Source: a bacterium
Lineage (GTDB): Bacteria > Patescibacteriota > Minisyncoccia > UBA6257 > GWB1-50-10
NCBI GenBank assembly: GCA_002686365.1
Contig: NZBZ01000010.1
Coordinates: 1-33,693 of the forward strand
DNA: 33,693 bases
Reading direction: 5' to 3'
Each line of letters starts with the position of its first letter. Position 1 is the first letter of the stretch. The position numbers and the translations under genes were made by a program. The notes beneath the pieces are model-generated. The model saw nothing but the letters and a program-made list of their open reading frames with translations, was not told the DNA's origin and did not search any database. Shown in pieces: positions 1 through 33,693 of the stretch.

Positions 1-495
1 CCATTTCCGCGCATTAGTGCCATTTGTGTTCATTCGTGCCATTAGTGCTGTGTCCAAAATCTCAACCTTCTCCACAGACTCCATCATAGAGCGGCCATAT
101 GCTCCGGCATTTCCAAATACTGCCCCGCCAATAGTGCCCGGAATCCCTGAAAGAGTTTCAAGTCCCTGAAGGCCCATTGAAATTGCAAGCGTAATAATAT
201 CTGCTAAAGAAACACCAGCATCCGCAACAACGCGATTGCCATCCATATCAACAGATCCTCCTTTTGCCTGAATCAAAAGACAATCCAAGCCCTCATCAGG
301 AAATACAACATTACTCCCGCCAGCAAATACTCGATACTTTATATTCCGAGATTCTGCCTCTTCCACTGCCTCCACCAACTCATCAGACGTCCTCGCCAAA
401 ATAAAACTCTTCACCTTTCCACCAATCCGAAAAGTGCTAAGAGATGACAGAGAAACATTCTTTTTAACTTTTAACTTTTTACTTTTAACTTTCAT
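1..495 (-). CDS. murB: UDP-N-acetylenolpyruvoylglucosamine reductase MurB, C-terminus cut by window edge
   Basis: Reverse translation gives ...STFRIGGKVKSFILARTSDELVEAV...VFAGGSNVVFPDEGLDCLLIQAKGG...GLQGLETLSGIPGTIGGAVFGNAGAYG, typical MurB FAD-binding motifs; not in ORF track because partial. Confidence 0.9.
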   Translation of the reverse strand, partial: MKVKSKKLKVKKNVSLSSLSTFRIGGKVKSFILARTSDELVEAVEEAESRNIKYRVFAGGSNVVFPDEGLDCLLIQAKGGSVDMDGNRVVADAGVSLADIITLAISMGLQGLETLSGIPGTIGGAVFGNAGAYGRSMMESVEKVEILDTALMARMNTNGTNARKW

Positions 496-497
496 TG

Positions 498-569
498 CGC
501 CCTCGAGAGGATTCGAACCCCTATCTTAAGCTCCGGAAGCTCACATCCTATCCATTGGACGACGAGGGC
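498..569 (-). tRNA. tRNA-Arg (anticodon CCG)
   Basis: Manual cloverleaf: acceptor GCCCTCG/CGAGGGC, D stem GTCC/GGAT, anticodon stem TGAGC/GCTTA with loop TTCCGGA, T arm AGGGG-TTCGAAT-CCTCT; CCA not encoded. Confidence 0.93.
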
Positions 570-601
570 GATTTCTAACAAACACTACCACACACTAAGC
601 A

Positions 602-1714
602 CTAGATGCCAGACACGTACGAAATCACCTCATATCCAAACGCTAAAAGAAAAACAGCATATATTGGCGCCCGAACCCAATACCACCTACTATCAGAAAA
701 CACCCTACCCCACATAGTAACAACAAATACCCCCTCAAGCGCTAAGAATATTCCTCCTGCAAGAGAAACAAGAGTCAAGAAGTCTGTAAAACCTAAAAGA
801 TAAAAAACAAGTGGAAAACACAAAGGAACAGCTCCAGCAACCATTCTAGAAACATGCAAATCAGTCTTTAAAATATCCCGAACATTTCTCCCTATTACAA
901 AATGCGAGGTCCAAATTGCTACAAGACCAAGCGCGCCCAAAAACTTCATAAGCAAAGGAGACAAATAAAACCCATCTAAAGCCTGCGGGCTAACTTGAGG
1001 ACTAAGACGCAAAATAGCAAACACAAAAAATACATACACCACAGCCGGAAACACAGTGCCTGTAAAAATCGCAAAGGGCAATGAAAAACCTCTTCGCCTT
1101 TTCCTTGCCTCTCTATAAAGTGAGACAACCTGCGGAACAGCACTCCGCGCACTCAAAGAAAAAAGAATCGGACCAAAAGGAAGAAAGACCATAAAAAGAT
1201 CAACATCCTTCACAAGAGAAAAAGAAAATTCTTTACCAAAGCTCGCGGAAAGAACAACAATAACAATTCCCGCCATTGCAACCACGCCCAAAAATCCTGC
1301 CCATGACTGCTTAGAAAGCCCAAGAAAAATAAAAATTGAACCAATAATCCAAAATATAAATACAACTCCTATGCCCTCTATCCCAAATAAAAGTCTTGCG
1401 AAAGAAGGGGCAAGCGCAAGATAAATCAAAAGCGCAAAAAGAAGCCCGGCAATAATAAGAAACGAACCAAGCCGAGCAATACTACGAGGCAAGTACTGTT
1501 CTGCAAGATACAAAAAATGATGTCCGCCCCCACTCTTCTGAAGCACCTTCGCATACATAAGATGAACACCAAAATACACAAGAGCAAACAAGGCTAAAAA
1601 AAGAATCCCAATAAGGACCCCAACCTCTGAAAAAACATACGGCAAGGCGAATATCCCTGCACCCATTGCAGTACCAGCCAAAATCCCCACTGCTTGGAAA
1701 AAATACCTATTCAT
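602..1714 (-). CDS. Aromatic amino acid/HAAAP-type permease, multi-TM
   Basis: MNRYFFQAVGILAGTAMGAGIFALPYVFSEVG start typical of Trp/Tyr permease-like transporters; many hydrophobic helices. Confidence 0.8.
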   Translation of the reverse strand: MNRYFFQAVGILAGTAMGAGIFALPYVFSEVGVLIGILFLALFALVYFGVHLMYAKVLQKSGGGHHFLYLAEQYLPRSIARLGSFLIIAGLLFALLIYLALAPSFARLLFGIEGIGVVFIFWIIGSIFIFLGLSKQSWAGFLGVVAMAGIVIVVLSASFGKEFSFSLVKDVDLFMVFLPFGPILFSLSARSAVPQVVSLYREARKRRRGFSLPFAIFTGTVFPAVVYVFFVFAILRLSPQVSPQALDGFYLSPLLMKFLGALGLVAIWTSHFVIGRNVRDILKTDLHVSRMVAGAVPLCFPLVFYLLGFTDFLTLVSLAGGIFLALEGVFVVTMWGRVFSDSRWYWVRAPIYAVFLLAFGYEVISYVSGI

Positions 1715-1810
1715 CCCTCACTCTTGACGAACAATATCGCCAAAATTAAAAAGCACTATCTCGACCTATAATCCCCCATCTCACACATAGGCACGTGCCA
1801 AGAGTGAGGG
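1715..1810 (-). repeat. Start-codon-abutting inverted-repeat element (permease leader)
   Basis: CCCTCACTCTTG (1715-1726) / CAAGAGTGAGGG (1799-1810), perfect 12-bp stem; flanked on minus strand by ATGAAT on both sides, the 3' copy being the permease start. Confidence 0.8.
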
Positions 1811-1881
1811 ATTCATACAACAACCTCCCACCAATAAAGTGGAAGAAAAGAATTTCTTTCTCCCTACTTAACCAATAGAAC

Positions 1882-2059
1882 AAGCGAAAGAAGTTTGCTT
1901 GTAAGTGATTGCCGGAGCGCGCCCGAACATGCACGAGCGAGTAGTTATTTTTCCGGGCGCCCGCGAAACGAAGTGGAGCAGGGCGGAAAAATAACGTAAC
2001 GAGCGAGTAAACATGTTCCGCGCGCGGAGGTTTAACGAACAAGCGGACTTCTTTCGCTC
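1882..2059 (-). repeat. Long foldback element L1, beginning at the stop codon of the EF-Tu-like gene
   Basis: Arms AGCGAAAGAAGT(tt/cc)GCTTGT, nested stems around AACATG/CATGTT and TTATTTTTCC/GGAAAAATAA. Confidence 0.8.
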
Positions 2060-2315
2060 AAGCAACCCCATACACCTCATCCCCTTCCCTCACCTTATCT
2101 CCCACCTTTATTCCAACCTCCTGCTTCTTCTTAGCCTTATCCACCTCTTTATGATCATACTGCATAGACTTTATCGCCTCCTCAAAATCAGTAGTCGCGC
2201 CCTTAAACTGAATCTTCTCTCCAACCTTCACGGTCTTCGTAAACTTTACAATCGCAACCCCTAAATCCCCATAATAATGAGTTACCTCACCAATTGGTTT
2301 TGCTTCTTTGGCCAT
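2058..2315 (-). CDS. EF-Tu domain 2-like small translation elongation factor-like protein
   Basis: 85 aa, MAKEAKPIGEVTHYYGDLGVAIVKFTKTVKVGEKIQFKGATTDFEEAIKSMQ...VGDKVREGDEVYGV, beta-barrel EF domain pattern. Confidence 0.8.
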   Translation of the reverse strand: MAKEAKPIGEVTHYYGDLGVAIVKFTKTVKVGEKIQFKGATTDFEEAIKSMQYDHKEVDKAKKKQEVGIKVGDKVREGDEVYGVA

Positions 2316-2351
2316 ACAAAAAATCTGTAAACTTGTACTAAAGATCGACCT

Positions 2352-3704
2352 TTATAACTCTTGAACATCTCTCTGTTTTGGCACTGATATCTCAATCCCA
2401 AGCTCTGTCCGAGCTCGTTCGGCAAGAGCCTCCGCTTCTTCCGGCTCACCCTGAGTCACAAACACCTTCTTCGCATTTTTCAAATGGGATAACCAATTCA
2501 CAAGCTCATCCTGATCCGCATGGGCAGAATATCCCTGAATAGTTTCTTTGCGGCACCGAACCGGAACCTCCTCTCTTAAAATCTTCACCTTCTCCACGCC
2601 ATCTAAAATTCTTCGGCCAAGCGAACCACTTGCTTGATATCCGATAAAAAGAATAGAGCTCTTCGGATCCGAAAGATACGCCTTCTCATGATGAATAATC
2701 CTTCCGCCATTTGACATACCAGCTCCGGCAATAACCACCTTAGGCGGCACCACATGCGCAATCTGCTTTGACTGAAGAGTAGTAAGAGTCATCTGCAAGC
2801 CCGGAAAATCAAATATCGCATCCCCTCCCTTAATAAGCTCTATGGCCTTACCCTGAAAATACACTGGATCCTTTGAATACTTCTGATATATTGCCGTAAG
2901 CTTAATAGCCAGAGGACTATCAAGAAAAATAGGAATGTCAGGAATTTTATCATTCTCCACCAAGTCATTAAACTCATAAAGAAGCTGCTGGGTCCGCTCA
3001 AGAGCAAACGCGGGCATCATTAAAACGCCGCCAGCCTTCACCGTCTCCTCCACTAAAGCCTCCATCTTACTCTTCCGCTCTTCCATCTCTTCATGAATAC
3101 GACCCCCGTAAACCGACTCAACCAAAGCATAATCCACGTCCTTTGGATACTCCTTGCCTGTAATAAAAGGAGCATCAATATTCCCTAAATCTCCTGAAAA
3201 AAGTACTTTCTTGCCCTCTGCATGCACCAAAACAGATGATGAGCCCAAAACATGCCCGGCATTTATAAACTCCGCCTCAAAACTCCTCACCTGAATTTTC
3301 TCATGATACTGCCGCTTCTTCCAAAGCTTCATCACCTCCTGTACATCCTGAGTATCATACGGAGACTCCTTCTTCGCATGTTTTGCCTCCTCAGACAAAA
3401 TATGCTCCGAATCCAAAAGCAATAACTCTGCAAAATCCTTTGTGGGAGGAGTGGAATATATAGTCCCATGAAATCCCTGCTTGTAGAGCATGGGTAGCCG
3501 CCCAATGTGATCAATGTGAGCATGAGTAATAAAAATCGCCTCAATATCCCGAGGGTCATATGGGAAAGGCTCAAAATTCTGCCGCTCAGCATACCGAGAG
3601 CCCTGAAAAAGACCACAATCAACTAAAATCTTGGTCTTTCCAACCTCAACCATATAATTCGCTCCAGTAACAAACTCTGCCCCTCCGTGAAAGGTTAGTT
3701 TCAT
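2352..3704 (-). CDS. MBL-fold beta-CASP RNA-metabolising hydrolase (YSH1/CPSF73-like)
   Basis: MBL HxHxDH motif (THAHIDHIGRLP), beta-CASP/RMMBL region (GYQASGSLGRRILDG, GYSAHADQDELVNWL). Confidence 0.93.
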   Translation of the reverse strand: MKLTFHGGAEFVTGANYMVEVGKTKILVDCGLFQGSRYAERQNFEPFPYDPRDIEAIFITHAHIDHIGRLPMLYKQGFHGTIYSTPPTKDFAELLLLDSEHILSEEAKHAKKESPYDTQDVQEVMKLWKKRQYHEKIQVRSFEAEFINAGHVLGSSSVLVHAEGKKVLFSGDLGNIDAPFITGKEYPKDVDYALVESVYGGRIHEEMEERKSKMEALVEETVKAGGVLMMPAFALERTQQLLYEFNDLVENDKIPDIPIFLDSPLAIKLTAIYQKYSKDPVYFQGKAIELIKGGDAIFDFPGLQMTLTTLQSKQIAHVVPPKVVIAGAGMSNGGRIIHHEKAYLSDPKSSILFIGYQASGSLGRRILDGVEKVKILREEVPVRCRKETIQGYSAHADQDELVNWLSHLKNAKKVFVTQGEPEEAEALAERARTELGIEISVPKQRDVQEL

Positions 3705-3823
3705 CCCGTTAGAGACAAGATATGCTTCTTAAGCACATCCGTTATGTTTTCTAAGCGCACCATAACGACTGTCTGGTTTATTGCAGTTTGTAATATGACT
3801 AAACTTTGATTGTCTCTAACGGG
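3705..3823 (-). repeat. Start-codon-abutting structured element (MBL leader), paralogue of the dnaA leader element
   Basis: CCCGTTAGAGACAA/TTGTCTCTAACGGG terminal stem; interior aligns to 31814-31932 (shared ACGACTGTCTGGT). Confidence 0.88.
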
Positions 3824-3869
3824 ATTCATAATATCTAGTATACCTCACAACCCCCCTTTCCCCCAAGCA

Positions 3870-5891
3870 TCACCACAACTCCTCCTTTCTACGCACAGGA
3901 CCAATTCCCTCATCATCATAATCAACCTCGCCCTCGTCATCTCCTCCATCCTCCTCAACAAACATCTGATGCTCCACCTTTGAAATAACATTAGGCGCAG
4001 TAAGAAATCGGGAAATTTCACCGCTTCCCATCTCTTCACGGTGAGCCGAGTCGAACCGTCCACGAGAACTCAAATAGCTCGCAGATAAAAAGAGCTGCTT
4101 TTTTGCGCGCGTAACCCCAACATAAAACAATCTATGCTCTTCCTCAATCTCATCATCTCTGCCCAAAGCAAATCCAGAAGGCAATACCCCCTCCATAAGC
4201 CCTATAACAAATACATAATCCCATTCAAGCCCTTTTGCTGAGTGAATCGTAGAAAGCGTTAATGGCTTCTCATCATGATCTTCTGCTTCAGCCATTACTC
4301 CAAGACGAGGAGGATCAATCACAAAGTCTGCTAAAAATTGATCCAAATTCTTATACTGCTCTACAATCTCCTGAAGCACCAAAATATCATTCAGCCGTTT
4401 TGGCCAATCATCAAACTTAGTCCGAAAAATCGGCTCGTAATACTTGCTCACCTGCTTAAGCTGCTCCAGAGGAGGTATCTTCTCATGAGTTACCTCCCTC
4501 AAAAGTGAAAGAAGACGCTTCAGCCCATCTCCATATCGGCCCACAGAAGCATGTCTATCTAAGATTTCAAAAACATCTGAAAAGTCCTGAACAGAAATTA
4601 TATCATCTGTAATCTGACTAGCAGTCCGCGGACCAATGCCCTCCAAAAGCATAAGCACACGATTCCACGCAAGTTCATCCTGAAGATTCACCAAAATCTT
4701 CAAATGCGAAATAAGGTCCTTTGCATGAGCTGTCTCATAAAACTTCACTCCGCCAAAAAGCTGAAACGGAATATTCCGTCTTGCAAGCTCTGCCTGCAGA
4801 GAAATAGACGCATAAGTTGACCGAAATAAAACCGCCTGATGATGAAAAGATTCGCCCTCATCCCGAAGCTCCTTGATCTTTCCTGCAATCCACTCTGCCT
4901 CGCGCCGCGAGTTCCCAAAAAAAAGCATAGTAGGACAAACCCCCTTCTCACCATGGGCAGACCGCATTTCCTTTGAATACTTTGACGCCATATTGTCCAA
5001 CACAGCATTCGCCACATCCAAGATATCCTGCGTACTCCGGTAGTTCTCTTCCAGCTTGATAACCTTCGTCTTCGAAAACCGCTTCGGAAACTCCATAATG
5101 TTCTCGTGGGAGGCGCCCCGAAACCCATAAATACTCTGCGCATCATCCCCCACAACCATCACATTCCTATTTTCTCTGCCCAAAAAGTAAGTAATCTCGC
5201 CCTGCGCCCTATTCGTATCCTGGTACTCATCCACCATTACGTGGCTGTACTTCTCCGCGATAAAGACCTGCGTCTCTTTTTGCTGTAAAAGCATCAAAAG
5301 AAAAAAGAGTAGATCATCATAATCCAAATATCCTTTCTCCATCTTGTACTCCGCATACCTGTCCCTTAAGCGTTCAACCTCGTCCGCAAGATGCAAAAAA
5401 TTCGGATACTCTCGTAAGAGCACCGCCTCAACCGTAAGCTGCTTATTAAAAGCCTGGCTCACCACCTTTCGTAAAGCGCCCTTCTTGGGAAACCGCTCTT
5501 TCTTATCGTAAAAACCCAATTGCGTCGCGCATCGGTGAATCGCCTCCTCGGCATCCCCCTCGTCCAAAATAGAAAATTTCTTTGGAACCCCAACTCGCGT
5601 TCCGTACTTCCGGAGCATCTTGTAGGCAAACGAATGAAACGTACCGCCCTCCACGTGCTCGGCCGCCTTTACGTGCCCCGCGGCGCGCCGAAGCATCTCC
5701 CCGGCCGCCCGACGCGTGAACGTCAAAAGCAAAATCTTCTCCGGAGAAACTCCATTCTCCACCAAATGCGCCACCCGGTGCTCAATAACCCGCGTCTTCC
5801 CAGAACCGGCGCCGGCAATAACCAAAAGCGGACCTTCGGTCGCCATGACAGCTTCTTTTTGCGCAGAATTTAATTGATCTAAATGTGACAT
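3870..5891 (-). CDS. ATP-dependent DNA helicase UvrD/PcrA (SF1)
   Basis: LNSAQKEAV...VIAGAGSGKTRVIEHRVAHL, VDEYQDTNRAQ, VGDDAQSIYGFRGA, STIHSAKGLEWDYVFV; start set to internal MSHLDQLN (ORF track extends to 5930). Confidence 0.95.
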   Translation of the reverse strand: MSHLDQLNSAQKEAVMATEGPLLVIAGAGSGKTRVIEHRVAHLVENGVSPEKILLLTFTRRAAGEMLRRAAGHVKAAEHVEGGTFHSFAYKMLRKYGTRVGVPKKFSILDEGDAEEAIHRCATQLGFYDKKERFPKKGALRKVVSQAFNKQLTVEAVLLREYPNFLHLADEVERLRDRYAEYKMEKGYLDYDDLLFFLLMLLQQKETQVFIAEKYSHVMVDEYQDTNRAQGEITYFLGRENRNVMVVGDDAQSIYGFRGASHENIMEFPKRFSKTKVIKLEENYRSTQDILDVANAVLDNMASKYSKEMRSAHGEKGVCPTMLFFGNSRREAEWIAGKIKELRDEGESFHHQAVLFRSTYASISLQAELARRNIPFQLFGGVKFYETAHAKDLISHLKILVNLQDELAWNRVLMLLEGIGPRTASQITDDIISVQDFSDVFEILDRHASVGRYGDGLKRLLSLLREVTHEKIPPLEQLKQVSKYYEPIFRTKFDDWPKRLNDILVLQEIVEQYKNLDQFLADFVIDPPRLGVMAEAEDHDEKPLTLSTIHSAKGLEWDYVFVIGLMEGVLPSGFALGRDDEIEEEHRLFYVGVTRAKKQLFLSASYLSSRGRFDSAHREEMGSGEISRFLTAPNVISKVEHQMFVEEDGGDDEGEVDYDDEGIGPVRRKEELW

Positions 5892-5912
5892 AGTACTAAC
5901 AAACCGCCCCTG

Positions 5913-5947
5913 CCCCGTGAGATGTGCCACGCGCTATCTCACTGGGG
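5913..5947 (-). repeat. Hairpin upstream of uvrD, resembling the murE palindrome
   Basis: CCCC-GTGAGAT...ATCTCAC-T-GGGG; shares CCTGCCCCGTG with 7357-7367. Confidence 0.65.
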
Positions 5948-6041
5948 TCCCTCTGCGACGCATTAAGTTGTTTCAAATGTTTCTCCACTGCTTCCCCATC
6001 CTACCAGAAAACAGACATTCGATAAAAATGCAGCACGATGG

Positions 6042-6050
6042 TATAATATA
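6042..6050 (+). promoter_or_regulatory. Putative -10 region (TATAAT) upstream of the 144-aa ORF
   Basis: cgatggTATAATatac upstream of 6086; weak -35; coordinates approximate. Confidence 0.4.
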
Positions 6051-6085
6051 CTGAAAGAAAAGGTCGTATACTATCCGCAGATACC

Positions 6086-6520
6086 ATGAAAAAGATCAAA
6101 ACAGCAATCATAGCGGGAAGCGCGCTCGCTCCCGTTGTTGCTCTAGCGCAAGGAGCAACGCTCAACATACAGGGAACTTGGGGGATCATAGGATCTATTG
6201 TTGTCTTCGTACTCTACATCACCCTACTGATATTTTGGATTGTAATGCTCGTGCACTCAATAAAACATCCGATAGAACATAAACCGCTGTGGATACTCGT
6301 TATCATCTTGGGCGGAATACTAGGGTCGGTAATATACTTCTTCGCGGTGAAAAAACCTTACGAAAAGAGTGGGACGCCCCCAGCGCAGTCTCCACAAGGG
6401 CCTCCACAGCCGCCGCAACAACCAACTGAAGGGCCGTCCAACCCCCCAAGACCTCCATACGTACCGCCGCAGCCCCCCACGCCGCCGCAACCGCCTCAAC
6501 CGCCGGGACCCCAGCAATAA
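6086..6520 (+). CDS. Small membrane protein with PLDc_N-like hairpin and proline-rich C-terminal tail
   Basis: Two TM segments with W-x-LVIILGGILGSVIYFF, then PPQPPQQPTEGPSNPPRPPYVPPQPPTPPQPPQPPGPQQ; followed by intrinsic terminator. Confidence 0.75.
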   Translation: MKKIKTAIIAGSALAPVVALAQGATLNIQGTWGIIGSIVVFVLYITLLIFWIVMLVHSIKHPIEHKPLWILVIILGGILGSVIYFFAVKKPYEKSGTPPAQSPQGPPQPPQQPTEGPSNPPRPPYVPPQPPTPPQPPQPPGPQQ

Positions 6521-6530
6521 AACAAAAAAG

Positions 6531-6556
6531 AGCCTCGCCTTAGCGGGGCTTTTTTA
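6531..6556 (+). terminator. Intrinsic terminator
   Basis: AGCCTCGC-CTTA-GCGGGGCT then TTTTTT. Confidence 0.88.
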
Positions 6557-6698
6557 TACCAAATCCTCAAAAACTTGACACACGCATACCATCCAATGCA
6601 GTAAAACTAGCAGGCGGAGACATCCCGAAAATTGGAGAGGAAGAAACTAATGGGAGCCGGGAAAAACAACTACGGACGAACCCCGCAAGAAACGAAAG

Positions 6699-6723
6699 CC
6701 CCCAACGCACCACGCGTTGGGGG
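6699..6723. terminator. Hairpin terminator between convergent units
   Basis: CCCCCAACGC-ACCAC-GCGTTGGGGG, 10-bp perfect stem, T-rich on the plus side (ACTTATTTT). Confidence 0.7.
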
Positions 6724-6737
6724 ACTTATTTTAAAAA

Positions 6738-8090
6738 CTAACTCAACGCCTCCTCCACAACCTTCCGCTCATCCCACGGAATCTTCTTCCCGCCTCCCAC
6801 AACCATCCAAACCTCTCCCCCTTTAGCGCTAAAAACCACCACATCCCCATTATTCGCAAGCGAAATAGCTTTCTGTATCCCCTCTCTTCGGTCTAAAATT
6901 TTATAAACCGCGGAACGCCTTCCCTTGTCCTCCATGAGAACCCCTTTTTCAACATCTTCAATAATCTTCATAGGGTCCTCGTCATACGGATCTTCGTTTG
7001 AAAGAACTATCTCGCCACAATACCGAGCCGCAATCTTCCCCATCTCCGCGCGCTTCCACCTATCTCTCCCCCCGCCCTGCGAACCCAAAAGTCCGATAAG
7101 TTTCCCGCCATCTTTCTTAAAAATCTCCGCCGCCTTATAAAGCTCTTCCAGGCTCTTTGGCTCATGCGCATAATCCACAATTACGGTAAACGGCTCCTTC
7201 TGAACAATCTCAAGTCTTCCCTCAACAGACCGCAGGGCCGCCGAGGCGCTCTGAAGTTTATCCAAAGAAAAACCAAGAGCCGAAACTGCCGCAATCGCCC
7301 CTGCCGCATTATACACATTGAACTCTCCAATTAGAGGAATTTTAAAATGAGTGCCACCTGCCCCGTGGCCGCTTCGCGGCTCTACGGGGTTCACATCAAA
7401 TTCCGAAATATTCTTCCCAAGCTTAATTTTCGAAATTTGAATCTTGTCATCTAGGCCCTTAGCCTCATTCAATAAAAATCCGATTTTCTTTGAAACTTTT
7501 GGCTTCAAAAAATACTCTACGTTCTCATCATCCAAATTATAAACCCCAACACCGTCTTTCTTCCTAGCAACTTGCTGAAACAACTTCACCTTTGTGTCCC
7601 TATACCCCTCAAACCCTCCGTGACGTTCAATATGCTCTGGAGACAAGTTTGTAAAAACCGCCATGTTGTAATCAATAAACCGATGACGATACTGAAGCAT
7701 GCCTTCTGACGTTGTCTCAATAACTGCATACTTACATCCATTACTCTTCATCTCTTTCAAAAGCTTTTGCAACTGAAAACGCCCAGGCATACCCTGCTTT
7801 GTATCATTCACTCGCTCTGACCTCCCTCCCTCGCCCCCGACTCGAAACTGCACTGAACTCGTCATCCCAACATTTTTTTCCAAGCTCAACTCCTCAAATA
7901 AACTTGCTATCAAATGCACAGTTGTAGTCTTACCCTTTGTACCAGTAACTCCAATCACATACATCTTCTTAGACGGCATCCCATACCAAACATGCGCCAA
8001 AAAACCAAGCCCGTAATGATACGGCCCCTGTAAAACCCGAAAAATGGACACTGGAACAAGTTTTTTAAGAAATGCCAACAAATTATCCAT
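6738..8090 (-). CDS. UDP-N-acetylmuramyl-tripeptide synthetase, MurE-like Mur ligase
   Basis: VIGVTGTKGKTTTVHLIASLFEE, ETTSEGMLQYRHRFIDYNMAVFTNLSPEHIERHGGFE, IVDYAHEPKSLEELYK, LLGSQGGGRDRWKRAEMG, LSNEDPYDEDP. Confidence 0.93.
   Translation of the reverse strand: MDNLLAFLKKLVPVSIFRVLQGPYHYGLGFLAHVWYGMPSKKMYVIGVTGTKGKTTTVHLIASLFEELSLEKNVGMTSSVQFRVGGEGGRSERVNDTKQGMPGRFQLQKLLKEMKSNGCKYAVIETTSEGMLQYRHRFIDYNMAVFTNLSPEHIERHGGFEGYRDTKVKLFQQVARKKDGVGVYNLDDENVEYFLKPKVSKKIGFLLNEAKGLDDKIQISKIKLGKNISEFDVNPVEPRSGHGAGGTHFKIPLIGEFNVYNAAGAIAAVSALGFSLDKLQSASAALRSVEGRLEIVQKEPFTVIVDYAHEPKSLEELYKAAEIFKKDGGKLIGLLGSQGGGRDRWKRAEMGKIAARYCGEIVLSNEDPYDEDPMKIIEDVEKGVLMEDKGRRSAVYKILDRREGIQKAISLANNGDVVVFSAKGGEVWMVVGGGKKIPWDERKVVEEALS
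7361..7389. repeat. Intragenic palindrome inside the murE-like CDS
   Basis: CCCCGT-GG-CCGC-TTC-GCGG-CTCT-ACGGGG; encodes in-frame NPVEPRSGHGAGG. Confidence 0.7.
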
Positions 8091-8142
8091 ATAACACCCT
8101 CATCCTACACCCTGAAAAATAAAAAACAAAGATAACTGCACC

Positions 8143-8172
8143 TTGACACCACACATAACATGTGATTATATA
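8143..8172 (+). promoter_or_regulatory. Sigma70-type promoter for the ROK-like gene
   Basis: TTGACA (8143-8148), 18-nt spacer, TATATA (8167-8172). Confidence 0.65.
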
Positions 8173-8258
8173 AGTTCTGCTCTTCGCGGTTCCAAAGATA
8201 AAAGCGCCCACAAAACCCACAACTTACAGCTACCAAAAGATCGAAAGGAGATGGTGTT

Positions 8259-8945
8259 GTGGAAGCTCTGATTATTGATATCGGCGGCACAGCAATCAAG
8301 CTCGGCATGAATGAGATCAGGCTCGGAGAGTTTCCATCCGGAAGCGACTTTACACCTCAAGAAATGGTGCGGGGAGTACATGAACAAATGCCCACAACAT
8401 CATTTAATGAGGTGATAATCGGCTGCCCAGGACACATCGATGCCAATGGCAAAGTCCTTGCCGACCCCCAATTTCTCGGCAAAGGATGGAAGGGGTTCGA
8501 CTTCGTCGAGGCATTCGGAAAACCTGTGCGCGTGGTAAACGATGCTGCTCTACAGGCTGTCGGCGCGTACAGTAACGGTAGGATGCTTTTCCTCGGACTA
8601 GGAACAGGATTAGGCACGTGCCTCATCGCGCACAACGCCGTTATCCCGCTCGAAGTCGCTGATCTGCCATTCAAGAACAACTTGACATACAGCGACCATC
8701 TCGCAAAGCGCGGACTCGAACGACTCGGCAAGGAAGAATGGGGCAAAGCACTCATCGAAATCGCAGATCTCTTCCGGATTGCCTTCTCAGCCAATGAAGT
8801 AGTCTTTGGCGGAGGACACGCTAACCTTCTGACAGAAGACGAAATTCCCGTATGGTGCAGAAAAGCAGACAATAACGCCACCTTCATCGGCGGGGCCCGC
8901 CTCTACTACACCAACGCTTCAGAAAAAGCGTTCAGATTCGTCTAA
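8259..8945 (+). CDS. ROK-family / polyphosphate glucokinase-like sugar kinase homologue
   Basis: IDIGGTAIKLG phosphate-1 motif, GCPGHIDANGKV, VVNDAALQAVGAY, LGLGTGLGTCLI; GTG start with AAAGGAG SD 8 nt upstream. Confidence 0.85.
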   Translation: MEALIIDIGGTAIKLGMNEIRLGEFPSGSDFTPQEMVRGVHEQMPTTSFNEVIIGCPGHIDANGKVLADPQFLGKGWKGFDFVEAFGKPVRVVNDAALQAVGAYSNGRMLFLGLGTGLGTCLIAHNAVIPLEVADLPFKNNLTYSDHLAKRGLERLGKEEWGKALIEIADLFRIAFSANEVVFGGGHANLLTEDEIPVWCRKADNNATFIGGARLYYTNASEKAFRFV

Positions 8946-8965
8946 CACCCCCACCAATCATCAAC

Positions 8966-8998
8966 GCCCGATCCATTCCAGATCGGGCACTTTTTATT
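8966..8998 (+). terminator. Intrinsic terminator
   Basis: GCCCGATC-CATTCCA-GATCGGGC followed by acTTTTTATTT. Confidence 0.9.
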
Positions 8999-9026
8999 TC
9001 TATAATCTCCGCAATAATATAAAAAA

Positions 9027-9596
9027 TCACTTACTAACCTCTTTTAAGGCCTTTTTCAAGCGCTCCTCAAATTGCACTGGCTCATCCCCCATTCTTTTCA
9101 AAGCAGCAGAAATCTTATCGCGCGAAAAGCCAAGCTGAGAAAGAGCTCCCAACACCTCTGCATCCGCCTCCATTCGGCCAACAACCTGCTCTGACCCAAC
9201 AAGATGCATCTTCTCACGAAGCTCTAAAATAATACGATCTGCAGTCTTCTTTCCAATCCCCGGAACATGAGAAAACAAATCTGCCTTACCCTCTGCAATA
9301 GCTGAAGAAATTTCCTGCACTGTCCCTCCATCCAAAATCTTCAGGCCTATCTTCCTCCCTACGCCAGAGACTCCAATAAGAAGCTCAAAAAACTGCAGAC
9401 TCTGCTCGTCCAAAAATCCATAAAGCTCAGGCGCGCTCTCATCCTTTATGTGCGGCGAGCAAAAAATCTTTACATCTCCAGAAAGACCCTTCAATGCTCT
9501 TTCTCCAGCATATATCTTATAAAACACACCCCCCACCTGAAGCACGAAAAATCCATCTAGCTTCTCACTCACTTTCCCTTGCAATGCGTATATCAT
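9027..9596 (-). CDS. ruvA: Holliday junction branch migration protein RuvA
   Basis: MIYALQGKVSEKLDGFFVLQVGGVFYKIYAG..., ELLIGVSGVGRKIGLKIL, HVPGIGKKTADRIILELREK. Confidence 0.95.
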   Translation of the reverse strand: MIYALQGKVSEKLDGFFVLQVGGVFYKIYAGERALKGLSGDVKIFCSPHIKDESAPELYGFLDEQSLQFFELLIGVSGVGRKIGLKILDGGTVQEISSAIAEGKADLFSHVPGIGKKTADRIILELREKMHLVGSEQVVGRMEADAEVLGALSQLGFSRDKISAALKRMGDEPVQFEERLKKALKEVSK

Positions 9597-9607
9597 AAAG
9601 CACTTGT

Positions 9608-9639
9608 CCCTTACATAATCCCGTAGGACTATGTGAGGG
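9608..9639 (-). repeat. Short hairpin in ruvA leader (related to CCCTCACATA type)
   Basis: CCCTTACATA (9608-9617) / TATGTGAGGG (9630-9639). Confidence 0.7.
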
Positions 9640-9683
9640 ATAAATCATACTCTCCATAATACGCCTTCAAAAACAGGCGGGCA

Positions 9684-9711
9684 AATAAAATGTCGCCGGA
9701 GACCGACGACA
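9684..9711 (-). terminator. Intrinsic terminator of the 111-aa ORF
   Basis: minus strand TGTCGTCGG-TCT-CCGGCGACA-TTTTATTT. Confidence 0.65.
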
Positions 9712-9731
9712 CGAAAAACGGAGACGACACG

Positions 9732-10067
9732 CTACCCCAGCAAAGCCAGAAGCGACTCCAGCTCCACCACGATGAATTGAGGTAGGGCATACAGACACCA
9801 CGCAAGACCAAGCGCAAGTAAGCAGAGCCCGTATATAACAGAGATTACGGGCGGAAACACAAGAAGCGGCCAGAACATCCAAAATTGGCTACGCTTCTGT
9901 GAGATTTGAGCAACAAACCTATCTATTCCCCACGTTACGCAAGTCAGAAGAATAAAGAATAGGAAAATTGCTATAACCAGCCACACGGGGACGTGAATAT
10001 AAATATGAAACACGATCCAGCCCTCCCATAAGACCAATAAGACTGAAGTGAATAGATCCACCACCAT
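9732..10067 (-). CDS. Hypothetical small multi-TM protein
   Basis: 111 aa, ~3 hydrophobic segments, terminator downstream; no family recognised. Confidence 0.55.
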   Translation of the reverse strand: MVVDLFTSVLLVLWEGWIVFHIYIHVPVWLVIAIFLFFILLTCVTWGIDRFVAQISQKRSQFWMFWPLLVFPPVISVIYGLCLLALGLAWCLYALPQFIVVELESLLALLG

Positions 10068-10082
10068 CCTACATCACACCAG

Positions 10083-10111
10083 TTGACACTACAAGATAAA
10101 ACCCTTACTAT
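10083..10111 (+). promoter_or_regulatory. Sigma70-type promoter for rpsT
   Basis: TTGACA (10083-10088), 17-nt spacer, TACTAT (10106-10111). Confidence 0.75.
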
Positions 10112-10157
10112 TCAAAAGCTAATAAGCTAATGAAGCTATAAGCTAAAAGCTAATTAC

Positions 10158-10424
10158 ATGCCAATAACAAAATCAGCAATAAAAGCTCTCCGCCAAAGCA
10201 AGCGAAGACGAACACGAAACCTCGAGCGTCAAGGAGTACTTAGAGACACAATAAAAAAATATAAAAAAGCAGCAGATGCAGGAAAAAAAGATGAAGCAGA
10301 GAAACTTCTTCCAGAGGTATACAAAAAACTCGACAAAGCAGCAAAAGTAAATTTAATAAAGAAAAACAAGGCAAACCGCCTCAAATCCCGCCTTACCAAA
10401 CGAATAGCAGCTGAGAAGAAATAA
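10158..10424 (+). CDS. rpsT: 30S ribosomal protein S20
   Basis: MPITKSAIKALRQSKRRRTRNLERQ...KKNKANRLKSRLTKRI. Confidence 0.96.
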   Translation: MPITKSAIKALRQSKRRRTRNLERQGVLRDTIKKYKKAADAGKKDEAEKLLPEVYKKLDKAAKVNLIKKNKANRLKSRLTKRIAAEKK

Positions 10425-10445
10425 AACTCAAGAACAAAAACCAAG

Positions 10446-10469
10446 AAAAAGCGCCACAAGGCGCTTTTT
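10446..10469 (+). terminator. Intrinsic terminator after rpsT
   Basis: AAAAAGCGCC-ACAA-GGCGCTTTTT. Confidence 0.92.
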
Positions 10470-10470
10470 C

Positions 10471-10499
10471 TTGACCCTTCGCAAAAATACATTTACTAT
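10471..10499 (+). promoter_or_regulatory. Sigma70-type promoter for the 108-aa ORF
   Basis: TTGACC, 17-nt spacer, TACTAT. Confidence 0.65.
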
Positions 10500-10556
10500 C
10501 CCTACCAGACGTGAGTGCGCGTAAGCCACCAACCCCGGAGCACGAAGGGACCAAGC

Positions 10557-10883
10557 ATGCCAATGCTTATGGAAGCCCCAGCCATCTATCGTTGGAACCT
10601 CAAAACCGAGTTCCCCACCAAGGGCTCACGGTGGGTGGAAGTAATGAGCATAGCAGCCATGACGGGATGGCGCGTGCAAAACATCATAAGAAGGTTCGAA
10701 GAAGAATGTCCCGAAGAGAGGATCTTCGAGTCGCGTGGAGAATACTCCCTCCCCTACGACTGGGCGACAGAATTCATCGAGAATAACCAAGGGGGGGCAA
10801 GAAGCGACGGCAGCATAAGGCAAACTGCCCCCGCCCTCCGACACCAGCTTCTACAGAACGAACACCAAGAGCGCGACACATGA
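10557..10883 (+). CDS. Hypothetical protein, 108 aa (start moved from 10515)
   Basis: AAGGGA SD ahead of ATG 10557; MPMLMEAPAIYRWNLKTEFPTKGSRWVEVMSIAAMTGWRVQNIIRRFEEECPEERIFE; own promoter and terminator. Confidence 0.6.
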   Translation: MPMLMEAPAIYRWNLKTEFPTKGSRWVEVMSIAAMTGWRVQNIIRRFEEECPEERIFESRGEYSLPYDWATEFIENNQGGARSDGSIRQTAPALRHQLLQNEHQERDT

Positions 10884-10899
10884 TCGCGCTTCTTTTTTT
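10870..10899 (+). terminator. Intrinsic terminator of the 108-aa ORF
   Basis: AGCGCGA-CACATGA-TCGCGCT then TCTTTTTTT. Confidence 0.88.
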
Positions 10900-10904
10900 A
10901 TAAC

Positions 10905-10929
10905 TAAAAAGCCCCGCCTTAGCGGGGCT
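10905..10929 (-). terminator. Intrinsic terminator, minus strand, downstream of the ruvB-tsaE-holA operon
   Basis: minus strand AGCCCCGC-TAAG-GCGGGGCT-TTTTAG. Confidence 0.8.
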
Positions 10930-10986
10930 ACCTACGGACCTCCCGTGTATCCCAAAAAAAGTTGAGCTAAACGTAATAACTCAAAA

Positions 10987-11174
10987 GGAAGATGGAATGT
11001 GTTCGCAGCAAGCGTGTTGAAACGAAGCAGAACAATGCCGAGTAAGGAGAAAAAGAAACAGGCACACATCATTGTCTGAGCAAAGCGAGTTTGATGTGCG
11101 CCGTATTTTCTTTCGACGAACGAGAACATTGTGCCTGAGTGAAAACTTGCGCGCGAGAATACATTCCATCTTCC
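10987..11174 (-). repeat. Long foldback element L2, 1 bp after the holA stop codon
   Basis: GGAAGATGGAATGTgTTCgC / GCGAGAATACATTCCATCTTCC outer arms; nested ACAATG/CATTGT and GGCACACATCA/TGATGTGCGCC stems. Confidence 0.82.
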
Positions 11175-11175
11175 A

Positions 11176-12012
11176 CTACGTCCCAAGCGCAAATCCAGTA
11201 AGAGCAACCTCATCATCCAACTCCCCTCCCTTAACCTTCTCATCAATCTCTGCAAACTCTACTGCATCTCCTCCCCTCACCAAACTCCCAAGCAAATTAA
11301 ACGTATATCGCGCATCATCACCGCGAAAAGACAAGTTCTCTAAAAATTGCAATCGCCCATCTCCTCCTCTTTCTCGCAAAAGACCAAGCGCCATTTGAAA
11401 ACTCTCATCATATCTCTGCCAAACAATTATTTTCTTCAAATCCAAAAGTGACACAGGCTGCGAAAATCGAGAAAGTGAAATCTTCTCAAGCTCCTGCACT
11501 ACAATCCAGCTAGTGTCAGACACACTCAACACATATTCCAAGAAAAACCTCTTTGCATCGTGCTCAAAACTAACACCTAGATCCTCTGCCCTTTGCATAA
11601 CAAATGCCTCAAGCTTCCTACCCTCTAGCCTCTCAAATTCCTGCGCTCGCACCGGATTTTTCAAAAGAAATCGAAAGTCTTTTTTAGGAGAAGAAGGGTC
11701 TGAAATAACCAAGAAGGTCTTTGGAGATTCTAAGTGCGATTGCAAAAGCTTAACCCACTCTTTTATCTGACCTTTAGAAAATCCATTCTTTTCCGAAATC
11801 GAACCAGACCCTCGAACAACAAGAAGCTTTGAGCGAACAAAAAGCGATGGCTGCTCCAAAAAATCCCGAACAGCCACCCAATCATCTAATTGCTCCTCCA
11901 AATCAACATCTAAAAAATCTGCCTGTGAATACTTCTTTCGATACTGTGCCACAACCTCTCGAAGCTTTGCGTTCCTCCTATATGAATCGGGCCCGTATAA
12001 ATAAATAATCAT
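11176..12012 (-). CDS. holA: DNA polymerase III subunit delta
   Basis: MIIYLYGPDSYRRNAKLREV..., FLEQPSLFVRSKLLVVRG, SLLDLKKIIVWQRYDESFQMALGLLRERGG; overlaps tsaE by 4 bp. Confidence 0.85.
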   Translation of the reverse strand: MIIYLYGPDSYRRNAKLREVVAQYRKKYSQADFLDVDLEEQLDDWVAVRDFLEQPSLFVRSKLLVVRGSGSISEKNGFSKGQIKEWVKLLQSHLESPKTFLVISDPSSPKKDFRFLLKNPVRAQEFERLEGRKLEAFVMQRAEDLGVSFEHDAKRFFLEYVLSVSDTSWIVVQELEKISLSRFSQPVSLLDLKKIIVWQRYDESFQMALGLLRERGGDGRLQFLENLSFRGDDARYTFNLLGSLVRGGDAVEFAEIDEKVKGGELDDEVALTGFALGT

Positions 12013-12440
12013 ATTGAAATTATCCTCTCCTTCTCTTCCTTTCCATGTTTAATCCTCACCCAAACAGTATCTTTCGGCAGCAAGCTCTTCACATTCTCTG
12101 CCCACTCAACAAGCACTAAGCTCGTTGAATCAGAAAAAACCTCATCCAAACCCAGCCCAGCTAAACTCTTTTTGTTTTGAACTCGATACGCATCAACGTG
12201 ATAAAAATTCCTAAATTGCCCGCCTGAAATCTCATGCCTACGAACAAACACGAACGTAGGACTTACAATTCTCTTTCTCAACCCCAACCCCTTGGCAAAA
12301 CCCTTAGCAAACACTGTCTTCCCTGCCCCAAGCTCACCCGAAAGAGCAACAACAAGAGCGCCCTTACTCTTTCGTTGAAAAACTTTCTTTACAAACTGCG
12401 CAGCAAACTGCTTTGTGTCCTGCTCTGAAAAACTTCTCAT
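12009..12440 (-). CDS. tsaE: tRNA threonylcarbamoyladenosine biosynthesis ATPase TsaE
   Basis: LSGELGAGKTVFAKGFAKGLG, VSPTFVFVRRH, NFYHVDAYRV, LVEWAE. Confidence 0.94.
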   Translation of the reverse strand: MRSFSEQDTKQFAAQFVKKVFQRKSKGALVVALSGELGAGKTVFAKGFAKGLGLRKRIVSPTFVFVRRHEISGGQFRNFYHVDAYRVQNKKSLAGLGLDEVFSDSTSLVLVEWAENVKSLLPKDTVWVRIKHGKEEKERIISI

Positions 12441-13444
12441 AAAAGCTCATTCGGCGTCTCAATGCCCAAGTGCTGATATGCCTCTCTGGTAACCACCCTA
12501 CCCATATGCGTACGATTCAAAAATCCAATACTCATAAGATACGGCTCATACACATCCGCAATCGTTCCATCCTCCTCCTGAAGCGACGCAGAAAGAGCGC
12601 CAAGCCCAACCGGACCTCCATTAAACTTCTCAATGATGGCTTGCAAAAGATTTCTATCTACCTGCTCCAAGCCCAGCTCATCAACATCAAGCATCTGAAG
12701 CGTATTCTGAACCACCCCTTCAGTAATCACGCCGTCTCCATGAACTTGCGCATAGTCCCGAGCGCGACGAAGAAGCCGATTCGCAGTCCGCGGAGTGAAG
12801 CGTGATGCCTTCGCAAGGCTTCGAACCCCGCCATCCTCAATTCTCACTCCTAAAATATGAGCAGAACGGAGAATAATCGCCTCAATATCCTCTAAAGAGT
12901 AATAATCAAGTCTAAATGTCGCACCAAATCGCGATCGAAGCGGAGAAGAAAGCATATTTGCCTTTGTTGTAGCCCCGATAACAGTAAATGGCGGCAAATC
13001 AATAGATACAGTCTTTGCAGAAGGCCCCTTTCCAACAACCAGATGAAGCTTCCTCGATTCAAGCGCAGGATAAAACACCTCTTCTGCGGCTCGGCTTATA
13101 CGATGAATCTCATCAATAAACAAAATCTCATATGGCTCAACATTACTAAGAATTGCGGCAACGTCACCAACCTTCTCAAGCGCGGGCCCAGTCGTGGATC
13201 GCACATTAACTCCCTGCTCCTTACCAACAAGGTAGGCAAGAGTCGTCTTCCCAAGGCCTGCCTGCCCGTAAAAAAGAAGATGATCCGGACTCTCTTCACG
13301 CTGCTTTGCCGCCTCAATAATAAGCTGAACATTCTTCTTTACCTTATCCTGACCAACATACTCATCCCACGTAGTTGGCCGAAGCGTCATATCAACTTCT
13401 ACCTCATCTTGTCCCTTTTTTTCCTCCTTCATATCTCCCATCAT
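12437..13444 (-). CDS. ruvB: Holliday junction branch migration helicase RuvB
   Basis: LRPTTWDEYVGQDKVKKN, LLFYGQAGLGKTTLAYLVGKE, LFIDEIHRISRAAEEVFYPALE, GATTKANMLSSPLRSRFG. Confidence 0.97.
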   Translation of the reverse strand: MMGDMKEEKKGQDEVEVDMTLRPTTWDEYVGQDKVKKNVQLIIEAAKQREESPDHLLFYGQAGLGKTTLAYLVGKEQGVNVRSTTGPALEKVGDVAAILSNVEPYEILFIDEIHRISRAAEEVFYPALESRKLHLVVGKGPSAKTVSIDLPPFTVIGATTKANMLSSPLRSRFGATFRLDYYSLEDIEAIILRSAHILGVRIEDGGVRSLAKASRFTPRTANRLLRRARDYAQVHGDGVITEGVVQNTLQMLDVDELGLEQVDRNLLQAIIEKFNGGPVGLGALSASLQEEDGTIADVYEPYLMSIGFLNRTHMGRVVTREAYQHLGIETPNELL

Positions 13445-13486
13445 ACCCCAAAAAGAAGAAAAAACGCCACCAACAAGGGTTTTAAC

Positions 13487-13514
13487 CCCACACCTTTATG
13501 CAAAAGTGTGGGGT
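13487..13514. repeat. Hairpin/inverted repeat just upstream of the ncRNA promoter
   Basis: CCCCACAC...GTGTGGGG, overlaps first base of the -35 box; boundaries approximate. Confidence 0.6.
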
Positions 13515-13542
13515 TGACATATAGATTTATTTATGATATACT
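13514..13542 (+). promoter_or_regulatory. Consensus sigma70-type promoter
   Basis: TTGACA (13514-13519), exact 17-nt spacer, TATACT (13537-13542). Confidence 0.85.
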
Positions 13543-13548
13543 GCCGTG

Positions 13549-13755
13549 GTACTCTACAAAAGGAGTATTTTTTACCCAAGAATCCCAATTACAGGTCTGT
13601 GGGCGGCCCCGGGATATTTCTTTAGACCCTTAGGACTTTCTGGCTTCGGCTGGGAATCTCCTCAAGAAAATCCTACCTTTTCTGATGTATGTCGGAAAAG
13701 TTCCTTTCGCCTTTTGGCAAATAGTCGCCCACAGACCTCTGATCGGGATTTTTTA
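13549..13755 (+). ncRNA. Candidate structured non-coding RNA (~205 nt) with closing-stem terminator
   Basis: Closing stem AATCCCAATTACAGGTCTGTGGGCG (13581) with CGCCCACAGACCTCTGATCGGGATT (ending 13750) then TTTTTTA; internal hairpins GGC-TTCG-GCT, CTTTTCTGA/TCGGAAAAG, GCC-TTTT-GGC; no convincing ORF. Confidence 0.75.
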
Positions 13756-13776
13756 TACAACGCAGTCTTAAAACAA

Positions 13777-15447
13777 TTATGCCCACTCAATCTTCCCTGT
13801 AAGTCTCTCAATCTCCTGAAAATCAGTAATACCTGAAAGCGCCTTAAGAACCCCATCCTCCTGCACACTAACCATACCTTGCTCTCGAGCAAGCTTTTTT
13901 ATATCTATTTCTGTGGGCTTAGTATAAATAAGTTCCTCAATCTTCTGATCAACAACAAACAATTCAAAAATAGAAGTTCTTCCCTTGTACCCAAGACTCC
14001 CGCACTTATCACACTTACCCGGCTCAAATATCTTAAAGTTCTGATACTTCTCACGAGAAACACGCCCTGGCAAAGCCTCCAAAAACTTCGAAATCTTCCC
14101 TCTTAATACCTCATCAACGCTTACCTCCTTTTTACCCCCATCACAAAGAACCCGAACAAGCCTCTGCGCAATCACAAGCGAAAGCGCAGGACCAAGTGTC
14201 TGATGCTTCACCCCCAAATCATAAAGACGAGGAATAGAGCCAACCGCGTCATTTGTATGAAGTGTGGAAAAAACCAAATGTCCGGTAAGCGATGCATTTA
14301 AAGAAATATCAGCCGTCTCCTTATCCCGAATCTCTCCAACAAGAATCACATCAGGATCCTGCCGCAAAATAGACCTAAGTCCTGATGCGAACGTATAATT
14401 CACATCCGGATTAACCTGTGTCTGAGAAATACCATCCAAATGATACTCAATAGGATCTTCAATTGTAATAACCTTTATCTCCGGCTTGTATACCTTCTTC
14501 AAAAAAGCATACAGTGTTGTCGTCTTACCAGAGCCAGTGGGACCAGTATTTAAAATAAGTCCATTCGGCTTAGAAATCTGCTCCTCAATAATTTTTAAAT
14601 CATCCTCGCGCCAGCCAAGCTTCTCCAAGTCAATCTGAATCGCAGATGGATCAAGCACTCTCAAAACAATAGTCTCTCCATACTCCGAAGGAATAACAGA
14701 AGTTCGAATTTCAATATTGCTTCCTTCTAAATCTATCGTAAATCGTCCATCCTGCGGCTCCTTCGTAACATTAAGCTTCAAATTTGAAAGAAGCTTAACC
14801 CGGGTAATAAGCGATTTATACACCTTTAAATCAATCTCCTCATATACCGAATGAAGAAGCCCATCAATACGAAGCCGCAGCACGCCCTTCACCTCTGTAG
14901 GCTCAAGATGAACATCAGATGCCCGAAGCGCCATTGCTCCTCCAAAAATCGCCTCCAAAAGCTCTGAAGTCTTACCGCTCAAATCCTGAAGCGCCTTTGC
15001 AAAATCTTCAAAACTCGAAATCGACTTGTGCATCTCTGACAATCGCTTCTCATCAATCTGAACACTCCCAGTAATCTTCTTAGTCTTAGGAAAAAGATAC
15101 TTATAATAACTCCATGCATGCTCAAGACCCGTCCCTGAAACCACGACAGTCTGAACATCGTACTTCGCGCCAAGACGCGTAAGAATTTCCTTTGCCTTTT
15201 CATCTTCAGGATTGAGTACTGCTACAACAAGCTTCTTTCGCACAAGCTGAAGCAAAGCAAGATTAGCAGCTCTGGCCTCTGCCTCTGGAACAAGCTCCAT
15301 TGCCTTAAGCTCTGTAGGAACCCGAACAGAAACCAAATCAAGATATGGAAAGTTTAATTTCTTTGCCCGCCGCCTTGCATCCTCCTCCTCTGCCTTTCGC
15401 CTCTGCTCTTCAAAATTCTGATCAAGCTTTTGACTCGAAGTAGCCAT
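13777..15447 (-). CDS. GspE/PulE/PilB-family type II secretion / type IV pilus assembly ATPase
   Basis: GLILNTGPTGSGKTTTLYAFLKK, ITIEDPIEYHLDGISQTQVNP, SILRQDPDVILVGEIRDKETADISLNASLTGHLVFSTLHTNDA. Confidence 0.95.
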   Translation of the reverse strand: MATSSQKLDQNFEEQRRKAEEEDARRRAKKLNFPYLDLVSVRVPTELKAMELVPEAEARAANLALLQLVRKKLVVAVLNPEDEKAKEILTRLGAKYDVQTVVVSGTGLEHAWSYYKYLFPKTKKITGSVQIDEKRLSEMHKSISSFEDFAKALQDLSGKTSELLEAIFGGAMALRASDVHLEPTEVKGVLRLRIDGLLHSVYEEIDLKVYKSLITRVKLLSNLKLNVTKEPQDGRFTIDLEGSNIEIRTSVIPSEYGETIVLRVLDPSAIQIDLEKLGWREDDLKIIEEQISKPNGLILNTGPTGSGKTTTLYAFLKKVYKPEIKVITIEDPIEYHLDGISQTQVNPDVNYTFASGLRSILRQDPDVILVGEIRDKETADISLNASLTGHLVFSTLHTNDAVGSIPRLYDLGVKHQTLGPALSLVIAQRLVRVLCDGGKKEVSVDEVLRGKISKFLEALPGRVSREKYQNFKIFEPGKCDKCGSLGYKGRTSIFELFVVDQKIEELIYTKPTEIDIKKLAREQGMVSVQEDGVLKALSGITDFQEIERLTGKIEWA

Positions 15448-15500
15448 TACCCTTCAGGATATAATGTTTCATAAATACCGTAAAGACAAAAAACAAAAAA

Positions 15501-15515
15501 CGCCCAGCTTGGGCG
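15501..15515 (-). terminator. Intrinsic terminator, minus strand
   Basis: minus strand CGCCCA-AGC-TGGGCG followed by TTTTTTG. Confidence 0.8.
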
Positions 15516-15529
15516 CACAAAACAAAACC

Positions 15530-16838
15530 CTACTTACTCTTACCCAATGTCCACCGAGACACCTGCGTCTCCTCAGGCCCTCGAGGCGAAAAAATAGCTG
15601 GCGTACCTTTTAGACTAACAGCCCACTCCTCGCCCGAGCGTAACGGCAATCGCTTACCTGTCAAAGAGTCAACAAGCTCCCGACGCTTTCCTGAATTCCG
15701 ACTCTCTGATACGACTTCAGCAAAAATGCGAGGTCGCCCATTCTGCACCATCATCTCAATTGACTCCAATCTCTCACCCTCCTCAAGCCGGAGAACTTCC
15801 TGCAGCCCTTGCTCCCCTGGAGTCACAGAGTGATAAATCGTTCCCTCAGGGCTATTCTCCCGAATAAACGGACGTCCCTGCCTCATTAACACATTACTAG
15901 AAGAACTTATAGGCAATTTCCCCCACCTATCTGTAGCAGTCTGGCCATCCTTTCCCTCCACGCACTCACCCGAGGCAATAGAAAACTTTTTCTCATGCTG
16001 ATCATACTCTAAGGTAAAAAACCGAGAGGAACTCTCACCCAAGTCTTCTGAAATATCAAAACTCTGAATAACATGATGCTCTGGAGCCGAGTACAAAACA
16101 CCAGGTTCGCCAACCTTTGAAAGATCAGCTGCTTCACGCTGAAAATCACGAGTCCCCTCATCACGGCGCGCCGTATTCTGACCAGCATAAAACACTCCAC
16201 CTTCATGAGCCTGCCAATTAATATGCTGCGAAGCTCTCCTCCCGCTCTGCTCCTTGGCTGAACCAATCTCTTGAGGCGGCTCCCCTATCTCAACTTTCCA
16301 AAATGAGAGAGTCTCACTACTAGAGCTGGAATTAGGGCTTTTATCAGCAACAACAATTGTCTGACTGTCCAAAATTTCCCACTCTCCGCCAGGCTCCTGA
16401 CTTGTAATAGGGTTCGGAAGACCTTCAAAATCAAACCTCTTTCCTTCCGGACTAAAAATATTTACCCCATTATCAGACGCCTGGACAATAACAGCCCCCC
16501 CCACCATCATGACTCTTTCGAATAAAAACAGGCTTGTCAGAAGACCCATTCTCAAGCTCAACCTCCTTATCATTTAGAAAGGTTTCCCCATTCTCCGTGG
16601 TAGTCAAAAGAAACAGCTTCCCATCAGAGTCCAAAGCAAGCTCTCCAGCACGCACCTCTCCGGGAACCATAGCCAACTCCTTCAGCTGCTCTTTACGACC
16701 AAGAGGCTTATCCGGCCCTGTCTCCACAGCACGAGGAGGCCCCTTAGCACGAGGTCCCTCTTTTTCCTGAGATCCACCTGATGACTCTGGTTTACCAGAA
16801 AACCTGCCCGTATTCCAAAGATTCTCCATAACTCCCAT
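15530..16838 (-). pseudogene. Hypothetical, possibly beta-propeller-like protein split by a frameshift at G8 (ORFs 16473-16883 and 15530-16573)
   Basis: ELALDSDGKLFLLTTTENGETFLNDKEV... continues as AVIVQASDNGVNIFSPEGKRFDFEGLPNPITSQEPGGEWEI if one G is removed from the 8-G run at 16495-16502. Confidence 0.6.
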
Positions 16839-16958
16839 ACTCACAGTATACAAAAAAATGCCTCGATTTCCGAGCCCCAACAAGATACAATGATAATAAT
16901 CAAGGAGCTAAAAACAACGCCCCCAAAGCCCTATGTCCTAAGTCCTATGTCATAACCC

Positions 16959-19406
16959 ATGAAAACCCTTCTACTTATCGACGCAAACTCATTTATACAC
17001 CGCGCATTTCACGCGCTTCCACCTCTTACAAGCCCCAAAGGTAAGCCCACAGGCGCGCTTCTTGGCCTTACAAACACCCTCCTAAGACTCTTAGATGACA
17101 AAAAACCCGACTATGTTGCAGCTGCTTTTGATAGACCAGAACCAACATTCAGAAAAGAAAAGTTCAAAGAATATAAAGCACATCGCCCCAAAGCTCCAGA
17201 TGAACTCATTGACCAGATTATCGAATCAAGAAAGCTATTTAAAATGCTCAACATCCCGGGATTTGAAGTCCCAAAATATGAAGCAGATGACCTAATAGGC
17301 ACGCTAGTAGAAAAACACAAAGACACAAAAGATTTAAAAATCTTAATACTCACAGGAGACTTAGATACGCTCCAGCTCATAGAAAAAAACGTCGAGGTAG
17401 AAATTCCAGGAAGAGGGTTAAGCGATTTACGAATCTACGACAGAAAAGCCACAGAAAATCGTTTTGGCGTCCCACCAGAAAGACTAATTGATTATAAGGG
17501 GCTCGTAGGAGACACATCAGACAACATTCCCGGAATCCCGGGAGTGGGGCCAAAAACCGCAGAAACACTCCTCAAAGAATTCAATACAGTAGAAGAACTA
17601 TTCAAAAACATTACAGAAGACCACAAGCTAGCAAAAAAAATACTTCCTCATAAAAAAACCGCGCTTCTGTCAAAAGAACTTGCAACAATTCAAAGAGACG
17701 CCCCAATAAAATCCGCGCTAAAAGACATTGAATACAAAAAGCCAATCAAAAAGAACCTATTGAAATACCTCCAAGAATTAGGATTCCAAAGCATCATAAA
17801 ACGCCTCGGGGGAGAGGTTCCAAAAACTCGCGAAGCGCCGGAAACTAAGAAAGCTCCAAAAACTCGTGAAGCCAATAACTCTATAATCATCTTCCAAGAC
17901 ACTGGCCTCTGTAAAACACACGAGAAATTTCTTTTGGGAAATAAACTAAAAGTAGCATACGACTGGAAGGAAATCCTAAAAGAAATTGGAGAAATTAAAA
18001 TACAGCCTCCGCTATTCGACATTAAAATCGCGGGCTGGCTTCTGGATCCCGGAAAAAAAGACATTTCTATAGAAACTCTCACAAAAAAATTCCTGAAAAA
18101 AGAAATACTCTCCCCCACCACGGCAACTATCGGAGATATCTTCATTGCTGAAGATAAAAAAATAAAGGAAGAAAAGCTGGAAAAGCTTTTCGAAGAAATA
18201 GAAATGCCGCTCATCCCAGTCCTCGCCCAAATGGAGCTCTGGGGAATACGCATAGATCCGGAGAAACTCAAAAAGCTCCTCTCTCAATCAAAAAAAGAAC
18301 TCGCATCTCTGGAAAAGAAAATCTACAAAGAAGCAGAAACAGAATTCAACATAAACTCTCCAAAGCAGCTCGGAGAAATACTATTCGACAAATTAAAAAT
18401 ACAAGGAAGCGGAAAACGAACAACGACAGGACAACGATCAACACGAGAAGAAGTACTCCTCGAACTAAAAGACACGCACCCCATTATTCCTTTTCTCCTC
18501 GAGTATCGCGAAACATTCAAAATACAAACAACATACCTAGAGCCTCTGCTTGAAATCGGAAAAGAAGGAAGAGTCCACACCACATATCTACAAACAGGCA
18601 CAGCAACCGGCCGCCTAAGCTCGGAAAAACCAAATTTGCAAAACATACCACAGGGCTCTAAGTGGGCAGCTCCCCTAAGAAAAGCGTTTGAGGCAGAAAA
18701 AGGAAAAACACTTGTAGCATTTGATTACTCTCAGCTAGAGCTTCGAATTCTAGCGCACACAACAAATGACAAAGAGCTAAAAAAGGCATTCGACCAAGGA
18801 AAGGATATTCACGCCTTAACTGCCTCAAAAATATTCAAAACTCCTCTGGAAAAAGTAAGTAAGGAGGAGCGTAGAATAGGAAAAACAATGAACTTCGGAA
18901 TCATATACGGCATGGGACCGCGCGCACTAGCCCAAACCGGAAACATCTCCATGCAGGAGGCAAAAGAATTCATAGAAACTTATTTTGCAAGCTTCCCGGA
19001 AATTAAAAATTGGCAGGAGGATGTAATTCAAAAAGCGCATATTGAAGGATTCGCGGAAAACGAACACGGAAGAAAACGATGGTTTGAATATGCTGGAACT
19101 ACTCACCCAAGATTTCAGGCAGAAATAGACCGCATGGCAATCAACATGCCAATCCAATCATTTGGAGCAGACATCATAAAACGCGCAATGATTGAAAGCA
19201 TGAAGATTCTTGAAAAGAAAAACTGGAAAGGAGAAAAAGCAAAACTCCTTCTGTCCATCCACGACGAACTTCTATTCGAAGTAAATGACAACATCCTAAA
19301 AGAATTCACGCATGAGATAAAAGAAAGCATGGAAAACATCTACAAATTAAAAGTCCCGCTCAAAGTTGACATGCATGAAGGAAAAAATTGGGGAGATATG
19401 GGCTAA
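16959..19406 (+). CDS. polA: DNA polymerase I
   Basis: 5'-3' exo domain (LLIDANSFIHRAFHALPPLTSPKGKPTGALLG, YKGLVGDTSDNIPGIPGVGPKTA) and Pol A motifs (TATGRLSSEKPNLQNIP, FDYSQLELRILAH, RRIGKTMNFGIIYGMG, SIHDELLFEV). Confidence 0.97.
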   Translation: MKTLLLIDANSFIHRAFHALPPLTSPKGKPTGALLGLTNTLLRLLDDKKPDYVAAAFDRPEPTFRKEKFKEYKAHRPKAPDELIDQIIESRKLFKMLNIPGFEVPKYEADDLIGTLVEKHKDTKDLKILILTGDLDTLQLIEKNVEVEIPGRGLSDLRIYDRKATENRFGVPPERLIDYKGLVGDTSDNIPGIPGVGPKTAETLLKEFNTVEELFKNITEDHKLAKKILPHKKTALLSKELATIQRDAPIKSALKDIEYKKPIKKNLLKYLQELGFQSIIKRLGGEVPKTREAPETKKAPKTREANNSIIIFQDTGLCKTHEKFLLGNKLKVAYDWKEILKEIGEIKIQPPLFDIKIAGWLLDPGKKDISIETLTKKFLKKEILSPTTATIGDIFIAEDKKIKEEKLEKLFEEIEMPLIPVLAQMELWGIRIDPEKLKKLLSQSKKELASLEKKIYKEAETEFNINSPKQLGEILFDKLKIQGSGKRTTTGQRSTREEVLLELKDTHPIIPFLLEYRETFKIQTTYLEPLLEIGKEGRVHTTYLQTGTATGRLSSEKPNLQNIPQGSKWAAPLRKAFEAEKGKTLVAFDYSQLELRILAHTTNDKELKKAFDQGKDIHALTASKIFKTPLEKVSKEERRIGKTMNFGIIYGMGPRALAQTGNISMQEAKEFIETYFASFPEIKNWQEDVIQKAHIEGFAENEHGRKRWFEYAGTTHPRFQAEIDRMAINMPIQSFGADIIKRAMIESMKILEKKNWKGEKAKLLLSIHDELLFEVNDNILKEFTHEIKESMENIYKLKVPLKVDMHEGKNWGDMG

Positions 19407-19573
19407 AATTTTCAATATTCAATGCCCAATTTTCAATAAACGTCTATAATAAAAACAAACAGAACGCACAATTAACGTCCAAAAACTCATTGGACATTAG
19501 AAATTAGAAATTGGAAATTCCTCCGTCCCCAACTAAGACACAAAACAAACTCTACAAACTCTCAAAACCCACC

Positions 19574-20875
19574 ATGAACCTTAAAATTTTTACCAAACGT
19601 TCCCTTCTCCCAATTTGGGCGACTACCACACTGCTCATAGTTGCTATCATTCTTGTACTTACAACTACTGACATTTACATTGGAGCCCCAACCACACTCA
19701 TCATCCTTACTGCAATAGGAGTAATAATAGAAAGAGGAATAAAAAAAGAAGGGCAGATGCCGCAAGACGCAAATAAAGCACAATTTCAAACACTCATCGA
19801 AACTCTGGAAGATGGAGTAATCACATACACACCAGATTTCCAAGTAACATTCGTAAACAGAAGCGCTGAAAGAATTCTAAGAATAAAGCGCGAAAATGTA
19901 ATAGGCGTAAAGATAAGCCCAGACAAAAAAAACGACCCAAATCTCGGAAGCATAACCCAAGTTATTTTCCCATCTCTTGCTCCTGTGGTAACGCAGGTAT
20001 CTGACAGCGGCTGGCCTCAAGTCACAGACATGATGCTGGAAAATCCCCCAATAAAACTTAGGGCAACGCTAAATAGAATCGCTGACGAAAAAGGAAATCA
20101 AACAGGATTCATAAAAATCATCCGGGACAAAACACGAGAAGAAGAAATCCTCGACTCAAAGCGAGAATTCCTGGATGTTGCAGCTCATCAACTTAGAACT
20201 CCGCTAAACGCAATAAGCTGGGCATTTGAAACGCTTGAAAAAGAAGTAAAAGACCCAAATCTAAAATCAATAACCGGAGAAGGCTCTAATCTTACAGCGC
20301 GAGCCCTAAAAATCATAAACGATCTCCTAAACGCAGCTCGAATAGAGGGCGGAAAATTCGGCTACAAGTTTGGACAGATAAATATCACAAAACTCGTCCG
20401 CGATCTAACAACACAGGCAAAAAGAGTTACTGAAGAATCAGGCCTGCGCCTTACATTTACCCCGCCGCAAAAAGATATCGTTCTTCAGGGAGACTCTGAA
20501 CGAATAAGCATGGTTCTTTCAAATCTCATAGACAACGCGATAAAATACAACACTGAAAATGGAAGCATCAACGTATACATAGAAGAAGCTCAAGGCCAAC
20601 CCTTTATAAAAATTACTGTTCAGGACACAGGAATAGGATTTTCAGCAAAAGAACTTGAAAATCTCTTCAAAAAATTCACACGGGGAGAACGCGCCACCAG
20701 AGCCGAACCAAACGGATCAGGATTAGGGCTCTACATTGCGCGAAACATAATAAAAAACCACGGAGGAGAAATGACAGTTCAATCCACGGAAGGAAGAGGA
20801 ACCACAATTTCCTTCACACTCCCTACAGATCCTAAGCTTATCCCTAGACGAGAAACCGCATACGAAGCAGAGTAA
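19574..20875 (+). CDS. PAS-domain sensor histidine kinase
   Basis: two N-terminal TMs, PAS (LIETLEDGVITYTPDFQVTFVNRSAERIL), H-box FLDVAAHQLRTPLNAISW, N/G boxes; start set to MNLKIF. Confidence 0.93.
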   Translation: MNLKIFTKRSLLPIWATTTLLIVAIILVLTTTDIYIGAPTTLIILTAIGVIIERGIKKEGQMPQDANKAQFQTLIETLEDGVITYTPDFQVTFVNRSAERILRIKRENVIGVKISPDKKNDPNLGSITQVIFPSLAPVVTQVSDSGWPQVTDMMLENPPIKLRATLNRIADEKGNQTGFIKIIRDKTREEEILDSKREFLDVAAHQLRTPLNAISWAFETLEKEVKDPNLKSITGEGSNLTARALKIINDLLNAARIEGGKFGYKFGQINITKLVRDLTTQAKRVTEESGLRLTFTPPQKDIVLQGDSERISMVLSNLIDNAIKYNTENGSINVYIEEAQGQPFIKITVQDTGIGFSAKELENLFKKFTRGERATRAEPNGSGLGLYIARNIIKNHGGEMTVQSTEGRGTTISFTLPTDPKLIPRRETAYEAE

Positions 20876-20880
20876 TCAAC

Positions 20881-21426
20881 ATGAGTGGGCACAATAAATG
20901 GAGCCAGATAAAACATAAGAAGGCAGCAAAAGACCAAAAACGCAGCAATATCTTTTCAAGACTGGTAAAAGAAATCACTATTGCAGCCAGAGGAGAAGCA
21001 AATCCAGAATTCAACCCACGCCTAAAGGCGGCAGTTCTGCGCGCAAAAGCTGCCAACATGCCGAACGATAATATTGAACGGGCTATTAAAAAAGCAAGCG
21101 AGTCAAAAGAACTTGAGGAGATGACTATCGAAGCATACGGCCCAGGAGGAATCGCAATCATCGCAGATGTAATCACTGATAATAAAAATCGAACCATCCC
21201 GGAAATAAAACATCTTCTTTCTGAAAACAATGGAAAGCTGGCAGAGTCTGGAAGCCTTGACTGGGCATTTTCCGCCAAAGGCGGATCCGCCTCCGGCGGA
21301 GAAAAATTAGAACCAAAATTCCCGCAGGAAATTCAGGACAAAGACAAAGAAAGGCTCCAAAAACTCCTAGAAAAACTCGAAGAAAACGACGATATCTCCA
21401 CAACATCACATAACGCAAAACTCTAA
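20881..21426 (+). CDS. YebC/PmpR-family regulator, shortened C-terminal region
   Basis: MSGHNKWSQIKHKKAAKDQKRSNIFSRLVKEITIAAR...NMPNDNIERAIKKAS...YGPGGIAIIADVITDNKNRT; 181 aa rather than ~240-250. Confidence 0.92.
   Translation: MSGHNKWSQIKHKKAAKDQKRSNIFSRLVKEITIAARGEANPEFNPRLKAAVLRAKAANMPNDNIERAIKKASESKELEEMTIEAYGPGGIAIIADVITDNKNRTIPEIKHLLSENNGKLAESGSLDWAFSAKGGSASGGEKLEPKFPQEIQDKDKERLQKLLEKLEENDDISTTSHNAKL
21271..21300. repeat. Double palindrome inside the yebC CDS
   Basis: TCCGCC-AAA-GGCGGA-TCCGCC-TCC-GGCGGA. Confidence 0.85.
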
Positions 21427-21441
21427 CACGAGCGCAAAAAC

Positions 21442-21470
21442 TTGATTCAGAACACTGCCTCTGCTTTACT
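21442..21470 (+). promoter_or_regulatory. Putative promoter for the 171-aa ORF
   Basis: TTGATT, 17-nt spacer, TTTACT. Confidence 0.5.
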
Positions 21471-21527
21471 AAAAGAAGCCGTGAGTCACTCGCCGCAACC
21501 ACCGCCACACCCTGCCAGAGGACCGAA

Positions 21528-22043
21528 ATGGCACGACTAAGATCACACCCCATGCTCCTCAAGGTCGTAAGGCCAAGAGGAAGAGGCGCAATCCAGTTTG
21601 CCGTTGTAGTAGACGTCTTCGACGAATGGAGTCATCACCAAGGCGTCTGGCAACAAGTGCAACACATGAAGATTGTGGACCTCGAGAGAGGAACAGTCGC
21701 AGCTGGCTGCTCACCGAGAAACTACGAGCTCATCCCAAAAGACACGACAGTTAAGCTCTCCTTCCCACACAGCGACGAGGTTGAAACCCGCACCGTAAGA
21801 GAGGGGCTGGATACACGGTGGAGGCGGGTCATCGCAACCCGAGGGAAGTACGCGGGACAGATCGGAGTGATAACAGGATACCGGAGCGACCCGAGATCCG
21901 TACGCGGATGGATAACCGTCTGGTACCCAAAAGCACCCCGCCTCATCACCTACCGAGCAGTACCAGCCATACTCGAGTCCTTCAACTGCCTGAAAGGCGG
22001 ACCAAACGGGCTTCCTCTGAACGTCTCGATAGTCTCTGCATGA
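21528..22043 (+). CDS. Hypothetical protein with KOW-like segment
   Basis: AGAGGA SD before ATG; RRVIATRGKYAGQIGVITGYRSDPRSVRGWITVWYP; own promoter and terminator. Confidence 0.65.
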   Translation: MARLRSHPMLLKVVRPRGRGAIQFAVVVDVFDEWSHHQGVWQQVQHMKIVDLERGTVAAGCSPRNYELIPKDTTVKLSFPHSDEVETRTVREGLDTRWRRVIATRGKYAGQIGVITGYRSDPRSVRGWITVWYPKAPRLITYRAVPAILESFNCLKGGPNGLPLNVSIVSA

Positions 22044-22072
22044 ACCTACGCTTCCGCCAGCACTCGAACAAA

Positions 22073-22102
22073 CGAGCTCGCATCCTTGCGAGCCCGATTT
22101 TT
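22073..22102 (+). terminator. Intrinsic terminator
   Basis: GCTCGCA-TCCT-TGCGAGC then CCGATTTTTT. Confidence 0.85.
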
Positions 22103-22137
22103 TAAACCATAAATCCACTTTGCTATAATAAAAATAT

Positions 22138-22371
22138 ATGCCAAAACGTATTACCTACCACGTCCTGCCAAAACCAGATGGAACGTGGGGCGTAAAAAAG
22201 GCCAAGGCAAAACGAATGGCCTTTGTATCAGCAAAAAAACCAGCAGTCATCCGAAAAGCAAAGTCCCTAGCCAAAAAGAACAAGCTAGGACAGGTAAAAA
22301 TCCACGACCATCACGGCAAGATCGAGTTCGAGTGGACCTATGGAAAAGATCCTGAACGCTTCCCCGGCTAA
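22138..22371 (+). CDS. DUF2188-like small protein
   Basis: HVLPKPDGTWGVKKAKAKRMAFVSAKKPAVIRKAKSLAKKNKLGQVKIHDHHGKIEFEWTYGKDP. Confidence 0.85.
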   Translation: MPKRITYHVLPKPDGTWGVKKAKAKRMAFVSAKKPAVIRKAKSLAKKNKLGQVKIHDHHGKIEFEWTYGKDPERFPG

Positions 22372-24128
22372 GAAAACTCTGCCTGGTAGCAGTCCTCGCA
22401 ATAAATAATCTCCTTTTGCTCCGGAGAATACGTAGTTTCGAATTCCTTTGAGCAGGGTTCGTTTCCGTGCGCGTGAGAGGAAGTCGCCTTACAATCACAC
22501 CTACGCTTCCAAAGACGCAAAGGATTCCGCAGAGCAAGCCGCTCAAAATGTCTACAGTTTGGGCAGAGACGCGGGAAAGGAATATTCATGGCTTGATAAA
22601 ACTCAAGCTCCTTATCCAAAACCTTAAACGCAGTTGCGCAGTTATGAGAACACTCACTTTCCTTATCTGAAGCGTGCGCGCACCCGACTACTATCCCCGC
22701 ATACGAACTATCCGTATCTTCTATACGATCCAAAAGATCCTCAGAGAGCTTTTCAGGAGAATACTCTTTAGTGTCCGGAGCTTGCCACCTAAGCCCACCA
22801 GCCTCCGCCTCCTCACGCGTCAAAGGATAGTACTCCTGCGCAATAGTCTCGTTATACGCAAAAGGAGAAATCTCACTTGGAAAAAACTCACCATACTTAT
22901 ACTTCCGTCCTCCGCTATCCTCATATGGCATCTCATTCATATGCTGAATAATCTTTGGAAGCAGGGCTTCGTACTCCTCTTTAGAATACTGCTTGTTCAA
23001 AATGCAGTACTCTTTTCCCCGAAGACCTATGCAGCCAAACACATTCTGCGTACTGTGGCAGGCATACGAATACCTCGTCTCTGAAGCGCTGCTTGTAACC
23101 ACAGAAAAAAGTGTCCTAGATGAGGCGCTTCCTCCTGCGCCGCCAGCGTCCACCACCTCATACATAAGCTCTGCAACCCCGACTCCCATGCCATCATACG
23201 AATCCTTCCAACCATACCCGCCCCACGTGCAGTACTTTGAATTCTCCATTCCATTAATAATGTCAAAGCAGTGCTTCGAATTCCGTATGTTCTCCAAATA
23301 CTCTCCTGTGCTCTCTTTTGCATTTATGAGGTGTGCGTGCCTGTGCGGGCGAGTGAGCAAAAACTTCTGAAACTCCTCCTTTGCGCGCTGAACTCCCGAG
23401 TAGCTCCCAATATACTTTGAAATCTTCTTCTCATACTCCTCCTTTGAATATGGCTCATTAAAAATATGATACTGCTTATTCTTCAGCCCCACACATCCAA
23501 AGCAATCACTACAGTTCTGGCAATCGAAAAGAAACCATGAGTTCAAACAGCTCTTAGAATGCTGAGAAAACCGAAGCCCGATGCAATTCTCAAGGTAGAG
23601 CGAGTCATAACATTGCTCCGCCTTATGGCCAATATAAAGGTCATAAGAATCCACACACTTTGCAACACGATTTGAGTAATTCACATTCTCTCCAAATGTA
23701 GAACCAAACGAAAGATAGCTATCTTTATTATCAAGCGAGTGATTACAATACTCACTTCGAACCGCATTCGTGTTGAATAAGGCCTGCAAAGGCACCGCCT
23801 CCATAAGCTCCCGAAACTGTTGAAAGAACGGCTTGGAAAAATCATACTCCCGTCCCTGCTCCAAAGAATCCCACTCATCCGACCACCAATACTTCTGACT
23901 ATAAACAGTAAAAGGAGAGTCTTCTGGAAAGACTGAAATAAGCGATTCCTTTGTAGCATCACACTTACGCTTATAAAGCGTTCGTTCATTCCGCCACGTA
24001 AACCGCCTCTGCATCCGACAACGAGGACAAAACGTCGGCTCTGGAACCTCAATTTTCTCGTAAAACGAAATGTCCTCAGGCAAAATCTCAAACTCTGCTG
24101 AGCACATCTGACATATTTGTTTCTTCAT
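22368..24128 (-). CDS. Large Cys-rich double zinc-ribbon protein of unknown function
   Basis: N-term CPRCRMQRRFTWRNERTLYKRKCD and C-term CPNCRHFERLALRNPLRLWKRRCDC; central repetitive Cys-rich solenoid-like region. Confidence 0.85.
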   Translation of the reverse strand: MKKQICQMCSAEFEILPEDISFYEKIEVPEPTFCPRCRMQRRFTWRNERTLYKRKCDATKESLISVFPEDSPFTVYSQKYWWSDEWDSLEQGREYDFSKPFFQQFRELMEAVPLQALFNTNAVRSEYCNHSLDNKDSYLSFGSTFGENVNYSNRVAKCVDSYDLYIGHKAEQCYDSLYLENCIGLRFSQHSKSCLNSWFLFDCQNCSDCFGCVGLKNKQYHIFNEPYSKEEYEKKISKYIGSYSGVQRAKEEFQKFLLTRPHRHAHLINAKESTGEYLENIRNSKHCFDIINGMENSKYCTWGGYGWKDSYDGMGVGVAELMYEVVDAGGAGGSASSRTLFSVVTSSASETRYSYACHSTQNVFGCIGLRGKEYCILNKQYSKEEYEALLPKIIQHMNEMPYEDSGGRKYKYGEFFPSEISPFAYNETIAQEYYPLTREEAEAGGLRWQAPDTKEYSPEKLSEDLLDRIEDTDSSYAGIVVGCAHASDKESECSHNCATAFKVLDKELEFYQAMNIPFPRLCPNCRHFERLALRNPLRLWKRRCDCKATSSHAHGNEPCSKEFETTYSPEQKEIIYCEDCYQAEFS

Positions 24129-24129
24129 A

Positions 24130-24186
24130 TATTTACTACACCTTATTTCTCAGTAGAAATCACTACTTCAACAGAGAAATAAGGTG
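24130..24186 (-). repeat. Hairpin in the leader of the zinc-ribbon gene
   Basis: CACCTTATTTCTC...GAGAAATAAGGTG with inner AGTAG/CTACT. Confidence 0.7.
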
Positions 24187-24228
24187 GCGAAACGACATTC
24201 CATCGCTTCGCCAAATTCATATACGCAC

Positions 24229-24813
24229 TCATCGCCCCATGTCAATCGCATTCGCGGGGACAAGGTGTAGGTACCCGTCTAGGAAGAAAACGACAACCCA
24301 TTGAGCTCCGTCGTGGGGGACCTCAACGAGAACCGACTCATCAGGCAATGTCCTAAGCGCCTCCACGAGTTCCGGAGATCCAGCCCACGATCCGTTGGGC
24401 ATCTCGCGCTCATCTTCATACTCCACCCGCCACTCAGTAGTCTTACGAAGCTCCTCAATCTCATCAGCGGCACGAGGCTTCGGGTCATCAAATACGGGCA
24501 TCCACACAGCGAGTTTCAAGACAGGCAAGCTGAAGGCCTGACAGGCGCAAACCAAGTAGCAAACACGCGCGTGCTCCCGCGCACTCTCACAAGAAGAAAA
24601 ATCGTAGCCACCCTCCTTCACCATAAGCTCGAACGCCTTCCGCAGGAGAATCGACGCCGGCACCGGACCGGACTCCTCTGCGTTCTCACTGAAGCATTCG
24701 GAGAAAACGCCCGCCAATCGCTGAAGACACTCCTCATCATCACAGAAAGACAGGGCGCGCTGAAGATGAACGTCCGAAACAGCAGAAATCGCCGGCCAAA
24801 CTCGATATAACAT
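24229..24813 (-). CDS. Hypothetical protein
   Basis: 194 aa, AGGGAG SD 7 nt before ATG, TTGACT-16-TATTTT promoter-like sequence upstream, GGCGAAGCGA/TCGTTTCGCC hairpin downstream. Confidence 0.65.
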   Translation of the reverse strand: MLYRVWPAISAVSDVHLQRALSFCDDEECLQRLAGVFSECFSENAEESGPVPASILLRKAFELMVKEGGYDFSSCESAREHARVCYLVCACQAFSLPVLKLAVWMPVFDDPKPRAADEIEELRKTTEWRVEYEDEREMPNGSWAGSPELVEALRTLPDESVLVEVPHDGAQWVVVFFLDGYLHLVPANAIDMGR

Positions 24814-24987
24814 GGCATGCTCCCTTAATTCTGCTCATCCATCCCCTACCCACGCACCACACGCAAAGATACGAATGGATGATACTGCAAAACAAAATAC
24901 AATATATGCCACAAAAGTCAAAGAAGAAAAACAATAAATCTATAAAAAACAGCTTAAACAAAAGCTTTTTATAGAAAACAATGCAGT

Positions 24988-25007
24988 TTGTCGAGCATGC
25001 TTGACAA
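24988..25007. promoter_or_regulatory. 20-bp near-perfect palindrome overlapping the -35 of the TrmB-family gene
   Basis: TTGTCGAGCA|TGCTTGACAA, one mismatch pair. Confidence 0.6.
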
Positions 25008-25029
25008 TAAACATCCCCCATGCTACCCT
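25001..25029 (+). promoter_or_regulatory. Promoter of the TrmB-family regulator, predicted leaderless
   Basis: TTGACA (25001-25006), 17-nt spacer ending TGC, TACCCT (25024-25029); ATG at 25036, 7 nt after the -10. Confidence 0.6.
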
Positions 25030-25035
25030 ATCAGC

Positions 25036-25821
25036 ATGAACGAACTGCTCGAACAAAAACTAAAATCAGCAGGACTACAAGAAAACGAAGCGAGAGTCTA
25101 CCTTGCCCTGCTTGAGCTTGGAAAAGGAACAGCAACCCAAATTAGCCGCACAGCAGGACTGAATCGCACCACAGCATACGACCCCTTAGAGCGACTCGGC
25201 TCATATGGCCTTATAAGCCGCATCTCTGGCCAAAGCTCAAAACAAATCTACGCTGCAGAACCTCCATCCCGCCTCACGCAATTCTTAGAAAAGAACCGAC
25301 AAAAAGCTGAAGAACAAATTCTTTCTGGAGGAGATATACTCCAGCACCTCGAAGGCCTCTACAACAACGAACAGAAACCAATCATCAAGTTCTTCGAGGG
25401 GCGGAAAGGAATAAAAAGCATCTATCAACACGCCCTAGAGTCAAAAACAAAAACATACTCCTTCATGGACACAGCGCAGTACGTGCCTGAATTTGTGGAA
25501 TTTGGGGTGCAATACGTAAAAGCGCGCACGAAAAAGAAAATAAAAGAATACACGCTAATAACAAAAAGCGACGAGGCAGCAAAACAGTTCTATGGCGCTG
25601 CTTATGCAAACAAGAACACACAAGAATACGGCGAGTATCGTGTACTAACACACGCCTTCAAAGAATCTCCCGCAGCAGAAATCAAAATATATGACGACAC
25701 TGTAATGGGCGTACTTGTAAAACCCGGAGAGAACGTTGCCTTTGAAATCAAAAACCCCTCCTTTGCCAACTCTCTCAAAATCATTTTCGAAATCGCCTGG
25801 GCACAATCCAAAAAACTCTAA
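25036..25821 (+). CDS. TrmB-family transcriptional regulator
   Basis: LKSAGLQENEARVYLALLELGKGTATQISRTAGLNRTTAYDPLERLGSYGLISRISGQSSKQIYAAEPPSRL wHTH; start set to MNELLEQK. Confidence 0.9.
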   Translation: MNELLEQKLKSAGLQENEARVYLALLELGKGTATQISRTAGLNRTTAYDPLERLGSYGLISRISGQSSKQIYAAEPPSRLTQFLEKNRQKAEEQILSGGDILQHLEGLYNNEQKPIIKFFEGRKGIKSIYQHALESKTKTYSFMDTAQYVPEFVEFGVQYVKARTKKKIKEYTLITKSDEAAKQFYGAAYANKNTQEYGEYRVLTHAFKESPAAEIKIYDDTVMGVLVKPGENVAFEIKNPSFANSLKIIFEIAWAQSKKL

Positions 25822-25901
25822 TAAAAATAAAAGCCCCGCCTTGACGGAACCGCCCTCAACCACCATCACCTCTCTTCCCCACGAAAAATACTAATAAAAA
25901 C

Positions 25902-26079
25902 AATTAAAAACGTTCTTTGTGAATGATTGTTGGAGGGAGTCGGGACCGCGTTGCGAGCGAATAGGTGTTTTGCCGGGCACCCGTGAGCCCGAAGGGCGAG
26001 GAGGGTGGCAAAATACCGTGCATGAGCGAGCATCACGCGGTGACGAACGAAAACTTAATGAACAAGAATGTTTTTAATT
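25902..26079 (-). repeat. Long foldback element L3, outer arm containing the PBP1A stop codon
   Basis: AATTAAAAACgTTCTT / AAGAATGTTTTTAATT outer arms; inner stem aligned to L1. Confidence 0.85.
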
Positions 26080-28572
26080 GTACAAAATCACATTAGTCTT
26101 TTTCGCACTCCCCTTCTCATCAACAACATGTATCTGCACAACATTCTGAGATTCCAAGGCGTCAAATACAAACCACTGGAATGAAAACGTTTTTCCGGAA
26201 AGCGGTATACGGGTTAAAAGCTTTCCATTAAAACGCATCTCTAGGCTACTCAAATTCTCCTTTGAAACAACATTAGCCTTCATAAGAAAGGGAGTCTTCA
26301 CAAAACTCCCGTTCAGAGGAGAAATATTAGTAATAGAAATCGCCTCATCTGCCTGAATTACCTGCTTCTCTACTGCTCCCTCTGGAATCAGCTTGTTATA
26401 CTCTGAAAAATCCGGAATGGTTGATGAAGCCCACTGGAAAACGCCCTCCTCCCAAAGAGAAAATTGGGGATCCTGATATGGGTCTTCAGGAAATGAACCA
26501 GAAGGATCCTTTTTATCAACATAGTAAAGAATGGAATGAATCTGCGGATAAGACTCCTTGTCTTTTTCAGGCACATAAATCGACTGCCCGCCAATCATAG
26601 GCTTCCGAACCCCCTCTAAAGCATCGGGGCGAGTAAATCCCTCTGAAGGATAAAACTCAAACGCCTCCTGTAAAAACGCATTCCACATAGGAACAGCAGC
26701 CAAAATACTTCCGCCCTTCTTCTGCATGGGCACATTATCGTTATTCCCCGCCCAAACACCTGCTGCAAGCGAAGGAGTATATCCAACAGTCCAAGCATCA
26801 CGAAAATCATTTGTTGTGCCAGTCTTAAGAGCAACATCCCGCCCCGGAAAGACAGTAAGACCTAAGCTGCCGTGAAAAAGACCGGACCGAAGCTCCTTGT
26901 CCGATAGAATCTGATTAATCATTCGAGGATACTGCGGATCTATAACCCGCTCTGCCCGATCACGATACCCTTCCAGTACCTTCCCGCTTCTATCACGCAC
27001 CTCCAAAATAAATGTCTGCTCATGCCGAACCCCCTCTTCTGCAAGAGTCCCATACGCATTTACAAGTTCAGCCAAAAGAACTTCTCCTCCTCCCAGCACA
27101 AGCGAAAGCCCATACCGACCCCGCTCCTTAAGCGTTGAGATACCAAAGTCATTAATTGTCCGAAGCACATCATCAAATCCAGCAAGATAAAGAGCCTTCA
27201 CAGAAGGAACATTGATCGATTGAGAAAGTCCCTCTGCAAGCGAAGTGGCTCCCCGAAAAATCTCATCAAAATTCTGCGGATGAAAACACTCCTCATGCTC
27301 GTTATCAAAATCGACGACTGAAGGACACTCTGGATTACTTGAGGCAAACTCAGTAGGAGTATCGTAAACAATCGTCTGCGGCAGATATCCCTTCTCAAAT
27401 GCAGTAAGGTAGGCAAAAGGCTTCAGGGCCGAACCCGGCTGCCTAAGTCCCTGAAAAGGAACATTAAAACTTGGCTCAAATCCGCAATTGAGCCCCGGAC
27501 TACACCCCTCAGGCCCTGGCTCCCCAAAAGGATCTTTAGAGCCCACAAGCGCCAAAATCTGCCCAGTCTTAGGGTCTTGAGCAAAAAGAGCAGCATTTCT
27601 GCCCGAATAAAGCTCTGTATTCCTCTCTGCCCCCTCCAGCACAACGCGCTCTGCAATCTCCTGCAGTCTAAAATCAAGAGTAGTAAGAACTCGAAGTCCT
27701 CCATTCATTACAAGCTCCTCCCCATACTTCTCCACCAAATAATCCCGAACAGCAAGAGAAAAATGATACGCCTTCAAAGACTCAGGATTCCGCTGAAACA
27801 CAATCTCTTCCTCCTTTGCAGACTCCACCTCTTCCGAATCCAAAAATCCCAACTCTCCCATACGATCCAGCACATACCTCTGTCTATCATAAAGCTCCTC
27901 AACATGATTACCCCACGGAGAATAGTAACTTGGAGCATTCTGCATAGCAGCTAAAAGCGAAGACTCAGCAAGAGTCAGCTCTCCCGCAGACTTACTGAAA
28001 AAAGTCTGCGAAGCTGCCTCAATGCCATACGCATTTGACCCATACGGAATCTGATTCAGATACAGCTCAAAAATCTCATCCTTTGTATATCGAGATTCAA
28101 GCTGAAGCGCCAAAATAAGCTCTTTTACCTTTCGAGGAATTGTGCGCTCTGGAGTCAAAAACAAATTCTTTGCAAGCTGCTGAGTAATCGTAGACCCCCC
28201 CTGAACAATACGACCTGCCCGAAGATTTGTAATAAAGGCCCGAATAATACCTCTTACATCAATAGCAGGATCATTATAAAAACCCGCATTCTCCGCAGCA
28301 AGAGTTGCCTGCTTCAACTGCTCTGGAATCTCCTCAAACGAAATCGCAGTCCGCTTCTCCTCGCCATGAATCTCATACAAAAGAACCTCGCCAGTCCTGT
28401 CGAAAATTTTTGTAGAAAGTGCTACCTGCTTAGTATTAAGCTGCGAGGGCGAAGGAAGATCTTTAGAAACAACTGCCACATAAAGGACAGCCAAAGATCC
28501 AAGAAATATAAAGAGGGCAACTACTGCCCAGAAAAAAAGAAAAAATGTTCGCCTCCTGCGTCGAGATGCCAT
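26074..28572 (-). CDS. PBP1A-family bifunctional penicillin-binding protein
   Basis: GT51 EN/QGGSTITQQLAKN motifs, transpeptidase SQSINVPSVKAL and KTGTTNDFRDAW. Confidence 0.95.
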   Translation of the reverse strand: MASRRRRRTFFLFFWAVVALFIFLGSLAVLYVAVVSKDLPSPSQLNTKQVALSTKIFDRTGEVLLYEIHGEEKRTAISFEEIPEQLKQATLAAENAGFYNDPAIDVRGIIRAFITNLRAGRIVQGGSTITQQLAKNLFLTPERTIPRKVKELILALQLESRYTKDEIFELYLNQIPYGSNAYGIEAASQTFFSKSAGELTLAESSLLAAMQNAPSYYSPWGNHVEELYDRQRYVLDRMGELGFLDSEEVESAKEEEIVFQRNPESLKAYHFSLAVRDYLVEKYGEELVMNGGLRVLTTLDFRLQEIAERVVLEGAERNTELYSGRNAALFAQDPKTGQILALVGSKDPFGEPGPEGCSPGLNCGFEPSFNVPFQGLRQPGSALKPFAYLTAFEKGYLPQTIVYDTPTEFASSNPECPSVVDFDNEHEECFHPQNFDEIFRGATSLAEGLSQSINVPSVKALYLAGFDDVLRTINDFGISTLKERGRYGLSLVLGGGEVLLAELVNAYGTLAEEGVRHEQTFILEVRDRSGKVLEGYRDRAERVIDPQYPRMINQILSDKELRSGLFHGSLGLTVFPGRDVALKTGTTNDFRDAWTVGYTPSLAAGVWAGNNDNVPMQKKGGSILAAVPMWNAFLQEAFEFYPSEGFTRPDALEGVRKPMIGGQSIYVPEKDKESYPQIHSILYYVDKKDPSGSFPEDPYQDPQFSLWEEGVFQWASSTIPDFSEYNKLIPEGAVEKQVIQADEAISITNISPLNGSFVKTPFLMKANVVSKENLSSLEMRFNGKLLTRIPLSGKTFSFQWFVFDALESQNVVQIHVVDEKGSAKKTNVILYN

Positions 28573-28616
28573 ACCCCCAATAATACCTTCGAGGACACAA
28601 AGAAATCAACTAAACG

Positions 28617-29084
28617 CTACAGCCTCCTGCCTGAGGCAGCAATAGCAACTGCAAGTGCATCCGTTACATCATCAAGCTTCTTCTCTACTGACTCGCCTAA
28701 AAAATGAGAAACCATCCGGGCAACCGCAGCCTTCGAAGCACTGCCGTCTCCGGATACAGCAAGCTTTACCTCTGGTGGAGAAAGCTCCACCAGAGTAACC
28801 GCATGCCTCTCAAGCACAAGAAGCACAACCCCTCGCGCCTCCGCAACCTCAATAGCAGTCTTCTGATTTTTATAAAAATACACGCTCTCAACCCCAGCAG
28901 CCTGAGGATTAGTTCTCAAAAGCAAAGACTCCAGCTTCTTCTCTAAAAAAACAAGGCGCTCTGAAAGCGTACCTGAAGACGCGGACAAGAGCCCGCTCTC
29001 CAAATGGGAAAACTTACTCCCTTTCTGTTCCACAACCCCATATCCAACACGCGTTGTTCCGGGGTCTATGCCGAGAATAATCAT
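28617..29084 (-). CDS. ruvC: Crossover junction endodeoxyribonuclease RuvC
   Basis: MIILGIDPGTTRVGYGVVEQKG, GVESVYFYKNQKTAIEVAEARGV, DVTDALAVAIA. Confidence 0.95.
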   Translation of the reverse strand: MIILGIDPGTTRVGYGVVEQKGSKFSHLESGLLSASSGTLSERLVFLEKKLESLLLRTNPQAAGVESVYFYKNQKTAIEVAEARGVVLLVLERHAVTLVELSPPEVKLAVSGDGSASKAAVARMVSHFLGESVEKKLDDVTDALAVAIAASGRRL

Positions 29085-29088
29085 GCGC

Positions 29089-30228
29089 CTAGCCCTTAAT
29101 CGGCATCACAATATATAAAAGATGCGGATGGCTGGGACTTCGAAGTGCAGCAGGCTTATCAGCGCCCCCAACCTGAATCCCCACCTCACTCCCCTCATAC
29201 GCCTTAAGCCCATCTAGAACATATCGCCAGTTAAAAATCACAGAAAACGCATCTCCACTCACCTTCGCGGGAATCTTATATACATTCTCTCCCAACGCAC
29301 TCTCTGAAGATCGAATTTCCAAAAACTTCTTATTGCCCCCCACCTCAATAACCATATCATTCGTCTTCCCGGAAAGTGAGCTCGCAATCTTTACAGCATG
29401 AAAAAGCTCCTTGCCGTCCACCTTGGCCTCGCTCCGAAATTCCTGAGGAATAATCTGTGTATAGTCCGGAAACCCTCCCTCAACCAAACGAGAAATCACG
29501 CGCCGAGACTCTGTCTCAAAAAGCGCCTGACCAGAATCCACCAAAAGCTTAAGCTCGCCGCTCTCCTGAGTAAAAATTCTGGAAAAATCACTAATCGTAC
29601 GAATTGGCAAAGTAAAAGATATATCCTTTTGAGAGGTAGTTGAAAAAGACTTTGAAGAAAGCACTCTCTTTGCAAGCCGAAAGCTGTCCGTAGCAACAAG
29701 AGCAAGTCCCCCATCGTCAGAATGAACATATACACCGCTAATCTCAGGACGGATATCAGAATACTGCGTCGCAAAAGCGACCTGAGACAAGGCCTCCCGA
29801 AACACGCCAACGTCAAACGTAAGAGCAACGTGCGATGCGTCAATCGAAGGAACAATGGGGAAATCCTTCGCTCCCTGACCATACACCTGCGCCTCATAAT
29901 TATCAGTAACAATATGCAGCGCATTATCAATTCTCTCAAGTGTAATTCGTTCGCTCATCAAATTCTTCACAATCTCATAAAACACATGAAACGGAACAGT
30001 AAACTCTCCCCCTTTCGAAACCTTCCCAGACACAGTATGTTCAGCAACAAGATCAAGATCGGTCGCTGTAAACACAATGCGTCCATCAGTAACCCGAATA
30101 AGAACGTTTTTAAGAATGGGCAGGCTTGCCTGGTCTCCTCCAACAGAAGTCTGAACAGAAGACAAAGCCTCTAGGAGCTTACTACGTAATACTATTATCT
30201 TTAAATCTTTAGTCGTAGTAGTAGTCAT
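29089..30228 (-). CDS. dnaN: DNA polymerase III beta sliding clamp
   Basis: LRSKLLEALSSVQTSVGGDQASLPILKNVLI..., C-terminal YIVMPIKG; start set to MTTTTTKDLK rather than the ORF-track 30342. Confidence 0.96.
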   Translation of the reverse strand: MTTTTTKDLKIIVLRSKLLEALSSVQTSVGGDQASLPILKNVLIRVTDGRIVFTATDLDLVAEHTVSGKVSKGGEFTVPFHVFYEIVKNLMSERITLERIDNALHIVTDNYEAQVYGQGAKDFPIVPSIDASHVALTFDVGVFREALSQVAFATQYSDIRPEISGVYVHSDDGGLALVATDSFRLAKRVLSSKSFSTTSQKDISFTLPIRTISDFSRIFTQESGELKLLVDSGQALFETESRRVISRLVEGGFPDYTQIIPQEFRSEAKVDGKELFHAVKIASSLSGKTNDMVIEVGGNKKFLEIRSSESALGENVYKIPAKVSGDAFSVIFNWRYVLDGLKAYEGSEVGIQVGGADKPAALRSPSHPHLLYIVMPIKG

Positions 30229-30364
30229 GGTGGATATGTGAATAAATATTATATAACCGCGAGAAATAAGGACAAAAGAGGAGGGAGAAAAAGAATAATT
30301 CGGGGACAAGCAGGGGGCTTGTGTGGATGAATATCTGGTCAAGGCGGAAACTCTCCCCTCTTCT

Positions 30365-30433
30365 GTGCATAAAGAGCAAATCTATCCCTCGTAATCCGTA
30401 CCTTTATGCGACTCACACCAACATCTTATGCAC
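30365..30433 (-). repeat. Hairpin abutting the dnaA stop codon
   Basis: GTGCATAAA (30365-30373) / TTATGCAC ending 30433. Confidence 0.55.
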
Positions 30434-31813
30434 TTACGCTTTCTGCAAGCGGTCCTTGATAAGGGTAATGCGTTGGTTGAGTTGCGGATTTTGGCTCACC
30501 TCTCTTGAAATCTTTTCATATGCATGAATTGCAGTTGTGTGGTCTCTTTTTCCAAGCCTCTCGCCTATGTGGGGATAAGAAAGATTGAGCACGTCCCGCA
30601 TGAGATACATACAGACCTGTCGGGGCTCAACAATCTCCTTTTTCCTGCTTCTATCAGAAAGCTCCTGCGGAGAAACGTCAAAAAAGTCAGCAACAGTCTT
30701 TAGAACATCCTGAACAGTAATATTTTTAGAGACTACATTCGTCACTTCCTGAATAATCTCGTCAACTTTTCGTGTCGTCACCTTCTCTCCCTTATACTGC
30801 TGATAAAAAATAACTTTATTTAACACGCCCTCAAGCTCTCGGATGTTATTTTGAATTTTAAGCGCCACATGTTCCAAAATCCCATCCTCAAGAACAACCT
30901 CCTGTTGATCAACCTTCGCGCGTAAAATAGCAAGACGCATCTCATAGTCCGGATAGCTAATATCTATTATCATTCCTCCCTCAAACCGAGAGCGAAGCCT
31001 CTCTTCAAGGGTAGGAATTGCGGCTGGAGGCCGGTCAGAAGACATAATAATCTGTTTATTGTGCTCATGCAGAGTATTGAACGTGTAAAAGAACTCTTGT
31101 TCTGTTGCGGCCTTGCCCCCAATAAACTGAATATCATCAATTATGAGGAGGTCTACGTCGCGATACTTGCTCTTAACATCATCCATCCGTCTATTTCGAA
31201 GCGCCCAGACCACGTCATTAATAAATTTTTCCGAAGTTACATAGAGTACCCGAACCTTTTTAGAATACTTCTTCTGAATCGCATTTCCTGCAGCCTGAAT
31301 AAGGTGAGTCTTTCCAAGCCCCACTCCCCCATACAGAAAAAGCGGATTATACTTCGTGCCAACATCATCAATCACGGCCTGAACAGCAGCATAGGCAAGT
31401 TCATTTGAGGAGCCGACAATAAACGAATCCAGCGCATATCTCGGGTTAAGATTCGTCTTTGGATCAACGCGAAGCTCCAAGAGAGGTTCTTGGGGGCGAA
31501 CAGAGACTTTTGGCCCTCCCTGACTTTTCCGCACGCGCTTTTTAAGGGCCTCTGCATTCTGAGAATTCACCACAACATAATCAACGCTTTTTACCGCGCC
31601 ATCCAAGTTACGAAGCGAACCCAGAATAAGTTTATGATATCGAGTTTTTACCCAGTCTTTTGCAAAATGATTAGGCAGCCCAATTAAAGCAACTCCATTT
31701 TTATCGTTCTTATCAACGAGCTGACTTTGTTTTAGCCAGGTAAGAAAATTTGGACGAGAGATTTGAAGCTCTATCTCTCCTAATACAGTTTTCCAAAGTT
31801 CGTTGCTGTTCAT
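30434..31813 (-). CDS. dnaA: Chromosomal replication initiator DnaA
   Basis: NPLFLYGGVGLGKTHLIQAAGNAI, LLIIDDIQFIGGKAATEQEFFYTFN, LSYPHIGERLGKRDHTTAIHAYEKI. Confidence 0.98.
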   Translation of the reverse strand: MNSNELWKTVLGEIELQISRPNFLTWLKQSQLVDKNDKNGVALIGLPNHFAKDWVKTRYHKLILGSLRNLDGAVKSVDYVVVNSQNAEALKKRVRKSQGGPKVSVRPQEPLLELRVDPKTNLNPRYALDSFIVGSSNELAYAAVQAVIDDVGTKYNPLFLYGGVGLGKTHLIQAAGNAIQKKYSKKVRVLYVTSEKFINDVVWALRNRRMDDVKSKYRDVDLLIIDDIQFIGGKAATEQEFFYTFNTLHEHNKQIIMSSDRPPAAIPTLEERLRSRFEGGMIIDISYPDYEMRLAILRAKVDQQEVVLEDGILEHVALKIQNNIRELEGVLNKVIFYQQYKGEKVTTRKVDEIIQEVTNVVSKNITVQDVLKTVADFFDVSPQELSDRSRKKEIVEPRQVCMYLMRDVLNLSYPHIGERLGKRDHTTAIHAYEKISREVSQNPQLNQRITLIKDRLQKA

Positions 31814-31932
31814 CCCGTTAGAGGCAGAGCGTGCTTAGGGGCACGTCCGTGATTTTTTGTTAGGTTGCACCATGACGACTGTCTGGTGGCTATGGTATGT
31901 GATGCGTACATTTTTTGATTGCCTCTAACGGG
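31814..31932 (-). repeat. Start-codon-abutting structured element (dnaA leader)
   Basis: CCCGTTAGAGGCA/TGCCTCTAACGGG terminal stem; paralogue of 3705-3823. Confidence 0.88.
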
Positions 31933-31938
31933 ATTCAT

Positions 31939-32038
31939 TCCATTAGAAAATATAAATATAAAAGCCTCGTAGATTAAGAGCACAAGAGCCCCGATGCGAT
32001 ATCGTGAGAGAAGATGAAAGCGTAAATTTTCTAATAGG
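31939..32038 (-). repeat. Second inverted-repeat element in tandem upstream of dnaA
   Basis: CC-ATTAGAAAAT ... ATTTTCTAATAGG, bounded by ATGAAT on both sides (minus strand). Confidence 0.75.
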
Positions 32039-32075
32039 ATTCATAATGATAATAGATAAAAAATAAAGACCACCC

Positions 32076-32165
32076 TTGTCCACTTAATAATAATGATAAT
32101 GAGAAACCTTGCAACGTTGAAGAAACAGAAAAAGTGTGATTTAATTGTGAGCATCCTGTGGATGG
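32076..32165. promoter_or_regulatory. Candidate oriC core (DnaA-box-like sites plus DnaA-trio-like repeat)
   Basis: TTGTCCACT (32076-32084) followed by TAATAATAATGATAATGAG (32085-32103), and TGTGGATGG at 32157-32165. Confidence 0.45.
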
Positions 32166-32183
32166 AGAATTTCATAAAAAATC

Positions 32184-32318
32184 ATGAAACGAACTTACCA
32201 GCCAAAAAAGAAAAAAAGGAAGCGAACACACGGATTTCTGAAGCGATCACGTACTCCAGGGGGAAGGAGCGTGGTGCGGAAGCGAAGGCAGAAAGGAAGA
32301 AAGAAGCTAGCTGTATAG
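32184..32318 (+). CDS. rpmH: 50S ribosomal protein L34 (below ORF-track length cutoff)
   Basis: [44 protein letters not shown], 44 aa. Confidence 0.97.
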
Positions 32319-32323
32319 GAAGC

Positions 32324-32399
32324 CGTTTGTTCAGAAAGAAATAAGACGTATAAGCGCGTCTGTTGTCCCGCCTCTCGGCGGGACGAACTTCTGAACGGG
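32324..32399 (+). repeat. Multi-branched hairpin between rpmH and rnpA
   Basis: CCGTT(tg)TTCAGAA / TTCTGAACGG closing stem, inner GTCCCGCC-TCTC-GGCGGGAC. Confidence 0.6.
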
Positions 32400-32428
32400 G
32401 GCCTGTAGATTAAATATCCTCAAGTTGT

Positions 32429-32674
32429 ATGCCGGCAATTATAGTAAAAAAAGGAAAGGGTGCTGCAAAAGAAAGGCCCGCAATTGTAGTAGGAAAGAGG
32501 GTTTTTGCAAAAGCCGTTGAAAGAAATCGCATAAGAAGAAGAATACGGGTAATTATAGGCCAGCGCATTCAAAAAAACAGAGAAAGGTATACAATTATCG
32601 TTGGGCCTGAGGCAAAAGCCCTAACATTCGAAGAATTAAGGCAAGAAATAGAAAAACAATTATCTAAAGTCTAG
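32429..32674 (+). CDS. rnpA: Ribonuclease P protein component
   Basis: rpmH-rnpA-yidC context; VGKRVFAKAVERNRIRRRIRVIIGQRI. Confidence 0.88.
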   Translation: MPAIIVKKGKGAAKERPAIVVGKRVFAKAVERNRIRRRIRVIIGQRIQKNRERYTIIVGPEAKALTFEELRQEIEKQLSKV

Positions 32675-32705
32675 AATCCTAAAGCCTAGAGCATAAACCA
32701 TGAAT

Positions 32706-32803
32706 CCCTCACATAACATACAATTAAAATCATATGTATATCGTCGAGAGTTTTATAATAATACCGAGCGCGCAATTTTTAAGCGTGTAGGTTTATGTGA
32801 GGG
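32706..32803 (+). repeat. Start-codon-abutting inverted-repeat element (yidC leader)
   Basis: CCCTCACATAA (32706-32716) / TTATGTGAGGG (32793-32803); flanked by ATGAAT and ATGAAA. Confidence 0.85.
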
Positions 32804-33556
32804 ATGAAATATATTTGGAACACATTTCTCTATCAGCCAATACTAAGTACGCTCGTCTTTATATATGACAAGGTAGCATTTGGAGACTTTGGGCTTGCAG
32901 TGGTTATTCTTACCATCGTTATACGAATCGTACTCTTCCCCCTCTTTTACAAGGGGGCAAAACAGCAGGCAATTATTCAAAAAATACAGCCAAAGATTAG
33001 AAAGATTCAGAAGGAGCTAAAGCACGACAAGGAGAAGCAGGCTGCGGAACTCATGAAAATCTATAAGAAGCATAAGATAAACCCCTTCTCCTCAATTTTA
33101 ACACTGCTGGTTCAGCTCCCAATACTCATTGCTCTCTATCGCGTGATCTTAAATGAGATAGGAGGTGAATTTTTTGACAATTTTATCTTTTTAGGGTTTA
33201 TTGACTTAAGGGAGAAGAGCATAATAATCGCTGTAATAGCTGCAATCCTTCAATATGTTCAGATACGGCTGGCAATGCCGAAGAAATCTACAGAAAAAAG
33301 CAGCAATCCAATCGCATCAGCCGGAAGGATGATGGCCTATATTGGACCTGGGCTAACGCTTTTCATACTCACAAGGTTCCCTGCAGCCCTCGGTATTTAC
33401 TGGCTCACATCAACCATTTTCTCTATAGGCCAGCAGATATATATAAATAAACGCATCAAAAAAGAAGATGTAGATGAGGAAATAGAAGAGCTGAAAGAGG
33501 AGGCCGAAGAAGAAGTAGAAAAAGAAGAGGATAAAGAAAACAAGACGAAGACATAA
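32804..33556 (+). CDS. yidC: YidC/Oxa1-family membrane protein insertase
   Basis: FGLAVVILTIVIRIVLFPLFYKGAKQQAIIQKIQPKIRKIQKELKHDKEKQAAELMKIYKKHKINPFSSILTLLVQLPILIALYRV. Confidence 0.97.
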   Translation: MKYIWNTFLYQPILSTLVFIYDKVAFGDFGLAVVILTIVIRIVLFPLFYKGAKQQAIIQKIQPKIRKIQKELKHDKEKQAAELMKIYKKHKINPFSSILTLLVQLPILIALYRVILNEIGGEFFDNFIFLGFIDLREKSIIIAVIAAILQYVQIRLAMPKKSTEKSSNPIASAGRMMAYIGPGLTLFILTRFPAALGIYWLTSTIFSIGQQIYINKRIKKEDVDEEIEELKEEAEEEVEKEEDKENKTKT

Positions 33557-33630
33557 GACGTAAGACATAAGATATAGGAAAAACGAACCCATCGTTCCTA
33601 AGCCCTAAGTCTTATGTCCTAAGCCCTAAC

Positions 33631-33693
33631 ATGGAACACATTAAAGAAAAAATCGAATCGGCAATAACTCTTATGGGGTTTGAAGAGGCAAAG
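33631..33693 (+). CDS. Probable Jag/SpoIIIJ-associated RNA-binding protein, N-terminus only
   Basis: MEHIKEKIESAITLMGFEEAK after yidC; mainly synteny. Confidence 0.6.
   Translation, partial: MEHIKEKIESAITLMGFEEAK

Follow-up and report, generated by a model that had tools for sequence, protein, structure and literature searches.

MITEs and small bacterial insertion sequences are dispersed, carry terminal inverted repeats and a short target-site duplication (TSD), and have deletion derivatives that outnumber the coding parent. The element that we describe here, from the leader of dnaA in a member of the Patescibacteriota, is alike in these respects. However, its parent encodes a GIY-YIG nuclease and no known transposase, its target is the start codon, and the nuclease open reading frame (ORF) takes its start codon, and often also its stop codon, from the host. 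Of the criteria for a DDE insertion sequence, inverted repeats and a TSD (TGRR, mostly 4 bp) are met, while a DDE-coding parent is not. Elements of the IS200/IS605 and RAYT/REP groups likewise have hairpin ends with a functional single-stranded fold and tiny non-autonomous copies, but their Y1 transposase is absent from this genome, and they are not known to duplicate their target as this element does. Rickettsia palindromic elements are selfish palindromes of about 100-150 nt that coding regions tolerate and that often have an open frame. Those lie within ORFs, whereas the present element lies at the start codon, has a known coding parent and has a length that is not a fixed multiple of 3.

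A GIY-YIG nuclease is also linked with transposition in Penelope-like elements (PMC3846280); these are retroelements with a reverse transcriptase, and none was found in this genome. The criteria for a free-standing homing endonuclease are met for the catalytic GIY-YIG domain but not for the cognate allele, as one genome has 27 unrelated hosts. In the rRNA genes of CPR bacteria, GIY-YIG ORFs occur outside any intron, unlike homing according to the authors, together with many uncharacterised insertions of <200 bp that are short and ORF-less (PMC11270868, 2024). Those insertions come from the same bacteria but lie in rRNA genes, and the relevant passages of that paper do not mention terminal repeats, duplications or start codons. 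It is possible that they represent the same family with another target.

The window, by which we mean the whole analysed stretch of 33,693 nucleotides, is from contig 10 of an 888-kb, 21-contig genome. Its features are listed in Table 1.

Table 1. Start-codon insertions and associated features in the window.
Feature	Position	Strand	Details
dnaA, host gene	30434..31813	-	459 aa
Non-autonomous A-type element in the dnaA start codon	31813..31933	-	121 nt; TCCCGTTAGAGGC...GCCTCTAACGGGA
TSD at dnaA, 5' copy	31934..31937	-	TGAA; with A31938, the start codon before insertion
TSD at dnaA, 3' copy	31809..31812	-	TGAA; rebuilt dnaA start
Open frame from the old start codon through the element	31810..31938	-	42 aa, MNPVRGNQ...LPLTG; stop TGA overlaps the dnaA start (ATGA)
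Older decayed element directly upstream (probable)	31938..32039	-	TCCTATTAGAAAATTTA...TATATTTTCTAATGGA-A; third ATGAA at 32044-32040
A-type element, start codon of metallo-beta-lactamase-fold gene (2352-3704)	3704..3824	-	TSD TGAA 3825-3828, 3700-3703
B-type element, start codon of tyrP-like permease gene (602-1714)	1714..1811	-	TCCCTCACTCTTG...CAAGAGTGAGGGA; TSD TGAA 1812-1815, 1710-1713
B-type element, start codon of yidC (32804-33556)	32705..32804	+	TCCCTCACATAAC...TTATGTGAGGGA; TSD TGAA 32701-32704, 32805-32808

The dnaA leader carries an inverted-repeat element at the start codon. An earlier note, made from the sequence alone, had described such an element flanked by ATGAA repeats, and this is confirmed. 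The arms of 15 nt are fully complementary (31812-31826 and 31920-31934), the RNA fold has an energy of -47.7 kcal/mol (z = -4.5 against shuffles), and ATGAA occurs at 31938-31934 and again at 31813-31809, where dnaA begins. In dnaA sense, the order is ATGAA-T-CCCGTTAGAGGC...GCCTCTAACGGG-ATGAAC. The note's claim that the start pentamer is duplicated held in part, as the duplicated unit is the 4-bp TGAA. Its claim that the element ends one base before the start codon is corrected: the element includes, as its last base, the A of the dnaA ATG (31813), whose pairing partner is the T at 31933.

The dnaA leader likely records two rounds of insertion, in which the intact element entered a start codon that had been rebuilt by the decayed element upstream. 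The older element is the less certain of the two, and its fold is not below that of shuffled sequences (z = -1.05). Similar stacking is also seen at four other loci (L222, L223, L247 and L276).

The duplication tracks the host gene. ATGAA precedes proteins that begin MK or MN, ATGAT precedes enolase (MI...), ATGAG precedes MR or MS, and ATGGA precedes MD. Since TGAA, TGAG, TGAT and TGGA thus vary with the gene, they are a 4-bp TSD. Among 90 copies collected from other genomes with a pattern blind to the flanks, the base before CCC is complementary to the base after GGG (A/T in 82, G/C in 7), the sole exception being a spurious pairing of neighboring copies; 76 of the 90 abut ATG. The start codon can also change across the element, from GTG to ATG (L106, L146), from TTG to ATG (L107) or, in a C...G-ended copy, from ATG to GTG (L120). 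Because old and new start codons differ in these cases, the terminal base must belong to the element, and given the GTG and TTG cases a 5-bp duplication of ATGAA was dropped in favor of TGNN plus an element-borne A. The element TCCC...GGGA therefore enters N/TGRR (the slash marks the point of entry, between the first and second bases of NTG), duplicates TGRR and contributes the A with which ATG is restored.

At ATG, the duplication in other-genome copies is 4 bp long in 46 cases, 5 bp in five and 3 bp in three. Roughly one in four of the 90 copies lacks a perfect duplication, and many of these appear decayed (ATG to ACG). Eight start-codon copies in genus g11, the genus of G010 and G034, have a constant 5' flank, ATTTA, in place of the duplication (L293-L300). 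At L160, from this genus too, ATTTA stands on both sides, inside nifS, as if the left flank had been carried along by one copy.

Copies of the element are dispersed across the genome at gene starts. The four insertions in the window have dnaA, the metallo-beta-lactamase-fold gene, the tyrP-like permease gene and yidC as hosts. A DNA search of the genome returned three further close copies, including the one at 3704-3824, and each ends in GGG directly followed by ATG at a gene start. An inverted-repeat search for CCCN7...N7GGG, with no condition on the flanks, found 147 pairs, 27 of which have an exact 5-bp direct repeat: 24 element copies at ATG, two C...G-ended relatives and one chance-like case (GTCTT, a 396-nt pair). 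With the third subfamily included, at least 27 insertions with an exact duplication lie at the first codon of an ORF in the 888-kb genome. One more copy, at C18 57655-57756, was recovered by the flank-blind search only and is outside this list of insertions. The weakest of the listed insertions, number 13, is a 28-nt minimal hairpin before a 29-aa ORF.

Hosts, named by reading N-termini, include dnaA, yidC, enolase, uvrA, two sugar epimerases, rpmC, rpsQ and rplI. The start codons of the adjacent ribosomal genes rpmC and rpsQ are both invaded (G000 C1 104371-104495 and 104741-104837). Where orientation relative to the host gene can be told, A-type copies are sense in 51 cases and antisense in 5, and B/C-type copies in the window's genome are sense in 17 and antisense in none. 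The C...G-ended relatives, CCCCGTTAGA...TCTAACGGGG, lie at G000 C4 166161-166757 (locus L038) with duplications GTCAA and GCAAG near gene 3' ends, where a TAG stop comes from their left arm. In other phyla, C...G-ended relatives are often located away from start codons.

Other repeats and hairpins were observed as well. A 176-nt imperfect hairpin with 28-bp arms (86%) lies between the pilB stop and the ruvB start (window 13578-13753, minus strand); it ends TCCC...GGGA, has no duplication, is present as a single copy, has no Rfam match and recalls 6S RNA in shape. At the stop codon of an 85-aa ORF (2058-2315), a 20-bp inverted repeat bounds another 176-nt segment (window 1883-2058, minus strand), the interior of which matches C21 over 156 nt, C4 three times and window 25954-26030. 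This segment likely belongs to another dispersed repeat family. Paired CCCGTTAGA ends surround tRNA-like sequence at G088:C5:33534-33639 and at L102.

Full-length copies encode a GIY-YIG nuclease and nothing else. Two such copies are present in the genome (C20 73980-74256 and C18 16759-17045), each of 277-287 nt with a single ORF of 94-95 aa. Both proteins exceed the family cut-off, with a PF01541 match of 5.6e-16 for the C20 nuclease, and the closest solved structure is 1ZG2, a UPF0213 GIY-YIG protein. The catalytic residues Y11, Y13, Y24, G26, R34, H38 and E58 are invariant in eight such proteins. The ORF of about 95 aa has no start codon of its own and uses that of the invaded gene: the reading frame begins at the host start codon and runs through the duplicated bases into the left arm, which gives MNPVRD... 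or MDPSHN... as the N-terminus. With a TGAN duplication (e.g., TGAA), the TGA of the rebuilt ATGA serves as the nuclease stop. B-type copies retain the terminal arms and a GTCGAGARCAT-like stretch, which encodes SRE in the C18 nuclease. Short copies are likely to be internal deletions of long ones.

The same arrangement is found at GIY-YIG genes in other genomes. We examined 80 named loci, those with the closest relatives (498 found). Terminal repeats are present at 74, and 61 of these also have a duplication of at least 3 bp. Counting only ORFs of at least 50 aa, 50 of the 61 lie at a start codon (ATG to ATG in 44, ATG to GTG in 4, GTG to ATG in 2); at L210 and L254 the nuclease begins with the host's GTG. 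The records are mostly from Parcubacteria, with others from Microgenomates, Saccharibacteria, Omnitrophota, Desulfobacteraceae and further groups. Since they are metagenome bins, the taxonomic outliers may reflect binning errors.

Element ends are present in 74 of 246 genomes of the order, and a reversed-pattern control gave none. With a narrower pattern that required ATG, A-type copies were found in 12 of 389 genomes sampled across the phylum, in several classes. The closest named relatives of this genome's elements are from Parcubacteria and other Patescibacteria.

Empty sites, a comparison for which the earlier note had asked, were found for dnaA and for typA. The dnaA leader was inspected in 29 relatives from the family and has the element in none of them, and in the closest dnaA relatives, G002 (DnaA 82% identical) and G007, a similar upstream region runs straight into ATG. 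The typA gene of G001 carries an insertion with TGGA duplicated, while the sister species G025 has a single TGGA and matches the joined flanks over 252 nt, gap-free, at 87% identity. At glyS (L286), the sister also has about 120 nt at the site. L164 and L285 are contiguous in BLAST but with an unclear junction, and typA alone was used as a sister-species empty site.

Both the arms and a subterminal hairpin show covariation. Nine arm positions that were fixed by the search pattern were left out of the covariation test of the arms. At three pairs beyond these, there are 50 two-sided changes, a count reached by none of 500 shuffles, and over the whole arm 99% of cells are paired. In the subterminal hairpin, which adjoins the right arm, six of seven pairs show covariation, with 27 two-sided changes and none of 500 shuffles reaching that number. 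These counts are uncorrected for relatedness. Because both arms and hairpin co-vary, it is likely that a folded single strand, DNA or RNA, is recognised.

A conserved cis-regulatory RNA leader (a riboswitch, thermometer or translational attenuator) for dnaA and similar genes is a very unlikely origin for the element. In its favor are the stable fold that pairs the start codon, the covariation, and frames from the 5' start that are open beyond chance. Against it, the element is missing from every other dnaA leader inspected in the family, its host genes have no common function, its flanks are a duplicated target that differs from gene to gene, its full-length copies encode a nuclease, and there is no relevant Rfam match.

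Thus, of the two readings in the earlier note, that of a foldback element with a TSD at the start codon is strongly supported, because the copies are many and dispersed, the duplication follows the gene, relatives have empty sites, and full-length copies code for a nuclease. The other, an RNA element controlling dnaA translation, is not supported as an origin, although translation of dnaA is likely to be affected as a consequence of the insertion. The further copies that the note suspected were found, both in the window and genome-wide. A lack of enrichment at start codons, which it named as refuting, was not observed: the flank-blind search, made genome-wide, did find start-codon enrichment (24 of 24 T...A-type copies with an exact duplication are at ATG). 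We conclude that the dnaA leader element is very likely (probability roughly 0.82) a non-autonomous, MITE-like copy of a family of start-codon-targeting transposable elements.

The frames that end at or near the host start suggest how invaded genes stay expressed. The frame from the old start is open through the element in 39 of 91 copies; shuffled interiors would give about 12, and the two other frames are open in 18 and 13. In 36 of 91 copies its stop falls within -10 to +4 of the new start (10.7 expected); 14 of these overlap the new start as ATGA, and 22 stop 3-4 nt before it. We infer that translational coupling keeps host genes expressed, although part of the excess may be coding ancestry. 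In this model, ribosomes from the old start would read through the element and open the hairpin, terminate at the new start or no more than 4 nt from it, and then reinitiate. Close A-type copies do have an open frame, but a conserved leader peptide was considered and rejected, since the copies differ in length modulo 3 and their peptides lack conservation.

Start codons are likely to be chosen as targets. By our own rough gene prediction, ATGRR occurs in the genome 330 times as a start codon, 1169 times between genes and 7442 times inside genes, and start codons make up only 22-31% of the ATGRR/ATGAA sites outside genes. That 26 of 26 insertions lie at starts has a probability near 1e-8 even if starts were 50% of the tolerated sites. 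TGAA is found at 22 of the 26 own sites, compared with 27% of ATG starts (p = 1e-9), and across genomes 77 of 81 start-codon sites have TGRR. The A+T content of upstream regions is slightly raised (0.72-0.74 versus 0.67). A search for a targeting signal (a promoter -10-like, leaderless or Shine-Dalgarno-like motif) revealed hardly any difference from other starts.

Alternatively, insertion could be untargeted, with survivors only where the start codon was rebuilt. In support of this, the duplication and the terminal A rebuild ATG, so that start-codon insertions are unusually mild, and some copies are in other tolerated places (L160, L162 and the C4 3' ends). Yet intergenic ATGRR sites outnumber start-codon ATGRR sites by about 3.5:1 (rough prediction), and none of the genome's own duplicated T...A-type copies lies there; the 51:5 orientation bias and the preference for TGAA beyond the start-codon background also count against this reading. 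We therefore regard untargeted insertion as unlikely and retain the choice of start codons as the better account.

We infer that the GIY-YIG nuclease is the transposase. There is no experimental evidence for this, and genome content and co-occurrence support it without proving it. It would work in cis, or in trans on MITEs, cutting the target with a 4-nt stagger and mobilising a folded single-stranded form of the element. Among 59 relatives, close nuclease relatives accompany MITEs in 13 of 18 genomes, compared with 16 of 41 others (p = 0.019). This link is only moderate, with p = 0.056 when any GIY-YIG match is counted, and G041 has four MITEs with no nuclease match.

An unlikely alternative is that an ordinary transposase (DDE or Y1/HUH) moves the element in trans as a MITE, with the GIY-YIG gene as a passenger or homing cargo. 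DDE transposition typically involves terminal repeats and leaves a short duplication, and some genomes have MITEs but no close nuclease. However, GIY-YIG is the sole protein in full-length copies across many lineages, and Y1 elements are not known to leave a target duplication. No match to a Y1 transposase (PF01797), DDE_Tnp_1 or RVT_1 was found in the window's genome, which is 91.5% complete, and few transposase families were tested. The single rve transposase in the genome has terminal repeats of its own, unrelated to those of the element.

A further alternative is that the GIY-YIG gene spreads by homing, through a double-strand break and repair, like free-standing homing endonucleases. GIY-YIG is a homing endonuclease fold, and the conserved short target motif recalls homing sites. 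The targets, however, are unrelated genes with only NTGRR in common, and 4-bp duplications and non-coding deletion derivatives with kept termini are hallmarks of transposons; we consider homing very unlikely. Two other candidates were discarded. Integron attC sites were ruled out, as the GTTRRRY/RYYYAAC order is inverted, and a group I or group II intron was rejected, with no Rfam intron match and no RVT_1 in the genome.

A bolder form of the transposon reading can be put forward, which we favor by a narrow margin. These elements would be a self-contained class of transposon in which a minimal GIY-YIG nuclease is the sole enzyme and inserts a folded single-stranded copy into start codons through a 4-nt staggered cut at N/TGRR. 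The class would have no start codon and often no stop codon of its own, and would be nearly neutral through the rebuilt start and read-through. To our knowledge, no insertion-sequence or homing family combines this enzyme class, this target and borrowed start and stop codons. Neither a GIY-YIG element with target duplications nor start-codon targeting is described in the open-access literature that we searched, and an earlier description elsewhere is not excluded. The element family is thus likely to be categorically new or, on a stricter view, a new insertion-sequence superfamily.

If this reading is correct, mobile DNA would have in start codons a safe harbour of a new kind, one that every gene offers and that each insertion restores. 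Many of the small GIY-YIG proteins whose role in CPR/Patescibacteria is unknown would then be accounted for, and perhaps also the GIY-YIG ORFs and short insertions that lack an explanation in CPR rRNA genes. Annotation in these genomes would need correction, as MNPVRD... ORFs and unusual 5' leaders would be transposons or what is left of them. With a nuclease of about 95 aa as its transposase, the family would use a new chemistry of transposition, and the enzyme might serve as a compact tool for inserting DNA at the starts of genes.
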